Source of the DNA: Hyalangium gracile
GTDB lineage: Bacteria; Myxococcota; Myxococcia; Myxococcales; Myxococcaceae
NCBI RefSeq assembly: GCF_020103725.1
Contig: NZ_JAHXBG010000002.1
Coordinates: 620,001-684,000, forward strand
Length of the DNA: 64,000 nt
Reading direction: 5' to 3'
Shown: positions 1-64,000 of the stretch, one piece after another
Layout of the letters: each line of letters opens with the position of its first letter
How positions within the stretch are numbered: the first letter of the stretch is position 1
The notes under the pieces: model-generated
Databases searched by the model: none
The model's input: the letters and a program-made list of their open reading frames with translations, nothing else
Told to the model about the DNA's origin: nothing
Program-made: the position numbers and the translations under genes

Positions 1-62
1 GCACAGCAAGTGAACCCTCGTCCTGCGAACGTCGCTTCCCATAGGCGCGACGGGAGCAACGC

Positions 63-87
63 GAGCAGGCCCACGACGCGCCTGCTC
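63..87. terminator. Inverted repeat upstream of the first operon
   Basis: An 8-bp inverted repeat (GAGCAGGC at 63-70, GCCTGCTC at 80-87) with a 9-base loop lies in the first 145 bases, where I see no convincing reading frame. It has no T-run. It may end an upstream gene outside the window, or lie in the leader of the ABC operon. Confidence 0.3.
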
Positions 88-145
88 ACCCGCCTGGGCT
101 GCCGGACGGCAATCAGAGTCCGGCGGCATCGTCTAGAGTGGCACT

Positions 146-1057
146 GTGTCAGCGATTGAAGTCAGCGGGCTCCGCAAGACGTACCGGCGCGCCTTCCGGC
201 GCACGGGGAATGACGCACTGCGGGGCGTGGACCTCACCGTGCCCGAGGGGAGTGCCTTCGGACTGATAGGCCCCAACGGCGCGGGGAAGACGACGTTCAT
301 CAAGGCCATCCTCGGCATCGTCCAGCCGACAGGGGGGACGGTGAAGGTGCTGGGGGGCTCGCCCGAGGATCCCCGCATCCGCGCGCGCATCGGCTACCTG
401 CCCGAGCGCCTGCACCTGCCGAACTCGTGGACGGCCGTGGCGTTTCTCCACACCGTGGCGAAGCTCAAGGGCCAGCGCCCGGATGCAGCCTCGAACCTGC
501 GCCTGCTGGAGCGCGTGGGGATCGCCCACGCGGCGAACCGGAAGATTGGTGGGTACTCCAAGGGCATGCGCCAGCGGCTGGGGCTCGCGGCGGCGCTGCT
601 CGGCGGCCCCTCCCTGCTCGTGCTGGACGAGCCCACCGACGGCATCGATCCGCTGGGTCGCGTGGAGGTGCGCACCATCCTCCAGGAGGAGGTCCGGCGC
701 GGCACCACGCTGTTCCTGAACTCGCACCTGCTGGCGGAGACGGAGCGGCTGTGCGATCGCGTGGCCATCCTCGCCAACGGGCTGGTGCTGCGCGAGGGAC
801 GGCTGGAGGAGCTGGCGCGCGGCGGGGCGCGGTGGGCGGTGCGCTTCGCTCCCGGCGCGGATGCGGGCGCGCTGGCGGCGGCGGGCTTCCAGGCGGGAAG
901 CACGGAGGGGCTCTTCCACGTGGAGGCGGCGGAGCCGGCGGCGCTGAACGCGGCGCTGGACAAGGCGCGCGCGGCGGGGGCGCTGCTGGTGGAGCTCAAG
1001 CGGGACGGCCAGGACCTGGAGGCCGTGCTGGCCTCCACGATGGGAGCGGCGGCATGA
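146..1057 (+). CDS. ABC transporter ATP-binding protein
   Basis: This is the ATPase subunit of an ABC transporter, working at the inner face of the cytoplasmic membrane with the permease encoded next. Walker A (GPNGAGKT) is at residues 42-49, the signature (YSKGM) at about 137-141, Walker B with LVLDEP at D161/E162, and the switch histidine at about 194. The 303-residue length and the single nucleotide-binding domain with a roughly 80-residue C-terminal extension fit drug/lipid or NatA-type exporters. The start is GTG at 146. The stop overlaps the start of the permease (ATGA), so the two are translationally coupled. The substrate cannot be read from the sequence. Confidence 0.93.
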   Translation: MSAIEVSGLRKTYRRAFRRTGNDALRGVDLTVPEGSAFGLIGPNGAGKTTFIKAILGIVQPTGGTVKVLGGSPEDPRIRARIGYLPERLHLPNSWTAVAFLHTVAKLKGQRPDAASNLRLLERVGIAHAANRKIGGYSKGMRQRLGLAAALLGGPSLLVLDEPTDGIDPLGRVEVRTILQEEVRRGTTLFLNSHLLAETERLCDRVAILANGLVLREGRLEELARGGARWAVRFAPGADAGALAAAGFQAGSTEGLFHVEAAEPAALNAALDKARAAGALLVELKRDGQDLEAVLASTMGAAA

Positions 1058-1890
1058 GGCCCGTGTTCGGAATCGCCGGCTACGTGCTGCGCGAGGCGGC
1101 GTCGCGCAAGTTCATCATGGCCTTCCTGATCGGCATCACGCTGATCCTGATCGTGCTGTCGATGAGCCTGAAGCTCGAGGTGCTGGACGGAGCGCTGGCC
1201 GCCACGCGGCTGTTCGGCAAGTCGGTGCACACGTCCATCCGAGCGGTGGACGTGGCGCTCCGGCCGCTGTTCCAGGCGTGCTCGTACGTCGTCTTCTATG
1301 GAGGCATCCTCTTCGGCATCGTGGCGTGCTCGGACTTCGCGCCGAGCCTGATGTCGCCGGGGCGCATCGAGCACCTGCTCGCCCTGCCCCTCCAGCGCTG
1401 GCACATCCTGGCGGGCACGTTCCTGGGGGTGATGACGCTGACGCTGTGCGGGGCGCTCTACGGCGCGGGCGGGCTGCTGATCATCTTCGGGGTGAAGACG
1501 GGGTACTGGACGGCGGACCCGCTGATCTCGGCGGCGCTGGCGTGTGGGAGCTTCGCGGCGGTGTACGCGGTGATGCTCACCACGGCCACGCTGGTGCGCA
1601 GCGCGGCGCTGTGCGCGGCGGCGGGCTTCATCACCTTCGTGACCGGCATCATCGCGGGCTACCGCACCTCCATCGCCGGGGTCTTCGAGGAGGGCCCGAG
1701 CCGGCAGATCTTCAAGGGGGTGACGCTGCTGCTGCCCCGGCTGTCATCGCTGGCGGATGCGGCCGCGGATCTGGCGACCTCGCAGCCGCTGACGGTGAGC
1801 TCGCTGCAGACGCTGGTGGGCGGCGTGGTGGTGTTCGGCCTGGGAGTGCTCGCGGTGGGCTTCTGGCTCTTCGACGGAAAGGACTACTGA
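1054..1890 (+). CDS. ABC transporter permease
   Basis: A 278-residue integral membrane protein with about six hydrophobic segments: one near residues 20-40, then a helix pair around 70-130 and three more before the C-terminus. It matches the ABC-2 type permease pattern that partners stand-alone ATPases such as the preceding gene. The ATG at 1054 overlaps the ATPase stop by four bases, and its own TGA overlaps the next ATG by one base. Longer reading in this frame (from 427) is a shadow of the ATPase gene, so the start at 1054 is clear. The transported compound is unknown. Confidence 0.88.
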   Translation: MRPVFGIAGYVLREAASRKFIMAFLIGITLILIVLSMSLKLEVLDGALAATRLFGKSVHTSIRAVDVALRPLFQACSYVVFYGGILFGIVACSDFAPSLMSPGRIEHLLALPLQRWHILAGTFLGVMTLTLCGALYGAGGLLIIFGVKTGYWTADPLISAALACGSFAAVYAVMLTTATLVRSAALCAAAGFITFVTGIIAGYRTSIAGVFEEGPSRQIFKGVTLLLPRLSSLADAAADLATSQPLTVSSLQTLVGGVVVFGLGVLAVGFWLFDGKDY

Positions 1891-3020
1891 TGAACCGGCG
1901 GCGTGGCACATGGCTGGCCTTGGCGGTGGTGCTGCTGGCGGCGGGCGCCTGGCTGATGTTCACCGGAGAGGGCGAGGAGCCGGAGCCCGAGCCGCCCAGG
2001 AAGGTGGTGTTCCCCAACCGGATGCAGAACAACCAGTGGAAGCGGGCCGACCAGCGCAGGACGCAGCTGGTCCCGATGCAGGCGGACGCGGGGGTCGCGG
2101 CCAACGACAAGCCGCGCATGAGAGATCCGCTGCTCGCCGCCCTGCCCCGGGGCAAGGGCCACTCGGCGGTGATCATCGAGGCCAATGCGCTGCGCTACTC
2201 GCCCATTGGCGAGCTGCTGCTGGACTGCCTGATGCGCGACGGAGGCAAGCGGCTGGACGACTTCCGCAAGGCCAGCGGCGTGGATCCGCTCCAGGATCTG
2301 GACCGGCTGGCCATCACGGATGACGGAGTGATGTTCTCGGGAGACTTCAGCAAGGCCCGCTTCGGAGAGATGTTCCAGGAGCGCGTGGCCGCGGACTACG
2401 GCCCCAACGCGCGGGTGTACGAGCCGGGCGCGGTCATCCTGCAGCTGGCGGATGGAGGCGTGCGGCGCGGCCGGGACGACGCGGCGTTCGGCACCTGGAA
2501 CAACCAGATGCTGGTGGTGGGCGACAACCCGGAGTCGGTGAAGTCGGTGCTCGATCGGGTGCACGGCGGCGGCTCGGACGAGCCTCCCGTCCTGTCCGAA
2601 GAGGCCACGTACGGAGAGATGTACGGGGTGCTGTCGGTGGAGCAGATCGCGCGGCTGCTGCCCCCGGACCAGGCGGAGCTGGCTCAGCGCCTGAGGGAGG
2701 CGGCCGAGACCATGGAGTTCCACATGGACGCGAGCTCGGACATGGCGCTGGTGGCGCACATCAATGGTGCGGATGAGGGCAAGGTGACGGATCTGGGCAA
2801 GTCGCTGGGCGCGGCGCTGTCGGTGGCGCGGCTCAAGGCGCAGGCGGAGGGCGAAAAGGAGCTGGCGCAGATGCTGGACTTCGCGAAGGTCCAGCCGTAC
2901 GGCTCGTCGTTCAAGCTGGAGCTGGCCGTGCCGCTCGAGGTCCTCAAGGAGCGCCTGGCGTTCTGCCGGGATGAGCGCAAGGCCTCGGAAGGCACGCAGG
3001 GCGCGGAGGTGAAGCCATGA
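1890..3020 (+). CDS. Exported/membrane-anchored protein of unknown function in the ABC operon
   Basis: A 376-residue protein starting with a short basic stretch and a hydrophobic segment (about residues 5-25), then an acidic proline-rich linker (EEPEPEPP). This is the layout of a periplasmic protein held by an N-terminal anchor. The rest is soluble, alternating strands and helices, with no motif I recognise. Its ATG shares a base with the permease stop and its stop overlaps the nucleotidase start, so it is made together with the transporter. It may be an accessory or substrate-handling subunit; that is inference from position only. Confidence 0.75.
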   Translation: MNRRRGTWLALAVVLLAAGAWLMFTGEGEEPEPEPPRKVVFPNRMQNNQWKRADQRRTQLVPMQADAGVAANDKPRMRDPLLAALPRGKGHSAVIIEANALRYSPIGELLLDCLMRDGGKRLDDFRKASGVDPLQDLDRLAITDDGVMFSGDFSKARFGEMFQERVAADYGPNARVYEPGAVILQLADGGVRRGRDDAAFGTWNNQMLVVGDNPESVKSVLDRVHGGGSDEPPVLSEEATYGEMYGVLSVEQIARLLPPDQAELAQRLREAAETMEFHMDASSDMALVAHINGADEGKVTDLGKSLGAALSVARLKAQAEGEKELAQMLDFAKVQPYGSSFKLELAVPLEVLKERLAFCRDERKASEGTQGAEVKP

Positions 3021-3646
3021 AGCGCTCGGAGATGGTGGCGCTCGTCGACATGGACGGGACGCTCTGCGACTACGAGGGCGCGATGGCGCGGGAGCTAGAG
3101 AAGCTCCGCAGCCCGCACGAGCCGCCCTTGAAGATGCGGGAGAGCCACTCGGACCCCTGGCTGCGCGAGCGCGTGGAGCTCATCCGGCGTCAGCCGGGCT
3201 GGTGGGCGGGGCTGGAGCGGCTGAAGCTGGGGTTCGACGTGCTGGAGGAATTGCGCGCGCTGGAGTTCGAGCTCCACATCCTCACCAAGGGGCCGGTGCA
3301 GGCGACGAACTCGTGGGCGGAGAAGCTCCAGTGGTGCCAGCGGCACGTGCCGGACGCGCGGGTGACGGTGACGATGGACAAGGGGCTGGTCTACGGGAAG
3401 GTGCTCGTGGACGACTGGCCCGAGTACATCCAGCGCTGGCTCACCTGGCGGCCGAGGGGGCTGGTGATCATCCCCGCGCAGCCGTGGAACGAGGACTTCC
3501 ACCACCCGAACGCGCTCCGCTACAACGGGAAGAACCTGGACGCCGTGAGGGCGAGCCTCCGAGCCGTCAAGGAGCGGGCCCTCACCCTGCCCCCGGAGCC
3601 GGAGCTCCCTGCGCCGGAGGATGAGGAGCCGGCGTCGGAGGGTTGA
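3017..3646 (+). CDS. HAD-family 5'(3')-deoxyribonucleotidase-like phosphatase
   Basis: The HAD motif I DMDGT is at residues 11-15 (nucleophile D11, acid/base D13), just after a hydrophobic strand, and a later LVDDWP matches the acidic motif IV of the 5' nucleotidase, deoxy (NT5C) family. The 209-residue length and the small helical cap fit that family, which dephosphorylates (deoxy)nucleoside monophosphates in the cytoplasm. The C-terminal 20 residues are Pro/Glu-rich. The ATG overlaps the stop of the upstream exported protein (ATGA), making it the fourth gene of the operon. The exact substrate is unknown. Confidence 0.75.
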   Translation: MKRSEMVALVDMDGTLCDYEGAMARELEKLRSPHEPPLKMRESHSDPWLRERVELIRRQPGWWAGLERLKLGFDVLEELRALEFELHILTKGPVQATNSWAEKLQWCQRHVPDARVTVTMDKGLVYGKVLVDDWPEYIQRWLTWRPRGLVIIPAQPWNEDFHHPNALRYNGKNLDAVRASLRAVKERALTLPPEPELPAPEDEEPASEG

Positions 3647-3653
3647 GCGTCTC

Positions 3654-4151
3654 ATGTCTCTGTCCACCCTCTGCCAGCGCTGCGGGCTGTGCTGCGACGG
3701 GAACCTCTTCTCGACGGTGCCGCTGCGCCGGACCGAGATCGAGCCCATGGAGCGCCTGGGGCTGGCGGTGATCAAGCGGGCGGATGGCACCTCGCCCGGG
3801 TTCACGCAGCACTGCAGCGCGCTGGAGGGACGGAGCTGCAAGGTGTACGCGGAGCGCCCCGAGGCCTGCCGCCGCTACCGCTGCCTGCTGGCGACGGCCC
3901 TGGCGGAGGGAGAGGTGTCGCTGGAGGAGGCGCTGAAGGTGGTGGACGAGGCCCACGCGCACATCCACGCCGTGGAGGCCCTGCTGCCTCCGGCCCGAGC
4001 CGACTCGCCGCGCGCCGTGCTCCAGCGGGTGCGCCAGGAGGATCTCCCGGAGCACGGGGGGCCACTGCCGCCCCGGACGCAGGAGGTCTGGAATCAGGCG
4101 GAGAGCCACCTGGACCGCCACTTCCGCGGGCGCCACCGCCGAGGCGGCTGA
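3654..4151 (+). CDS. YkgJ-family cysteine cluster protein
   Basis: A 165-residue cytoplasmic protein with an N-terminal cysteine cluster (C7, C10, C13, C14) and further cysteines in the GRSC, EAC and YRC motifs. This is the pattern of the YkgJ/CxxCxxCC family, which probably binds zinc or an Fe-S cluster. The middle is acidic and helical; the C-terminus is basic. I chose the ATG at 3654, seven bases after the nucleotidase stop; an in-frame ATG at 3621 would overlap that gene and adds only basic residues. It ends the ABC operon. The function of this family is not established. Confidence 0.8.
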   Translation: MSLSTLCQRCGLCCDGNLFSTVPLRRTEIEPMERLGLAVIKRADGTSPGFTQHCSALEGRSCKVYAERPEACRRYRCLLATALAEGEVSLEEALKVVDEAHAHIHAVEALLPPARADSPRAVLQRVRQEDLPEHGGPLPPRTQEVWNQAESHLDRHFRGRHRRGG

Positions 4152-4172
4152 GCCTCCAGGGAACGCGCGGGC

Positions 4173-4799
4173 TCAAGGCTCCACGCGGGAGCCCTGGTCC
4201 ACACCGGAGAGCTGTTTCCACTGAGCGAAGTCGCGCGTCTCCTGGGCTCGGCCTTGAACAGACCTCCGGCCTCGTAGCGGTTCGCTTCCATCCGGAGCCC
4301 GGGCCGCTGCCGTCCCAGCCGGATGAGCTTCTCGGTGCGGATGACGTTGTTGCGCACGAGCAGATCGCGACTGGGAGCGCCGTTGGTCCCGAGCCCGAGC
4401 ATCATCCCGTAGCCCTGGGTGTCCTCGATGGTGTTGCCCTCGAGCTGGACCTGGTTGGCGTTCTCGACGCGGATGCCGGCCCCGTCGCTCCCACCCGCGG
4501 TGGAGATGTCTCGGATGCGGTTTCCCTTCACGACGATCTCGGTGGGGTTGGCGCCGTGGGTGACGCCGCCCACCGCGATGCCCTTGCCGGCCTTGGAGAT
4601 GTCGTTGTCCTCGATGCGGACCTCCTGGGCGGAGAGGTGGACGACGACGGCCTCTCCCGAGGAGGTGGCGCTCTTGCGGAAGTCGGACATGCGGTTGCGG
4701 GATGGACTCGACGCCAGAGCCACATCCGCCGAGAGCGATCGCCAGGCTGGCTGTTCCCAGCACCCACCAGAACCTGCTGCGCATGGGCTTCCTCCCCAT
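4173..4799 (-). pseudogene. Decayed right-handed beta-helix lipoprotein
   Basis: One reading frame gives a lipoprotein signal (MRSRFWW..., lipobox LGGC) from about 4784 or 4799. It then loses sense near 4705, where a second frame takes over with repeated turns of a parallel beta-helix (VRIEDNDIS, IVVKGNRIRD, VQLEGNTIED, LLVRNNVI). Near 4245 the sense returns to the first frame for a C-terminus containing DFAQWKQLSG, typical of this family. The intact protein would be only about 200 residues, shorter than usual. I therefore read it as a remnant with two frameshifts and probably an internal deletion; sequencing error at both places is the alternative. Confidence 0.55.
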
Positions 4800-4937
4800 G
4801 GGCCGAGCGAGCCCGCCCATGTATCCATGGGAGGTGGAGTGGCCCGCGGCGGTCTGTGATGACCTGGCGCGCCTCCAGGGGACAACTGGCTCGCTTAAGG
4901 TGGAAACCGTCACGGAATCCACGGAGGAGGACTGGAG

Positions 4938-6653
4938 ATGATGAGACGGCCCCTGGTCGCAGCGCTTGCTCTGCTGGTCATCTCTCTTATTACGGCTTGC
5001 ACCGCGCCATCCGCAGCCAGACGACCAGGCGGGCAATGGCAGTTAGCGGGCCATGGCTCGAACACCCTGGCCGGGGACTCATCGAGCGACGCATCTCCTT
5101 CCAACGAACCGCCATGGCGTGAGTCGGATGCCAGCGCCTGGGAACCGGCTCGGGAGCGCGAAGCCGAGCGAGCGTGGGAGATCTTGTGGAGCGTGGCAGG
5201 CCCCACGAATGTCCCTGGAGCCGAATGGACGTTCCACTTCTGGTCGTCTGGAGGGGCACTTACGCTGCTGTCGGTGCACCGCACCAAGGCAGGCGAAGGG
5301 CGGTCAAGCCCCTTCTCCCGAGAAACATTCCTCCCCCACCTCACAGGTGAACTCCCTACCCTCATCGGCACGACTGCCCGCGAAGTCACGTTCATTCTCC
5401 AACGGCAGGAGACTGGATGGAGCGCTGACCTCTCTACCTCTCTGGAGAAAGAGCCACCTCTCCACGCGAGGACGATCCCCTCCATGCGAGATGGAAGCGC
5501 CGCGGAGACGCACCGGCAGGTGCTGGATGCTTCTCGCCGTATCGCGCGGCTGATGTCCGTCCCTCGCGGTGGCCGCGCTGCACTCGTCGCTCGGGTGTCC
5601 CTGGATGACGCTCGAATTGTCGACTGGGAACCCGAGAGGTTGCACGCGTCCGGAGATGGCCTGGCCCTGTCCGCCAGCGAGAGCGAGGTCCCTCTCCTCG
5701 TCGCGGCATTGCTGCCATTCACGCGCGGTTTTGGGGAGCGGACGCTGTCCCTCTCCATGAAGGGCGAACACCGGAATGGAGAATCTCTCCCACGCTGGAG
5801 CCTCGAGGAGGCACGAGTCCTGGAACCGGCCCCTCCTCCATCAAGCGTCGCGGACATCCACCAGGAGTATCGGGCGATCCACGAGTCCATCCTCACACAG
5901 TTCCAGGAGCAGACACGTGAGTACGCCGTCCTTGCCGCGGGCTTCACCCTGGAGCAGCTCGCCTACAGCCTCGTGGGAGGACTGGCGCTCAAGGGAGGCT
6001 GGGTGTTGGTGGGAAAGGGAGCCCCCACGGTCCTCTCCTTCCTCTCCAAGGGTGGAAGGGGCGCGGTGCTCTGGTTCCGCAACCTCCTGGTGCGCACCCC
6101 TACGGCGGATCGGGAGCTGCTCGTCCGGCTGTGGATGAAGGCTGAGACCCAGGGCCTCAAGGCACTCACCGAGGTGGAGAAACAAGAGCTCCGAGCCCTC
6201 ATGATCCGCATGGAGAAGGTTCTGGAGACCCCGCTGGACGACACGGCGAAGAACAGGCTCTGGGCATGGGCTCGCGAGGAGTACTTCAGCCTGTACCACC
6301 CCCAGTTCGCGAAGCTCCTGGGCGAGGCGGGCCTGAGAGCCTACGAGGTGCATCACCTCTACCCGATGCGATATGCCCACCTCTTCCCGAAGCTGGACAT
6401 CAATGGCAGGGCGAACCTCGTGGGACTCCATGTGGACGTGCATCGCAGCGTCAACGCGGTCTGGCTCTCACTGGGCCGAGCCGCGCAGCGAATGAAGCCA
6501 CAGGACGTCACCCAGGTCGTCGAGACCATCAATCACCACTACAGCCGCTGGTTCCACAAGGTGTACAACCCAGCCGATGCCGCTGCTCTGGCCAACGCCC
6601 AGCGAGCAGCACTCGGTGAAGTGGCCGCGCTCAAGGCTTTGCTCGTTCCGTGA
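4938..6653 (+). CDS. Lipoprotein with C-terminal HNH nuclease-like toxin domain
   Basis: A 571-residue protein with a lipoprotein signal peptide (cysteine at about 21 after LITA), a long unrecognised middle, a hydrophobic glycine-rich stretch near residues 345-375, and a C-terminal HNH/treble-clef-like motif. That motif reads YEVHHLYP (H472, H473), then N493 and H498/H502 in NLVGLHVDVH. Such domains are common tips of polymorphic toxins. A possible ribosome site (GGAGGACTGGAG) precedes the ATG. The next gene encodes a SUKH-like protein, a known immunity type for HNH toxins. I infer a surface-delivered nuclease toxin, perhaps like the SitA lipoprotein toxins of Myxococcus; activity is not shown. 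Confidence 0.7.
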   Translation: MMRRPLVAALALLVISLITACTAPSAARRPGGQWQLAGHGSNTLAGDSSSDASPSNEPPWRESDASAWEPAREREAERAWEILWSVAGPTNVPGAEWTFHFWSSGGALTLLSVHRTKAGEGRSSPFSRETFLPHLTGELPTLIGTTAREVTFILQRQETGWSADLSTSLEKEPPLHARTIPSMRDGSAAETHRQVLDASRRIARLMSVPRGGRAALVARVSLDDARIVDWEPERLHASGDGLALSASESEVPLLVAALLPFTRGFGERTLSLSMKGEHRNGESLPRWSLEEARVLEPAPPPSSVADIHQEYRAIHESILTQFQEQTREYAVLAAGFTLEQLAYSLVGGLALKGGWVLVGKGAPTVLSFLSKGGRGAVLWFRNLLVRTPTADRELLVRLWMKAETQGLKALTEVEKQELRALMIRMEKVLETPLDDTAKNRLWAWAREEYFSLYHPQFAKLLGEAGLRAYEVHHLYPMRYAHLFPKLDINGRANLVGLHVDVHRSVNAVWLSLGRAAQRMKPQDVTQVVETINHHYSRWFHKVYNPADAAALANAQRAALGEVAALKALLVP

Positions 6654-6665
6654 GGCAGGACCCGC

Positions 6666-7313
6666 ATGCTCTCCGAGACTCCGCTCCCTGGGCTCGACCG
6701 ACTCATTGCCGTCTGCCAGCAGCAGTCGCTTCCGCTGAGCCGCTCCCTTCCCGTGGCAAATGCACCCAAGGCAGGAGACGCTGTCCTGGGAGAGCCCTTC
6801 GATCCCCAGCTCGCGGCCGTCTACCACCGCTTCGGTGCCGCCGACTTCGGTCCTCTGTCCCTCTACGGCCCTGGCTCCGAGTCGCTCGACCTCATTCCAT
6901 GGAACGAGCGGCTGAGGGAACTGGATGCGGTGCAGTTCCGCTCCTCACTCATCTTCGGCAGGAAGACGGGATTCTCCCTCTACTTCGCCACTGTCCCCAG
7001 GCTGGCCACCCCTGAGGGGCTCCAGCCCGTCGTCTATATCGAGGCGGTGGATGCTCTCACCTGCGTTCCCGTGGCCTCCAGCGTCGACCGCTTCTTCGAC
7101 ACCTACTCCCGCTATCTCGAGCTCATGGTGGTGGACCCGGAGTACATCGCCAGCCGCCTCCCGGAGAGCGTCTTCCCGTGGAGCGTGCCGCACCTCATAG
7201 CCCACGACGAACCCCTGGTTGCCCAGGTGCGCGCGGGGGCCTTCGACTTCCTGACGCCTGACGAGGATCTTCCCCACCCGTGGGTTCAGAAGCTACGAAC
7301 CGCATCCCCATAG
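6666..7313 (+). CDS. SUKH (SMI1/KNR4)-like protein, probable immunity partner
   Basis: A 215-residue cytoplasmic protein with no signal peptide. The segment around residues 45-75 (DPQLAAVYHRFG...DFGPLSLYGP) resembles the SUKH core, where a helix is followed by a glycine turn and strands, and the C-terminal third (SVPHLIAHDEP) is compatible. SUKH proteins are widespread immunity proteins for HNH and related nuclease toxins. The gene starts 12 bases after the HNH lipoprotein with only a weak ribosome site (GGCAGGA), implying co-expression. The family call is from pattern memory and is less certain than the toxin call. Confidence 0.55.
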   Translation: MLSETPLPGLDRLIAVCQQQSLPLSRSLPVANAPKAGDAVLGEPFDPQLAAVYHRFGAADFGPLSLYGPGSESLDLIPWNERLRELDAVQFRSSLIFGRKTGFSLYFATVPRLATPEGLQPVVYIEAVDALTCVPVASSVDRFFDTYSRYLELMVVDPEYIASRLPESVFPWSVPHLIAHDEPLVAQVRAGAFDFLTPDEDLPHPWVQKLRTASP

Positions 7314-7336
7314 CCGAATGTCCCTGACGTACCGGC

Positions 7337-8608
7337 TCACTCCTTGGGCCTGGCAACCACGACATTGCCTCCCGCCCGGCTGCCCACGGCCGTGGGCACT
7401 CCCAGCAACAGCGCGGGCTCTCCGGGCAATTGGTGGCTCGCCTCGGCTCGCATCAGCGGCAAGCCCTGAGGCTGACGCTGCAGCCATGCGATGAGCTTCT
7501 CGCGCACCAGGCAGCGCAGATCGAACGCCTTGCCCGCATCCGAGGCGCTCACCAGCGCCCTCATCAACATCGTGCGCTCGGAGAGGCCCGTCACCTGGAG
7601 CCCCTGCACCTTCCCGTCCCAGAGCCCCTGGGACTCCTGCTCGAGGATGCGCTGGAGCTCCGCGCGCATCGCCGGCACGTCCGTGCGGAAGTCCACGTAG
7701 ATCTCCGCCGTGCCCAGGATCTCCGGCGACACCTTGCTCCAGTTCTGGAAGGGCTTGTCCAGGAAGTGGCTCATCGGCACCACCAGCCGCCGCAGATCCC
7801 ACACCTTCACCACCACGTACGTCAGGGTGATCTCCTCGATCCATCCCCACTCGTTCTCCACGATGACGGTGTCTCCAATCCGCACCGGCTGCGTGATGGA
7901 CAGCTGGATGCCCGCCAGCAGCGTGGAGATGGACTTCTGCGCCGCCAGGCCGATGACCAGCCCCGCGATGCCCGCCGACGCCAGCAGCGACACCCCCACG
8001 TTGCGCACCACCTCGAACTGGAGCAGCAGCAGCGACGCCGCGACCAGCACCACCGCGACATCCGCGATACGCCGGAGCACGGCCAGCTGCGTGCGAATCC
8101 CGCGAGCACGGCCGACATCCTCACCACTCCCCCCCTGGGCCACCTTCTGCTCCATGAAGAGCGCCGCCAGCCGCAGGAACCGCAGGAGGAACCAGGCCAG
8201 GGTCACGATCGCCACCGACCGGGCCCCGACATCCACCATGTGCTGGGCCGGAGCCGGCAGCAGCAACAGCCGCCCCCCCGCGGCCACCAGCATCACGAAC
8301 AGCAGATGGCGCAGAGGCCCTCGGCCCGCGGCCATGATCTGGTCGTCCCACCCCGCCTTCGTCAGCGCCGTGGCGCGCCCCACCACGCGAAGCGCGAGCC
8401 CCTCCAGGACACGCCCGACCAGCAGGCTCACACCCACGGCCAGCGCCAGCCCCAGCCACTGCCACAGCTCCAGCACCCAGAAGGGCCGAGCCAGGAGGAA
8501 GTGAGGCAGCACCGAGTCCCCCGGGGCAGCAACAGCCCCGGCCCCCTCGCTGAGCGCGAGGGCCGGCAGGGACGACAGCAACGACATGAGCGTGAGGGAT
8601 CGGCGCAT
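7337..8608 (-). CDS. MscS-family mechanosensitive channel-like protein
   Basis: A 423-residue membrane protein: signal-like N-terminus, about four hydrophobic helices, then the MscS pore and beta domains. These are seen as LLASAGIAGLVIGLAAQ (glycine/alanine-rich pore helix) followed by the typical IQPVRIGDTVIVE-like strand and a VVVKVWDLRRLVVP segment. The family releases solutes under osmotic stress or signals membrane tension. I chose the ATG at 8608 because it begins the signal peptide; a longer frame to 8716 runs into an AT-rich promoter-like zone. An alternative ATG lies at 8587. It converges on the SUKH-like gene. Confidence 0.88.
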   Translation of the reverse strand: MRRSLTLMSLLSSLPALALSEGAGAVAAPGDSVLPHFLLARPFWVLELWQWLGLALAVGVSLLVGRVLEGLALRVVGRATALTKAGWDDQIMAAGRGPLRHLLFVMLVAAGGRLLLLPAPAQHMVDVGARSVAIVTLAWFLLRFLRLAALFMEQKVAQGGSGEDVGRARGIRTQLAVLRRIADVAVVLVAASLLLLQFEVVRNVGVSLLASAGIAGLVIGLAAQKSISTLLAGIQLSITQPVRIGDTVIVENEWGWIEEITLTYVVVKVWDLRRLVVPMSHFLDKPFQNWSKVSPEILGTAEIYVDFRTDVPAMRAELQRILEQESQGLWDGKVQGLQVTGLSERTMLMRALVSASDAGKAFDLRCLVREKLIAWLQRQPQGLPLMRAEASHQLPGEPALLLGVPTAVGSRAGGNVVVARPKE

Positions 8609-8701
8609 TCTCGGCTTCCGGCAGATGACCGCACGGTGCCCCAGCGACTCCTGGAGGGACTCCCCCTCGACGAACCGACAGAGCACCGCACATCCAATTA
8701 T

Positions 8702-8713
8702 TTTGAGCTCAAA
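8702..8713. promoter_or_regulatory. Palindromic operator-like site upstream of the MscS gene
   Basis: The 12-base perfect palindrome TTTGAGCTCAAA sits in an AT-rich patch (about 8695-8720), about 95 bases upstream of the MscS-type start. The surroundings are otherwise very GC-rich. A near copy (TTTGCACTCAAA) lies at 10180-10191, in front of the small winged-helix-like gene. I infer a shared regulator site; no promoter hexamers are certain. Confidence 0.35.
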
Positions 8714-8756
8714 CAATATAGCTTCCAGGGCTCCGGGTCCAGCCCCCCCTCCGCGC

Positions 8757-9962
8757 TCAGAGCGGCTGACGGCCCTCGTCGCAGCGCTTCTTGCAGAGCG
8801 CCGCAGGCAGGCACGTCCCCGTACAGGGGCACATCACCTGCCCCAGGCCACACTCCGAGGAAGGGCTCGTGCGGAGACACCTCCCGTTGCGGCAGTCGAA
8901 GCCCGCACCACACGAGGTGCCGCAGCGGCCGCAGTTCGCATCGCTGGTCTGGAGGTTGACGCAGGCGCCGCCACACAGCGTCAGCCCCTGGGGGCACTGG
9001 CACGTGCCTGCCTGGCAGAGCTGGCCCGCTCCGCAGCGCCTGCCGCAGCTGCCGCAGTTCTGCTCGTCCGCCCGGGTGTCGACGCACTGACTGCCGCAGA
9101 CCGTCAACGTGCCCGGGCACTGGCAGCGGCCGTTGCGGCAGACCCGGTCCGGACCACACGCCTCTCCACACCTCCCGCAGTTCCGGCTGTCCGTCTCCGT
9201 GTCGACGCACTGGCCCCCGCACAGCGTCCCTCCCCCAGGGCAGCTGGTGCGCACGCACTGCCCCGCGCGACAGTCGAACTCCGCGCCGCAGGCGTTCCCA
9301 CAGCGGCCGCAGTTCTCGTCGCTGCTCTCGAGGCTGACACAGGCACCGCCGCAGAGCGCCAGGCCCTGCGTGCACTGGCAGATGCCCGCCTGGCAGCGCT
9401 GATCCGGACCACAGGTGCCGCCGCAGCGGCCACAGTTCTGGCCATCGACCTGGAGATCCACGCACTCGCCCGCGCACGAGCTCTGCCCCACCGGACACCC
9501 TGCGGGCGGAGGCTCGCCGTCACGCAGGGCGAGGAACGCCGCCACGCCGCCAGCGACCACCACGCCGACTCCCACCGCGACGAGCCACCACGGAGAGCCC
9601 CTGGCAGGCGCCGCGACAGGTGCACTCACCGACACGGAGACCGCAGGACCTTCCGCGAAGCGCTCGTCCGGCACGTCGTTGTCGGCCACCACCAGGCTGA
9701 AGGTGCGTGGGCCCGGCGCCGTCCCCGCCGGCACCTGGATCTCCACCGTGAACACCTCCGTGCTCCCGGGCGGCATGTCGCGCAGCACGGAGCCCCGCAG
9801 GCTCAGCCACTCGCCCGGCAGAGCGGACGAAGGCACGAGGCTCGCCTTCGCCCGCAGGAGACCGTCCGTCACGTTGGAGACCGTGAAGGACACTTCGCCT
9901 CGCCCGCTCGGCTCCAGGGTGATCGTGGCAGCGGGAGTGGTGATGGCGAACACTCGCGGCAT
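8757..9962 (-). CDS. Membrane protein with Cys-rich repeats
   Basis: A 401-residue protein in three parts. Residues 1 to about 115 form an Ig-like/COG1470-type beta domain (cytosolic by topology). A single membrane helix follows at about 125-150. The outer part has five tandem repeats of about 40 residues with the pattern CGGxCVxxxxDxxNCGRCGxxCG, and a shorter sixth Cys-rich tail. Such repeats recur in myxobacterial surface proteins and are probably disulfide-bonded. The ATG at 9962 is clear. It lies between the MscS gene and the winged-helix-like gene. A role in envelope sensing or adhesion is possible but not shown. Confidence 0.7.
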   Translation of the reverse strand: MPRVFAITTPAATITLEPSGRGEVSFTVSNVTDGLLRAKASLVPSSALPGEWLSLRGSVLRDMPPGSTEVFTVEIQVPAGTAPGPRTFSLVVADNDVPDERFAEGPAVSVSVSAPVAAPARGSPWWLVAVGVGVVVAGGVAAFLALRDGEPPPAGCPVGQSSCAGECVDLQVDGQNCGRCGGTCGPDQRCQAGICQCTQGLALCGGACVSLESSDENCGRCGNACGAEFDCRAGQCVRTSCPGGGTLCGGQCVDTETDSRNCGRCGEACGPDRVCRNGRCQCPGTLTVCGSQCVDTRADEQNCGSCGRRCGAGQLCQAGTCQCPQGLTLCGGACVNLQTSDANCGRCGTSCGAGFDCRNGRCLRTSPSSECGLGQVMCPCTGTCLPAALCKKRCDEGRQPL

Positions 9963-10179
9963 GGCCGGCGCTCCTCCTGGCTGAACCGAACCAGCAAGTT
10001 AGGGAGCGCCACTCAGAGTAGAAGCTGGCCCCTGGCGCGCCGTGGACTGTCGGAACCGCCCCTGCCCCAGAGGGCAGGCGCTCCGGTGCCGCCGTCCAGG
10101 AGCGCCGCTCCCCCGGGAGGCCTCCTGCCAAGCGAGTCCGGGCCGCGATGTCGCGTGAAGAACTCTGAGCGGAAATTAG

Positions 10180-10191
10180 TTTGCACTCAAA
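10180..10191. promoter_or_regulatory. Operator-like half-palindrome before the winged-helix gene
   Basis: TTTGCACTCAAA differs at two positions from the palindrome at 8702-8713 and lies in the AT-rich stretch 10170-10210. It overlaps a possible -35 (TTGCAC at 10181) with TAAATA at 10202 as a possible -10. If these are real, transcription would start almost at the GTG at 10217, giving a nearly leaderless message. Confidence 0.3.
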
Positions 10192-10216
10192 TCATTGAGG
10201 ATAAATAGGTAGGCAC

Positions 10217-10600
10217 GTGACTGACGCCGCTCTTTCCCAGCGGGTTCAGCGCTTCCTCATGTCGCACATCGACTCCATCGAGAAGCTGGAGGTCCTCCTC
10301 CTGCTTCGGAACGTGACGGATCGGGAGTGGACGGCATCGACGGTGGCGCTGGAGCTCCGCATCACAGAAGCCTCCGCCGCCGCCCGGCTGGCGGACCTCA
10401 CGGCGAGCCGTCTGCTCGTCAGCAGCAGCGGCTCGCCCGAGGTGTACCGCTTCAGCCCAGCCTCCGCCGAGGACACGCGCTCGGTCGCGGAGTTGGCCAT
10501 GACCTACTCGGAGCGGCGAGTGAGCGTCATCACCTTCATCTTCTCGAGGCCCCAGGAGCGGGTGAAGGGCTTCGCGGACGCCTTCCTCCTCAAGAAGTGA
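10217..10600 (+). CDS. Small winged-helix-like protein
   Basis: A 127-residue cytoplasmic protein with a helix-rich N-terminus (SIEKLEVLLLLR), then a segment resembling a winged helix (WTASTVALELRITEASAAARLADLTASRLL followed by a beta turn), and a C-terminal helix. This architecture occurs in small uncharacterised proteobacterial regulators. The start is GTG at 10217, with no good ribosome site; an internal ATG at 10259 would remove the first helix. It is divergent from the Cys-rich gene, and the operator-like site in front of it suggests self-control together with the MscS gene. Function unknown. Confidence 0.65.
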   Translation: MTDAALSQRVQRFLMSHIDSIEKLEVLLLLRNVTDREWTASTVALELRITEASAAARLADLTASRLLVSSSGSPEVYRFSPASAEDTRSVAELAMTYSERRVSVITFIFSRPQERVKGFADAFLLKK

Positions 10601-10621
10601 GGCGAGCCCCTGGCCGAGGAG

Positions 10622-13600
10622 TCACCGTGACGGAACGGCCCGGAGATAGGGGAAGGCTGGCGTCGTGAGCCGCAGCCGAGCGCGCTGGACGTTGCCGAAG
10701 TGGGGCGCAATCCCGAGCTCGGCGAAGACCTCGCCCATGACCCGGCTCCGATCGAAGCGCTCATAGAGGGCCTTCACGGAGTCCTCCGGCACGGAGGCCG
10801 GGTGGACGATCGACTTCATCGAGAGCCGGAAGCGCCCGTCCTGCCCCCGGATGTAGCTCTGCTGCATCGTGCTGGCGCGCTCGAAGGTCGTCCGCAGAAA
10901 CTCGTCGTTGAGCTGCTGCTCCGACTTTCGCGGGGTCCGCGCATCCTGGCGGCGCAGGTAGAACCAGAGCATGGGCGACTTCTCGTGCATCAGCAGGTTC
11001 GACACGCGCCACCGGTCCAGGTCCGGCATGGCGTCGTAGACGCGCTGGATGTCCGGGTCGGCGAACGCCATCTCCCAGAAGATGCTCTCGGCGCGGTACT
11101 TCGCATAGAGGCTGATGCAGGGCCGCGCCAGCTCCAGGTTGCACCCGGCCGCCAGCTCGGCCAGCGAGTCCACCGTGTAGCTGTGCTCCACCGGGTTGAT
11201 GAGCAGATCCGCGAAGTCCGACTCCTCCCAGTCCCGGTGGCGGCTGATGAAGCGCGCCATCGTGTTGTCGATGGCGAACCCGGCCGCCAGCCGCTTCGCC
11301 ACCGGATAGTCGTTGGCCGGCAGCCCCTTCGTCATGATGCGGATCGCCTTCTGGAAGGCGCTCGTGATGGTCCGGTGGAACCGGTTGTAGACGAGCAGCT
11401 CCATCAGCCCGTCCCGCTTGAGGGCCCGCGAGAGCCGCCCCAGCGCGTGGGCCGGCTCGTAGGTGTGGTGGATCACCCCCGTGCACACGACGAAGTCGAA
11501 CTGCTCCTCGTACGTCGCGTCGTTGATGCTCTCCAGCCGGAGCTCGAGGTTCTTGACGCCCAGCGCGGCGGCATTGGCCGCGCAGATCTCGATCGACTTC
11601 GTGGACAGATCCGTCCCCAGCACCCGCGCCTTCGGGAAGAGCAGCGCGGTGAGCAGCGCCTGGTTCGTTCCGCAGCCCGCCACCCAGATGGACGCATCCC
11701 GGGGCACGGCCGTGTGGCTGAAGTCCCCCACCTCCTGGCTCACCATGATCCGCTCGAACTCGGGATCCTGGAGCGTGTCGAACTTGGACGAGTTCCACGG
11801 CCAGGGGAACCGGCTGTAGAACGCGCCGACCTTCTCGTCCACGGACGTGATGGACTCCGCCAGGACGAGGTTCTCCTCGTCGCTCTTCTTCGCGGCCGCT
11901 CCGAGCGCGGGCGTCGCGTCACGAGGGAGCTCGGGCTCGGGAATGAAGCGAGGAAGAGGCTCGGCCTCGGTGCTCGCGCCCGTCGCCAGGCGGATCTGCT
12001 CGCTGCCCCGGGTCCGCTCGATGCTTCGAGCCAGCGCCGCGATGGTCCGGTTCTCGAAGATGCTGCGCATGTTCAGGTCCACCCCGAGCGCCTCGCGGAT
12101 CCTCAGGATGATCTGGTTGGCCAGCAGCGAGTGGCCGCCGATCTCGAAGAAGTCGTCGTCGACGCCGATCTCCGCGAGGCCGAGCGATCCGCGCCAGATG
12201 GACGCCAGCTCCGTCTCCGTGGGGGTGCTGGGCGCGGCGGACGCGCTCCGCATGCGGCCCTTCACCTCCTCGAGTCGAGGCAGCGCCTTCGTGTCGATCT
12301 TCCCGTTGGCGGTGAGCGGCAGGCGCGGGAGGTGGACGAAGTACTGGGGGATGATCTCCTGGCTCAGCATCGTCGCCATGAAGGCGCGCAGCACGGACGA
12401 GTCGATCGCATGCTCCGCCGCGTAATAGGCCACGAGCGCGCTGGAGCCAGCATCCGTGCAGAGCAGGACCACGCTGTCATGAACCGCCAGGTGCCGGTTG
12501 AGGAGGCTCTTCAGCCCCTCGAGCTCGACACGGTGGCCGTTGAACTTGATCTGGGTGTCGTTGCGGCCCTCGAACGCCAGGACACTCCCGGGCAGCCAGC
12601 GCGCGAGATCGCCCGTCCGGTACACCACCTCGCCCTTCACGAAGGGGCTGGGAATGAAGCGCTCCTGGGTCATCCCCGGGTCGCCCAGGTAGCCCAGCGC
12701 CAGGCAGTCGCCGCCCAGGTACAGCTCGCCCGTCACCCCCTCCGCCACCGGGGACATGTAGCCATCCAGCACGTAGGCCTGGGCATTCGGCGCCGGCTGG
12801 CCGATGGGGACGAAGTCCTGGACATCCGTGCCCGGATCGAACCGGTGCACGATGCACCCCACCGTCGCCTCGGTGGGGCCGTACTCGTTGAAGATCTCCA
12901 GGTGGGAGCCGAAGCTCTCCATGGCCCGCAGCGCCAGCCGGGTCTCCAGGCTCTCGCCGCCGACGATGAGCCGCCGCACCTTGCTGCCGGGATGCTTGCG
13001 CGTGACGAGCAGCGACAGGTGGCTCGGGGTGAGCTTCACGATGTCGACGCGATTGTCCTCGATGGCGTCCATGAGCGCCGCCCCCGCCGAGGACCCCGGG
13101 TAGACGATGATCCTCCCGCCCGAGATGAGCGGGACGAAGATCGACGTCACGGTCAGATCGAAGGCCAGCGACGAGTACAGCGGGAAGGTGGCGACCTCGG
13201 AGCCCACGTAGAGCTTCCACGCCCACCACACGTAGGTGGTGAGCGCCCGGTGCGGCACGAGGACTCCCTTCGGACTCCCCGTCGTGCCCGACGTATAGAT
13301 GGCGTAGGCGGCATCCTCCGGGGAGAGAGTGGCCTCCGGCTCCCTGCCCTCCTGGGGCGAGGGCTCGACCTCCGTGGGAGAGATGCACCGCACCGGGAGA
13401 TCACGCAGGGGCTCGCCCAGCGATGGCTCCGTGAGGACGATGGAGGCACCGGAGTTCTCGATGACGAACCGCGTGTAGTGGAGCGGTCGCAGCGGCTCCA
13501 GGGGGACGTAGGCCGCGCCAGCCTCGAGGCACCCGAGGAGCGCGACGATGAGATCCAGCGAAGGGTTGAGGAGGATGCCGACCCGGCTTCCTGGCCCCAC

Positions 13601-13810
13601 CCCCTGCCGCCGAAGCAGGGAGGCCAGCTGGCGAGCCCTGACGGACAGCTCCTCATAGGTGAGGCGCTCCTTGCCGGACTCCACCGCGACCGCCTCGGGA
13701 GTCCGCTGCGCTTGCTTCTCGAAGAGCTTATGAACAGGCTCGGACCTCGGGTAGTCGGCGGTCGTGGGGTTCACATCCACGGGGAAGCGCTGGAGCTCTC
13801 TCTCGGTCAT
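10622..13810 (-). CDS. Stand-alone NRPS: adenylation, carrier protein and methyltransferase
   Basis: A 1062-residue single module. Adenylation domain: A3 YTSGTTGSPKG, A4 AFDLTV, A5 NEYGPTE, A7 YRTGDLARW, A8 GRNDTQIKFNGHRVE, A10 NGKID. Carrier domain: GGHSLL, with the phosphopantetheine serine, near residue 570. C-terminal class I SAM methyltransferase with WVAGCGTNQ as motif I. Hand alignment of the ten specificity residues gives D-L-T-K-I-G-E-V-G-K, one change from the published asparagine code. No condensation, thioesterase or reductase domain is present. The ATG at 13810 precedes MTERELQRFP; longer reading lacks domain content. No other biosynthetic gene lies beside it, so it is an isolated enzyme or works in trans. 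Confidence 0.9.
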   Translation of the reverse strand: MTERELQRFPVDVNPTTADYPRSEPVHKLFEKQAQRTPEAVAVESGKERLTYEELSVRARQLASLLRRQGVGPGSRVGILLNPSLDLIVALLGCLEAGAAYVPLEPLRPLHYTRFVIENSGASIVLTEPSLGEPLRDLPVRCISPTEVEPSPQEGREPEATLSPEDAAYAIYTSGTTGSPKGVLVPHRALTTYVWWAWKLYVGSEVATFPLYSSLAFDLTVTSIFVPLISGGRIIVYPGSSAGAALMDAIEDNRVDIVKLTPSHLSLLVTRKHPGSKVRRLIVGGESLETRLALRAMESFGSHLEIFNEYGPTEATVGCIVHRFDPGTDVQDFVPIGQPAPNAQAYVLDGYMSPVAEGVTGELYLGGDCLALGYLGDPGMTQERFIPSPFVKGEVVYRTGDLARWLPGSVLAFEGRNDTQIKFNGHRVELEGLKSLLNRHLAVHDSVVLLCTDAGSSALVAYYAAEHAIDSSVLRAFMATMLSQEIIPQYFVHLPRLPLTANGKIDTKALPRLEEVKGRMRSASAAPSTPTETELASIWRGSLGLAEIGVDDDFFEIGGHSLLANQIILRIREALGVDLNMRSIFENRTIAALARSIERTRGSEQIRLATGASTEAEPLPRFIPEPELPRDATPALGAAAKKSDEENLVLAESITSVDEKVGAFYSRFPWPWNSSKFDTLQDPEFERIMVSQEVGDFSHTAVPRDASIWVAGCGTNQALLTALLFPKARVLGTDLSTKSIEICAANAAALGVKNLELRLESINDATYEEQFDFVVCTGVIHHTYEPAHALGRLSRALKRDGLMELLVYNRFHRTITSAFQKAIRIMTKGLPANDYPVAKRLAAGFAIDNTMARFISRHRDWEESDFADLLINPVEHSYTVDSLAELAAGCNLELARPCISLYAKYRAESIFWEMAFADPDIQRVYDAMPDLDRWRVSNLLMHEKSPMLWFYLRRQDARTPRKSEQQLNDEFLRTTFERASTMQQSYIRGQDGRFRLSMKSIVHPASVPEDSVKALYERFDRSRVMGEVFAELGIAPHFGNVQRARLRLTTPAFPYLRAVPSR

Positions 13811-13970
13811 CCTGATCTCGGCTTCGTGAGTGACGGACGAAAGATTAAAGCCTTGGGCGCCCCTGTCCCATGGAATCGGAGCCTCGTGGAGGAGCGGAGA
13901 TGACACGGGTCGGCTCTCCCCGGAGTTCGTGGAGGCGGAGTACCGCAAGCACTTCGGGTGAGCCGGGCGC

Positions 13971-14768
13971 TCACTCCACCATGGCGCTCACCTCTTCGGT
14001 GAACGCGTGCTCGTCCTCGGCGTGCACCACCAGCGGCGGCAGCACCGTCAGGTCCGCGCGGCCGCCCTTCACCGCGTGCAGCAGCACCAGCTTCGCGGGG
14101 CGATCGGCCCGCGGGTGCACCATGCGCGCCGTCTTCGGCTCCAGCCGATGCTCCCGGAGCACCGCCGCCAGCTCCGCGAACCTCGCCGCCGGGAACACCA
14201 CGCACAGGCCCCCCTTCGGTGCCAGCAGGTACCTGGCCGCGCGAGCCACATCCGGCAGCGCGCACGCCACCTCGTGCCGCGCGATGGCCTTCTCCATCGT
14301 CAGGCTGCTGCGCCCCGTCGCGCACGCCCGATAGGGCGGATTGCACAGCACGTGGCTGAAGCTGCCCGCCGCGAACTGCCGGTCCACCTGGCGCAGGTCC
14401 CCCTGCACCAGCGTCACCTGCTCCTCGCAGCGGTTGAGGTACACGTTGCGCTCGGCCAGCGAGTAGAGCCTCGGCTGGAGCTCCAGCGCGGTGATGTCCT
14501 TGCGCCCCAGCCGCTTCGCCAGCACCAGGGGGATGATGCCGCTGCCGGTGCCCAGGTCCATCAGCCGCCCGCGGTGCGCCCCGCCCTCGTACACCGCGAA
14601 GTGCGCCAGCAGGATGGGATCCAGCGAGAACCGGTAGCCCAGCCGCCGCTGGAGCACCTGCACCTCACCGCCACAGATGGCGTCCAGCGTCTCCCCGGGC
14701 CCCGGGCGCAGCTCCAGCTGCACCTGCCAAGGCCACTCCAGCAGGGGTTTGGAGGACGGGAGCCGCAC
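13971..14768 (-). CDS. trmN6: tRNA1(Val) (adenine37-N6)-methyltransferase-like protein
   Basis: A 265-residue Rossmann methyltransferase. The SAM motif LMDLGTGSGIIPL is near residues 68-80 and the catalytic NPPY motif near residue 140, the signature of N6-adenine methylation. The preceding LGYRFSLDPILLAHF segment is typical of the TrmN6/YfiC family (COG4123), which modifies A37 of tRNA-Val. The family call is firm; the precise tRNA target is inferred. It is transcribed with the DUF1015 gene upstream on the same strand (gap 9 bases). Confidence 0.8.
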   Translation of the reverse strand: MRLPSSKPLLEWPWQVQLELRPGPGETLDAICGGEVQVLQRRLGYRFSLDPILLAHFAVYEGGAHRGRLMDLGTGSGIIPLVLAKRLGRKDITALELQPRLYSLAERNVYLNRCEEQVTLVQGDLRQVDRQFAAGSFSHVLCNPPYRACATGRSSLTMEKAIARHEVACALPDVARAARYLLAPKGGLCVVFPAARFAELAAVLREHRLEPKTARMVHPRADRPAKLVLLHAVKGGRADLTVLPPLVVHAEDEHAFTEEVSAMVE

Positions 14769-14777
14769 CTTGAAAAG

Positions 14778-15917
14778 CTAAGCCTCGGGGTCCAGGAACA
14801 GGAGGCCCGCCGGTGGAAGAGGTTCCACTCTCAGCGTTCGCGAGGGCAGCGTCGCGGCAGCCTCCATCACCGCCCGCACCTCCCAGACCGGCGGAGGGTT
14901 GAGGGCAAAGCCTGCCTGGTAGAGCCCCGACTCGACGCCCTGCACCAGTTCCTCCAGCTCCCGCACCGGGAACACCTGCGGGTGCCCCGCCGCCTCCGGC
15001 TCCTGGATGCCCAGCACCGTGCGCAGCACCAGGGCGTTGAGCAGCGCCAGATCCAGGCTCCGCAGCGTCGGGTTGCGCGGCGCCGCCTTCAGGTGCGCCA
15101 GGTCCAGCCCCTGCCGGAACCGGAGGATCTTCCCCCGCCCCTGCGGCATCACCAGCAGCACCGCGTGGTGCCCCGTGATGAGGGTGGCCAGGCGCTCGCG
15201 GGCGGCCCCCAGCCCCCGGGGCGTCGTCAGCGGCTCGTCGAGGTCATAGACGCGTGCGTAGGCCGTGACGAGCTTGAGGAAGGTGTCCTCCTTGAACGTG
15301 TCCACCCCCTTGAGGGCCCGGTGGATGGGCTCGAGCTGGAGCCCTGGATCGGACAGCGGCACCACCGCCGCCAGCGTCGGGTGCTCCTCGTCCAGCGCCG
15401 CCAGCGGGCGCATGGGCGCCTCGTCCAGCACGCCCTGGATGCGCTTGGAGATCGCCGATGGCTCGATGCGTCGCAGCACCACCCGCGAGCCCCGGAACGC
15501 CCCCTGCCACACCACCCCCGCCCGCTCGGCCGCCTCCGCCAGCAGGCCTCGCAGCACGCCGTGATCGTCCGCGGCCAGGGTGACCGCGGGCTCCGCGCAC
15601 CACGAGCGGGGACGGTAGGGATCGTGCTCGAGCGGCAGCGCGGCGTCAGGCCTCAGCGAGCACAGGAGGAAGCGGACCGGAGGCCCGCTCAGCTTCCCCG
15701 CGGGGCCATGCAGCTCCACGACGTAGAGGGCCGGCCGGGGATCGCGCAGGACGGCTCCGGACGCGCGCCACCGGCCCAGCTCGGCGTCCGGGTTGGGCGC
15801 CTCGAGCAGCGGCCGGACGTGCGAGGGCTGAGGCACGCCTCGGGACGAGGGCCCGTCCGCTTCGAGGTGGGTCCCCAGGGTGGACAAGAGAGCAGGAAAC
15901 GGAAGGACTCGAGCCAT
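14778..15917 (-). CDS. DUF1015 family protein
   Basis: A 379-residue cytoplasmic protein matching the DUF1015 (COG4198) family in length and pattern: FLLCSLRPDAALPLEHD in the N-terminal half, LYVVELHGPAG, a central GHHAVLLVM strand and an acidic C-terminal LEELVQGVESG. The family is widespread next to serine-biosynthesis genes, and a SerA-like gene lies two genes upstream on the same strand here. Biochemical function is unknown. The ATG at 15917 begins MARVLPFPALL. It precedes the TrmN6-like gene by 9 bases. Confidence 0.75.
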   Translation of the reverse strand: MARVLPFPALLSTLGTHLEADGPSSRGVPQPSHVRPLLEAPNPDAELGRWRASGAVLRDPRPALYVVELHGPAGKLSGPPVRFLLCSLRPDAALPLEHDPYRPRSWCAEPAVTLAADDHGVLRGLLAEAAERAGVVWQGAFRGSRVVLRRIEPSAISKRIQGVLDEAPMRPLAALDEEHPTLAAVVPLSDPGLQLEPIHRALKGVDTFKEDTFLKLVTAYARVYDLDEPLTTPRGLGAARERLATLITGHHAVLLVMPQGRGKILRFRQGLDLAHLKAAPRNPTLRSLDLALLNALVLRTVLGIQEPEAAGHPQVFPVRELEELVQGVESGLYQAGFALNPPPVWEVRAVMEAAATLPSRTLRVEPLPPAGLLFLDPEA

Positions 15918-15987
15918 ACGGGAAGAAGGTGGGGTCGCCCTCCCTCCCCTGCCACCACGGCCGCCCGTCCGCTCTCCTGGCGGGCAG

Positions 15988-17208
15988 CTACCAGTAGCCC
16001 TTGTAGGGCTTCTTCTTCGAGCGGTAGCCCACTGTGCCCGAGGGAACGGCCGTGCGATCCACGCTCTCCTCCCACAGCAGGCTCACCGTGGTGATGGCGC
16101 CCGCGGAGGCCAGGAAGGAGAGCACGTAGGGCGTGGGCTGATCGAAGCCTCCGAGCACCAGCCCGGACAGCAGCAGCACGGCGGCCCCGACCCCCCCGCC
16201 GAAGATGTTGGCGCGCAGGACCTGCCCGGAGGTCGGGCTGTAGCGCATGGTGGCGATGGCCAGCGCTCCGGCGCCGATGCCGGGGGCGATCAGCAATGTG
16301 TCCGCCCAGGTCTTCCCCCGGATCTCCGTGCCCGAGAAGTGGATGATGGCCAGCAGCAGCGCGCTGGAGGCCAGTCCCCACGCGGCGCCAGAGGAGATGA
16401 GCAGGCCGTGGTTGAGCGGGAGCTGCCCGGTGCCCACGACGGCGGTGAGCCACGCGCCCAGCTCCGCGCCGACGAACGAGGACCACGCCAGCACGTCCCG
16501 GTCGTCCGCGAGCAGATCCATGAAGCCGCCCAGGAACATGCCTCCCACGACGGAGTTGGCGATGCCGAAGTAGCTCAGCGGCCGATCCACCCAGTTGTTG
16601 AACTGCCACCAGGCGGAGGCGCCGAAGCCCAGGCCCGCGCCGATGAGCGTGCCCGCGAGCATCGCCTCGCGCGAGTCACGGTCGATCTTGAACTCCTGCG
16701 CGAAGCCCTGGGTGAAGAGGCCGCCCATGGCGCCCAGGAGCGTGTGGTGGAGGATGAACGTCAGGCTGCCCGGCCCCGACAGGAAGGGGCCCTGGCGAGG
16801 ACGCCCGTCCAGCATCGCCCCGGTGTCCTCGGGAGGAGGCGGCGGCGTGGGGTTGAAGCCCGGCCGCAGCGGCTCCTGGGGTCGCGTGCGCAGCGACTCC
16901 GGCTCGGGAGGCGCCACCGGGGCATCACTCGTCCGGGCCGGGGGCTGGGTGTCCGGCGTGGCCTGGATCGTCGTGGTCCCCTGCTGGGTGCCCTGGGTAC
17001 CCGAGGTGGACGGGGGCGGTGGCACCGCCTGCTGATCCGCGGGCGTGGGCGCCGGGGCGGGAGGCGCCGTCTGCGCATCCGCGGGAGGCGGGTAGTACGG
17101 GGTGACCGGGGGCGGTGAGGATGGCGGGGGCTGTGCCCGCGAGGATCCCGGCAGGATGACGGCGATGACGGCGACGGCGAGAAAGCTCCAGGTTCTCAGG
17201 TGTGACAC
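15988..17208 (-). CDS. Multi-pass membrane protein with proline-rich N-terminal region
   Basis: A 406-residue protein with a signal peptide (LAVAVIAVILPGSSRAQ), a long Pro/Thr/Gln-rich low-complexity stretch (residues about 30-145), then about eight short glycine-rich hydrophobic segments to the C-terminus, which ends in basic KKKPYKGYW. The start is GTG at 17208 with GAGGAG about seven bases before it; the open frame continues upstream only as a shadow of the dehydrogenase gene. I do not recognise a characterised family. The glycine-rich helices suggest an inner-membrane protein, though a beta-rich outer-membrane one is not excluded. Confidence 0.7.
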   Translation of the reverse strand: MSHLRTWSFLAVAVIAVILPGSSRAQPPPSSPPPVTPYYPPPADAQTAPPAPAPTPADQQAVPPPPSTSGTQGTQQGTTTIQATPDTQPPARTSDAPVAPPEPESLRTRPQEPLRPGFNPTPPPPPEDTGAMLDGRPRQGPFLSGPGSLTFILHHTLLGAMGGLFTQGFAQEFKIDRDSREAMLAGTLIGAGLGFGASAWWQFNNWVDRPLSYFGIANSVVGGMFLGGFMDLLADDRDVLAWSSFVGAELGAWLTAVVGTGQLPLNHGLLISSGAAWGLASSALLLAIIHFSGTEIRGKTWADTLLIAPGIGAGALAIATMRYSPTSGQVLRANIFGGGVGAAVLLLSGLVLGGFDQPTPYVLSFLASAGAITTVSLLWEESVDRTAVPSGTVGYRSKKKPYKGYW

Positions 17209-17294
17209 GCAAGCACTCCTCAAGCTCCGGCCTCGTAGCCGCGTACCAGAGCGCAACCGAGGCGCTCTTGCACCGGTTTTTTGCTTCGGTCGGC

Positions 17295-18500
17295 TCAGGC
17301 GCGTAGCTCGACCAGGTCCACGAAGATGATCTCCTCCGCTCGCGAGCGGATACGCTCCAGCATCTCCTCCGGCGGCCTGGAGTCCAGCTGGATCTTGCAG
17401 CACGCCGCCTGGGCGCCCTCGAAGATGGTGTTCTCGATCTCCTGGGCGTTGATGCCCGCCTGGCGCACGGCGTCCAGCACGTTGGCCAGCACGCCCACCC
17501 GATCGTGGTGGCGCACGATGAGCTGGTAGCGCGCCGGCGTCCTCCCCGCGATGTTCACGCAGTTGGGCACCACGCCCTCGTTGAGGAACCTGTCGACGAG
17601 CCGCACCGTCTCCCGCGCGATGGCGTCCTGCGCCTGCTCCGTGGAGGCGCCGATGTGGTGCGTGCCGTAGACGTGGGGCAGCTTGCCCAGCTCGCTGTGG
17701 AAGGTGGCCTCGCCGCCCTTGGGCTCGTCCGGGAACACGTCCGTGGCCACGGAGATGCGCCCCCGGCGGGCCTCCTCGAGCAGCGCCTCGTTGTCCACCA
17801 CGTCCGCGCGGCTCGTGTTGATGAACAGGGCCCCGTCCGGCAGCGCCGCCAGCACCTGCCGGGAGATCAGCCCCTTCGTCTCGGACGAGGCGGGCACGTG
17901 CACGCTCAGCACGTCGCTCTGGCGGGCCAGGGCCAGCAGGCTCTCCGCCCGCTCGATGCCCAGCGCCTTCGCCCGCTCGGGGGTGAAGGAGCGCGAGTAA
18001 CCCACCACCCGCATCCCGAAGCTCAGCGCCCGCTCGGCCACCGCCGCGCCGATGGCGCCCAGGCCCACGATGCCCAGCGTGCGCCCATAGAGGCCCCGCG
18101 CCTGGGAGAAGCGCTTCTTGTTCCACACGCCCTGGCGCAGCGAGGCCACGTTGTCCGGGATGTGGCGATCCACCGCCAGCATCAGCCCGAACGTCAGCTC
18201 CGCCACCGCGATGGCGTTCTGCCCGGGGCAGTTGGCCACGAACACGCCGTGGGCGCTGGCCGCCTTCACGTCGATGGTGTTCACCCCGGCCCCCGCGCGG
18301 ATGACCAGGGACAGCCCCCTGGCCACCTCGAACACCCTGGCGGGCACCTCCGTGCTGCGCACCACCAGGATGGAGACGTCCCTGGCGGCCTCCGCCAGCG
18401 CGTCGCCCTTGAGCCCGGGCCGGAAGTCGACGGTCAGCCCCAACCCCCGCAGGGAATCGAGGTGGACCTTGGGAAACTCGTCGGCGACCAGGACGCGCAT
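17295..18500 (-). CDS. serA: D-3-phosphoglycerate dehydrogenase-like protein with ACT domain
   Basis: A 401-residue NAD-dependent 2-hydroxyacid dehydrogenase. The dinucleotide fold GIVGLGAIGAAV is at about residues 143-154, the catalytic Arg lies in NTSRADVVD, the Glu in VFPDEP, and the His in THHIG. An ACT domain occupies the last 80 residues (QLIVRHHDRVGVLANVLDAV), the usual site for serine feedback. This supports the first step of serine synthesis from 3-phosphoglycerate. The ATG at 18500 is divergent from the photolyase gene. A different hydroxyacid substrate cannot be excluded. Confidence 0.85.
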   Translation of the reverse strand: MRVLVADEFPKVHLDSLRGLGLTVDFRPGLKGDALAEAARDVSILVVRSTEVPARVFEVARGLSLVIRAGAGVNTIDVKAASAHGVFVANCPGQNAIAVAELTFGLMLAVDRHIPDNVASLRQGVWNKKRFSQARGLYGRTLGIVGLGAIGAAVAERALSFGMRVVGYSRSFTPERAKALGIERAESLLALARQSDVLSVHVPASSETKGLISRQVLAALPDGALFINTSRADVVDNEALLEEARRGRISVATDVFPDEPKGGEATFHSELGKLPHVYGTHHIGASTEQAQDAIARETVRLVDRFLNEGVVPNCVNIAGRTPARYQLIVRHHDRVGVLANVLDAVRQAGINAQEIENTIFEGAQAACCKIQLDSRPPEEMLERIRSRAEEIIFVDLVELRA

Positions 18501-18668
18501 CGAGACACCTCCAGTGGGGACCCGCCGGGCAAGCTAGCCCACTCCCCAGGTCGTCCAGCCCGGTTTATCAGCTGGGATTTCCGGGACGTTCAGAGGCTCG
18601 CACTTCCAGGGTTCGACGCGGTGCGACGTGCCGCGACGCGTAGGGCGCTCGCGCATCGGAAGGGCACC

Positions 18669-20132
18669 ATGCCTTCTGGCTTCTCCTGGTCCGAGCTCGA
18701 TGTCGACTCCTCCCGTGTCCTGGTCGTGAACGAGGCGCCCCTGCCCTCCGGGCGGGACTTCGTCCTCTACTGGTGCATGGTGAACCATCGCGCGGACGAG
18801 AACCCCGCGCTCGACGCGGCCATCGCCCTGGGCAACCACCTGAGCCTGCCCGTCGTCGTCTACCAGGCCCTGCGTCCGGACTACCCGCATGCCTCGGACC
18901 GGCTCCACGCCTTCGCCCTGGAGGGCCTGGCGGAGCTGCCAGCCGCCTGTGCCCGCCACGGGCTGCCGTACTGGCTCGAGCTGCCTCGCAGCCCCCGGGA
19001 GCACCGCCCCCGCCTGGCCGAGCTGGGAAAGCGCGCCGCGGCCATCGTCTCGGACTTGTTCCCCGCCTTCATCATCCCCGGCCACCTGCGCGGCGCGGCG
19101 AAGGCGCTGGACGTGCCGCTGTTCGCCGTGGACGCCTCCTGCGTGGTGCCCATGCAGCGCATCACCGAGCCCCAGCTCGGCGCGTACACCCTGCGACCCA
19201 AGCTCCGGAAGCTGTGGCCGGAGTACCTGGGCCGCTCCTTCTCCCCTCGCCCGCTGAAGGCCACCCGCGCCGCGAAACAGCTCTCTCCGGACTTCGCCCT
19301 CTCGGACGCGAAGGCCCTGCGCAAGGCGCTCGACACCTTCCAGATCGATCACTCGGTGCCCCCCGTGCCCGACGTGCGCGGAGGGCGGGCCGCGGCGCTG
19401 AAGACGCTCCAGGCCTTCATCGAGACGCGCCTGGAGGGCTACGACACCGAGCGGAACGATCCCGGCAGGGACCAGCAGTCCGGCCTGTCCCCCTACTTCC
19501 ACTGGGGCCACCTGTTCCCCGGGGAGGCCGCCCGCACCGTGCTGAAGGCCGGCGGCGAGAAGCACCCGGGCATGCAGTCCTTCCTGGAGGAGCTGCTCGT
19601 GCGCCGCGAGCTGGCCTTCAACTACTGCACCCACACCGCCGTGCCCCGTCAGCTCTCCGTGGAGTCCCTGCCCCGCTGGGCCCGCGAGTCCCTGGAGACG
19701 CACCGCAAGGACAAGCGCGAGCACCTCTACTCCCTGGAGGAGCTGGACGGGGCGCGCACGGGGGATGGCCTCTGGAACGCGTCCCAGCGCGAGCTGCGCG
19801 AGCGCGGCCGCATCCACAACTACCTGCGCATGCTCTGGGGCAAGAAGATCCTCGAGTGGAGCCCCACCCCCGCCGAGGCGCTCCAGCGCATGGCCCACCT
19901 CAACGATCGCTACGCCCTGGACGGGCGGGATCCGGCCAGCGTGGCCAACTTCATGTGGGTGCTCGGGCTGCACGACCGGCCCTTCCAGGAGCGGAAGGTG
20001 CTCGGCAAGGTGCGTCCGATGAGCTCGCTGCGAACGGCCGAGAAGTTCGACCTGGGGCCCTACCTGGAGCGGTGGGCCCGACCGGGGGATGCCCCCGTGA
20101 AGCTCCCTCGCCGCCGGAATCCGAAGAAGTAG
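18669..20132 (+). CDS. Class II CPD photolyase
   Basis: A 487-residue FAD enzyme that repairs cyclobutane pyrimidine dimers with blue light. Class II features: LYWCMVNHRADENPAL at the N-terminal Rossmann domain, YDTERNDPGRDQQSGLSPY (FAD region), RRELAFNYC, LRMLWGKKILEWSPTPAEAL, and the C-terminal WVLGLHDRPFQER and FGKIR-like LGKVRPM. The length matches the family. The ATG at 18669 is preceded by GGGCACC only. It faces away from the SerA-like gene across 168 bases; I see no light-regulator site there. Confidence 0.9.
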   Translation: MPSGFSWSELDVDSSRVLVVNEAPLPSGRDFVLYWCMVNHRADENPALDAAIALGNHLSLPVVVYQALRPDYPHASDRLHAFALEGLAELPAACARHGLPYWLELPRSPREHRPRLAELGKRAAAIVSDLFPAFIIPGHLRGAAKALDVPLFAVDASCVVPMQRITEPQLGAYTLRPKLRKLWPEYLGRSFSPRPLKATRAAKQLSPDFALSDAKALRKALDTFQIDHSVPPVPDVRGGRAAALKTLQAFIETRLEGYDTERNDPGRDQQSGLSPYFHWGHLFPGEAARTVLKAGGEKHPGMQSFLEELLVRRELAFNYCTHTAVPRQLSVESLPRWARESLETHRKDKREHLYSLEELDGARTGDGLWNASQRELRERGRIHNYLRMLWGKKILEWSPTPAEALQRMAHLNDRYALDGRDPASVANFMWVLGLHDRPFQERKVLGKVRPMSSLRTAEKFDLGPYLERWARPGDAPVKLPRRRNPKK

Positions 20133-20233
20133 CAGGGCTGTTGACTTCCGCGCTTCCGGGGATCACTCGGCGGTTCCCTTCCAGCCGCTTCATCACTAAA
20201 CCGGCGGAACAGCTACCCCGATCAGGAGCCAGT

Positions 20234-20557
20234 ATGGGCACGATGAAGTTCGAGGTCTTCCACACCCTGCAGAAGGACGAGGCGAAGAAGCGCGTCGAGC
20301 AGCTCCTCCACTACTGGGGCACCAAGTACGGCGTGAAGTCCGACTGGGCCGGCGATGGCGCGAAGCTCAACGGCAAGGTGATGGGCATCAACCTGGATGC
20401 CTCCTTCGTCATCACCGACAAGGCCATCCAGGGCGAGGGCACCGACCCGGGGCTGCTGCTGCGCGGCCAGGCCAAGGCCTACCTGCAGAAGAAGTTCGCC
20501 TCGGTGCTCGACCCGGCCAAGAGCCTGGCCGACATCAAGGGCGACATGGACAGCTAG
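20234..20557 (+). CDS. Polyhydroxyalkanoic acid system family protein
   Basis: A 107-residue protein of the small PHA-granule-system family. It has a START-like strand pattern ([20 protein letters not shown]), a central [15 protein letters not shown] and a lysine-rich C-terminal helix ([13 protein letters not shown]). The family is found near polyhydroxyalkanoate genes and elsewhere; no PHA gene is in this window. CAGGAG precedes the ATG by about eight bases. Its stop codon overlaps the frzF stop on the other strand, so the two genes converge tail to tail. Confidence 0.65.
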
Positions 20558-22275
20558 TGTCCGTCTTCCTCCAGCGCCGCCAGCGCGTAGCGCGCCACCC
20601 GGGCAATCGCCTCCGGTGAGTCCGGGATGTCCGGGTAGTGGCCCGCCAGCGGGCGCTGGGGGAAGCGCAGCTGCGCGATGGCGTTGCGGTAGCTGCGCCG
20701 CGCGCCCTCGCGATCCTTCGTGCGCTCCTGCACCTGCGCCAGCAGGTAGTGGCCGATGGCCAGCGTGGGCTCCAGGAAGAGCGCCTTGCTCAGCTCGGAG
20801 CGCGCCTCGGCCAGCTGGCCCGCCTGCAGCGCCGCCACCCCGCCGAAGACGCGCGCCTCCACGCACAGGGGCTCTCTCGCGAGCGCTTGCGCGAAGGCCT
20901 CTCGCGCCTCGTTGATGCGGCCGGTGAGCGAGTGGAGGTTGCCCAGCGTCAGCAGCGCGTCCAGGTGCCCCGGCTCGTCCACCAGCAGCTTCTCCACCTC
21001 GCGGATCGCCGCCGGGAAGTCGCTCTGCATCATCTTCCGCATCGCCTGGTTGAGCCGCTCGGCGGGCGGCAGCGCCTTGGCGCCCCCGGGCACCTCCGTG
21101 GTGCGCATCACCCGCGGCTCGGCCGAGCCCACCGGGGGCATCTCCAGCGTCAGGCGCGCTGGACGGGGAGGATCGTACAGGCTCTTGCTCTCGGAGCCGG
21201 CGCCCTGCTTCGCGTTGGCGGCCAGCCGCTCCCGGATGGAGTTCAGCGCATCGGCCGGAGACACCGCGGGCTTGGGGCCCCCCGCGCTGGCGGTGGTCTC
21301 CGGTGGGCGCGGACGCGGCGGCAGCCCGGAGCTCGGCATCGGCACCGGCGTCGTCAGCGGTATCGCCGTCCCACCCGCCGGAGTCGTCGACGGCTGCGGA
21401 ATGGGCGGCAGCGTCGGCCGGGCCTTCGGATCCGCCACCGGGCGCCGGTATACGAACGCCCCGTCCACCTCGATCATCTCGAAGCGGTCATAGACCTTGA
21501 AGAGGCTCTCCGAGTAGCCCAGGAACAGCAGCCCGCCCGGACGCAGCGCGTTCAGGAACCGGTCCATCAGGCCGCGGATGGTGGGCAGATCGAAGTAGAT
21601 GATGACGTTGCGGCAGAGGATGAGGTCCAGCGAGCCCGGCGCCACCATGCCGTCGAAGGTGGGCGCGGCGAGGTTCAACCCCTCGAAGCGCACGTACTCC
21701 CGGATGCCGGGCTGCACCTCCAGCCCCTCCTCCACCGGCTTGAAGAAGCGCTCGAGCCGCTCCGAGGCGATGTTGCCCGCGCGCCGCACCGAGAAGCGCC
21801 CCTGCCGGGCGGCCTCCACCGCCGCCAGGTTCAGGTCCGTGGCCCAGACGTCCACCTCCATGGACAGCGCGCCCAGCTCCGACATCACCATGGCCACGCT
21901 GTAGGGCTCCTCGCCCGTGGCGCACCCGGCGGACCAGATGAAGACCTTGCGCATCTCCCGCCGCGCCTTCGCCAGCAGCTGCGGGAGGATGAAGCGCTCC
22001 AGCGCCCGGAACTGCTTCGGGTCCCGGAAGAACTCCGTGTGCCCCACCGTCACCAGCGGCAAGAGCGCGCGCAGCTCCTGCTCGCCGCCCACCTCGCGGA
22101 GCCGCTGCACGTAGGCCTCCGGATCGGTGACGCCCACCGCGGGCATGCGGGTGGACAGCGCCAGCCGGAGGCTGTGGAACCCGTCGGGCGTGATCTTCAG
22201 ACCGGCCCGCTCCAGCAGGAGGGCGGCGAGCTGCTGCAGGGCCTTCTGGCTCACATTCAGCACGTCTCCACCCAC
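20554..22275 (-). CDS. frzF: FrzF: CheR-type receptor methyltransferase with TPR repeats
   Basis: A 573-residue protein. Residues 1 to about 280 are a CheR methyltransferase ([26 protein letters not shown] motif, [13 protein letters not shown]). A Pro/Ala-rich linker follows, then TPR repeats to the C-terminus ([25 protein letters not shown] and two more). This is the exact layout of Myxococcus FrzF, which methylates the FrzCD receptor. The GTG at 22275 overlaps the frzG end by 19 bases. It is the last gene of the frz operon, and its CheR+TPR form is characteristic of Frz rather than Che1-type systems. Confidence 0.93.
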
Positions 22276-23267
22276 TCGAGGAGGGTTGGTCCAATCCTAT
22301 CCAGGGCGAGGACTTCCTCCGCCGCGCCGATCTGCACCGCCTCACGTGGCATGCCGTAGACGGCACACGTCTCCGCGTTCTGCGCGATGGTCCTCCCGCC
22401 ACGCTCGCGGATCTCCTTCAGCCCCCGCGCCCCGTCACGCCCCATCCCCGTGAGGATGACCCCGATGCACCGGCGCCCGAACGCCTCCGCCGCCGAGGAT
22501 AGCAGCAGATCGCACGAGGGCCGGAACCCGCGCACCGGCGGCCGGCCATCCAGCACCAGCTTCCCATCCGAGCGCACCAGCATGTGCGCGCCCGAGGGGG
22601 CGATGTACACCGAGCCCGGCTCCATCATCTGCTCGTGCGTGGCCTCCAGCACTCGCAGTGGTGTCTCCGTGGACAGCCAGTGCGCCAGCCCCTCGGTGAA
22701 GCCGTCGCTGATGTGCTGGCAGATGGCCACCGGCGCCGGGAACTTCTTGGGGATGACGCGGAGCACCTGGGAGATGGCCTTGGGCCCGCCCAGCGACGCG
22801 GCGATGGCCACCAGCGGGAAGGGAGCCTCCGGGCCCTCGTGGGCCCCCAGCCGCTTGAGCTTGCCCTGGACGTGGCGCACCACGCGCACCTGCGCCAGCA
22901 TCGTCAGCCGCCGCGCGATGGAGTGCCAGTACTCCGGGCCAGGCGCCGGCGTGCGCTCCATCACGTCCAGCGCGCCCAGCGCCAGCGCCCGGAAGGCCTC
23001 CTCGCGCGACAGTTGCTTCGGATCCAGCGCGAGGATGGGCGTGGGGCGCTCCGCCATGATGCGCTCGATGGCGTCCAGGGCATCCACCGAGGTGAGATCC
23101 ATGAGGACCACGTCGGGGCTCTGCGCCTGCACCACCTCCAGGGCGTCGATGAAGGCGCACTCCCCCGCGCTCGTCAGGGAGTCACTGTCGAAGAGGTTGC
23201 GGGCCATGAGGCGGAGCCCTCCGCCCACGAGCAGCACGCGATATGACAGCCCTGAAGTGATGCGCAC
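22257..23267 (-). CDS. frzG: FrzG: CheB-type methylesterase with a degenerate receiver
   Basis: A 336-residue protein that removes methyl groups from FrzCD. The C-terminal CheB domain keeps the catalytic triad: Ser in [10 protein letters not shown], His in ICQHISDGF, Asp in [10 protein letters not shown]. The N-terminal receiver-like domain (residues about 1-120) has lost the acidic pair that normally follows strand 1 (LLVGGG instead of a DD pocket), although the strand-3 aspartate remains in VLMDLTS. It therefore may not be controlled by phosphorylation. GTG start at 23267; overlaps frzF by 19 bases. Confidence 0.92.
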
Positions 23268-23288
23268 GCGGTCCCCTTCAACTGCCCG

Positions 23289-25586
23289 TCACGTCAACCG
23301 CTCGATGGTCTGGGCGAGGCTCTCCACACCTAGCTCGCCCTTGACGAGGTAGCCGTCCGCCCCCGCCTCCAGGCCGCGCCGCTTGTCCTCCGGAGAGGCC
23401 AGCGAGGACAGGATGATGACGGGGATGCGAGCCACGGCGGGGGTCGTCTTCAGCCTCCGGGTGAGCGAGAAGCCATCCATCTTTGGCATCTGCACGTCGG
23501 TGAGGATCAAATCATACGAATTGATCTGCACCTTCGAGTAGGCCTCCTCGCCGTCCTGCGCCTCCTCCACCGAGTGGCCGAGCGCCTTGACCAGCGCGCC
23601 TTCGGTGGCCCGGGCGATGGGCGAGTCGTCCACCAGCAGCACCCGCAGCCGCTTGGAGGACTGCTGCTGGGTGACGGGGCGCGCCATGCGACGCACCTCG
23701 GTCATGATGTCCGGCACGTGGCACAGCACGGCGATGCGCCCGTCCTCCAGCGCCGCGGTGCCGGCGATGAAGGGCGCGCCCTTGAGGAAGTCCCCGCCGC
23801 ACGGCTTGACGGCCACCTCGCGCTCGTCCACGAAGCCGTCCACCACCAGCGCCGCGTTGTCCTCGCCGTGGCGGACCACCACCGCGGGCGGCTTGTCCAT
23901 GCGGTTGCCGCCGTTGACGCCCAGCAGCGGCCCCATGGCCACCAGCGCGATGGGCTTGCCGCGGTGCTTGATCGCGATGGTGCCGAACACCTCCATCCGA
24001 TCCTCGGGCTTCACGCGCGTCACCGCCACCACGTCCGCCGCGGGGATGCCGTACACGTCGTCCCCCAGGCGCACCAGGAGGACCTTCATCAGCGCCAGCG
24101 ACTGGGGCAGGCGCAGCGTGATGGTGGTGCCACGGCCGATGCGGCTGGAGACCCCCACCGAGCCGCCCAGCGTCTCCACCTTCCGCTTCACCACGTCCAT
24201 GCCCACGCCGCGGCCGGAGATCTCGCTGACCTGATCGCGCGTGGAGAAGCCGGGGCGGAAGATGAGATCGACGGCCTCGCGCTCGGACAGCGCGACGGCC
24301 TGGGCCTGGGTGATGAGGTGCCGGCTGACGGCCACGGCCTTCAGCCGCTCGGGATCGATGCCGCGGCCGTCATCCTCCACCTGGATGTGGAGCATGTCGC
24401 CGTCGGCGCGCACGCGGATGCGGACCTTGCCCGCGGCGGCCTTGCCGAGCTGCTGGCGGGCCTCCGGGGACTCCAGGCCGTGATCCACCGCGTTGCGCAG
24501 CAGGTGCACCAGCGCGTCGCGCACATCCGCGAGCATGGAGCGATCCACGCCCAGGTCGGCGTTCTCGACGACGAGGTCCACCTCCTTGCCCTGGTTGCGC
24601 GCCAGCTCGCGCACCGCCCGGGGGAAGGCGTCGAAGACGGTGGACAGCGGCACCAGCCGGGCCTCGGCCACCCCGTCCGCCATCTTGGCCAGGTTGCCGT
24701 GCAGGATGTTGATGCCGTCGTCATTGCGCCGCAGGAAGCGGAACGCGTCGTCCCGCAGCATGTGCAGATCGCTCTCGATGCCCTCCAGCATCGTCCGCAG
24801 ATCCGGAGAGAGGGTCAGCTCGTCGCTCAGCCGCAGGAAGCGGTCGCTCAGGCGCGAGAAGCGCTCGAACAGGTGGGCGGTCTCCTGGGCCCGGAGCCGA
24901 CCCCGGGCGCTCTCCACGAGCAGATCGCCCGAGAGCACGCCCAGCGCGTCGAGCACCTCGACGTTCACCCGGATGCTGCGGTCGGCGATGGCCGGCTTCG
25001 CGCTCGGCGCGGCCGGAGCCTCTTCCTCGGCCCGCGGCGGGGCCGAAGCCTGGGCGGGCGCGGTGGCCGGAGCCTGGGCTGGAGCCGCCGGACGCGGAGC
25101 CTGGGCCGCCATCGTGGCGGCGGGTGCGGCCGGAGCCGGTGCCGCGGGCGCGGGGGCAGGCTTCGCGGCGGGCGCGGCCTTCCCACTGAGGGTCGGCGCC
25201 GGGTGGCCGGAAGCGGCCGCCAGCGCCTGGACCATCTCCTCGCTGGTGGGAGTGCCCGTGTGCGCGGCTGGCAGATCCTCGATCAGATCCGACAGCACGT
25301 CGCATGCGCGCAGGAGCAGGTCCGTGGCCACCTCGGTGGCCGTCTTGCCTTCGCGCTCGGCGCGCAGTACGTCCTCCGCGGCGTGCGCCAGCTGGCCGAT
25401 GGCGGCGAGCCCCAACATGCGGGCCTCGCCCTTCATCGTGTGCAGCTCGCGCGCCACGTCGTCCGCCGCCTGCTCAGCGGTCTCCTTCTCGAGGTCGAGG
25501 ACCCCGAGCTGGATCTTCTGCAGCCGGTCGGCGGTGACCTCCTGGAACTTCTTCAGGAGGGATTTCTTGAGGGCCTCGGTATCCAT
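23289..25586 (-). CDS. frzE: FrzE: CheA histidine kinase fused to a CheY receiver
   Basis: A 765-residue hybrid. The HPt domain has the phosphoacceptor H49 in ELHTMKG. A long Ala/Pro-rich linker (about 125-205) follows, then the dimerisation and ATP domain (LRNAVDHGLESPE, DDGRGID, GRGVGMDVV), a CheW-like domain (about 490-620), and a C-terminal receiver (LLVDDSPIA, LILTDVQMP, EAGADGYLVKGE). FrzE autophosphorylates under FrzCD control, and its receiver regulates output to FrzZ. It starts 62 bases after frzCD, the largest gap in the operon. Confidence 0.95.
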   Translation of the reverse strand: MDTEALKKSLLKKFQEVTADRLQKIQLGVLDLEKETAEQAADDVARELHTMKGEARMLGLAAIGQLAHAAEDVLRAEREGKTATEVATDLLLRACDVLSDLIEDLPAAHTGTPTSEEMVQALAAASGHPAPTLSGKAAPAAKPAPAPAAPAPAAPAATMAAQAPRPAAPAQAPATAPAQASAPPRAEEEAPAAPSAKPAIADRSIRVNVEVLDALGVLSGDLLVESARGRLRAQETAHLFERFSRLSDRFLRLSDELTLSPDLRTMLEGIESDLHMLRDDAFRFLRRNDDGINILHGNLAKMADGVAEARLVPLSTVFDAFPRAVRELARNQGKEVDLVVENADLGVDRSMLADVRDALVHLLRNAVDHGLESPEARQQLGKAAAGKVRIRVRADGDMLHIQVEDDGRGIDPERLKAVAVSRHLITQAQAVALSEREAVDLIFRPGFSTRDQVSEISGRGVGMDVVKRKVETLGGSVGVSSRIGRGTTITLRLPQSLALMKVLLVRLGDDVYGIPAADVVAVTRVKPEDRMEVFGTIAIKHRGKPIALVAMGPLLGVNGGNRMDKPPAVVVRHGEDNAALVVDGFVDEREVAVKPCGGDFLKGAPFIAGTAALEDGRIAVLCHVPDIMTEVRRMARPVTQQQSSKRLRVLLVDDSPIARATEGALVKALGHSVEEAQDGEEAYSKVQINSYDLILTDVQMPKMDGFSLTRRLKTTPAVARIPVIILSSLASPEDKRRGLEAGADGYLVKGELGVESLAQTIERLT

Positions 25587-25648
25587 GGCCGGCAGTGCTC
25601 CGGGGGGCTTGGGCGAGCGGGGGAGCCCGCCTCACCCTCCGGTCGGTC

Positions 25649-26905
25649 CTAGTCCGCCTTGAAGCGCTTGATGAGCTCCGCCAGACGACCCGCCAGCTGC
25701 GACAGCTCGGCCGAGGCGCCCGTGGCCTGCTTCGAAGCCTGCGTCGTCTGCCGCGTCACGTCCTCGATCTCCGCCATGGACGCCACCACCTGCTCGGTGG
25801 CCGTGCGCTGCTGCTGCGTGGCGAGGTTGATGACGCGCGCCGCGTCGCTGGTCTCCTGGACACCGGCGAGGATGCCCTCGACGGCCTGCGCGGCCACGGC
25901 GCCCAGCTTCTCGCCGGACTCGGTGGCCACCTTGGAGGCCTCCGCCGCGCTGCCCGCGTTGGCCGTGGCCTCGCGGATCTCGGTGATGAGGCTCTTGATC
26001 TCCTTGGTGGAGTCCAGGACGTTCTCGGCCAGCCGCCGCATCTCCGCCGCGACGATGGAGAAGCCCTTGCCGGCCTCACCGGCGCGGCTGCCCTCGAGCG
26101 CCGCGTTGAGCGCCAGCAGGTCCGAGCGGTCGGCGATCTCGTCGATCACCTCCACCACCGTGCCGATGCGCTCCACGCGCTTGGACAGCTTGGCGATGGA
26201 GTCCGCCACGGCGATGCCGTCGCTGCGGATCTGCTGCATGGCCTGGATGAACTCGGCGATGGCGCCGCGGCCCGCGCGCGCCGCGCCCAGCGTCTCCTCG
26301 GCCACGCGAGCCACCGCGCCCGCGTTCTCGGCGATCTGCGCCGAGGCGTGCTTGAGCTCCTCCATGGTCGCCGTCGTCTCGTGGATGGCGGCGGCCTGTT
26401 CAGTGGAGGACGTCTCGTGCTGCGTGGAGGCGGCCAGCACCTGGTTGGCGGACGAGGACAGGCGCAGCGCCGCCTCGTTGATCTCGCGCACGAAGGTGCG
26501 CAGCGTCTCGATCACCTTGCCGAAGCCCTCGAGCAGCGGGGCCAGCTGGGGATCTTCCGTCGTGGTGTTCCAGCGCGACAGGTCTCCCTCGCGCACCAGG
26601 GCGATGAGGGCGTCCAGCGCCTGATCGATCTCCTGGGCCGCGACCTGCTTGCGGTGCTCGGAGTCCGAGAAGCGCTCGAGGACCTGGTTGAACAGGGTGG
26701 CGACCTCCGCCATCTCGCCGCTGACGATCTCCGAGGCCACGCGGGCCTGGAGGTTGCCGGCCAGCACCGACTTGAGCGTGTCGGACAGGGGCTTGAGGGA
26801 CGGGGCGTTCCCGTTGGCCGAAGTCTTCGCCGCGCTCTTGGTCGCCGCGGGCTTCTTCGCGCCACGGGCCTTGGTCGGCTTGTCGTTGGTGGTGTCCAGG
26901 GCCAT
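25649..26905 (-). CDS. frzCD: FrzCD: cytoplasmic methyl-accepting chemoreceptor
   Basis: A 418-residue chemoreceptor with no membrane segment, as in Myxococcus FrzCD. The N-terminus is Lys/Ala-rich and basic (TKARGAKKPAATKSAAK), followed by a HAMP-less helical region and the conserved signalling hairpin EGSRAGEAGKGFSIVAAEMRRLAE, with candidate methylation glutamates on flanking helices. The basic N-terminal tail binds DNA in the Myxococcus protein. The ATG at 26905 lies five bases after frzB. Clusters of this receptor drive reversal signalling. Confidence 0.95.
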   Translation of the reverse strand: MALDTTNDKPTKARGAKKPAATKSAAKTSANGNAPSLKPLSDTLKSVLAGNLQARVASEIVSGEMAEVATLFNQVLERFSDSEHRKQVAAQEIDQALDALIALVREGDLSRWNTTTEDPQLAPLLEGFGKVIETLRTFVREINEAALRLSSSANQVLAASTQHETSSTEQAAAIHETTATMEELKHASAQIAENAGAVARVAEETLGAARAGRGAIAEFIQAMQQIRSDGIAVADSIAKLSKRVERIGTVVEVIDEIADRSDLLALNAALEGSRAGEAGKGFSIVAAEMRRLAENVLDSTKEIKSLITEIREATANAGSAAEASKVATESGEKLGAVAAQAVEGILAGVQETSDAARVINLATQQQRTATEQVVASMAEIEDVTRQTTQASKQATGASAELSQLAGRLAELIKRFKAD

Positions 26906-26910
26906 TGCTG

Positions 26911-27282
26911 TCAGTGCCTTCCTTGCGTCTTAGCGGTTTCGACCAGATCGATGAGCAACACGAGGCGGGCCTGATCCAGGCACGCACCGATGGTAAAGCG
27001 GGCGGCGTTCACGGCGGGCGGCAGCCGGCGGAGATCCCCGACGGGGATGGGGCGCACGCCCCGCACAACATCCACCTTGAGGTGGGACTCTCCCTCCTCG
27101 GTGGAGAACACGAGTGCCCGCCTGCCGTGCTTGAGCTCCCCCAGCTCCACCCGGGAGAGATCCTCCGGCAGCGAGCGTTCGATGCGCAGCACCTGCGAGG
27201 CGTCCGTGCCATAGAGGTGCTCGCCGACCTCGAAGAAGAGGATGTCCACCTCCTCCTCGACGGACGTCTGTTCGTCCATCAT
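26911..27282 (-). CDS. frzB: FrzB: CheW-like coupling protein
   Basis: A 123-residue CheW-fold protein (DILFFEVGEHLYGTDASQVLRIER, RRALVFSTEEGESHLKVDVV), close to Myxococcus FrzB in length. In that organism FrzB couples FrzCD to FrzE less directly than FrzA does. The ATG overlaps the frzA stop by four bases (ATGA), and five bases separate its end from frzCD. The N-terminus is acidic (DEQTSVEEEVD). Confidence 0.9.
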   Translation of the reverse strand: MMDEQTSVEEEVDILFFEVGEHLYGTDASQVLRIERSLPEDLSRVELGELKHGRRALVFSTEEGESHLKVDVVRGVRPIPVGDLRRLPPAVNAARFTIGACLDQARLVLLIDLVETAKTQGRH

Positions 27283-27821
27283 CGCGACACCGCCCGCTGC
27301 CGCGCCGTCTGGAGCAGCTTGGAGAAGTTGAGCAGGTTGATGGTCTCCTCGGCGGTGGGCCCGGCGACGACCCCCAGCATGTGCTCGGTGGCGGCGTCCG
27401 CGCCCATGGGCGGCGGGAGGATGTCGGAGACGAGGATCTTCCGCAGCCCCAGCACCGTGTCCGCCACCACGCCGGCCACGTAGCTGCCGCTGACGCCCAC
27501 GAAGATGCGCGTGCGGGGCATGATGCGCGCCTCGCCCTTGGCCAGGAAGCGCAGCAGATCAATCACCGGCAGCACCTCGCCGCGGTGGCCGGTGACGCCC
27601 AGCAGGAACGAGGGGGCCCGCGGCAGCGGCGTGAGCAGCCCCGCGCGGAGCACCTCGAGCACGTTCTCGCTGGGCACACCGAGGCGCAGGTCTCCTACAC
27701 GGAAGCAGAAGAACTCTTGCTCGGGCCGGGCCTGAGCTGCGATGGCACGGTCCGGCGCGATGCGGAGCGCTCGTTGGAGGGGAGTCGAAGTCAAGGCGCC
27801 AAAGTATCCGGAGGCGATCAA
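27279..27821 (-). CDS. frzA: FrzA: CheW coupling protein
   Basis: A 180-residue CheW (EFFCFRVGDLRLGVPSENVLEVLR, LLGVTGHRGEVLPVIDLLRFL, FVGVSGSYVAGVVADTVLGL), the main adaptor between FrzCD and FrzE. It is the first gene of the frz operon. The start is doubtful: TTG at 27821 has no ribosome site, and an internal TTG about nine codons on would give a length nearer the about 160 residues of Myxococcus FrzA. The 102 bases to frzZ must hold both divergent promoters, but I could not assign hexamers. Confidence 0.9.
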   Translation of the reverse strand: MIASGYFGALTSTPLQRALRIAPDRAIAAQARPEQEFFCFRVGDLRLGVPSENVLEVLRAGLLTPLPRAPSFLLGVTGHRGEVLPVIDLLRFLAKGEARIMPRTRIFVGVSGSYVAGVVADTVLGLRKILVSDILPPPMGADAATEHMLGVVAGPTAEETINLLNFSKLLQTARQRAVSR

Positions 27822-27923
27822 AACGGGTCAAGGGGACTTGCTCGGTCGCCTGCCTGCATGCCGTTTCGATGGTCCCCCAAGCCTCAACAGTGTAGGGTTG
27901 CTTCAGGATTCTTGAGGAGGCAG

Positions 27924-28472
27924 ATGTCCCGAGTACTGGTCATCGACGACAGCCCGATGCTGGTCGAGCTCACCGTGCGGGCGCTCAGCGCGGCTGGTTA
28001 CCAGGCGAGCGGCGCCATGGATCTGGCCAGCCTCGAGCAGAAGCTCGCGGAGGGGCCGTTCGCGCTGATCCTGATGGACGTCAACATGCCGGAGATGTTC
28101 GGTGACGACGTCGTCGAGTACCTGCGGACCCAGAAGAAGGTCACCGCCAAGCTGGTGCTCTACTCGGACATCTCCGAGCAGGAGCTGGCCACGAAGGTTC
28201 GGACCTCGGGAGCGGACGGCTACATCCTCAAGGGCGGCGGCCTGGAGGCGGTGCTCGAGGGGGTCATCAAGCTGATCGGCTCTCCCGCCCTCACCGCGAC
28301 GCCTCCGGTCTCCTCCCCTCCTCCACCGGCGCCGGTCCCCTCGGAGCCCCCCGCCGCCTCGCCAGCTCCGGCCGCCAGCGGCTCGCCCGCGCCCTCCCTG
28401 GCCCCGGCCACCGGGAGCCTGGCGGCCGCGAAGACGGGGGGGGCGCAAGCCGCGCATCCTCATCGTGGATGA
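27924..28472 (+). CDS. frzZ: FrzZ, N-terminal receiver part (frameshifted)
   Basis: The first receiver of the Frz output regulator. It has the acidic pair in VLVIDDSPM, phosphoacceptor D in LILMDVNMP, and KGGG near the end of the domain, then a Pro/Ala/Ser linker. A GAGGAGG ribosome site precedes the ATG at 27924. Myxococcus FrzZ is one protein of about 290 residues with two receivers. Here the frame is lost in eight consecutive G (28436-28443) and stops at 28472. One G fewer would join it to the second receiver. Natural mutation, phase variation and sequencing error are all possible. Confidence 0.85.
   Translation: MSRVLVIDDSPMLVELTVRALSAAGYQASGAMDLASLEQKLAEGPFALILMDVNMPEMFGDDVVEYLRTQKKVTAKLVLYSDISEQELATKVRTSGADGYILKGGGLEAVLEGVIKLIGSPALTATPPVSSPPPPAPVPSEPPAASPAPAASGSPAPSLAPATGSLAAAKTGGAQAAHPHRG
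28436..28443. repeat. Eight-G homopolymer breaking frzZ
   Basis: A run of eight G lies in the linker codons of frzZ. Seven G would keep the reading frame from the first receiver into RKPRILIVDD of the second. Runs like this are prone to slippage in cells and to indel error in sequencing. Confidence 0.85.
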
Positions 28473-28827
28473 CAGCGAGATGACGGCGCAGATCATCGCG
28501 GCGGACCTGCTCACCAAGGGCTTCGAGGTCCACGTCGCGGACACGGCCGACAAGGCGACGAAGATCATCCTCAAGAAGCAGACGCGCCCGGATCTGGTGC
28601 TGCTGGACGTGCGGATGCCGAACGTGAACGGCGAGCAGTTCTGCCGGTTCATCAAGAGCAACAGCCTGTTCCGCGGCATCAAGGTGCTGCTGTGTTCGGG
28701 AGAGAACGTCGAGGAGCTGCAGCGCATCTGCCGCGAGGCCGGCGCGGACGGCTACGTCCCCAAGGACGCGGTGATGAGCAGCCTGGTGGCCAAGGAGCTC
28801 GGCCCCGCTCCCGCTCCCCAGGAGTAG
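28465..28827 (+). CDS. frzZ: FrzZ, C-terminal receiver part
   Basis: The second receiver domain, continuing from about 28444 in another frame (RKPRILIVDDSEM, phosphoacceptor D in LVLLDVRMP, and SGENVEE and PKDAVMSS further on). Both receivers keep the phosphorylation residues, as in Myxococcus FrzZ, whose phosphorylation by FrzE sends the reversal signal. The coordinates given begin at an in-frame GTG inside strand 1, which would remove the front of the domain; there is no ribosome site, so as a separate gene it is unlikely. A short CCCC-TGTC-GGGG hairpin follows the stop. Confidence 0.8.
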   Translation: MDDSEMTAQIIAADLLTKGFEVHVADTADKATKIILKKQTRPDLVLLDVRMPNVNGEQFCRFIKSNSLFRGIKVLLCSGENVEELQRICREAGADGYVPKDAVMSSLVAKELGPAPAPQE

Positions 28828-29068
28828 CCCCTGTCGGGGAATGTATGACCCGCTGAGTGACGCACTGCCATTTGCGGTTGGCGGTGCCGCGGTCGCACTC
28901 CCAGCGAGAAACGCACTGCCAGCATGGCGTAGCTGCTCCCGCGGTGGAATGGCGCCCCATTGATTCCGCGCCCCGTGTCCGGAGATGGTGCCGCCGTCCC
29001 GTGGGCATGTTCACTATGCCGCAAAGGTCCGCGCGCTGAGCGCTCCTGGGACACTCACAGGGGATGCG

Positions 29069-32000
29069 ATGAGACTCGAGCGGCGGCTGGCCTGGCTGGC
29101 CTGGGTATGGATTGTGGTGGGAGGGTGCGGAGGCCCGGAGTCCCCCCGGAGTGGCTCGGAGCAGGCGGCCCGAGGCGCCGCGCAGGCCCTGGCGAGCCTG
29201 CCGACGCCCGTGCTCGTCAAGGACATCTGGCCCGGCAACCTCGCCTCGAATCCCGGCGTCCTCACGAACGTCAACGGCACGCTCTTCTTCGCGGCGGATG
29301 ACGGCGTCAACGGAGTGGAGCTGTGGAAGAGCGACGGCACCGATGCTGGCACCGTGCTCGTCAAGGACATCCGCCCGGGTGCCCTCGGCTCGGACCTGAG
29401 GGACTTCGCGAGCGTGAACGGCACGCTCTTCTTCTCCGCCAACAGCTCGGGCTTCGGGCCGGAGTTGTGGAAGAGCGACGGCACCGCCGCGGGCACGGTG
29501 TTCATCAAGAGCTTCTCCTACGTCAGCTCCTTCACCGTGGTGAACGGGACGACCTTCTTCGTGGGCGGCGACGGCACCCGAGGCATCGAGCTGTGGAAGA
29601 CGGACGGCACCACCGCGGGCACGGTGCTCGTCCGGGACATCCGCTCCGGCTCCCTGGCCTCCTACCCGTCCGAGCTGACCGCGATGAACGGCGTGCTCTA
29701 CTTCCGCGCCAACGATGGCACCAACGGGGAGGAGCTGTGGCGGAGCGACGGCACCACCGCGGGCACGTACCTCGTCAGGGACCTCGAGTCCGATGTGAAT
29801 GCCGGCGGTCCCGACAACCTGCTCGCGGTGAACGGCAGGCTGTTCTTCAATGCCCGTGCCCCCACGCTCGGCTACGAGCTGTGGACGAGCGACGGCACCA
29901 GCGGAGGTACCGTCCTCTTCAAGGACATCGTCCCGGGCAACCTCAGCGGGGATCCCATCAAGCTGACAGCCTTCGGTAACGGGTTCTTCTTCACCACCAC
30001 CAACGCCACGGGCGGCTATGAGCTGTGGAAGAGCGACGGCACCGCCGCCGGCACCGCGCGCTTCGGGACCTTCCGCGTGAAGGGCACCTACCCCGCCACG
30101 GACCTCATCAACGTGCAGGGCACGCTCTACTTCGTGAGCGACGAGGGCACCCACTACGCCCTGTGGAAGAGCGATGGCACCCTGGCGGGCACCGTCCGCA
30201 TGAAGGACTTCGAGCCCAGTGTCATTGCCCTGGGGAGTCTGACTGCATCCGGGAGCCGGCTCTTCTTCTACACCATCGGAGGGACAGAGCCGGGCCCCCC
30301 GCTCTGGGTGAGCGACGGCACGGAGGCGGGCACCCGGCCCGTCCGGACCTTGCGGATCGCCAGTCCGCTGGCGGATGTGGGGGGAAAGGTGTTCGTCTCC
30401 GCCACTGATGGCGGGCTCGACGGCTTCGAGCTGTGGAAGAGCGACGGCACCGACGCGGGAACGGTGCAGGTCAAGAACATCCGGACCACGCCAGGCTCCT
30501 CCACGCCGGGGGCCCTCTACGGCGTGAATGGCACGGTGTACTTCACGGCCACCGAGGGCGTTCATGGCCGCGAGCTGTGGAAGACGGACGGGACGGAGAC
30601 GGGCACTGTCTTCATCCGGGACATCAACACGCGCGATCCCACGTCGTACTATGAGTCCACGCCGCGAGAGTTCATCGCGAAGGACGAGAACACGATCTTC
30701 TTCAACGCCGTGGAGGACAACCTCGGCAGGGAGCTGTGGAAGACGGATGGCACGGCGGCAGGAACGACGCTCGTCCGGAACATCGCCTCCAGCTCCAGCA
30801 GCTCGTCTCCGGAGCGCCTCACGATCGTGAACGGCACGCTCTTCTTCCGAGCGACGGATAGCAGCACGGGCTACGAGTTGTGGAAGAGCGACGGCACTAC
30901 CGCCGGCACCGTGATCGTCAAGGACATCTGGTCCGGCTTCAGCAGCTCCAACGCGACCAACCTCACGGAGTTCAACGGCACCCTCCTCTTCTCCGCGAAC
31001 AACGGGAGCATCGAGGCGCTGTGGAAGAGCGATGGCACCTCGGCCGGCACCGTCCTGCTGAAGGACTTCTCCTCGGTCCCCTCCAACTTCACCCGGGTGG
31101 GCAGCACCCTGTTCCTCTCCGCCGCCCAGAGCGCGACTGGCACCGAGCTGTGGAAGAGCGATGGCACCGCCACCGGCACCGTGCTCGTCAAGGACATCCG
31201 TTCCGGCTCCACCAGCTCCCAGCCTGGCAACCTCACCGAGGTCAACGGGACGCTCTTCTTCACGGCCGACAACGGCACCCAGGGTCGGGAGCTGTGGAAG
31301 AGCGACGGCACCGCCACCGGCACCGTGCTCGTCAAGGACATCGCCCCGGGCGCGACGGCCTCCAGCCCGACGGCCCTGGTGAACTTCAATGGCACGCTCC
31401 TCTTCGCGGCCAATGATGGCGCCAGCGGCGTGGAGCTGTGGCGCAGCGATGGCACGGAGGCCGGCACGTGGCGCGTGCGGGACATCCGCCCTGGCGCCAC
31501 GGGCTCCGCCGTGTCGCGGCTCGTGGTGGCGGACGGGGTGCTCTACTTCGTCGCGGATGACGGCGCCACCGGCAGCGAGCTCTGGCGGAGTGACGGCACG
31601 GAGGCGGGGACCATGCTCGTCGCCGACCTGGCTCCGGGCGCCGCCGCTTCTGCGCCGGACCTGCTCACCCCTGTCGGGGCGACGCTCTATTGGGTGGCGG
31701 AGGACGGGGTGCACGGCCGCGAGCTGTGGCGGCTGCAGGCGGTCGCGGACACGACGCCTCCGGTGGTGACGTGCCCCGCGGGCAGCACCGCCGAGGCCAC
31801 GGGCGCGTCGGGCGCCACGGTGACGTATCCGCCGGCCACGGCGACGGATGATCAGACGACGGCGCCGGTGCTGAGCTACAGCCACCCCAGCGGGGGCGTG
31901 TTCCCGCTCGGGGTGACGACGGTCACCGTCACCGCGACGGACGAGGCGGGCAACGGCGCCACGTGCAACTTCACCATCACCGTGCGGGACACCACCGCGC

Positions 32001-34276
32001 CCGCGCTCACCTGTCCCTCCGACGTGACGGTGGACGCGCAAGACACGGAGGGCGCCACGGTGACGTACCCGCCGGCCACCGCCTCGGATGCGGTGTCCAC
32101 GCCGCAGGTGACGTACAGCCAGGGCTCGGGCACTCGCTTCGGCGTGGGCACCACCGTCGTCACCGCCACCGCGATGGATGGGGCGAACAACACCTCGACG
32201 TGCGCGTTCAACGTCATCGTCCGGCTCCCTTCGCCGCCCACCGCCACCTGCCCGGCGGACGTGACGGCCGAGGCCACCAGCGCGAGTGGCGCCGTGGTGA
32301 GCTACCCGCCTGCCACGGGCACGGGCCCGGCGCCTGTGTCGGTGAGCTACAGCGGGGCTTCGGGCACGGAGTTCCCTCTGGGCACCACCTCCGTCACCGC
32401 CACCGTGACGGACGGGCTGGGCCGCACCGCTTCGTGCAGCTTCGCCGTCCTCGTGCGTGACACGACGCCTCCGGCCGTGTCGTGCCCGGCGAACGTCACC
32501 GTGGAGGCCACGGGGGCCGAGGGTGCGAGCGTCACCTATTCCTCCGCGACCGCGTCGGATGCCGTCACGGCTTCGCCCTCGCTGACCTACAGCCACGCGA
32601 GCGGTGCTTCCTTCCCGCTGGGTTCCACGACTGTGACGGCCACGGCCAAGGATGGCGCGGAGAACAGCGCCACCTGCTCCTTCACCGTCACGGTGCGAGA
32701 CACCACTGCCCCCGTGCTCACCTGCCCGGCGAATCTCACCGTGGAGGCCACCAGCGATCAGGGTGCGAATGTGAGCTATCCGCCCGCCTCCGCCACCGAC
32801 GCCGTGTCCTCTCCGGAGGTGACGTACAGCCTGCTGTCGGGCACCACCTTCGGTCTCGGCGTGACGCGCGTCACGGTGACCGCCACGGATGGCGCCGCCA
32901 ACAGCGCCACCTGCGAGTTCCTCGTCACCGTGCGAGACAACACTGCCCCCGTGCTCACCTGCCCGGCGAACCTCAACGTGGAGGCCACCAGCGCCCAGGG
33001 CGCGGCAGTGAGCTATCCGCCCGCCTCCGCGACCGACGCCGTGTCGTCCCCGGAGGTGACCTACAGCCAGCTGTCGGGCACCACCTTCGGTCTCGGCGTG
33101 ACGCGCGTCACGGTGACCGCGAAGGATGGCGCCGCCAACAGCGCCACCTGCGAGTTCCTCGTCACCGTGCGAGACACCACCGCGCCCGTGCTCACCTGTC
33201 CGGCGGACGTGGTGGTCGAGGCCACCAGCGACCAGGGCGCCGCGGTGGACTTCCCGAGCGCCAGCGCCACGGACGCCGTCACCGCGTCGCTGGTGCCCAC
33301 GTATAGCCACGCGCGCGGCGCCACCTTCCCGCTCGGCGTGACGAACGTGACGGCTTCTGTCTCGGACGCGGCAGGCAACACGGGCACGTGCGGCTTCACT
33401 GTCACCGTGCGCGACACGAGTGCGCCCGTGCTCACCTGCCCGGCGGACGTGACGGCCGAGGCCACCAGCGCGCAGGGCTCCTCCGTGGAGTTCCCCCCCG
33501 CCTCGGCGCGGGACACCACCTCCATGATGGACGTGACGTACAGCCACGCCTCGGGCTCCACCTTCGCGCTCGGCGCCACGCTCGTCACGGCCACGGCCTC
33601 GGACTCCGCGGGCAACACGGCCTCGTGCACCTTCACCATCACCGTGCGAGACACCACTCCGCCCGAGCTGGGATGCCCGGCTCCGCTCATCGCGGAAGCC
33701 CAGTCCTCGACGGGCGCGGACGTCGTCTTCTCCTCGGCCGCACCGCGTGATGCCGTGACGCTCGCGCCCACCGTCTCGCTCAGCCATGCGCCGGGCAGCC
33801 GCTTCCCGCTCGGAATGACGGAGGTCCAGGTGTCCGCCGCCGATGAAGCCGGCAACTCCCGCACCTGCTCCTTCACCGTCACGGTCCGCGACACCACCTC
33901 GCCCACCCTCACCTGCCCGGCCGACGTGAAGGTGACAACGCCCTCCCAGGAGGGAACAACCGTGACCTACGCGCCCGCCTCCGCCTCGGACGCGGTGTCC
34001 CCGGTGGCTCCGGCCTACAGCCAGCCGTCCGGAACGTCCTTCGCGGCCGGCACCACGCCCGTCACCGTCACCGCCACCGACGAGGCGGGCAACGCGTCCT
34101 CCTGCACCTTCCAGGTGGTGGTCGAGGTGAGCTCTCCGGTGGTGGTGGAGCCTCCTCCCGAGAGCCTCGGCTGCTCCTGCGGCGCGGGCTCGAGCGGCCC
34201 GCAGAGCCTGGGCTGGGGCGCGCTGCTGATGCTCGCGTGGGCCACGGCCCGCCGTCGTCTCGGTCGGGAGGACTGA
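29069..34276 (+). CDS. Giant ELWxxDGT-repeat and HYR-domain surface lipoprotein
   Basis: A 1735-residue cell-surface protein. It has a lipoprotein signal (VVGGCGG, cysteine near 20) and seventeen complete plus one degenerate ELWKSDGT repeats of about 45-50 residues (a beta-propeller-like family common in myxobacteria). Ten HYR-type immunoglobulin-like modules follow, each opening with DTTxPxLTCP, then a C-terminal GCSCGAGSSG, a hydrophobic helix and ARRRLGRED, which resembles the MYXO-CTERM sorting signal. Having both a lipobox and a C-terminal anchor is unusual. The ATG at 29069 starts the signal peptide; earlier codons are noncoding. Probable adhesion or matrix role, by analogy only. Confidence 0.88.
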   Translation: MRLERRLAWLAWVWIVVGGCGGPESPRSGSEQAARGAAQALASLPTPVLVKDIWPGNLASNPGVLTNVNGTLFFAADDGVNGVELWKSDGTDAGTVLVKDIRPGALGSDLRDFASVNGTLFFSANSSGFGPELWKSDGTAAGTVFIKSFSYVSSFTVVNGTTFFVGGDGTRGIELWKTDGTTAGTVLVRDIRSGSLASYPSELTAMNGVLYFRANDGTNGEELWRSDGTTAGTYLVRDLESDVNAGGPDNLLAVNGRLFFNARAPTLGYELWTSDGTSGGTVLFKDIVPGNLSGDPIKLTAFGNGFFFTTTNATGGYELWKSDGTAAGTARFGTFRVKGTYPATDLINVQGTLYFVSDEGTHYALWKSDGTLAGTVRMKDFEPSVIALGSLTASGSRLFFYTIGGTEPGPPLWVSDGTEAGTRPVRTLRIASPLADVGGKVFVSATDGGLDGFELWKSDGTDAGTVQVKNIRTTPGSSTPGALYGVNGTVYFTATEGVHGRELWKTDGTETGTVFIRDINTRDPTSYYESTPREFIAKDENTIFFNAVEDNLGRELWKTDGTAAGTTLVRNIASSSSSSSPERLTIVNGTLFFRATDSSTGYELWKSDGTTAGTVIVKDIWSGFSSSNATNLTEFNGTLLFSANNGSIEALWKSDGTSAGTVLLKDFSSVPSNFTRVGSTLFLSAAQSATGTELWKSDGTATGTVLVKDIRSGSTSSQPGNLTEVNGTLFFTADNGTQGRELWKSDGTATGTVLVKDIAPGATASSPTALVNFNGTLLFAANDGASGVELWRSDGTEAGTWRVRDIRPGATGSAVSRLVVADGVLYFVADDGATGSELWRSDGTEAGTMLVADLAPGAAASAPDLLTPVGATLYWVAEDGVHGRELWRLQAVADTTPPVVTCPAGSTAEATGASGATVTYPPATATDDQTTAPVLSYSHPSGGVFPLGVTTVTVTATDEAGNGATCNFTITVRDTTAPALTCPSDVTVDAQDTEGATVTYPPATASDAVSTPQVTYSQGSGTRFGVGTTVVTATAMDGANNTSTCAFNVIVRLPSPPTATCPADVTAEATSASGAVVSYPPATGTGPAPVSVSYSGASGTEFPLGTTSVTATVTDGLGRTASCSFAVLVRDTTPPAVSCPANVTVEATGAEGASVTYSSATASDAVTASPSLTYSHASGASFPLGSTTVTATAKDGAENSATCSFTVTVRDTTAPVLTCPANLTVEATSDQGANVSYPPASATDAVSSPEVTYSLLSGTTFGLGVTRVTVTATDGAANSATCEFLVTVRDNTAPVLTCPANLNVEATSAQGAAVSYPPASATDAVSSPEVTYSQLSGTTFGLGVTRVTVTAKDGAANSATCEFLVTVRDTTAPVLTCPADVVVEATSDQGAAVDFPSASATDAVTASLVPTYSHARGATFPLGVTNVTASVSDAAGNTGTCGFTVTVRDTSAPVLTCPADVTAEATSAQGSSVEFPPASARDTTSMMDVTYSHASGSTFALGATLVTATASDSAGNTASCTFTITVRDTTPPELGCPAPLIAEAQSSTGADVVFSSAAPRDAVTLAPTVSLSHAPGSRFPLGMTEVQVSAADEAGNSRTCSFTVTVRDTTSPTLTCPADVKVTTPSQEGTTVTYAPASASDAVSPVAPAYSQPSGTSFAAGTTPVTVTATDEAGNASSCTFQVVVEVSSPVVVEPPPESLGCSCGAGSSGPQSLGWGALLMLAWATARRRLGRED

Positions 34277-34279
34277 GCG

Positions 34280-34309
34280 GAGTGCACCCGGAGGGCGCTC
34301 GGGTCACTC
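34280..34309. terminator. Hairpin between convergent genes
   Basis: GAGTG/CACTC and ACCCG/CGGGT form a stem of ten pairs with one unpaired C and a nine-base loop, four bases after the giant gene's stop and before the stop of the opposite-strand exported-protein gene. No T-run is present. It could end transcription in either direction. Confidence 0.5.
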
Positions 34310-34325
34310 CCTCTCGGCGGGGAAG

Positions 34326-35204
34326 TCAGTCACCGCGGTCTTCCCCGCCCACCATCCTGGCCTCGTCGGCGTAGCCACAGGAGCCCTCCTTGATCAGCTG
34401 GGGCTTGCCCTCCTTGAGGCTGATGCCGTCCTTCCCGATGGAGACCACCACCTTGGCCTTCCACGCCTTGAAGTAGTCGCCGGCCGGGGAGCACGGCGGG
34501 TCTCCATAGTCGAGGCTGGAGACCAATCGCTCCCCCTCGACCGTGAATGCCTCGAGCCTCGTCGCATCGCTCGGGCCATCGTGCACCTGGGACTCCACCA
34601 GCTTCCGCGTCTTGGAGTCGATGAGCAGGTAGACCGTCTTCACGGTGAAGTAGGAGCGCGCGAAGTCCCCCGCCTCGTCCCAGCTGTAGTGGAAGGCCAG
34701 ACCCGCGAGCACCTTCCCCTTCTGAGCCACGCGCTGCGCCCCTTTCAGTTCCCAGAGGACGGGCTCATCCGCGGGATCGCGGGTGACTTCCTCTCCCTGT
34801 GGGCACTCCAGGGCCGGCGTCTCCTTGCCAGGCTTGTACTTCACGGTCCGGGTGTAGACGTCCGCGTAGAGCGTCTGGAAGATGCGCAGCGGCTCCGCCA
34901 CCTTCTCCTTGGGGCAGAGCCCCAAAGCCACGATGAAGAACCCGGGCTTCAGCCCCTCCACCCTGGCGCTCTCCAGCACCACGGGCTTCACTACGTAGAT
35001 GTCCTCGAGCGCCTTCAAATAAGCGTCGAGTCCTTCCTGCTGTTGCTCGGCCTCCTCCCGCGTCTTCCCTCCAGACCAGACGATCAGCTCGGCTTCCCCC
35101 GGCTGTCCCGCTGGCGCGGTGGGCGGAGCGGCATCCACCGACCTGCCCACGAGCCCCAGCACCAGTCCCACCAGAACTCCCACAGCGCGCACAGCACTCG
35201 GCAT
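34326..35204 (-). CDS. Exported protein of unknown function
   Basis: A 292-residue protein with a signal peptide (VRAVGVLVGLVLGLVG, cleavage near SVDA) and a soluble, Lys-rich remainder with three cysteines that could pair. I see no known domain. GAGGTG lies six bases before the ATG at 35204, better placed than the longer frame to 35282. It diverges from the DUF6310-like lipoprotein and converges on the giant surface-protein gene. It may belong to the same accessory block; its function is not inferable. Confidence 0.65.
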   Translation of the reverse strand: MPSAVRAVGVLVGLVLGLVGRSVDAAPPTAPAGQPGEAELIVWSGGKTREEAEQQQEGLDAYLKALEDIYVVKPVVLESARVEGLKPGFFIVALGLCPKEKVAEPLRIFQTLYADVYTRTVKYKPGKETPALECPQGEEVTRDPADEPVLWELKGAQRVAQKGKVLAGLAFHYSWDEAGDFARSYFTVKTVYLLIDSKTRKLVESQVHDGPSDATRLEAFTVEGERLVSSLDYGDPPCSPAGDYFKAWKAKVVVSIGKDGISLKEGKPQLIKEGSCGYADEARMVGGEDRGD

Positions 35205-35401
35205 GAAGCACCTCACGGTGGAGACAATAGTCGACCGATATTGAGCGTAGGGCTGATTCCCTTCGACCGCGTAGCCAATCACTTGTCGGCGAGCCAGCGG
35301 CGGCCCCTTCCGGGCCTACGCGGCGTGAGAGTGTCCTGGCATACTCCAGAGTGGGCCACCTTTTGCCTATGGCTCCCCGCAGGACCGAAAGGGCATTGGC
35401 C

Positions 35402-36310
35402 ATGCGTCTCCGAACTTGCAGCGCCCTCCTGCTCCTTCTCTCGGCCTGCGCGACGATGGATCCGATCCCGGGAGAACCGGAGGACCCGAGCCAGAGGCTC
35501 GCCAACCTTCAGCGGGCGGCCCTCTACCCCTGGACGGATGATGGGCAGTGCGTGGTGCGAGAAGCCTCCAACGAATGGCCTATCCTGGCGGAGCGGTGCT
35601 TTAACGCTCTCGACCGCGACAGGGTGAGGTTTCGGGATGTGACAAAGAAATGCGCTGTCGCCTACGCGGATGCAGCCGTTCCTGCAGCCCCCGCGGTCGT
35701 AGCCCTCTGTATCTTTGCGTCTCCGGCGGTTGTCACTGGAGCAGTGATTGTCATTGGAACCGTGGTGGTGGCGGTTGCCATCAAAGAGGGGATTGACGCT
35801 TATCAACGGAACGCATCCCGCGAGCGTGCGAAGCCCAAGACGCAACCGAGACCCGCCGAGGAACCGTTTGCGAACCAAACACCCAAGCCAAAGGAATCAC
35901 CCACCGGAGACATCTTCCCAGTACCGGACTCCACCCAGCCCCGCCTGGAGTGCGAACCGGTCCCGGTGCCTCGCGCAACCAAAGATGAGCCGCATAACGA
36001 GTGCGCCGACAAGTTTCCGCCGAACCGTTATCCCGGAATGGACGTGCGCGTGGGTGGCAAGCGCTTTGATGCGCTGCAAGTCGGCGGGCGCGTGCTGTGG
36101 GAGATCAAGACCCATCAATTTGATAAATACAATGCCTTCGTCCAGAAGATGGAGATCGACAAGGAACTCAATCAAATCAGAAAGGAGCGAGACGTCGCCG
36201 TGGTATGCGGATATGACTTCGTTGTAGGGGTGAGCACCCAAGAGCACAAGGCCGCGCTGCTGTATGAAGAACCCACACTCAACATCGTCGTCACGGGATG
36301 CAAACGATGA
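35402..36310 (+). CDS. Lipoprotein with DUF6310-like, PD-(D/E)XK-type C-terminal domain
   Basis: A 302-residue lipoprotein (signal LLLLLSAC). A hydrophobic glycine/valine segment at about 100-125 follows (VVTGAVIVIGTVVVAVAI), then a Pro-rich linker, and a C-terminal domain with GKRFDALQVGGRVLWEIKT. There D223, E234 and K236 match the D-(10)-ExK pattern of restriction-endonuclease-fold nucleases. I recognise the domain as DUF6310-like from myxobacteria. Base composition is less G/C-biased than its neighbours, suggesting acquired DNA. The next gene overlaps its stop. I infer a nuclease toxin with a cognate immunity protein. Confidence 0.65.
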   Translation: MRLRTCSALLLLLSACATMDPIPGEPEDPSQRLANLQRAALYPWTDDGQCVVREASNEWPILAERCFNALDRDRVRFRDVTKKCAVAYADAAVPAAPAVVALCIFASPAVVTGAVIVIGTVVVAVAIKEGIDAYQRNASRERAKPKTQPRPAEEPFANQTPKPKESPTGDIFPVPDSTQPRLECEPVPVPRATKDEPHNECADKFPPNRYPGMDVRVGGKRFDALQVGGRVLWEIKTHQFDKYNAFVQKMEIDKELNQIRKERDVAVVCGYDFVVGVSTQEHKAALLYEEPTLNIVVTGCKR

Positions 36311-37065
36311 CTACACGAGCCAGACTCGGAATCATCGTCTACGCACCTGCGCTCGTGGGCAAGGACGGTCGCACGGTCGACGTCATCCGTGGGATGGAAA
36401 ATGCGCTCCCCGGCCTCCGTCTGGAATGGCGGCTCTCCGCGGGAGGGCGCCCCATCCTATTGCCTCAGCGCGACGCATGGCTCGTAGAGAGCATCAAGGA
36501 CGGGGAATTCCCTATTGTGTGCAACGGGAACCTGAGTTACCCCATTACAGTCAAAGGGAGGGAACGGTCGGGACTCGTCAGCCCAGGGAGCCAGCCCCAG
36601 TTTCAAGTCCATGCAGACATGCCACTGGATGAGCCCGTGATCGCGGCAGCGGCGGCTGTGCTTGAAGGCATGGCGGATGGCGCCCGCGCGTTCTGGGGAC
36701 ATGCGTCGCCGTATAGTTACGGCGCGGAAGTCTCGCAGCAGTTTCGCCGCTCGACTCATGAACCCGAGTTCTCACCTCGTGGGCTTCCCATGCTCACCCT
36801 TCCAGAGAAACTCCCCTCGCCTGAGATTCCATGGTTCCTCGCGTGGCTGAACTACTGGTCTTCCGCTGCTGCGAAGGCCATCAGGTTCCCGGACCCGGCT
36901 CGCGATGCCGATCTGCTCACGCGAGCGCGGCGCACGGCGTCGGGGGGATGGGTCGTACAGCTCACCGAGGCGCCGCTCGATTACGACAACCCCGCCCACC
37001 TGGACGCGCTCAAACGGGCCTACGAGCGCTTCCCAGAGATCGGCGGGCGCGTACCCCCACGCTAA
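36307..37065 (+). CDS. DUF5953-like protein, probable immunity partner
   Basis: A 252-residue cytoplasmic protein without signal or membrane helix. It has an N-terminal strand pattern (RLGIIVYAPALVG), a central EFSPRGLPMLTLPE and a C-terminal WVVQLTEAPLDYDNPAHLDAL. The pattern recalls the DUF5953/Imm52-like proteins that sit downstream of toxin genes in myxobacteria. I chose the ATG at 36307, which overlaps the toxin-like gene stop (ATGA); an ATG three codons earlier (36298) is possible. Tight coupling supports a toxin/immunity pair, but the family name is remembered, not searched. Confidence 0.55.
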   Translation: MTTRARLGIIVYAPALVGKDGRTVDVIRGMENALPGLRLEWRLSAGGRPILLPQRDAWLVESIKDGEFPIVCNGNLSYPITVKGRERSGLVSPGSQPQFQVHADMPLDEPVIAAAAAVLEGMADGARAFWGHASPYSYGAEVSQQFRRSTHEPEFSPRGLPMLTLPEKLPSPEIPWFLAWLNYWSSAAAKAIRFPDPARDADLLTRARRTASGGWVVQLTEAPLDYDNPAHLDALKRAYERFPEIGGRVPPR

Positions 37066-37066
37066 C

Positions 37067-37416
37067 TGCGACTGGTACGTCCCCATGGAGGGGTCCTTCG
37101 TGACGGCCTCCAGCAGCGTGCCGCATAGCAGGGACCGGTAGCGCTGCTGTGGCTCGCAGTGGAGGATCCGCAGGGCTGACATGTCGCTTTCGAGTGCTGA
37201 CGTGTCAATGCCGACGCAAAACGTCCACTCTGGAAGTTCTGAACGGCCTCTCCAGAGGAACGACGCGAGGCTGCTGTCCTGGCATCCCGCGTGCAATCTC
37301 CCGGGACGAAGTTCCTCCATGGCACTCGCGAATGGGTGCCACCCACCAGGCAGATGAAGGAGCGTCCTCATGAAGCAGAGCAAGATGATCAGCGGCCCCG
37401 TCCCGGAACACATCAA
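37067..37416 (-). pseudogene. Coding-like fragment on the minus strand
   Basis: Between the DUF5953-like gene and the next small gene, this minus-strand frame has strongly G/C third positions and natural protein-like sense (LRILHCEPQQRYRSLLCG, EAVTKDPSMGTYQSQLAW). It runs into the end of the DUF5953-like gene, where it becomes a shadow. That suggests the 5' or middle part of a gene cut off by the insertion of the toxin pair. I do not recognise the family. It may also be chance. Confidence 0.3.
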
Positions 37417-37738
37417 GACCAGGACCCGTGAGGAGTTCCTCGCGCAGACGAACTTCGGGGCATTGTCGGGTGACGATCTCTACTGGCTGCTGTATCGAGC
37501 TGCCTCGGAAGCGCAGGGGTCGCTTGACAAGTTCTTGAATGAGGTGGAGCAATTGCTTACAGCCAAGCTGGGGGAAGGGAATTTCATTTTTGTTGTTCGC
37601 GCAGGGGCCTCCATTTCCAGCGATGGAGGCTACGGAGGCTCAGCGCTTCCCAATTCCCAGTACTGGGCTGGATATGCAGGAGTTCTCCCAGGCTTTGGGG
37701 CGAACCACGCCATCGCGTGCTCTGTGTTCTGGCGTTGA
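37370..37738 (+). CDS. Hypothetical protein
   Basis: A 122-residue protein beginning MKQSKMISGP with an AAGGAG ribosome site about nine bases before the ATG. The N-terminal half is helical and charged (TREEFLAQTNFG, DLYWLLYRAASEAQ); the C-terminal half is glycine-rich (ISSDGGYGGS, GFGANHAI). It overlaps the 5' end of the minus-strand fragment. Codon use is less G/C-biased than in the core genes, consistent with the accessory block. I do not recognise it; truncation of a larger gene is possible. Confidence 0.5.
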   Translation: MKQSKMISGPVPEHIKTRTREEFLAQTNFGALSGDDLYWLLYRAASEAQGSLDKFLNEVEQLLTAKLGEGNFIFVVRAGASISSDGGYGGSALPNSQYWAGYAGVLPGFGANHAIACSVFWR

Positions 37739-37796
37739 ACGAGGAGGGTGGAGGCACTGGCGGAGAATCCACCGACAGTGTCTGACCACCTGATGA

Positions 37797-39101
37797 CTAC
37801 GCGGCGCCGGCCGCGTTGTCCCGCTCGTCCAGCCCGCGCGCGAAGTTGCCGATGATGAGCCCCGGCCGCGCCGCCTTCAGCCGCTTCAGCAGCGTGCGGA
37901 TGCCCACGGGCTCTCCGCCCGCGCCCTTGTCCCGCGCCACGTCCAGGTACTGGAGCGGATCGATGCACAGCGAGCGCGTCTGCACCTGATCCACCTGGTA
38001 CTTGCGCACCAGCCGCTCCAGGGCCTTCACCTCGCCCTCGCGGTCCGTCACGCCCGGGAACAGCAGCAGGTTCAGCGCCAGGTACGCGCCGCGCTCCCGC
38101 GCCAGCGCGATCGACGCCTCCACGTCCTCCCACGTGTACTTCACTGGCTTGTAGTAGGCCTCGTAGAGATCCTTCACCGCCGAGTTCAGCGACACCCGGA
38201 TCGCATCCAGCCCCGCGTCGAACAGCGCCACCAGGCCGTGCGTCAGGCTCCCGTTGGTGTTGATGTTGATCGAGCCCTTGTCCGTCCGCGCCCGCATGTA
38301 GCGGATCGCCTCCGCGATGGCCTTGTAGCGCGTCAGCGGCTCGCCCTCGCAGCCCTGCCCGAAGCTCACCATCGTCCGGCCCGGCGCGCGCTCCAGGTGG
38401 TAGAGGCCGATCACCCCCATCTCCTCGCCCGTCGGCCCGTCATCCATCCGCTCGTGCGAGGCGGGCGGCCCGTCCTCCGGCTGATCCGAGATGCACCCCA
38501 CGCACCGCGCGTTGCACATCACCGACGCCGGGATCGCCGCCTCGTCGCGCACATAGAACGTGTTCTGCGACGTGAAGCACCGGTACAGCAGCGCGCACGT
38601 CTTCAGCTGCTTGAGCACCCGGTTGCCCGGAAAGCGCGCCATGTGACTGTCCACCAGCGAACGCATCTCCGGCGTCGAGTACTTCTCCGGGTCCCAGTGG
38701 CTGCGCGTGTCCGTGTGGATGGCCCACGCCACCGGCCCCTCCTTGCCCCAGGCCGCCGCCGTGTACGCCCACTGCGGCAGGATGGGCCCGTCCCCCTTCA
38801 CCTCGCCCGGCAGGAACGTCCGCGTGTACCCCGGAGGCAGCAGCGCCCCCACTGCGTTGGGCACAAACGTTCTTCCTCCCACCTTCATCTCGCGCACCAG
38901 CTCCAGCTCACCCGTCTCCGGGTGCAGCCCTACCGGCAGCCGGCCCGGCAGGTGAACGAGCCTTCCAGCGGAGGGCAGCGGGATGGGCCGGTCCTGCGGG
39001 GGGACGAGCTCCTCCCCACTGCGCAGGGTGGCAATCAGGTACGGATGCTCCAGCACCCGCCCCTTCGGATCGGCGAACAGCAGCTTGGGGCCCGACGTCA
39101 T
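37797..39101 (-). CDS. Radical SAM enzyme
   Basis: A 434-residue protein with the CxxxCxxC iron-sulfur cluster motif at C196, C200 and C203 (SVMCNARCVGC), in the middle of the protein instead of the N-terminus. A radical SAM core follows (SFGQGCEGEPLTRY, ININTNGSLTHG, IRVSLNSA). The first 190 residues form an unrecognised domain. The reaction is unknown. AAGGAGG lies immediately before the ATG at 39101. It diverges from ald, and the frz-linked block that includes ald, rpoE1 and frzS begins here. It is not part of the accessory insertion. Confidence 0.85.
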   Translation of the reverse strand: MTSGPKLLFADPKGRVLEHPYLIATLRSGEELVPPQDRPIPLPSAGRLVHLPGRLPVGLHPETGELELVREMKVGGRTFVPNAVGALLPPGYTRTFLPGEVKGDGPILPQWAYTAAAWGKEGPVAWAIHTDTRSHWDPEKYSTPEMRSLVDSHMARFPGNRVLKQLKTCALLYRCFTSQNTFYVRDEAAIPASVMCNARCVGCISDQPEDGPPASHERMDDGPTGEEMGVIGLYHLERAPGRTMVSFGQGCEGEPLTRYKAIAEAIRYMRARTDKGSININTNGSLTHGLVALFDAGLDAIRVSLNSAVKDLYEAYYKPVKYTWEDVEASIALARERGAYLALNLLLFPGVTDREGEVKALERLVRKYQVDQVQTRSLCIDPLQYLDVARDKGAGGEPVGIRTLLKRLKAARPGLIIGNFARGLDERDNAAGAA

Positions 39102-39309
39102 GCCCTCCTTAACTACCACCACCGCCGGTTCCCTTCGATGATTGCCTGTCCGCATGCGTCACCGCCCCCCCGCCGCCGCGCGTCATGCACGCCGCGCCGC
39201 GCCACGCTCCCTCGCTTGCCGGAGCCATCAGCCGCGCTCGGGGGGCCGCCTTGATTCCCAGGGATCCGCTGGTATGGTCCGCCCGCTTTTTTCGCCCTGG
39301 AGGCACGTC

Positions 39310-40440
39310 GTGATCGTCGGAGTTCCCAAGGAGATCAAAACCCGTGAGTACCGCGTCGGCATGGTGCCCGCGGGCGTGCGCGCGCTGACCAGCGCTGGCC
39401 ACACGGTCCTCGTCGAGATGAATGCCGGCGTCGGCTCGGGCATCCCCGACTCCGAGTACCAGCGCGTGGGTGCGCAGATCGTCAAGAGCGCGGACGAGGT
39501 GTGGTCCCGCTCGGAGATGATCGTCAAGGTCAAGGAGCCCATCGCGCCCGAGTACGAGCGCATCCAGCCCGGCCAGATCATCTACACCTACTTCCACCTG
39601 GCCGGCGTGGATCCGGAGCTCACCAAGACGCTGGTGAAGAAGAAGGCCGCCGCGGTGGCCTACGAGACGCTGCAGCTGGATGACGGCAGCCTGCCCCTGC
39701 TCAAGCCCATGAGCGAGGTGGCCGGAAAGATGGCCATCCAGGTGGGCGCCACCTGCCTGGAGAAGGCGCACGGCGGCAAGGGCATCCTGCTGGGAGGCGT
39801 GCCCGGCGTGCGCCGCGGCCGCGTCACCGTCATCGGCGGCGGCGTGGTGGGCCTGTGCGCCGCCAAGGTCGCCGTGGGCATGGGCGCCGAGGTGTCCATC
39901 CTCGACGTGAACCTGGAGCGCCTCACCTACCTGGATGACGTGTTCCTCGGCCGCGTGGCCACCCTGGCCTCCGACACCGAGTCCATCGCCCGCACCGTGC
40001 GCGAGTCGGATCTCGTCATCGGCGGCGTGCTCATCCCCGGCGGCAAGGCGCCCAAGCTCGTCTCCGAGGCCCTCATCAAGGAGATGGAGCCCGGCTCCGT
40101 CGTCGTGGACGTCGCCGTGGATCAGGGCGGCTGCATCGAGACGTGCAAGCCCACCACGCACGACAACCCCACCTACCTGGTGCACGACGTGGTCCACTAC
40201 TGCGTGGCCAACATGCCGGGCGCCGTGCCGCAGACGTCCACCTTCGCGCTCACCAACACCACCCGCCCCTACGCCAAGAAGATCGCCGACATGGGCCTGG
40301 TGGAGGCCGTGAAGTCCGACAAGGCCCTGGCCCGCGCCATGAACACCTACGACGGCAAGGTCACCTACGAGGCCGTCGCGAAGGACCTGGGCTACGACTA
40401 CGTGCCCCTGATGGACGCCCTGGGCGCCAAGGGCCGGTAG
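39310..40440 (+). CDS. ald: Alanine dehydrogenase
   Basis: A 376-residue NAD-dependent enzyme that interconverts alanine and pyruvate plus ammonia. It shows the family N-terminus ([14 protein letters not shown]), the catalytic Lys/His region (YTYFHLA), [11 protein letters not shown], the nucleotide-binding [13 protein letters not shown], and the C-terminal [14 protein letters not shown]. The length is exactly normal. The start is GTG at 39310 after a GGAGG-like site. In Myxococcus the homologue AldA is needed for normal development and lies in the frz neighbourhood. Confidence 0.96.
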
Positions 40441-40466
40441 GTCAAGCCCGTACCCCGGTCCACCAA

Positions 40467-40498
40467 GGGAGGTAGGGTCGCCTGGACTCCTACCTCCC
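40467..40498 (+). terminator. Terminator hairpin after ald
   Basis: GGGAGGTAGG (40467-40476) pairs perfectly with CCTACCTCCC (40489-40498) across a 12-base loop, 27 bases past the ald stop. There is no T-run, as often in these GC-rich genomes. It separates ald from the rpoE1 promoter. Confidence 0.65.
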
Positions 40499-40588
40499 CT
40501 GGCAGAGTGTCGGGAATAAACGTTGCCGCCAGTTGTATCCAGCCCTTAGGAGCAGCCGTGCGAACGGCAAGGGAGGCGGATTGCGTTG

Positions 40589-40616
40589 TTGACCCTTCTG
40601 TTCCCGTGCATACATT
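40589..40616 (+). promoter_or_regulatory. Sigma-70-like promoter for rpoE1
   Basis: TTGACC (40589-40594) and TACATT (40611-40616) are separated by 16 bases, a fair match to housekeeping sigma consensus, and lie 56 bases before the rpoE1 ATG. Upstream, GGAATAAA at about 40513 followed by TTGTATC at about 40533 could instead be an ECF-type autoregulated promoter. Confidence 0.4.
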
Positions 40617-40671
40617 GATGGGCAGACAACGACGCATTCGCCTGTAATTTCGGGCCCTTGGAAGGCGGGAT

Positions 40672-41313
40672 ATGTTGGACTTCAGGCAACCGAACCGGAC
40701 GAAGCAGGAATTCGAGGAGCTGGCCCTGGCCCACCTGGACCCGCTCTACTCCGCCGCGCTGCGGCTGACGAAGAACGAGCGCGACGCGGAAGATCTCGTG
40801 CAGGACACCTGCATGCGGGCCTACCGCTTCTTCGACAAGTTCGAGCGCGGTACCAACATCAAGGCCTGGCTCTTCAAGATCCTCACCAACACCTTCATCA
40901 ACCGCTACCGGCGCAAGGTGAAGGAGCGCACGGTGGTGGAAGGCGTGGAGCGCGAGGCCGTGCACGAGCGCTTCGTGAGCCGGGACGCGACGGACTTCGC
41001 GGCCAACCCCGAGCAGTACTTCTTCGACCGGCTGCTGTCGGACGATGTGCTGCGCGCGATTGACTCGCTGCCCATCGACTTCCGGCTGGTGGTGATCCTC
41101 GCGGATCTGCAGGAGTTCTCCTACAAGGAGATCGCCGAGATCCTCGAGTGCCCGGTGGGCACGGTGATGAGCCGCCTGTTCCGTGGGCGCAAGCTGCTGC
41201 AGAAGACGCTGCGCGAGTACGCCGAGGGCCAGGGAGTATTCCGCCATGAGGGCGAGCCCGTGATCGCACCGGCGAACCTGGAAGAGTACCGGCAAAGGAA
41301 GAAGACAGGGTAG
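40672..41313 (+). CDS. rpoE1: ECF sigma factor RpoE1
   Basis: A 213-residue ECF sigma factor. Region 2 ([40 protein letters not shown]) occupies about residues 25-95 and region 4 ([35 protein letters not shown]) about 140-190, followed by a short tail. It directs RNA polymerase to a small regulon and is held by the anti-sigma factor encoded next. In Myxococcus the homologue near frzS influences motility. The 5' leader is about 50-160 bases, depending on which promoter is real. Confidence 0.93.
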
Positions 41314-41383
41314 AACGAGGTTGACGGGCCCGAGGGTATTTAAACCCGAGGGCCCGTGGCATCTCCGCCCTCTTCGAGCGCTC

Positions 41384-42217
41384 ATGAACTGCCAGGAACT
41401 CGATCGCCTGCTCTACCCCTACCTCGACGGCGAGTTTCAGCCCGAGGAACGGATGGATGTGGAGACCCACCTCGAGGCGTGCGCTGACTGCGCGCGCCGG
41501 GTGGAGAAGGAACGGGAGATTCAGCATGCGCTGCGCCGCGCCGCGCGCCACTCCGTTCAGTCCGGCCGCGCCCCCCAGTCGCTGCGGATGGGAATCCAGG
41601 TGGGGCTGCGCCGCGAGCAGCGCCGCGCCTCGCAGATGCAGTGGCTGCGCCTGAGCGCCGCGGCGCTCGTGGTGGTGGCCGTGGGCGGCGGGTGGATCGC
41701 CCTCCGCCCCGAGGAGCGCCAGCGCTTCGTGGAGGACGCGGCCCGCCGGCACGCCAAGCGCCTGCCCGTGGAGATCTCCAACGCGGCCCCCGAGCACGTG
41801 GAGGCCTGGTTCAACGGCAAGCTGGATCACCAGGTGTCGATCCCGCGCCTGCCCAACGCCCAGCTGTCCGGGGCGCGCATCTCCAACGTGAAGGATCGGC
41901 CCGCCGCCTACATCAGCTACGAGACGCGCCCGGAGCGCGAGGGCCAGGAGGCCCGCCGCATCGGCGTCTTCGTCTTCGACGACGCGGCGCGGGATCTGGA
42001 CGCCCAGGCGCTACCCTCCGTGCACGTGGACTCGAGCCAGGGCTACAACGTGGCTGTCTGGCGGGATGGCGAAGTCGTCTACGAGCTCGTGACGGATCTG
42101 TCCGAGGCGGACATCCGCAAGATGTTGCAGGAGAAGGAGCGCTCCTCGCGCGTGGCCAACGTGCCGCGTGCGGAGCCCGTCGTCCTTCCCATCTCCAACG
42201 TGTCCCACTCGCCCTGA
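41384..42217 (+). CDS. Anti-sigma factor with zinc-finger-like N-terminus
   Basis: A 277-residue membrane protein. The N-terminal zf-HC2-type motif HLEACADC (His-x3-Cys-x2-Cys) with a cysteine upstream (MNCQELDRLLYPYLDGEF) is the sigma-binding, zinc-holding anti-sigma domain. A single hydrophobic helix is at about 88-105, and a soluble outer domain follows. I chose the ATG at 41384 because MNCQ begins the zinc domain; earlier codons to 41321 are unrelated. Coupled to rpoE1, it probably holds RpoE1 inactive until an envelope signal. Confidence 0.88.
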   Translation: MNCQELDRLLYPYLDGEFQPEERMDVETHLEACADCARRVEKEREIQHALRRAARHSVQSGRAPQSLRMGIQVGLRREQRRASQMQWLRLSAAALVVVAVGGGWIALRPEERQRFVEDAARRHAKRLPVEISNAAPEHVEAWFNGKLDHQVSIPRLPNAQLSGARISNVKDRPAAYISYETRPEREGQEARRIGVFVFDDAARDLDAQALPSVHVDSSQGYNVAVWRDGEVVYELVTDLSEADIRKMLQEKERSSRVANVPRAEPVVLPISNVSHSP

Positions 42218-42437
42218 GGGCGCTCCGGGCGGCCGTTCCTGCCCCGCGGTCCGAGGGTGGTTTCCACCCTTGATCGCTCGGCCGCTCGGCGGGAGGACAC
42301 CTGCGGACATTGGCTGGCCCGAACATTGACCGACCCCACGGTGGCCGATAGCCTCTCGGGGAGATTCTGTTCCTCGAATGCCGTCGCTCGCGCGTGGCCC
42401 ACCGCCCGCGCCGCACCCCTGGTCGGGCCGCCCGTTC

Positions 42438-44324
42438 ATGTCCAAGAAAATCCTCATCGTCGAAAGTGACACCGCCCTCTCCTCCACCCTGCGCGAGGCG
42501 CTCGAGGCCAAGGGCTTCGCGGTGGACGAGACCACCGACGGCAAGGGGAGCATGGATCAGATCCGCCGTGATCGGCCGGACCTGGTGGTGCTCGCGGTGG
42601 ATCTGTCCGGCGGACAGAACGGCTACCTCATCTGCGGCAAGCTGAAGAAGGACGACGATCTCAAGAACGTCCCCATCGTCATCATCGGCAACCCGGACGG
42701 CTTCGCGGCGCACCGCAAGCTCAAGGCCCACGCGGACGAGTACGTGGCCAAGCCCGTGGACTCGGATCAGCTCGTGGACCGGGTGGGAGCGCTGATCGGC
42801 TTCCCCGAGGTCGTCGTCGGAGAGGTGGTCGAGGACGAGGGCCTGACGCTCGACGGGCTGACGGATGAGCCGCTGGATCAGGACGAGCCGCTCGCCGGAG
42901 GAGCCGAGGAGATCGCCGTCAGTGACACGCCCGCGGAGGGCGAGGACCTGGACATGCTGGACGAGGCGTTCAGCGACATGTCCGATCCGAGCACCTCGGC
43001 GGAGGAGGAGCCCGTGGTGGCGCCTCCGGAGGCCTCCGGAGGCGAGGAGGAGTTCGACGCGCTCGACAACCTGGGCCGCGACGCCGAGGACGCGCTGGAC
43101 TCGCTGGGCGACGACGAGAAGACGCAGATCGGCTTCATGGCGCCCACCCCTCCCCCACCGGTTCCCGAGCCCGTGAAGCAGCCGGCGCCGTCTCGGCCGG
43201 CGATGACGCTGCCCGCGGTTCCGGCGGCGAGCGCCTCTTCTTCCCGGCCCGCGGCGGTCTCCAGCCCCGCGGCCGCCGCGACGTCCGCCGCGGATGCCGC
43301 CGAGCTGCGCAACCTGCGCGCGAAGGTGGCGGAGCTGCAGAGCGCGCTGTCGGAGGCGCAGTCCCAGGCCTCCTCCTCGGAGAGCCGCATCCAGGAGCTG
43401 GAGTCCCAGCTCGAGACGCAGAGCACGGAGCTGGAGACGGCGAGGGCCTCCGCCGGCAAGAGCGACAAGGACTCGTTCGCGCTCAAGGACGCGGTCAACA
43501 AGAAGGACAAGGAGATCCTCCGGCTCAAGAGCGAGCTGAACCTCAAGGAGCAGGAGAAGGACAAGGAGATCAACCGGCTCAAGGGCGAGCTGTCCCAGAA
43601 GGAGCACGACTTCGTCGAGCTCCAGGACAAGCAGCTGGAGCTGGAGCGGCAGACCACCGAGTCCGCCGCGGAGATGGCCCGCCGCGACGCGCAGATCAAG
43701 ACGCTCACCGGCAAGGTGGATCAGCTCACCTCGGACAAGAAGAAGGTGGAGCAGCAGCTCACCGCCGCGAAGGACGAGGCGCGCGCCTCCTCCTCGAAGC
43801 TCACCGCGCTGCAGGCCGAGGTGGACGCCCACAACGAGCAGCAGGCCTCCACGCAGGCGGAGCTGGAGGAGCTGCGCGGCAAGGTGAGCCAGGTCGAGAC
43901 GGAGCTCGAGACGGCGCGCGGCGAGGCGGACGGGCTGCGCGGCCAGGTAGAGAGCGCCCAGCAGGAGACCAGCGAGCTGCGCGGCCAGCTGGAGGCCGTG
44001 CAGTCCGAGCTGGAGACGGTGCGCGGCGAGCTGGAGACGGCCCGCGGCGAGCTGGAGACGGTGCGCGGCGAGCTGGAGACGGCCCGCGGCGAGCTGGAGA
44101 GCCAGGCGACCCAGGCCGCCGAGGAGGCCGAGGGCCTGCGCAAGCGCATCACCGAGCTGGAGGAGGCGGCGGTGCGCAACGAGGAGCGCGTCACCAAGCT
44201 CTACACCCGCATCAAGAACGACGAGAAGCTGCGCGAGCGCGCGAAGAAGGCGCTCGGCATCGCCCAGCAGCTCCTGGAAGAGGCCCCCTCCGCCACCGAG
44301 GAGGCGGACGAGGCCGCCGCCTGA
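42438..44324 (+). CDS. frzS: FrzS: pseudo-receiver and coiled-coil motility protein
   Basis: A 628-residue protein. Residues 1-125 form a receiver-like domain lacking the acidic pair and phosphoacceptor (LIVESDTAL instead of LIVDD, VVLAVDLSGGQNGYL). An acidic linker with Pro/Ala patches follows, then a coiled coil of about 320 residues. This is FrzS, a protein that moves between cell poles and is needed for type-IV-pili (S) motility. The coiled coil includes exact 21-base tandem repeats. It may use a promoter at 42326 (TTGACC). It is longer than Myxococcus FrzS, which I recall as about 555 residues. Confidence 0.92.
   Translation: MSKKILIVESDTALSSTLREALEAKGFAVDETTDGKGSMDQIRRDRPDLVVLAVDLSGGQNGYLICGKLKKDDDLKNVPIVIIGNPDGFAAHRKLKAHADEYVAKPVDSDQLVDRVGALIGFPEVVVGEVVEDEGLTLDGLTDEPLDQDEPLAGGAEEIAVSDTPAEGEDLDMLDEAFSDMSDPSTSAEEEPVVAPPEASGGEEEFDALDNLGRDAEDALDSLGDDEKTQIGFMAPTPPPPVPEPVKQPAPSRPAMTLPAVPAASASSSRPAAVSSPAAAATSAADAAELRNLRAKVAELQSALSEAQSQASSSESRIQELESQLETQSTELETARASAGKSDKDSFALKDAVNKKDKEILRLKSELNLKEQEKDKEINRLKGELSQKEHDFVELQDKQLELERQTTESAAEMARRDAQIKTLTGKVDQLTSDKKKVEQQLTAAKDEARASSSKLTALQAEVDAHNEQQASTQAELEELRGKVSQVETELETARGEADGLRGQVESAQQETSELRGQLEAVQSELETVRGELETARGELETVRGELETARGELESQATQAAEEAEGLRKRITELEEAAVRNEERVTKLYTRIKNDEKLRERAKKALGIAQQLLEEAPSATEEADEAAA
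44007..44090 (+). repeat. 21-base tandem repeat inside frzS
   Basis: Four copies of a 21-base unit encoding ELETVRG or ELETARG alternate exactly as GTGCGC/GCCCGC forms, so the true period may be 42 bases. Each unit is one coiled-coil heptad. Copy number could vary by slippage and change rod length. Confidence 0.8.
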
Positions 44325-44400
44325 AGCTCCCGCGGATGAGCCCTTGAGGGAACCTCCTGGGCACAGTACCCCAGGGACACAGGTCGCGGGTCCCTCGCTG

Positions 44401-44441
44401 CGGGGCGGGTCCCCCCGTCACTGACGGGTCCGCCCGCCCCG
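44401..44441. terminator. Hairpin between frzS and the protease gene
   Basis: CGGGGCGGG pairs with CCCGCCCCG at the outside, and CCCGTCA with TGACGGG at the inside. This forms a long imperfect stem between two convergent genes, 76 bases after frzS. It could stop transcription in both directions. Confidence 0.55.
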
Positions 44442-44480
44442 GCGTCCCGCTCTCCCTCTGACCACGGCTCGTCCGACTGA

Positions 44481-45368
44481 TCAGCGCGTCGGACGGGTGT
44501 CGGCGTCCTTGATCATTTTCTCGATCCACGCCCTGTGATGATGGGTACTCGTATACGTGGACGTCTTGCCCATGTCCGCGCTCGAGAGAATTCCCACCAG
44601 TTTGTCTTCGACGAAGCAGCCCCCTCCACTGTCGCCGCATGCCCCAAGAGCACTCTCACGATCCGCGATCGTGAAGAGTTCTCCACCTGACTCCTTCGTG
44701 GACACCGTGTTGTATCCAAAGCGGCGCACAGGATTGAGATCCGTGTACTTGCACTCTCCATCCCCATTCAGCGCATCCGCACCAAAACCGGTGAGGATCA
44801 CTCTACTCTCGTCCTGAATCTCATCCGCGTGGAGCATGGCGTGCGGAACCCCTTCTGGCGCCCTGTCCCTCAAGCGGATCACAGCAAGGTCGGCGGTCCT
44901 CGATGTCACCTTGTCTTGACCATCCATCTTCCTGGTCACCAGCCTGAAGTCGGGATTCGGTATCACCTCGCCCAGGCGGAATTGCGCATCGCTCTTTTCC
45001 TTCGACTCTTGCCGGTACATCACTGTCTGCACCAGAGCTTCGCTCCAGCAGGTCGACTTGTCTCGCACCTGGCTCGTGTCAAAGAATCCTTCATACCGAT
45101 ACCCGCAGACGCAGTGCGCGGCAGTGAGAACCAGCCGAGGATGAATCAGCACTCCGCTGCAGTCTGGCTTCCGCTGGGCGCGATTCTTCATGATCACGAC
45201 CACGGACGAGTACTTGTTTCCCACGTCCGTCTCGTGAGGCCCCAGGATGGCTGGCACTTCAGAATACCGTGGCCGTCCCGCCACCGGCGCCCCGGCACAT
45301 CCGGCCCAGACGAGCGAGAGCGTGAGCATCCTCGTCAGCTGAAAAAGGCTCGGTGGTCGAAAAGCCAT
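44481..45368 (-). CDS. Trypsin-like serine protease, lipoprotein
   Basis: A 295-residue S1-family protease. The signal peptide has a lipobox (LVWAGCAG). The catalytic triad is complete: His in LTAAHC, Asp in TADLAVIRL, Ser in GACGDSGGGCF. Cysteines around these are placed for the usual disulfides. The substrate is unknown. The ATG at 45368 (MAFRPPS) is chosen; an ATG closer to the signal is also possible. It follows a paralog with 16 bases between them. Base composition at third positions is less biased than neighbours, consistent with an accessory locus. Confidence 0.85.
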   Translation of the reverse strand: MAFRPPSLFQLTRMLTLSLVWAGCAGAPVAGRPRYSEVPAILGPHETDVGNKYSSVVVIMKNRAQRKPDCSGVLIHPRLVLTAAHCVCGYRYEGFFDTSQVRDKSTCWSEALVQTVMYRQESKEKSDAQFRLGEVIPNPDFRLVTRKMDGQDKVTSRTADLAVIRLRDRAPEGVPHAMLHADEIQDESRVILTGFGADALNGDGECKYTDLNPVRRFGYNTVSTKESGGELFTIADRESALGACGDSGGGCFVEDKLVGILSSADMGKTSTYTSTHHHRAWIEKMIKDADTRPTR

Positions 45369-45384
45369 GCAATGAGCCCTCACT

Positions 45385-46296
45385 CTACTTCTTGCCATTC
45401 TCCATGGAGTTCGGTGCGTTCGCTCTTTGCAAGGCAGCAGCCAGCCACTCGCCATGAACGTACAGGCTCGTGCAGGCAGGCCTATCACCCAACCCTCTAT
45501 TGGACACCCCGACCAGGGAGACTCCCGCACTGTCCTGGCGAAGGCACGGTTCACCACTCCCGCTCGTGAACGCAGCTCCGTGCGGCTCGAACAACACTTC
45601 ATCGCCGCCATCCACAGGGACTGTCTTTATCCTCTTCCGACCAAAGCGGCGAACTCCATAAATCAGCTCGGTCGCTGTGTCATAGCCATATCCAGCCATG
45701 AGAATGATCTCGCCCGCCTTCGCCTCGGAGTCCGCGAGACGAACCGGCACGGAAGCACCCGCCACGGGGCGATCTAGAAGAGCGACCGCAAGATCCGCCT
45801 TGCTGGAGAGAGGGTGTGCTCGCTCATCCAGGGCCACCTTCATTTCAGGATGGACCAGAACCCTCCCGTAGGCTGTCTCCGAAAGAAATCCAGGAGGGAC
45901 CGAAGGAGCCGCTGGACGTTCATGATAGGTAATGCTCGTCACGGACACTTCTTCCGCGCAGTTCGAGCCATCTATCAAGAACCTCTCATTGCCTCCCGAG
46001 TCTGTAGACGCTCGCCGCGCGCATACGCAATGGCCTGCCGTCAGGACCAGGCTCGGGTGGATGAGAACACCCGTGCATTTGAGCGTCTCTCCCGTCTTCA
46101 TCGAGGCGGCCACGATGACGGCGAATACGAACTGATTCCTTACATCCTCGGTGCCATCTTGCAGGGCGATGCGCTCGTCAACGGGGAGCACTTCGCCCCC
46201 CTTCGGCTGGGTGGACTGCGAACCGCATGCGCCGCAAGAGGAAATAAACGCAGCGTAAAGCGCGGTGGGGACCATCGCCTTCCAACTGTTCCTCAT
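45385..46296 (-). CDS. Trypsin-like serine protease with altered active-site motif
   Basis: A 303-residue S1-type protein with a lipoprotein-like signal (FISSCGACG). His (LTAGHC) and Asp (KADLAVALL) are present, but the serine motif reads CLRQDSAGVSL instead of GDSGGP. The serine and preceding Asp remain, while the oxyanion-hole glycines change. It may be weakly active or inactive. It is paralogous to the next downstream protease gene and is probably co-transcribed with it. Related myxobacterial proteases serve in prey digestion, but no target can be given. Confidence 0.78.
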   Translation of the reverse strand: MRNSWKAMVPTALYAAFISSCGACGSQSTQPKGGEVLPVDERIALQDGTEDVRNQFVFAVIVAASMKTGETLKCTGVLIHPSLVLTAGHCVCARRASTDSGGNERFLIDGSNCAEEVSVTSITYHERPAAPSVPPGFLSETAYGRVLVHPEMKVALDERAHPLSSKADLAVALLDRPVAGASVPVRLADSEAKAGEIILMAGYGYDTATELIYGVRRFGRKRIKTVPVDGGDEVLFEPHGAAFTSGSGEPCLRQDSAGVSLVGVSNRGLGDRPACTSLYVHGEWLAAALQRANAPNSMENGKK

Positions 46297-46335
46297 GGCC
46301 CTCCTTTTCCGCGCACAACCCAGCCCGCGCCGGGA

Positions 46336-47466
46336 CTACTTGTCTTCCTTCTTCGGCGCCGTCTTCTTCTCCACGAGCTTCTTGGCGAACGTCGCCACGC
46401 CCGAGGGCACGTTCCGGTCACGGGCGAGATCCTTCAGCTCCGTGTCCCTCAGCCCACTGAGGAACTTCATCACCACCGTGAGCGGCACCTTCGGGTTCTT
46501 CACCAGCGCCAGCTTGATCTTCTGGTTCTTCGTCCACTCGCGGTTGTTGTAGACGATGCGCAGCACCTCTTCGTTCGCCGCGCGGTTGGAGGCCGTCGCC
46601 AGCACCTCGCCATCCGTGATGCGCGGGCTGCGGATCACCGCCGTGCACACCAGCTTGTTGGAGTCGCGGATCAGCAGCGTGCGCGCCTCCTTGTTGCCCA
46701 GCGTCGCCAGCTTGATCTTCTCGGCGATGCTCATCTTCATGATGCGCTGGGTGAGGTTGAGCCGCTTGCCCTCCTCCATCGGCGCGGCGCTCTCCTCCGC
46801 CACCTCCTTGAAGTCCTGGAGCACCTGCTCCGCCGTAGGGCCCGGGTCCGGCGGCGCCTGCACCGCCTGCGGCCCGAACAGGCGCACCCGCGCCGCCTGC
46901 ATCTGCGGCACGTCCGCCAGCGTCAGCCCGCTGCGCACCGCGAAGTCGCACACCGAGTCGATCAGCGCCTGGCCGGCGTTGGGGTTGGTGCACAGCTTGC
47001 GAACGATGTCCTCGTGCCTCAGCACGCGCAGCTGGTTCTGACCGATGATCTCCGCCAGCTTCGCGCTGCACCCCGCCGCCACGTCCGCCACCGCCTCGTC
47101 CGGCGTGGTGGCGTTGAGCACCAACATCTCCGCGTAGGTGTCATTGCCCTTCAGCAGCCCCAGGAACCAGCCGAGCACCGGCGCCTGGACACCCTCGTCC
47201 CGCAACGCCGAGCCCAGGATCCGGTCCGGCAGCCCCGAGGCCGTCTTGGCCGCCGTGTCACGAATGTTCTGCTCCGCGTCGTAGGTCAGCATGTACAGCG
47301 CGCCCAGCATGTCCGAGGGGCTCAGCGGCACCAGCCCCTTGGCCGCCATCATCCGCAGCGGCACCGGCGCCGCCGGATCCACATGCTTGCGCATGTTGGG
47401 CGGCAGGAACTCCGAGTTGAACGGACAGCCCGCCGGAGCGGGAGGCACGGGAGCGGCGGTCGTCAT
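46336..47466 (-). CDS. HEAT-like repeat protein of unknown function
   Basis: A 376-residue cytoplasmic protein, alpha-helical throughout, with repeated helix pairs of about 35 residues ([48 protein letters not shown]). It resembles HEAT/DUF2336-type solenoids, although I cannot name the family. The N-terminus is Pro-rich and basic; the C-terminus ends in a lysine run. Its start ATG overlaps the stop of coaX by four bases on the minus strand, so the two are translationally coupled. Confidence 0.65.
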
Positions 47467-48236
47467 GAGGCGTGATTCCTTCCGTAGATGATGCGCAGGC
47501 CCTCGAGCGTGAGGAACTCGTCCACTTCCTGGATGGCCTTGGACTCGCTGGCCACCAGCGGCGCCAGGCCCCCCGTGGCCACGACGCGGACGGGGAAGCC
47601 CAGCTCCGCCTGCATCCGCTGGCAGATGCCGTCCACCAGCCCCACGTAGCCGTAGACGAAGCCGGACTGCATGGAGTGCACCGTGTTGCGGCCCACCACG
47701 TGCGGCGGCCGGGCGAACTCCACCCGCGGCAGCTTCGAGGCGTTCTGGAACAGCGCCTCCATGGCGATGTTGATGCCCGGGCAGATGGCGCCACCCAGGT
47801 ACTCCCCCTTGGGCGACACCGCGTCGAAGGTGGTGGCCGTGCCGAAGTCCACCACGATCAGCCCGCCGTGGTGCTTCTCGTAGGCCGCCACCGAGTTGAC
47901 GATCCGGTCCGCGCCCACCTCGCGCGGGTTGTCGTAGAGGATGGGCATGCCCGTCTTCACGCCCGGCCCCACGAACATGGGGCGCGTCTTGAAGTAGCGC
48001 TCGCTCATCTTCTCCAGGTTGAACTGGAGCGGCGGCACCACGCTGGAGACGGCCACCGCCGTCACCTTGTCCGGCTCGATGCCGCTGTACTGGCAGAGCT
48101 GTCGCACGAAGATGCCGTACTCGTCATAGGTGCGGCGGGCGTTGGTCTCCATGCGCCAGTGCGCCAGGAGCTTCTTCCCGTCGTACACCCCGAGCACGGT
48201 GTTGGTGTTGCCGACGTCGATCGCGAGGAGCATCAC
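47463..48236 (-). CDS. coaX: Type III pantothenate kinase
   Basis: A 257-residue CoaX that phosphorylates pantothenate in coenzyme A synthesis. Family motifs: the nucleotide-binding DVGNTNT near residue 7, SSVVPPL, GADRIVN, the catalytic [17 protein letters not shown] and TGGLAP. No other pantothenate kinase is in the window. The start ATG at 48236 gives MMLLAID; the second ATG is equally possible. It is coupled to the downstream HEAT-like gene and lies 39 bases from birA, a common pairing in bacteria. Confidence 0.95.
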
Positions 48237-48275
48237 GCGCGCACTCTAGCGCGAAGGCGCTCCGTGCGGACGGCT

Positions 48276-49292
48276 TCAGGAGCCGGACGTCGCCCGGGGA
48301 CGCAGCCGCTCCACGTCTCCCGCCAGCACCCGCTCGACCGAGCCGTCCTCCGTCCGCACGAGGAGTGCACCCATCGTGTCGATGTCCTCGGCCAGTCCCC
48401 GGAATTCCCGACGATCGGTGCGCACCAACACATCCTGCCCCAACGTGGAGGACAGCTCCTTCCAGCGCTGGCGCACGGCGTCGAAGCCCATCTCCACGTG
48501 CAGATCCAGCCACTCCTCCAGCCGGTTCCACAGCGAGGCGGCGAAGAGGGCGCGCGGCACGCGCTGCCCGCGAGCCAGGGCCAGCGAGGTGGCCGTGGCG
48601 CGCAGCTCCTCGGGGAAGTGCTCCTCCTGGGCGTTGAGGTTCACCCCCACGCCCAGCACCACGAAGTGCACGCGCTCGGGCTCGGCCGACAGCTCCGTGA
48701 GGATGCCCGCCACCTTGCGCCCTTCAATCTGCACGTCGTTGGGCCACTTGATGAAGGCCTCGGCGCCGGTCTCCCGCAGCACCTCGGTGAGCGCCACCGC
48801 CGCCACCAGCGTCAGCTCCGCCGCGCGCTGGGGCGGCAGCTCCGGACGCAGGATGGCCGAGAAGTAGAGGTTGAGCCCCGGCGGTGACACCCACGCCCGG
48901 CCCCGCCGGCCCTTGCCCGCCGTCTGCTGCTCCGTCACCACCACCTCGCCGTGCTCGGCGCCGTCGTGCGCCAGCCGGAAGGCCAGCTCGTTGGTGGAGC
49001 CCACCGTCTCGTGGAAGTGGATGGTGTGGCCCAGATCGTGCGTGGCCAGCAGCGGCGTGAGCTCCAGCGGCGTCAGCCGATCCGGCACCTCCACCAGGCG
49101 GTAGCCGCGCGCCGGCACGGCCTCGATGCGGTAGCCCTTGCCGCGCAGCGCCTCCACGTGCTTCCACACGGCGGTGCGCGACAGGCCCAGCTTGCTGGAG
49201 AGCGCCTCGCCCGAGGTGAAGTCCTCACCTCCATCAGCGAGGAAGCCCAGGATCAATGCTTCCTGTGTCTGCTCGGATGACTCGGGACCCAC
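48276..49292 (-). CDS. birA: Biotin-protein ligase with N-terminal DNA-binding domain
   Basis: A 338-residue bifunctional BirA. The N-terminal winged helix (SGEALSSKLGLSRTAVWKHVEAL) is at about residues 25-50. The catalytic domain has STNELA, EQQTAGKGRRGRAW (biotin/ATP loop), KWPNDV and VVLGVGVNLN. It attaches biotin to carboxylases, and the HTH suggests it also represses biotin genes. I chose GTG at 49292 because a GAAGAGG-like site precedes it by about six bases; a longer start at 49346 exists. It lies between coaX and hom on the same strand. Confidence 0.92.
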   Translation of the reverse strand: MGPESSEQTQEALILGFLADGGEDFTSGEALSSKLGLSRTAVWKHVEALRGKGYRIEAVPARGYRLVEVPDRLTPLELTPLLATHDLGHTIHFHETVGSTNELAFRLAHDGAEHGEVVVTEQQTAGKGRRGRAWVSPPGLNLYFSAILRPELPPQRAAELTLVAAVALTEVLRETGAEAFIKWPNDVQIEGRKVAGILTELSAEPERVHFVVLGVGVNLNAQEEHFPEELRATATSLALARGQRVPRALFAASLWNRLEEWLDLHVEMGFDAVRQRWKELSSTLGQDVLVRTDRREFRGLAEDIDTMGALLVRTEDGSVERVLAGDVERLRPRATSGS

Positions 49293-49387
49293 GGCGGCCT
49301 CTTCGGAAAGAGGCCTCAGGGTACGTAGGCCCCCCCTCGCACGCAACGGCAGTGGCCTCTCGGGAAGAGCGCCACCCGCCTGCCTGC

Positions 49388-50713
49388 TCAGCCGCCAACC
49401 CTGAGCACCGCCGGCCCTTCCTCGATGCGGATGACCTGGGTGGGAGCGCGTGTGCTACGCAGCGCGTCAATCCACTGCACCGCGGCCTGGATGTCCTTCT
49501 CGCGGGCGCTGTGGCTGAAGACGACGATGGTGGCGTGCGGATCCTCCGGCCGAGACGGGCGCTGGAGCACCGAGGCCAGGCTCACGCCCTTCTCGCCGAG
49601 CACCGTGGCGATGCGGCCGAGCACGCCCGGCTCGTCGCTCACGGAGAAGCGCAGGTAGAAGGGGCCGCGCCGCTCGCTGGCGGGGATGAGCGGCACCTCC
49701 TGGATGTGCGGCGAGCACAGCATGGGCAGCCGGCCCGAGACGCCGGCCAGCAGGTTGCGGCAGATGTCGATGATGTCCGACACCACGGCGCTGCCGGTGG
49801 GCAGCGAGCCGGCGCCCAGGCCCGAGAAGAGCGACGCGCCGAGCGCCGCGGACTGGAGCAGCACGGCGTTGAAGGCCCCGCGCACGTCCGCCAGCGGGCT
49901 GGCCTCGGGGATGAAGGCCGGGTGCACGCGCACGTCCAGGCCGTCCGGCAGGCGCCGCGCGATGGCCAGCAGCTTCAGCACGTAGCCCGCCTCGCGGCCC
50001 AGGGTGATGTCCACCGGGCGCAGGGAGGTGATGCCCTCCACGTGCACGTCCTGCGGAGACACCTTCGCGGCGAACGCCAGCGAGGCCAGCAGGCAGAGCT
50101 TCTGCGCCGCGTCCATGCCGTTCACGTCCAGCGTGGGGTCCGCCTCCGCGTAGCCCAGCTTCTGCGCCTCGCGCAGGGCGTCCTCGTAGGTAGCGCCGCC
50201 GTCCGCCATGGCCGAGAGGATGAAGTTCGTCGTCCCGTTGACGATGCCGTGGATGGAGGCCACCCGGTCCGAGGCGAGCGCCTCGCGCAGGGTGCGGATG
50301 ATGGGGATGCCGCCGCAGACGGCGCCCTCGAAGTGCAGGTCCACGCCGCGCGCGAGCGCCTGCGAGAAGAGCGACTCACCGTGAGCGGTGAGCAGCGCCT
50401 TGTTGGCGGTGACGACGCTGCGCCCGGAGGCGATGGCCTTCTCCAGGTAGTCCTTGGCGGGCACCTGGCCGCCCATCAGCTCCACCACCACCGACACCTC
50501 GGGATCCGAGAGGATGGCGCCGATGTCCCGGGTGATGAGCGAGGCGGGCACGTCCTCGGGGCGGGAACGGCCCGTGTCCCTCACGAGGATGTGACGTACC
50601 CGCACCCGCGCGCCCAGCCGCCGCTCGATGTCCCGAGCATGGTCCGCGAGGATCCGGTACGTGCCGAGCCCTACATTGCCCAACCCCAGCAGCGCGATGC
50701 CAATCTCTTTCAT
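49388..50713 (-). CDS. hom: Homoserine dehydrogenase with C-terminal ACT domain
   Basis: A 441-residue enzyme that reduces aspartate semialdehyde to homoserine, at the branch to threonine and methionine. The NAD(P)-binding LLGLGNVGLGT is at about residues 8-18; the catalytic domain has GIVNGTTNFI and GYAEADPTLDV. An ACT domain starts at about residue 355 (SDEPGVLGRIATVL), the usual threonine sensor. It starts a separate operon preceded by two lipoprotein genes on the same strand. Length and domains are normal. Confidence 0.95.
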   Translation of the reverse strand: MKEIGIALLGLGNVGLGTYRILADHARDIERRLGARVRVRHILVRDTGRSRPEDVPASLITRDIGAILSDPEVSVVVELMGGQVPAKDYLEKAIASGRSVVTANKALLTAHGESLFSQALARGVDLHFEGAVCGGIPIIRTLREALASDRVASIHGIVNGTTNFILSAMADGGATYEDALREAQKLGYAEADPTLDVNGMDAAQKLCLLASLAFAAKVSPQDVHVEGITSLRPVDITLGREAGYVLKLLAIARRLPDGLDVRVHPAFIPEASPLADVRGAFNAVLLQSAALGASLFSGLGAGSLPTGSAVVSDIIDICRNLLAGVSGRLPMLCSPHIQEVPLIPASERRGPFYLRFSVSDEPGVLGRIATVLGEKGVSLASVLQRPSRPEDPHATIVVFSHSAREKDIQAAVQWIDALRSTRAPTQVIRIEEGPAVLRVGG

Positions 50714-50722
50714 ACTCTCCTC

Positions 50723-51316
50723 TCAGCCCTGCCCTGGATTCACCTGGTAGGACGTCAGCTCCAGCCGCGTCTGGGGGATGCGCCGGCCGTCGTGCTCGAC
50801 CTCCATCTGGATGCGCACCAGCCCCACGCCGGGAGCGAAGGTGAAGGTGTTGATGAGCGTCGCCTTCGCGTCCACGCGGTTGCGCGCCTCGACCTGGACA
50901 CAGTTCTGGAAGCTGCCCGCGGGGACCTGGCAGGGAATGCCCACGTGGAGGATCTCGTAGCGCTCCGTGGACGAGACGGACACCACGTTCGTCCACGTGC
51001 GGCCCGGCTCCAGGGGAGCGCGCAGCAGGTAGCGCTTCTCGTCCCGGATCCCGAAGGAGTCCACCATGAGCTGGCCGTTCTTGTTGTCGTGGAAGAAGCC
51101 CTCCTCCTGCTTGAGGATCTTCACCTGCTCCTGCCGGTCGGTCCGGCCGTCCAGGGCGTACGTCCAGGTGTTTCCCACGGCCAGCGGGTAGTACTCGGAG
51201 AGCTTCGCGGCGTCTGGCGGCTTCTCCTCGACCACCTCGGCGTTGTTCGCGCAGCCGCTCCAGCCCAGGCCCGCCACTCCCAGCAGCAGCCCACACACGA
51301 CAGAAGAGAGCTTCAT
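50723..51316 (-). CDS. Lipoprotein of unknown function
   Basis: A 197-residue protein with a lipobox (GLGWSGC, cysteine at 22) and a soluble beta-rich domain (YYPLAVGNTWTYAL, YLLRAPLEPGRTW, FAPGVGLVRIQME), similar in look to the YPL-type calycin-like lipoproteins common in delta-proteobacteria. It ends nine bases before hom. The gene overlaps the HEAT-repeat lipoprotein by four bases (ATGA), so the two are coupled. I infer an outer-membrane or periplasmic location; function is unknown. Confidence 0.75.
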   Translation of the reverse strand: MKLSSVVCGLLLGVAGLGWSGCANNAEVVEEKPPDAAKLSEYYPLAVGNTWTYALDGRTDRQEQVKILKQEEGFFHDNKNGQLMVDSFGIRDEKRYLLRAPLEPGRTWTNVVSVSSTERYEILHVGIPCQVPAGSFQNCVQVEARNRVDAKATLINTFTFAPGVGLVRIQMEVEHDGRRIPQTRLELTSYQVNPGQG

Positions 51317-52236
51317 CTCGATGTTTGATTCGCGGGGTCCGTCCCTCGCGCCTCCGGTGAGCCGTGCTTGCGTGACGCGTAGAGCGTGTCCAGCGCCTGC
51401 TGCGCCGCGGCCTGGATGGCCGGCTGATCATGCCCCTGCGCCACCGTGTACAGATAGGCCTCCGCCTCGCTGCCGCCGATCTCTCCCAGCGCGAAGACGA
51501 TCTCCTGCAGGAAGCCCACTTCCTTGCCTCGAGCCAGATCGATGAGCGCGGGCACGGCGTTGGCCGCGCGCATCTCCACCAGCGCTCCGATGGCCCGCCG
51601 CACCGTGTCCGCCTCGGTCGACTTGAGCTGCTCGATGAGCAGCGGCGCGGCCGACGGGTGCCGGCGCTCGGCCAGCGTGCGCAGGGCGAACTCGCGGATG
51701 CGCGCATCCGTGGACTGGAGATCCTGCACCAGCGCGGCGTTGGGGCGCTCCAGCGCCGCCAGCTGCAGCACCGCGGACTCGGACACCTGCTTGAGCGCCG
51801 CCTCGAGCGCCGCGCGCAGCGCCTTGCGCCGGCCCTGGGGCGTCTCCGCGTCCAGGCGCACCTCGCCCAGGCCCACCACCTCGTAGCGCTCGGGCAGGTC
51901 GCCGCCGAAGCGCTCCAGCACCAGCGTGGCGCCCACCTCGGCGTAGGTGTGCTTGCCGTCGTCCTTCAGCACCTCGCGGGTGAAGGGCAGCTCCAGCGTC
52001 ATCCGCCACGGGCGCGTCTGGCCCAGGGACTTGCCTTCCGTGGGCTCGAAGCGCCTGGTGTCCTCCAGGGCCTGGCCGAGCAGGGTGCGCACCTGGTCCG
52101 GCCCCAGCGCCAGCAAGGCGTTGTCCGTGAGGGTCTCCCCGGACAGCCGCACCTCCTGCACCGGGTAGCGAGACCCCTGATTGCGGCAGGCGCCGAGCAG
52201 CAGGACGCAGGCGGTGAGGAGCAGGGCCGGCTTCAT
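51313..52236 (-). CDS. HEAT-repeat lipoprotein
   Basis: A 307-residue lipoprotein (LLLGAC lipobox) with a beta-rich first half and HEAT repeats in the second half (FALRTLAERRHPSAAPLLIEQL, VRRAIGALVEMRAANAVPAL, IVFALGEIGGSEA). HEAT repeats bind other proteins. The ATG at 52236 begins MKPALLLT, after GAGAGG; seven codons upstream another start is possible. It is co-transcribed with the next lipoprotein and hom. The role may be in envelope protein assembly, which is speculation. Confidence 0.78.
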   Translation of the reverse strand: MKPALLLTACVLLLGACRNQGSRYPVQEVRLSGETLTDNALLALGPDQVRTLLGQALEDTRRFEPTEGKSLGQTRPWRMTLELPFTREVLKDDGKHTYAEVGATLVLERFGGDLPERYEVVGLGEVRLDAETPQGRRKALRAALEAALKQVSESAVLQLAALERPNAALVQDLQSTDARIREFALRTLAERRHPSAAPLLIEQLKSTEADTVRRAIGALVEMRAANAVPALIDLARGKEVGFLQEIVFALGEIGGSEAEAYLYTVAQGHDQPAIQAAAQQALDTLYASRKHGSPEARGTDPANQTSR

Positions 52237-52283
52237 GGCCCTCTCAAGGTACCCCACTCCCCCCGCTCGCGTCCCGCGCTGCG

Positions 52284-54224
52284 TCAGGGGGCGCTCCCCT
52301 CGGACGAGCCACCGCTCGGTGGGCTCGGTGGAGGTGGGGGCGGCTCCGACGCCCTGGGCGCTTCACCGCCCGAGGAGGCGGAACTCCCACCGCCCGAAGA
52401 GGCAGCACTCTCACCTCCCGACGGCGCGGCGCTCTCACCACCCGACGGGGCAGCCGTGGCGGGCGCGGCGCCCTCCGCGGGGGCTCCGGTGATGACAGGC
52501 GTGCCTCCCGCCGGGGTGGTACCGGACGCGCCGGCCTCACCCGCGCGGTTGCCACGGCCGCGGCGACCGCGACGACGGCGGCGGCGGCGCTTGCGCTCAC
52601 CCGGAGCGCCTCCCTCGGCGGGAGCGGCTCCCTCGGGACGCCCGGCCCCGGACACGAAGGCGCTGGCGGCCTCGAGATCCTCGTCATCGCCCTCCTCGTC
52701 CCCTTCCTCATCGTCCTCATCGGACGCGGACGCGGACACGGGCTCGGGGGCCACAGGAGCCGCCGCGACCACGCTGCGCTCCTCCTCCTCGGCCTTGGGC
52801 TCCTCGGTGGAGGAAGCCTCCTCGCGCTCGGCCTTGGGCCTGGCCTTGGCCTTGCGAGACGCCTCCGGCTCACCCTCGTCGCGCGCCTGCTCCTTCTTCT
52901 CGCGCTGGCGCTCCTCGCGGCGCTTCTGAGCCTCCTCGGCGTCCAGCCGGGCCGCCTCGAAGAAGCGCTCGTCCACGTCGAACAGCTCCACGGTGGTGAC
53001 GGTGACGGCCGTCTTCGCCTCGAGGAACTTCTCCCCCAGCGCGTCGCCGCACCACAGCATCACCAGCGCGCCGCTGGCCTGGGCCTCGGCGCGCGCGTCG
53101 CCGCGCACGTCTCCCGCGCTCACCAGCAGGCCCACCTGCGCCGAGTAGTGGCCGAGATCCCTCCGCAGTTCCTGCACCGTCTTGCGATCGATGGAGGGCG
53201 TGCCCTTGAGCATCCGCACCGCGTAGCGCAGCTCCACGCTGCCCTCGCGCTTGCGGGCGGTGAGCAGCGGCCCCTCCTTGGAGCGCTTGGCCACCTTCAG
53301 CTCGCGGAAGTGCAGCGCGTGCATCATCTTCACGACGGACTTCTCGAAGGTGCCCACGTCCGCGTCGCCCAGGCGCTTGCGCAGCCCTCGAGCCACCGCG
53401 CGCCGCGCGTCCTTGAGCGTCGTCTTGAGCGTGGTGAGCAGCGCCGGATCCACCAGCGCCTCGCCCGTGGCGGCCGCGGGCTTGCCCAGCACCGGGCGCC
53501 CATCCTCCAGCGGGATGCCCAGCGCGGCGGCGAAGGCGGCCTGCAGCTCCAGCGGCGGCGCCTCGCTCGGGGAGCCCGCGCGCTCCAGCGTCACCACCTC
53601 GCTCGTCTGATTGTTGAAGGCGAACTGCGGGCGGCGGCCGGCGTCGATGCGGCGCTGGTTGTCCTCCAGCAGCGCGGTGAGCACCAGCTCCACGGTGATG
53701 TCCTCGCCGCACAGCTCGCGCGAGCGGGCGCGCTCGATGAGCTGCTCGGCGCGCAGGCCGCTCTCGGCCTCGCTGAGGATCTCGAACACCACCTCCGGGA
53801 GCGGCGGGAAGCGGCGCTTGCGGCCCTTCTGCTCCTCCTCCTCCTCGCGGCGGCGCTTGCGCTCGCTGCCTCGGCCCGAGACGCGCACGCTGTCGTTGCG
53901 CGGCTCCGGGTGGCGCTCCACCGGACGCAGCGGAGGCAGATCCTCCTCCGGGTGCGCCTCCGGGACGCCTGTCTGAGCCAGTGCTTCGGGATCCTCCGGT
54001 ACCGCCCAGTCCACCAGAGCGAAGGTGTCCTTCGCCGTGACGATCACCTTGCGATCGCGCGTCCTTCGTGCCATCGCGGCCAGCCGCGACAGCATCGTCA
54101 CTTCAGGTGTCTTCCCGATGTGGGACAGCAGATTCTGGGCGATAGACTTCTCGGTGATTTCCAGGAAGTGGAGGGGACGACCTTCGCTCTCCAGCACTCG
54201 GAGCGCGGCCTCGTAAAATGTCAT
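52284..54224 (-). CDS. HARE-HTH protein with degenerate Mrr-like domain and disordered tail
   Basis: A 646-residue protein. Residues 1-70 are a HARE-HTH winged helix (TFYEAALRVLESEGRPLHF, FLEITEKSIAQNLL), a fold shared with RNA polymerase delta, ASXL and some restriction enzymes. Residues about 290-410 resemble Mrr-type restriction nuclease (FEKSVVKMMHALHF, YSAQVGLLVSAGDVRGDARA). The usual catalytic D and QxK are replaced (GPLLTARKREG, YAVRMLK), so cleavage is doubtful. The C-terminal 200 residues are acidic then arginine-rich (KRRRRRRRGRRGRG) and repetitive (APSGGES). Likely a chromatin or RNA polymerase-associated protein. ATG at 54224 with a good upstream promoter. Confidence 0.75.
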   Translation of the reverse strand: MTFYEAALRVLESEGRPLHFLEITEKSIAQNLLSHIGKTPEVTMLSRLAAMARRTRDRKVIVTAKDTFALVDWAVPEDPEALAQTGVPEAHPEEDLPPLRPVERHPEPRNDSVRVSGRGSERKRRREEEEEQKGRKRRFPPLPEVVFEILSEAESGLRAEQLIERARSRELCGEDITVELVLTALLEDNQRRIDAGRRPQFAFNNQTSEVVTLERAGSPSEAPPLELQAAFAAALGIPLEDGRPVLGKPAAATGEALVDPALLTTLKTTLKDARRAVARGLRKRLGDADVGTFEKSVVKMMHALHFRELKVAKRSKEGPLLTARKREGSVELRYAVRMLKGTPSIDRKTVQELRRDLGHYSAQVGLLVSAGDVRGDARAEAQASGALVMLWCGDALGEKFLEAKTAVTVTTVELFDVDERFFEAARLDAEEAQKRREERQREKKEQARDEGEPEASRKAKARPKAEREEASSTEEPKAEEEERSVVAAAPVAPEPVSASASDEDDEEGDEEGDDEDLEAASAFVSGAGRPEGAAPAEGGAPGERKRRRRRRRGRRGRGNRAGEAGASGTTPAGGTPVITGAPAEGAAPATAAPSGGESAAPSGGESAASSGGGSSASSGGEAPRASEPPPPPPSPPSGGSSEGSAP

Positions 54225-54282
54225 CGACTATTCCCCAAGAATTTCGAACGGTTACAAAAATGTAGGTCCGTATGGGCGGCGG

Positions 54283-54312
54283 ATGGTAGCCACCGGTATT
54301 CTGGCTTGTCAA
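54283..54312 (-). promoter_or_regulatory. Sigma-70-like promoter for the HARE-HTH gene
   Basis: On the minus strand, TTGACA (54312-54307) and TACCAT (54288-54283) are 18 bases apart, predicting a start near 54276 and a leader of about 50 bases. The region 54224-54336 is the AT-richest divergent gap in this part of the window. Confidence 0.5.
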
Positions 54313-54335
54313 CGAATGGGAGATGAAGGGAAAGG

Positions 54336-56525
54336 ATGACCCGGTTCCGACTCGGACAGCGCTGGAAGCGCGAACCCACGGCCCACCCGTTGGATTCCAT
54401 CGCCCTGGAGCTGGACGGCGTGAATCTGCTGGCCGGAGCGGTGGAGGAGCCTCTGGCGGAGGTGGTCCCCTCCCTGGTGGGGGTGGCGGCAACCCTGCGC
54501 GCCGGGCGTCGGAAGCTGGCCCAGGTGTCCCTGCCCGAGGCCAGCCTGGAGCTGGTGGTGCGGCGGGCCGGGCTGGAGGTGGAGCTGAGCGTGGCCAGCC
54601 TGGGGCGTCCAGCCCGGATGCTGCGGCCCCCCGTCCGGGTGGAGCTGGAGGAGTTCGCCGAGGCGGCCCGCGAGTGCGGGGAGAGTTTCCTGAAGGACAT
54701 CTCTCAGGCGGCCCCCGAGGCGCTGCCCTCCTCGGTGGCCGAGGGGCTGAGCGAGTCGCTGCGCCTGCTCAGCGGCGCGGTGAGCACGCCCCGCGAGTCT
54801 CTGCCGGAGCCCTTCACCCGCCGGGTGGAGCCCTCCGAGGAGCCGGGCTTCGGCTTCGAGCTGAAGGATCCTTTCGACTTGCTGCGCGCCTATGAGCGTG
54901 GCCAGGGAGCGGCCCTGGGCTCGCTGCTGTGCTCGGGCGAGGTGTGGCTGACGCTGCCGGGGCGAGCGCAGGCCTGGCGCGCCACGGGCTCGCCCTTCCT
55001 CACCGCGCTGGAGCTGTCCCGACAGGCCGGGGAGCTGGCGCGGGCGGTGGAGCTGGGCGAGCCACGCTTCTCGCTCGAGCTGGCGGGGGTGAGGCCGGGG
55101 CTGTCGCTGGAGCTGACCACGAACAAGGGGCGGCTGGGCTCGAGCGCGGCCTTCGCGGTGGACGGCACGGCGCTGGCGGCGGCCATGTTCCACCTGGGGC
55201 AGGCACTGGCGCTGGCCATCTCCGAGCGGGAGCGGAGCCAGTCCGGCAACCCCTACCTGGTGGAGCTCACCGAGCGGTGCCGGGAGGGGCTGTCCCACCT
55301 GAGGGGAGCCGTCCAGCCTCCGGAGGGAGAGGGAGAGGCCCGGGAGAAGTCCCGCGCCTCGCAGCGCACCGGGCGTCCGCTGCCGGTGCCCGGGCGCCTG
55401 CGCCGGCTGCGCTTCGAGAAGAGGTGGGAGCAGAAGGGGCTGGCCGGAGCCGAGTTCGGCCACCTGCTGCTGGGGCGCCAGGGGCCGGTGTTCGGCTCGC
55501 GGGAGCAGGCCTGCGCCTTCGCTCGCAAGAACGGGCAGGAGCTGTGGCGGCGCGAGGCCAGCCAGGGCGTGGCGGCCTCGGCGGACGGGCTCGTGGTGAC
55601 GGCGGACGCGGATCGCGTGTACGGCTTCGTCGGGGCGGGCGCGAGCGCGCGCTGGCTGCACGACCATGACGGGCTGCCGCTGGGGCCGCTGCTGCTGCGC
55701 CAGGACGGGCTGCTGCTCACCCTGTCCGACGAGCGCGCGGTGCTGGCCTTCGCCGAGGTGAGTGGCCGCGAGGTGTGGCGCCTGGCGCCTCCGCGCACGC
55801 AGCGCAGCTGGCTGGCGACGCAGGGCCACCGGGCGCTGCTGGCCACGGACTCGGGCTACCTGTACGGGCTGGACATGGCGGATGGACAGGTGCGCTTCCG
55901 GATGCGCGCTCCCCTGCCCTTCCATGGGACGCCCGTGCCGTGGGGCAAGCGCTTCGTGACGGTGCTGGGCCGGGGGACGCAGCACGCGCTGCTGCTCGCG
56001 GACGCGCACAGCGGGGACGTGACGTGGACGCGCGAGTTCCAGCTCTCCCTGCCGTCCGCGCCGCTGCCGGCGAGGACCCGCGTCTACATCGCCGGGGAGC
56101 GGGAGCGCGAAGGCATCCTCATCTGCCTGGACGCGCGCGGGCGGGAGCTCTGGGAGCGCACGCTGCACCTGGGCGCGGGGCCGTTCGCGCTCACCGTGCT
56201 GCCGCGGGGGGTGCTCGTCACCTCCGCCAGCGGCGCGGCCGCCCGGGTGGACACCTCCGGAGAGCTGGTGTGGCGGGTGGGCGCCGTGGGCGATCCGCTG
56301 GCCCGGGCGCTGCCGGCCCGCGTGTCCCGAGGCGTGGTGCTCATCCCCGGAGAGCGGGTGCGCGCGGTGGAGCCCCGCGGGGGACAGGTGCTGGCCGAGG
56401 TCCGCGCCGGAGCCGGGCTCATGGCGCTCCAGACGGACTCGCGGCTGGGGCTCTACTTCCTGGATGACGCCGGTACCCTGTCCGCGTACCAGCTCATGTC
56501 CCACTTCACCGTCGTGGAGCAGTGA
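54336..56525 (+). CDS. Protein with PQQ-type beta-propeller C-terminal half
   Basis: A 729-residue protein without signal peptide. Residues about 410-715 hold repeated strands of a PQQ-like propeller (KNGQELWRREA, SGREVWRLAPP, HSGDVTWTRE, ARGRELWERTL, TSGELVWRVGA), where each blade carries a buried Trp. The first 400 residues are unrecognised, mostly helical and acidic with one Leu-rich segment (PSSVAEGLSESL). The start ATG at 54336 follows a GAAGGGAAAGG site. It is divergent from the HARE-HTH gene. Its location may be cytoplasmic, unusual for PQQ-like proteins. Confidence 0.7.
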   Translation: MTRFRLGQRWKREPTAHPLDSIALELDGVNLLAGAVEEPLAEVVPSLVGVAATLRAGRRKLAQVSLPEASLELVVRRAGLEVELSVASLGRPARMLRPPVRVELEEFAEAARECGESFLKDISQAAPEALPSSVAEGLSESLRLLSGAVSTPRESLPEPFTRRVEPSEEPGFGFELKDPFDLLRAYERGQGAALGSLLCSGEVWLTLPGRAQAWRATGSPFLTALELSRQAGELARAVELGEPRFSLELAGVRPGLSLELTTNKGRLGSSAAFAVDGTALAAAMFHLGQALALAISERERSQSGNPYLVELTERCREGLSHLRGAVQPPEGEGEAREKSRASQRTGRPLPVPGRLRRLRFEKRWEQKGLAGAEFGHLLLGRQGPVFGSREQACAFARKNGQELWRREASQGVAASADGLVVTADADRVYGFVGAGASARWLHDHDGLPLGPLLLRQDGLLLTLSDERAVLAFAEVSGREVWRLAPPRTQRSWLATQGHRALLATDSGYLYGLDMADGQVRFRMRAPLPFHGTPVPWGKRFVTVLGRGTQHALLLADAHSGDVTWTREFQLSLPSAPLPARTRVYIAGEREREGILICLDARGRELWERTLHLGAGPFALTVLPRGVLVTSASGAAARVDTSGELVWRVGAVGDPLARALPARVSRGVVLIPGERVRAVEPRGGQVLAEVRAGAGLMALQTDSRLGLYFLDDAGTLSAYQLMSHFTVVEQ

Positions 56526-56552
56526 GCCGCCAGGGCCCACCGGCCTTCGGTC

Positions 56553-57467
56553 TCAGTTCTTCGCCGACTTCGACGGATCGATCTCCTCCTCGGGACGCTC
56601 CTCCTCGGTGGCGCCCTCCCACTTCTCACCGGCGCCGAGCCTCCAGTCCGAGGGCACCGAGTCCACCTTCCACACGTAGCTGGCGTCGGCGGTGCCACCC
56701 GAGGCGGCGCGCGAGCTCACCTTGAAGGAGATCTCCATCCTCGCCACCTCGTTGGGCACCAGGTCCATGTCGTAGTGGCCCAGCACCATCTGCGGCGGGA
56801 ACTCGGGGATGTAGCGCTCGGGGTAGTCGATCTTGTTGGCTGGATCTCCACCCTTCATCTCGCCCAGCAGCCGGCCCTTGGCGTCCGTGAGCTTCCAGGC
56901 CGTGTCGAAGGTGGCGCTGGTGATCATCTTCTTCACCTTGCCCTCGTCCTTCAACGAGCGCTGGGCGCCCCAGAGTGCCAGCTGGAAGCGCACCTGCGGG
57001 GTGCCCTTCACCATCACCACGTCCGCGGTCACCACGTCCAGGCGCATGCCCTTGTCCGTGGCCGTCCACACCGGCTGGTAGCGGCCCTTGCGGAACGTGT
57101 CGAACAGCTTGCGCGTGTACTCGTAGACGGCCTTGCGCTCGGCGATCTTGTCGTCCTTGCCGCCCTCGCCGCGCTGCTCCACCTCCTGGATGTAGCCGTC
57201 GAACTCCTTGTTGCCCTTGAACTGGTCCAGGTGGGCGTCCACCTGCTCGAAGTACGCCTTGAAGAAGGGTCCCACCTCCTCGCGGTAGGCGTTCTCGTCC
57301 GGGTTGGTGCGCATCCACCCTACCCGCTCCAGGTAGTCCTTCTGGATGCGCGCCATGTCCGCCTCGCGCTGGGCCTCCAGGGTCTGGGCGCTCAGCCGGC
57401 GGTAGAACAGGGCCGAGCCGACGAATACACCTGCGACGACGACGAGGACACCGAAGTAACGCATCAA
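56553..57467 (-). CDS. Membrane-anchored protein of unknown function
   Basis: A 304-residue protein with an N-terminal membrane helix (MRYFGVLVVVAGVFVGSALF) and a large soluble domain, presumably periplasmic, that starts helical and charged (LEAQREADMARIQKDYLERV) and becomes beta-rich. It ends in an acidic stretch. I see no catalytic motif. Two start codons (57467 and 57464) give almost the same protein. It is divergent from the MetX-like gene and convergent with the propeller-type gene. Confidence 0.65.
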   Translation of the reverse strand: MMRYFGVLVVVAGVFVGSALFYRRLSAQTLEAQREADMARIQKDYLERVGWMRTNPDENAYREEVGPFFKAYFEQVDAHLDQFKGNKEFDGYIQEVEQRGEGGKDDKIAERKAVYEYTRKLFDTFRKGRYQPVWTATDKGMRLDVVTADVVMVKGTPQVRFQLALWGAQRSLKDEGKVKKMITSATFDTAWKLTDAKGRLLGEMKGGDPANKIDYPERYIPEFPPQMVLGHYDMDLVPNEVARMEISFKVSSRAASGGTADASYVWKVDSVPSDWRLGAGEKWEGATEEERPEEEIDPSKSAKN

Positions 57468-57499
57468 GCGGAGACTCTCCTTAGGCGTTCGGGCGCACA

Positions 57500-58555
57500 G
57501 TGATAGAAGAATTCCCCTGCGTGATCCAGGCCACGGGAACCCACCTCCTGACAGTACCGCTCCCCCTCGAGGAGGGAGGCCTGCTCGACGGCACCCAGGT
57601 TGCCTACGAGACGTACGGAGAACCGTCCGGCGAGAACTCGGTGGTGCTACTGCACGACATGGCCTCGTCCCATCGGGCGCTGGGGCCGCCGGAGAGCACG
57701 GCGTATCAGCCGTCCGGGTGGGGCCGGGAGCTGATTGGCGAGAAGCGCCCGCTGGATCCCACCAGCCTGCACATCATCTCCGCCAACCTGCTGGGCAGCC
57801 CGTTCGGTACCACCTCGCCCATCACCGAGGACCCGTTCACCGGGCAGACGCTGGGCCCGGCCCTGCCCCTGCTGTCCACCCTGGACATGGCGCGCGCGGT
57901 GGCCGCGCTGCTGCGGGGCATGGGGCTGAAGCGGGTGCGGGCGCTGGTGGGCGTGGGGCTCGGCGGCCTGGTGGCCCTGCGCCTGGCCGCCCTCTTCCCC
58001 GAGCTGACGGCGGGAGTGGTGACCATTGGCGCGGCGCGGGCGCTCCCCGAGGCACTGCGGGAGCGGATCGGCATGTTCCACCAGCTGCTCTGGATGGACC
58101 CCGAGTTCAAGGAGGGCTTCTATCGGCTGGGCAGCGGGCCCCAGCGGACCATGCGCAAGCTGCGGCTGGAGCACCTGAAGCTCCTCTACGGCCGCGAGTA
58201 CCTCACCGCGCGCTACCGGGACATCACCGCCGCGGAGAAGGCGCTGGAGGCGGACGCCGACGACTTCGCCCGGACGTTCGATCCGAACGCGTGGATCTTG
58301 ATGAGCACCGCGTACGCGGGGTGCGATCTGACGGAGTACCTGCCGAAGGTGCAGGCGAAGGTGCTGCTGATCGCGGGCGCCTCGGACATCCTGGCGCCGC
58401 CGGCGCGGGTGCGCGAGACGTACCACCTGCTGAGCGCCGCGGGAGTGCACGCCCGCTACCACGAGTTACAAGGCGCGGGAGACCACGGCGCACTGCTCAC
58501 CGAGACGCGCCGCATGCACGGCCCGGTGCGCGACTTCCTGCGGCGGCTGCGCTGA
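57500..58555 (+). CDS. MetX-like alpha/beta-hydrolase fold protein without the nucleophile
   Basis: A 351-residue protein of the homoserine O-acyltransferase (MetX) fold: VAYETYGEPSGENSVVLLHDM, LHIISANLLGSPFGTTSP, LLSTLDMARAVAALL. The usual nucleophile elbow GGSMGG reads GVGLGG, with G153 in place of the serine. The Asp (GASDILAPP) is kept and a histidine lies near the expected position (GAGDHGALL). It is therefore probably not an acyltransferase, at least not by the usual serine route. GTG at 57500 is the assigned start; a GTG at 57521 is an alternative. Confidence 0.75.
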   Translation: MIEEFPCVIQATGTHLLTVPLPLEEGGLLDGTQVAYETYGEPSGENSVVLLHDMASSHRALGPPESTAYQPSGWGRELIGEKRPLDPTSLHIISANLLGSPFGTTSPITEDPFTGQTLGPALPLLSTLDMARAVAALLRGMGLKRVRALVGVGLGGLVALRLAALFPELTAGVVTIGAARALPEALRERIGMFHQLLWMDPEFKEGFYRLGSGPQRTMRKLRLEHLKLLYGREYLTARYRDITAAEKALEADADDFARTFDPNAWILMSTAYAGCDLTEYLPKVQAKVLLIAGASDILAPPARVRETYHLLSAAGVHARYHELQGAGDHGALLTETRRMHGPVRDFLRRLR

Positions 58556-58556
58556 G

Positions 58557-59201
58557 CTACTTCGGAGCGTGAGCCCCGGCCATCAAGGCCAGCCGGGCGC
58601 GCAGGGCCCCCACCAGCATGCTGATGGCGATGTCGTTGTTGCCGCCGTGCGGGACGATGATGTCCGCGTGGTGCTTGGATGGCTCGACGAAGCCCATGTG
58701 CATGGGGCGCACGTGCCGCAGGTACTGGCTGACGACGGAGTCGAAGTTGAAGCCGCGATCCTTGATGTCGCGGGTGAGGCGCCGGAGGATGCGCAAGTCG
58801 TCATCCGCGTCGACGTAGATCTTCACGTCCAGCTCGTCGCGCACCTCCTTCATGTGGAGCACGAGGATGCCCTCGATGAGGATGATGTCCCCGGGGTCCA
58901 CGCGGACGACCTCCGGGTGGCGGGTGCAGGTGCGGAAGTCGTAGACGGGCTTGTCGATGGCCCGCCCCTCCTTCAGCTCGCGCATGTGGCGCACGAGCAG
59001 ATCCGTCTCGAAGGCGTCCGGGTGATCGAAGTTGACCTGCCGTCGCTCCTCGAGCGGCATGTCCTGCAGATCCCGGTAGTACGAGTCCTGATCGATGAAG
59101 GCGACACGGCAGTCGGCGAGCGCTTCGCGGACCTTCCGAGCCACCGTGGTCTTGCCCGAGGCGGTGCCGCCCGCGATGCCCACGACGAGGGGTAACGACA
59201 T
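58557..59201 (-). CDS. udk: Uridine kinase
   Basis: A 214-residue P-loop kinase that phosphorylates uridine and cytidine with ATP or GTP. P-loop GIAGGTASGKTT is at about residues 8-19. Other family motifs are FIDQDSYYRDL, VNFDHPDAF, KPVYDFRTCTR (nucleoside pocket) and EGILVL. It is normal length for Udk. The ATG at 59201 has AGGTG about eight bases ahead; a GTG three codons upstream would lack a ribosome site. It converges on the MetX-like gene with a single base between stops. Confidence 0.93.
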   Translation of the reverse strand: MSLPLVVGIAGGTASGKTTVARKVREALADCRVAFIDQDSYYRDLQDMPLEERRQVNFDHPDAFETDLLVRHMRELKEGRAIDKPVYDFRTCTRHPEVVRVDPGDIILIEGILVLHMKEVRDELDVKIYVDADDDLRILRRLTRDIKDRGFNFDSVVSQYLRHVRPMHMGFVEPSKHHADIIVPHGGNNDIAISMLVGALRARLALMAGAHAPK

Positions 59202-59402
59202 GGCGCGCACCTACCGCAGCGGGCAGGCCAGTGCAAGGCTCTGTCGGGAACCCGATACCTGTTCGAGAGCCCGGACCCTACTGGGTGGGCGTCTCGCTCC
59301 TACTCCCCTGGTCGGAACAAGCGGAATAAGCAGAAGGCCCGGATGGGCTCAGCCTGGAGTCGGAGCTGGCTCGGGCGTCCTGGGTGCTAGGGTCCGGCGG
59401 CC

Positions 59403-59786
59403 ATGGGCGTCCGGCGCATGTTTCCAATGCTGTCCTGCGAGAACCTGGAGCGCTCCCTTGGCTTCTACCGGGAGCTGCTCGGAGGGACTGAGACGTACCG
59501 CTTCCCGGAGGACGGGCCGCCCGCGTTCATCTCGCTGAGGCTGGGGGAGTCGGAGATCGGGCTGGGGGCCATGGGCTCGGGGGCCCCGCTGCACGGGCAG
59601 GCGCTGCGCCCGGCGCAGGGGCACCGGATCGAGCTATGCGTGTACGTGGAGGATGTGGATGCCACGACTGAGCGCCTGCGGGCAGGAGGCGTTCCGATCG
59701 TGCTCCCTCCGAGCGATCAGCCGTGGGGCGAGCGGGTGGCCTACGTGAGCGACCCGGACGGTAACCTGGTGATGCTCACCCGCTGA
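59403..59786 (+). CDS. VOC-family (glyoxalase/bleomycin-resistance fold) protein
   Basis: A 127-residue single-chain VOC protein with both betaalphabetabetabeta halves: MFPMLSCENLERSLGFYRELLG, RIELCVYVEDVDATTERLRAGG and VAYVSDPDGNLVMLTR. The His/Glu metal ligands expected in the two halves are partly recognisable (Glu in RIELCV). Such proteins include glyoxalases, dioxygenases and drug-binding proteins, and this one cannot be assigned further. It is a monocistronic gene between udk and the APH-family gene. Confidence 0.8.
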   Translation: MGVRRMFPMLSCENLERSLGFYRELLGGTETYRFPEDGPPAFISLRLGESEIGLGAMGSGAPLHGQALRPAQGHRIELCVYVEDVDATTERLRAGGVPIVLPPSDQPWGERVAYVSDPDGNLVMLTR

Positions 59787-59795
59787 GGCTTCCGG

Positions 59796-60710
59796 CTACC
59801 CGGCGGCGCCGAAGCGCAGCGCATCCCGGCCGACGCGAGCGATGGCCTTGTCTCCCTCGCTCTCGCCGTACAGGAGCAGCGCCACGCCGTAGTGGAACGC
59901 CCGGAAGCGCGCGCGATCCCACGTGGCGGCGTCGATGGCGCCGTAGGCATTGCGAAAGGCCTGCCGGGCTTCGGGCGGCAGGAAGGTGAAGGCGAGCGTC
60001 AGATCGATCGCCGGATCTCCGAGGTGCACGTCACCCCAGTCGAGGATGCCCGTCACGGTGTGGTGCTCATCGACGAGCAGGTGCCGGGCGTAGAGATCTC
60101 CATGGACCCAGCAGGGGCGCCGCATCCAGGGAGGCGCGTCGATCAGCCGCGAGAGCCAGGAACGGATCGCTGCTCCGTCCACGTCGGGGTGCTCCGCCTC
60201 CACCTTGGCGAGACGCTCGAGGATCATCGGCGCGCGCTTGCGCAGGTCGGCGCGAGCGAGCTCGTCTCCGGGTCCTTGCGTCAGGGTCTCATCGTCCACG
60301 GGGATGCCGTGCAGCGCCGCCAGGAACTTCCCGAGCGGCGCGGCGTTGCGCTGACGCTCCTCGGGCGTCCACTCGAGGGCGCACGCGGTCACTCCCTCGA
60401 GCAGGGCGTACCCGGCGAACGGGTACGGGAAGCCCTCGTCCGGATGGCCATGCCACACGGGCTCGGGGATGCGCAGCGGCAGGTGGTGGGCCAGCCGGGG
60501 CAGGATGCGGCCCTCGTTCTCCAGCAGGCTGATGGCGACCCTGCGGCGAGGGAAGCGGAACACCCAGCGTCGATTCACCACGTACGCGGCATTGTCCCAG
60601 CCTGCGCCCAGCGGTTCGAGGCTCGCCGGGGCGAGGTCCGGGAACTGGCGCTCGACCAGCCGGGCGGCTTCCTCCTGCGTCAACGCGATATCCGCCTGCC
60701 AGACCGCCAT
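59796..60710 (-). CDS. Aminoglycoside phosphotransferase (APH)-family kinase
   Basis: A 304-residue small-molecule kinase. The catalytic loop HGDLYARHLLVD and the Mg-binding DWGDVHLGDPAIDL are intact in the C-terminal lobe. The N-lobe carries NAAYVVNRRWVFRFPRR, and a long helical cap follows. The family phosphorylates aminoglycosides, choline, or many other alcohols; a resistance role is not shown. I chose the ATG at 60710 (MAVWQADIALT); six codons upstream another ATG lies at 60728. A 108-bp part of this gene is duplicated at 62706-62813. Confidence 0.82.
   Translation of the reverse strand: MAVWQADIALTQEEAARLVERQFPDLAPASLEPLGAGWDNAAYVVNRRWVFRFPRRRVAISLLENEGRILPRLAHHLPLRIPEPVWHGHPDEGFPYPFAGYALLEGVTACALEWTPEERQRNAAPLGKFLAALHGIPVDDETLTQGPGDELARADLRKRAPMILERLAKVEAEHPDVDGAAIRSWLSRLIDAPPWMRRPCWVHGDLYARHLLVDEHHTVTGILDWGDVHLGDPAIDLTLAFTFLPPEARQAFRNAYGAIDAATWDRARFRAFHYGVALLLYGESEGDKAIARVGRDALRFGAAG
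60525..60632. repeat. Direct repeat, copy 1 (inside the APH gene)
   Basis: This 108-bp part of the APH-family gene is repeated in the same orientation at 62706-62813 with four substitutions (about 96% identity). The two copies flank the Ser/Thr kinase gene. Confidence 0.9.
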
Positions 60711-60774
60711 GGTTGGAACGTACGCCATGTGCGAGTCCGCGTCAGCGGCACGGCGCCCCGTCCACTTCCCAGCT

Positions 60775-60842
60775 GAGGCCCACTCCCCACTAGTGGGGAG
60801 TGACCGCCAGCCGAGGCCCGCTCCCCACTAGTGGGGAGTGAC
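60775..60842. repeat. Tandem palindromic elements
   Basis: Two copies of a unit starting GAGGCC contain the 18-base perfect palindrome CTCCCCACTAGTGGGGAG. In the first the palindrome extends to 22 bases (60781-60802); the second palindrome is at 60821-60838. Each unit ends in TGAC. A degenerate third copy lies at 62886-62919. They resemble REP elements or protein-binding palindromes. Confidence 0.7.
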
Positions 60843-60843
60843 A

Positions 60844-60926
60844 GCTGCACCTTCCACGTTCTCGGACGGTCTCTGTCGTGAGCCGTTGAACCATTCCCTG
60901 TCTTTTCGCGGCGTTATTGGCCCCCT
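60844..60926. repeat. Conserved noncoding block, copy 1
   Basis: A block of about 83 bases with TCTCGGACGGTCT and CCCTGTCTTTTCGC recurs at 62935-63020 at roughly 85% identity, following the palindromes in both places. I see no convincing reading frame or promoter in it. The rest of the stretch 60927-61048 holds nothing recognisable. Confidence 0.65.
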
Positions 60927-61048
60927 ACCCTCTAGAGGCGGCCGGCGTGTGAACCCGATGCGCAAGCGTCTAGGGGCCACTTGGCGCCCGGCACCTTTCG
61001 TCCGGACTGGCTCCGGAAGACCCATGGGGTAGGTTTTCAGGAGACATC

Positions 61049-61216
61049 ATGACTCATCGCTGAAGCTCGCCACGTGGGGACGCACGGTCGATCCTGACGC
61101 TGCTGTGGCTCTTCGGGTGCGCCCCTCCACCCTCGCTCCGACCGGGCCCAACGCAAGAGTTCTCGGCCGTGGTCCTCACGGCTCACCCGAGGTGGGCTGG
61201 CGCGGGCCTTCAATAA
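61049..61216 (+). pseudogene. Remnant of a lipoprotein gene
   Basis: An ATG with AGGAGA upstream opens a frame interrupted at its fifth codon by TGA. Beyond the stop the same frame encodes a lipoprotein-like signal (ILTLLWLFGCAPPPS) and about thirty further residues before TAA, and runs into the 3' end of the kinase gene on the other strand. It looks like the start of a lipoprotein gene that was truncated; a sequencing error would not explain the missing rest. Confidence 0.4.
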
Positions 61217-62534
61217 CGGCCCTGAGGCACTTGCCCTCGTACTCATAGCCTGCCGAGTCACAAGGCGGCTTCCCCTCGAGGATGGACCAGCACACGCCGA
61301 GGACTTCACGCTCGAAGCGAGGAATGCAAGGCGCCTTCTTCTGCCCGGGAAAGGGGGTCTTCGGAAAGCGGGCTGCGAGGATCGTGTACGGGATGACGTC
61401 CTGTGGGATCGCTGATGTGGCAACAAGGGCCGTATCTCCGACACCCGCATCCGGGGCATCGCGCGACGGCCCTTCCTGCACTACCTCCGCGAAACTGCCT
61501 GACTGCCGAGGCGGGAGGTGCCGCAACACCAGCGCGCCACCCACGAGCAGCGCCACGGTAGCGAGGGCCGCTCCAGCGGGAAGCCACGGGGCCCGTCTGC
61601 GCTGCGGGCCGGGGTTGCTGGCCCTGTCGGTGTCCGCTGCATTGGGCGTCGGCTCGATGGGGGCGCTGGCCTCCGGCTGCTGCGCGGCATGCCCCAGCGC
61701 GGCAGCCAGCGACGAGGCGCGAGGACGACGAAGCGGCTCCTCGGCCAGGCACGCCAGGAGCAGCGCGTCGAGGCCCGAGCTTACCGTGGCGAAGTCCTTC
61801 GGAGGGAAGAGCCGGCGCGGCGGGCCGGACACCTCCTCGAAAGGCGGTGGGTAGGTGCCCGTGACGAGCCGGTAAGCGGTAACGCCCAGGGCGTAGACGT
61901 CATCCGCGCCCCGAGGCTCGTACCTCTCCCCAGAGAGGCGGTGCGCCCAGTGCCAGCGCAGGCTTTCCGGGCTGCGATAGGAGGTGGTGCCTGGCCCGAG
62001 CGAGTTCTCGGTGACAGGCGTGGCCCCGCGGTGCACCGCACAACCCCAGTCGAGAAGGACGGCACGTCCCCCGGCGGTGACGAGCACGTTGTCTCCCTTG
62101 ACGTCCCGGTGCACGCCGCCCAGAGCGTGAGCGGCAGCCAGCGCGCTAGCGATCTGTTCAAGCACCAGCAACACCTGGCGGCTCGTCCTTCGTGCACCCC
62201 GGGCCCACTCGTACAGCGGCACACCCTCCACCCACTCCATGACGAGGTACGGGTACTGCGCCCCGGACGACGGCGAGTCCCACCAGCCCCGGTCCTCGAA
62301 GCGCGGCACCGAGGAGTGCTGGAGGCTCTGGAGCAGCGCCACCTCGCGCGTGAAGCGCGGGTCATCCGGCGTCACGGCCACCTTCAGCGCGAAGGGCCCG
62401 GCGTCGGAGTGCCCGGCTCTCTGGGCTCGGAACACCACGCCGAAGCTGCCCCGGTCGTGCCGAGCGCGGATGAGCCAGGGGCCTACGAGCATCCCAGGCA
62501 CCAGTTCCGCGTGCATCGCCTCCCTCTCAATCAC
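61176..62534 (-). CDS. Ser/Thr protein kinase with C-terminal exported domain
   Basis: A 452-residue Hanks-type kinase. It has a glycine-rich loop (HDRGSFGVVF), catalytic HRDVKGDN at H142-D144, and DWG at D162-G164 in place of DFG. The APE region (YRSPESL) and ADDVYALGV complete the domain up to about 290. A transmembrane helix (about 325-345) leads to an outer domain with two cysteine-rich segments (CIPRFEREVLGVCW, CDSAGYEYEGKC). It starts at GTG 62534 after AGGAGGG. Both flanks carry repeats of the APH gene region. Targets are unknown. Confidence 0.85.
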   Translation of the reverse strand: MIEREAMHAELVPGMLVGPWLIRARHDRGSFGVVFRAQRAGHSDAGPFALKVAVTPDDPRFTREVALLQSLQHSSVPRFEDRGWWDSPSSGAQYPYLVMEWVEGVPLYEWARGARRTSRQVLLVLEQIASALAAAHALGGVHRDVKGDNVLVTAGGRAVLLDWGCAVHRGATPVTENSLGPGTTSYRSPESLRWHWAHRLSGERYEPRGADDVYALGVTAYRLVTGTYPPPFEEVSGPPRRLFPPKDFATVSSGLDALLLACLAEEPLRRPRASSLAAALGHAAQQPEASAPIEPTPNAADTDRASNPGPQRRRAPWLPAGAALATVALLVGGALVLRHLPPRQSGSFAEVVQEGPSRDAPDAGVGDTALVATSAIPQDVIPYTILAARFPKTPFPGQKKAPCIPRFEREVLGVCWSILEGKPPCDSAGYEYEGKCLRAVIEGPRQPTSGEP

Positions 62535-62705
62535 GGCTCCCTCCTATGCGGTTGGCAGCGAGCGACCTTACCCTGGAAGTAGCCTCGGGCAAGAGACGAA
62601 GTGGCGGAGGGTCGTGGGAGGTTGTGCGGGTGTGTTGGGCTTGCCCCAGTTTCGTGGCTCTCCCGCACTTCGTGTGGAGCACACAGCGAGCAGCACACGG
62701 CGATG

Positions 62706-62813
62706 CAGGCTGATGGCAACCCTGCGGAGAGGGAAGCAGAACACCCAGCGTCGATTCACCACGTACGCGGCATTGTCCCAGCCTGTGCCCAGCGGTTCGA
62801 GGCTCGCCGGGGC
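62706..62813 (-). pseudogene. Fragment of an APH-family gene (repeat copy 2)
   Basis: Minus-strand translation gives LEPLGTGWDNAAYVVNRRWV and further residues of the APH kinase N-lobe, matching 60525-60632 of the complete gene with four changes. Nothing of the kinase catalytic lobe follows, so it is a dead fragment. It is not transcribed from any visible promoter. The stretch 62535-62705 between the kinase start and this fragment holds nothing recognisable. Confidence 0.85.
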
Positions 62814-62885
62814 ACGATACCGCCGGAGGCTTTGATGCCAATCCCCAGGCTAACCGTCTTGCGTATCAGGTCGATGTGACTGTCT
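62814..62885 (-). pseudogene. Possible deoC fragment
   Basis: The minus strand reads SHIDLIRKTVSLGIGIKASG, followed by G and I. The IKASGGI end matches the conserved Schiff-base lysine region of deoxyribose-phosphate aldolase (VKASGGI). Only about 24 codons are present, flanked by unrelated repeats. It may be debris of a deoC gene; chance similarity is possible. Confidence 0.3.
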
Positions 62886-62919
62886 GAGGCCGAGACCCGC
62901 TCCCCATTGGGGGAGTGAC
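62886..62919. repeat. Degenerate palindromic element
   Basis: GAGGCCGAGACC followed by CTCCCC-ATTG-GGGGAG (62900-62915) and TGAC resembles the tandem palindromes at 60775-60842. The stem is kept but the centre has changed. Confidence 0.6.
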
Positions 62920-62934
62920 AATGAGGCGACTCCG

Positions 62935-63020
62935 GCTGCACCGTCCACGATCTCGGACGGTCTATTCCGTGAGTTGTTGAAGCACCTCCCTGTCTTTTCG
63001 CCGTGTTATCAAATTCCCCC
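62935..63020. repeat. Conserved noncoding block, copy 2
   Basis: Second copy of the block at 60844-60926, in the same orientation and order relative to the APH fragment and the palindrome. After it, 63021-63298 holds the 5' region of the secreted-protein gene; I see no other coding frame there. Confidence 0.65.
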
Positions 63021-63298
63021 TGGCCGCCAATTGTCTCAACCCCCGGCAATCTCAGAGATTTTCTGGACCGTCTCGCAGTTCGGACGCTCCGTCCACGCGC
63101 ACGGACGGTTCCTGGGAGCGTCTGGTCGCAAGTGGCCGTTTTCTCAGTAGCCCCGGCGGTGGCGCGCGGCCTGCATCAGGTCCCAGCAACCGCACGGTCG
63201 AGCGGCTGGGTCGCAATGGTGCGTCTCTCATGAGGGAAGAGCCTCTCATCATACGTCCGAACGTGGCTCCATTCCCTCCCGACCAAAGAGGATCAACA

Positions 63299-63706
63299 AT
63301 GAAAAAGCTGCATGCAGTGGTAGGAGTCGCAGTGGCGCTGTCGCTGGCGGGGACAGCTGCTTGGGCAGGCGCTAAGACTGTCGTGCCCGTCACGATCAGC
63401 CCCTCCGCCTCGACTACCTGGGTCAGCGGCACCATCGGCTCAGCCCGCAACAGTGCGAATACCAACGAGACTATCGGGTGCGCCTTGTATGCATACAGCA
63501 ACGTGTCCGCACCATCATCCATTCAGTGCTATGCAAGGAATGCGGCTGGCACTTACATCTCTTGCACGTCGACTGCGCCAGCCCTCGTGAATGCGATGTC
63601 GGCCATTACGAGCGACTCCTACATCACGTTCGTGGTGGACACGAGCGGGAGCTGCACCCACGTGTACATCAACAACTCTTCATATTTCGAGCCCAAGGCC
63701 CCGTAG
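63299..63706 (+). CDS. Small secreted protein
   Basis: A 135-residue exported protein with a signal peptide (LHAVVGVAVALSLAGTAAWA, cleavage after AWA). The mature part is Ser/Thr/Asn-rich and beta-like, with four cysteines (IGCAL, IQCYA, ISCTS, GSCTH) that could form two disulfides. The ATG at 63299 follows GAGGATC. It ends with a strong hairpin. I do not recognise the family; paralogs of such small extracellular proteins occur in myxobacteria. Confidence 0.7.
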   Translation: MKKLHAVVGVAVALSLAGTAAWAGAKTVVPVTISPSASTTWVSGTIGSARNSANTNETIGCALYAYSNVSAPSSIQCYARNAAGTYISCTSTAPALVNAMSAITSDSYITFVVDTSGSCTHVYINNSSYFEPKAP

Positions 63707-63725
63707 GAGCATCCGCAAGGCTCTA

Positions 63726-63749
63726 GAGGAGGCGCGCCTGCGCCTCCTC
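63726..63749 (+). terminator. Terminator hairpin after the secreted-protein gene
   Basis: GAGGAGGCGC (63726-63735) pairs with GCGCCTCCTC (63740-63749) around a GCCT loop, twenty bases past the stop codon. No T-run follows. Confidence 0.65.
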
Positions 63750-63875
63750 GCTCCAAGTGTGACACAGCTCCAATACACCGATGAGGCGGTCGCTCGGCGC
63801 TCATCCGCAAGCGAAGGGGACCGTCCTCAATGCAAGCCCCTGATTCGAGCCCGAGAAGCTTTCCGCTGGCGCGGC

Positions 63876-64000
63876 TCACCCGCGCCGCACGAGTCCCCGG
63901 GCCATGGCCTCGGCGAGCAGCGCCGGAGCGATGTCCTTCTCCAGCACCGGGCCGTTCGTCAGCGCGCGCAGCACCTCGGAGAGCACTGGCGGCGCCGTGT
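63876..64000 (-). CDS. C-terminal end of an unidentified gene (partial)
   Basis: From the right edge inward, a minus-strand frame stays open for about 40 codons to a TGA at 63876-63878, reading for example PVLSEVLRALTNGPVLEKD and AMARGLVRRG. Third positions are almost all G or C. The start is outside the window. Too little is visible to name a family. Confidence 0.5.
   Translation of the reverse strand, partial: TAPPVLSEVLRALTNGPVLEKDIAPALLAEAMARGLVRRG

Follow-up and report, generated by a model that had tools for sequence, protein, structure and literature searches.

Canonical NRPS methyltransferase (MT) domains of the N-MT kind are embedded within the adenylation (A) domain and flanked by its motifs A8 and A9. 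A-PCP proteins without a condensation (C) domain and MTs linked to a peptidyl carrier protein (PCP) domain are also known kinds. BamA, a bacillomycin D synthetase encoded on a B. velezensis plasmid, has one A domain with the code DLTKIGEVGK, and we take BamA to load asparagine. PCP-MT modules within assembly lines have been tabulated, and the Asn module of PuwA, in the puwainaphycin system, contains an MT, with N-methylasparagine as the proposed product (PMC4219810). Rv2067c is a free-standing, dimeric enzyme composed of catalytic, dimerisation and C-terminal domains (PMC10739865). We found no description of this protein, or of a lone mobile A-PCP-MT gene, in the open-access literature searched. 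The gene analyzed here, from Hyalangium gracile, stands alone and has spread by itself; it is not a fragment, and it does not belong to a cluster at its locus. We tentatively favor, at somewhat below even confidence, the reading that it encodes a self-contained single-gene NRPS-like enzyme that has been passed as a lone gene between myxobacteria.

The gene lies at 10622..13810 on the (-) strand of the window, by which we mean the whole 64,000-nucleotide stretch of DNA that was analyzed. Its frame runs from an ATG at 13810 to a stop at 10622 and encodes P0001, a protein of 1062 aa with no internal stops; coordinates, strand and frame are thus borne out. An alternative TTG start at 13948 in the ORF list would lengthen the protein; in four of the five intact copies, our own included, a start falls at the position of ATG 13810 in the alignment. 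We observed the Pfam order AMP-binding (E 1.4e-79), PP-binding (8.1e-16) and Methyltransf_31 (1.7e-14), with no other family at E 0.001, which, together with an alignment of the five copies, bears out the three-domain layout of adenylation, carrier and methyltransferase that had been proposed. The GC content of the gene (0.679) is close to that of the window (0.690), so composition does not hint at a foreign origin.

The claim that P0001 has neither a condensation nor a release domain also held. Condensation, thioesterase and reductase families were absent from the whole protein at E 0.001, and all 12 families returned when the C-terminal 412 residues were profiled at E values up to 5 were methyltransferase or MT-like. 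Since PF00668 is absent (Pfam, E 0.001) and the A domain called by Pfam starts after only 29 residues, P0001 is not a complete elongation module; since the last 412 residues contain no thioesterase, reductase or terminal condensation domain (Pfam, E ≤5), it is not a complete termination module either. The N-terminus of the protein, NPTTADYPRSEPVHKLFE, resembles what we take to be the linker that normally follows a C domain, which makes an elongation module the probable ancestor of the gene.

The A domain occupies residues 26-513 (12272..13735, (-) strand; Pfam core 12686-13723) and scored 377.9 bits against TIGR01733 (AA-adenyl-dom), above the cut-off of 317.4. Its core motifs YTSGTTGSPKG, NEYGPTEA, YRTGDLARW and NGKID are intact. 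PF13193 (AMP-binding_C) was not called in P0001 at E 0.001, although it was called in three other A domains that we scanned; NGKID is nonetheless there. Motif mapping of the ten code positions, which follow the GrsA convention (residues 218, 219, 222, 259, 282, 284, 309, 317, 318 and 504), reproduced the hand-read code D-L-T-K-I-G-E-V-G-K. This code had been described as an asparagine code one step from the known one; the match with asparagine stands, but the one-step difference does not, as all ten residues are identical in the BamA A domain. Because of this identity, asparagine is the likely substrate of the A domain. The ten best-scoring non-orthologous matches all carry DLTK[IV]GEVGK, and among 27 coded non-orthologous myxobacterial loci (L012-L038) we counted 13 with DLTK[IV]GEVGK and two with the Asp-like DLTK[IV]GHVGK. 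The A-PCP identity of P0001 to those ten matches and to BamA is ∼40-43%, so the code is held in common without close kinship. The BamA Asn module, which shares the ten code residues and is 41.7% identical over query residues 12-594, continues into a condensation domain within a large assembly line, whereas P0001 has no C domain or next module and instead ends in an MT. In the reading that we favor, the A domain would first activate L-asparagine with ATP.

The PCP domain spans residues 534-595 (12026..12211, (-) strand; PF00550, E 8.1e-16, 58.5 bits against a cut-off of 20.8), with the phosphopantetheine serine S561 in place in the motif GGHSLL (serine codon 12128-12130, (-) strand). Asparagine would next be loaded onto the PCP arm at this serine. 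A linker between the PCP and the MT, delimited on the five-copy alignment and by dN/dS, covers residues 596-690 (11741..12025, (-) strand), and its dN/dS ranged from 0.25 to 0.53 (residues 601-680, 10 pairs).

The remaining residues, 691-1062 (10625..11740, (-) strand), were assigned by Pfam and by sequence and structure searches to a class I SAM methyltransferase of the Rv2067c group, with the SAM motif VAGCGTNQAL encoded at 11654-11683 ((-) strand). In PuwA, too, an Asn module has an MT; that of P0001 comes after the PCP. It is not inserted in the A domain, since FNGHRVEL (residue 423) and ANGKID (residue 501) are only 78 residues apart, too close to hold it, and it begins past the PCP. Judged by this position, it would not be a canonical NRPS N-MT domain. 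When the MT (METHYLTRANSFERASE) was compared with solved structures, Rv2067c was the top match (E 2e-19 by sequence). A profile of 11 MT sequences (A2) matched Rv2067c (PDB 8hkr) at E 3.9e-42 and was collinear with it over 313 positions, with profile positions 9-321 aligned to 8hkr chain residues 12-322. Rickettsia PKMT1/2 were among the next few matches in both of these comparisons.

A model of the MT built with two sequences had a mean pLDDT of 34, which rose to 61 when 18 relatives were added to give 20 sequences, with blocks of 76-93 at residues 51-160. Searching with the predicted model by Foldseek placed 8hkr at rank 1 (E 3.1e-14), and VIA-align gave Z 19.3 and an rmsd of 3.5 over 222 aligned residues, level with MitM (Z 20.1) and other class I enzymes. 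The predicted model therefore shows a class I MT fold, while the assignment to the Rv2067c family rests on sequence, in which the domain order also matches, because VIA-align scores 8hkr level with those other enzymes. All 50 matches listed by Foldseek and all 50 listed by VIA-align were, by title, MTs or MT folds, and Pfam found no other family, which argues against a condensation or release domain having been overlooked in this C-terminal region; the last 130 residues of the model are of low confidence, and another fold there would be compatible with those lists. Rv2067c is a collinear class I MT like ours, but it is free-standing and dimeric (PMC10739865), whereas in P0001 the MT is joined to a preceding PCP.

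Enzymes of the Rv2067c type have a C-terminal domain of about 100 residues and act on lysine within unfolded peptides. The profile match to 8hkr ends at position 321 of 391, and pLDDT was mostly below 50 past model residue 280; the last ∼90 residues of the MT did not align with Rv2067c and are of uncertain fold. The tail of one relative (L063) gave a weak PqqD match (E 0.024, below the Pfam cut-off), and 8HKR is listed among the structures considered in judging RiPP recognition elements (PMC12710340). By analogy with these observations and with the domain description of Rv2067c, the MT tail may be the relic of a peptide-binding domain of the winged-helix type.

Relatives of the MT occur in several settings. 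A plasmid search returned 14 records of 72,556, and we read the surroundings of eight. On a plasmid of Streptomyces NBC_00841 (L086), an NRPS that runs to at least 2284 aa within the stretch read ends in C-A-PCP-MT, the MT being the relative. Like P0001, this last module has an MT of the same broad family right behind the PCP and no release domain called; it differs in its condensation domains, its multi-module protein and its code, DVFAVAAVYK. In S. clavuligerus, a free MT relative lies directly after a C-A-PCP-TE NRPS; on a Pseudanabaena plasmid, a free relative, P0003, adjoins cpcA and cpcB. TPR-MT fusions are present in Caulobacter and, by annotation, in Azospirillum. The remaining plasmid relatives that we read were without clear context. 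Two candidates for the same layout were rejected: a thioesterase follows the PCP in a Mesorhizobium plasmid protein (H16), whose match extends into query residue 817, and a Bradyrhizobium protein (H19) also ends with one. In hhalign comparisons of the five ortholog MTs with six single sequences, the probability was 99.8 for L063 (291 columns), 98.9 for the Pseudanabaena protein (285 columns), 98.8 for NBC_00841 (142 columns) and 97.9-98.7 for the other three. A viral source of the MT was also rejected: phage records held no relative, nor did IMG/VR with a single-protein query, and an IMG/VR profile search gave 44 loci (29 examined for frames and 18 used in set A3) that shared 20-34% identity, for the most part across the SAM core.

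P0003 is 25% identical to our MT over 284 columns. CpcM is reportedly an asparagine methyltransferase of phycocyanin beta subunits, and because P0003 adjoins cpcA and cpcB, it may be CpcM; we treat this as a lead only, and none of the 25 NCBIfam families listed for P0003 (of 44) was named CpcM.

Among the matches listed in 195 genomes of the phylum (E 1e-20), the sole non-ortholog, G020:C11 (32% identity), lies in a cluster with LanB, MvdD-like ATP-grasp, JmjC, radical-SAM and C39-transporter genes. With one relative directly behind a carrier in the Streptomyces NRPS and another in this LanB cluster, carrier- or peptide-held substrates fit the MT family. The MT might instead act on a protein or peptide, with the Asn-PCP part attaching asparagine to that molecule or to a small acceptor. 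The LanB/ATP-grasp/radical-SAM setting of the non-ortholog is consistent with such a role, as is the presence of protein lysine methyltransferases (Rv2067c and Rickettsia PKMT1/2) among the solved relatives, but the substrate does not follow from family membership, we noticed no ligase or precursor peptide next to the gene, and NBC_00841 provides a precedent for a PCP-fused MT that ends an assembly line. We consider action on a protein or peptide quite unlikely. For the self-contained enzyme, we propose that the C-terminal Rv2067c-type MT would methylate carrier-bound asparagine, on the alpha-amine or on the side-chain amide.

We then consider how the gene is distributed. With the MT part as the query, 6 of 96 genomes of the family matched at E 1e-15, and a search of the phylum (E 1e-20, up to nine candidates scored per genome) returned the same six of 195 genomes. 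The gene is intact in our genome, in that of Hyalangium versicolor (G006) and in G020, G090 and G112, and is broken in G101, where it lies in pieces with gaps and internal stops. A whole-protein pattern scan of 84,980 species genomes, which reaches close relatives only, gave a single full-length match, in H. versicolor. Full-length identity to our protein is 83% for G006 and 79% for G020, and MT identity is 88-91%. All five intact copies, our own included, have one size (1055-1096 aa) and one layout across three genera. Thus, the search for homologs and their neighbors suggested by the initial annotation showed that the three-domain layout is kept, while the neighbors mostly differ.

Across 10 pairs, dN/dS was 0.25-0.39 for the A domain, 0.10-0.19 for the PCP and 0.14-0.21 for the MT, all well under 1, so all three domains are constrained, the PCP and MT most strongly. 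Because the five copies agree in size and are constrained, we rejected the readings of a pseudogene and of a piece of some larger NRPS. That the gene is a functionless relic, an NRPS module broken off and kept by chance, would agree with its missing C and release domains and with the decaying G101 copy, but is very improbable given five intact copies in three genera, constraint in every domain and catalytic motifs that fall in conserved columns of the five-copy alignment.

The isolation of the gene was borne out as well. The genome has 60 AMP-binding places, and that of P0001 is the only one in the window; in the seven neighboring genes at 4938-15917, we found no NRPS/PKS-type biosynthetic domain (Pfam). 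The isolation is stronger than had been recognized, as four of the five other copies, three intact and one broken, are in unrelated places. Flanking genes are common to G006 alone among the five other copy-bearing genomes. In G020, G090, G112 and G101, with ∼16-20 kb fetched per side, only the gene itself matches the window at the DNA level, and the neighbors differ. Homology stops within ∼20 bases of both gene ends in G020 and G112; in G090, it stops within ∼20 bases of the 3′ end and, at the 5′ end, 67 bases inside the gene.

The trmN-like and DUF1015 flanking genes were found in all seven genomes of the genus, five of which lack the gene between the trmN-like/DUF1015 side and a YkgJ-like gene. 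In one of these five (G002), the two sides of the spot are 15 bases apart, and in the other four, the spot is occupied by 2.6-5.1 kb without a match to the window. From these five genomes, it follows that the spot is variable and can hold several different cargoes, of which this gene is one. A mobile element as the carrier was rejected on two grounds. No transposase or integrase family (Pfam) was found in nine neighboring genes of the G006, G020, G090, G112 and G101 copies, which encode PfkB, a beta-lactamase fold, two GNAT proteins, PepSY_TM, an NHL protein, an APH-type kinase and two proteins without a family, and repeats around the gene in three genomes were weak, chance-like pairs, the best pair in the window being 74% complementary over 27 nt. 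GNAT genes adjoin the copies of both G020 and G090, on different sides.

Divergence was compared with that of two yardstick genes, trmN and DUF1015; a SerA-like gene at 17295-18500 was rejected as a yardstick because it matched over its whole length in just two of seven genomes. Between our copy and those of G112 and G090 (the two g23 copies), dS was 0.35-0.43 for the A domain and MT versus 0.49-0.70 for the yardsticks, with the trmN value for G090 coming from 68 codons. The lower dS of the gene suggests its transfer between two of the genera. Against G006, dS was 0.39-0.43 for the gene and 0.37-0.43 for the yardsticks, as for vertical descent. Against G020, the values (A domain 0.45, MT 0.40; yardsticks 0.35 and 0.44) are uninformative, and a transfer would be indicated by the different genomic place only, not by age.

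We reasoned that, because the gene spreads without its neighbors, a partner, if required, is more likely to be one of the generic functions of the host (PPTase, thioesterase) than a co-inherited assembly line. Methylated Asn-S-PCP could alternatively be passed in trans to a condensation domain of an NRPS elsewhere in the genome; the initial annotation offered tagging or a small signal as conceivable uses in trans. Each of the five intact-copy carriers is rich in condensation domains (36, 57, 18, at least 88 and at least 88), and the linker-like N-terminus that makes an elongation-module origin probable also fits such a supply. However, G020 accounts for just 18 of these domains, the neighborhoods are unlike, and no linked partner was present in the loci read; dedicated use by one assembly line is weakened, as no partner travels with the gene. 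We regard supply in trans as somewhat unlikely. The self-contained route is preferred over the feeding of one assembly line because every domain is under selection and the genomic surroundings differ. In its last and least certain step, release would proceed without a dedicated domain, by a type II thioesterase of the host, by hydrolysis or by cyclization, in which the side-chain amide would attack the thioester to give an aminosuccinimide. A full one-gene pathway travelling alone, in which asparagine would be loaded, methylated while bound and released as methylated aminosuccinimide or free methyl-asparagine, is a more specific proposal, and we hold it to be unlikely. In such a pathway, the side-chain amide is possibly the methyl site, if the analogy with the CpcM-like relative holds.

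A lone NRPS module is easily mistaken for a leftover, and NRPS enzymes are usually studied within clusters. This gene bears the opposite marks: it is one gene, kept by selection and common to several genera in unlike places. If it makes its product alone, it would be a minimal test case for the methylation and release of a carrier-bound amino acid without the usual domains. Overall, our analysis connects the Rv2067c-like MT group, whose members occur in the context of NRPS, LanB, TPR and phycocyanin genes, with a likely substrate, for which one purified protein may suffice in an assay.

The adenylation-carrier-methyltransferase gene (A-PCP-MT; window 10622-13810, minus strand) lies in a variable insertion spot at 4146-13962, with a YkgJ-like gene on one side and a trmN-like gene on the other. 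The spot was occupied by DNA without a match in the window in four of the five other genomes of the genus; in the fifth, G002, it was closed, with 15 bp left at the corresponding position.

Among the neighboring genes, we observed a lipoprotein-like gene (4938-6653), whose C-terminus, read by eye, is His-rich and nuclease-like (HHLYP...H), and a small gene next after it (6666-7313). A Pfam scan matched no family for either gene; the two were also present in Hyalangium versicolor (G006) and look like a toxin-immunity pair. The gene at 8757-9962 encodes a Cys-rich repeat protein belonging to the MXAN_6577 type (NF041328), and this protein matched the STIG1 family of plants as well.

In two other genomes, a GNAT acetyltransferase gene adjoined the A-PCP-MT copy (G020, L072 3941-4501; G090, L073 15622-16554). 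These GNAT genes were placed on opposite sides of the respective copies and differed in length. Since GNAT genes are common, the adjacency in both genomes may be due to chance.

Relatives of the window methyltransferase (MT) were also carried on plasmids. That of Pseudanabaena sp. PCC 7367 (L083 5809-7017) adjoins cpcA and cpcB, and is a candidate plasmid-borne phycocyanin asparagine methyltransferase (CpcM). On a Streptomyces sp. NBC_00841 plasmid, an NRPS (L086 115-6969) has a final module ending in PCP-MT; a search for a thioesterase in this NRPS at E 0.05 called none. A further relative was found in a G020 peptide cluster (L114, C11:173000-192900), together with LanB, Lant_dehydr_C, an MvdD-like ATP-grasp, JmjC, a radical SAM-SPASM protein, and a C39 transporter. 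This mix of RiPP enzymes is unusual.
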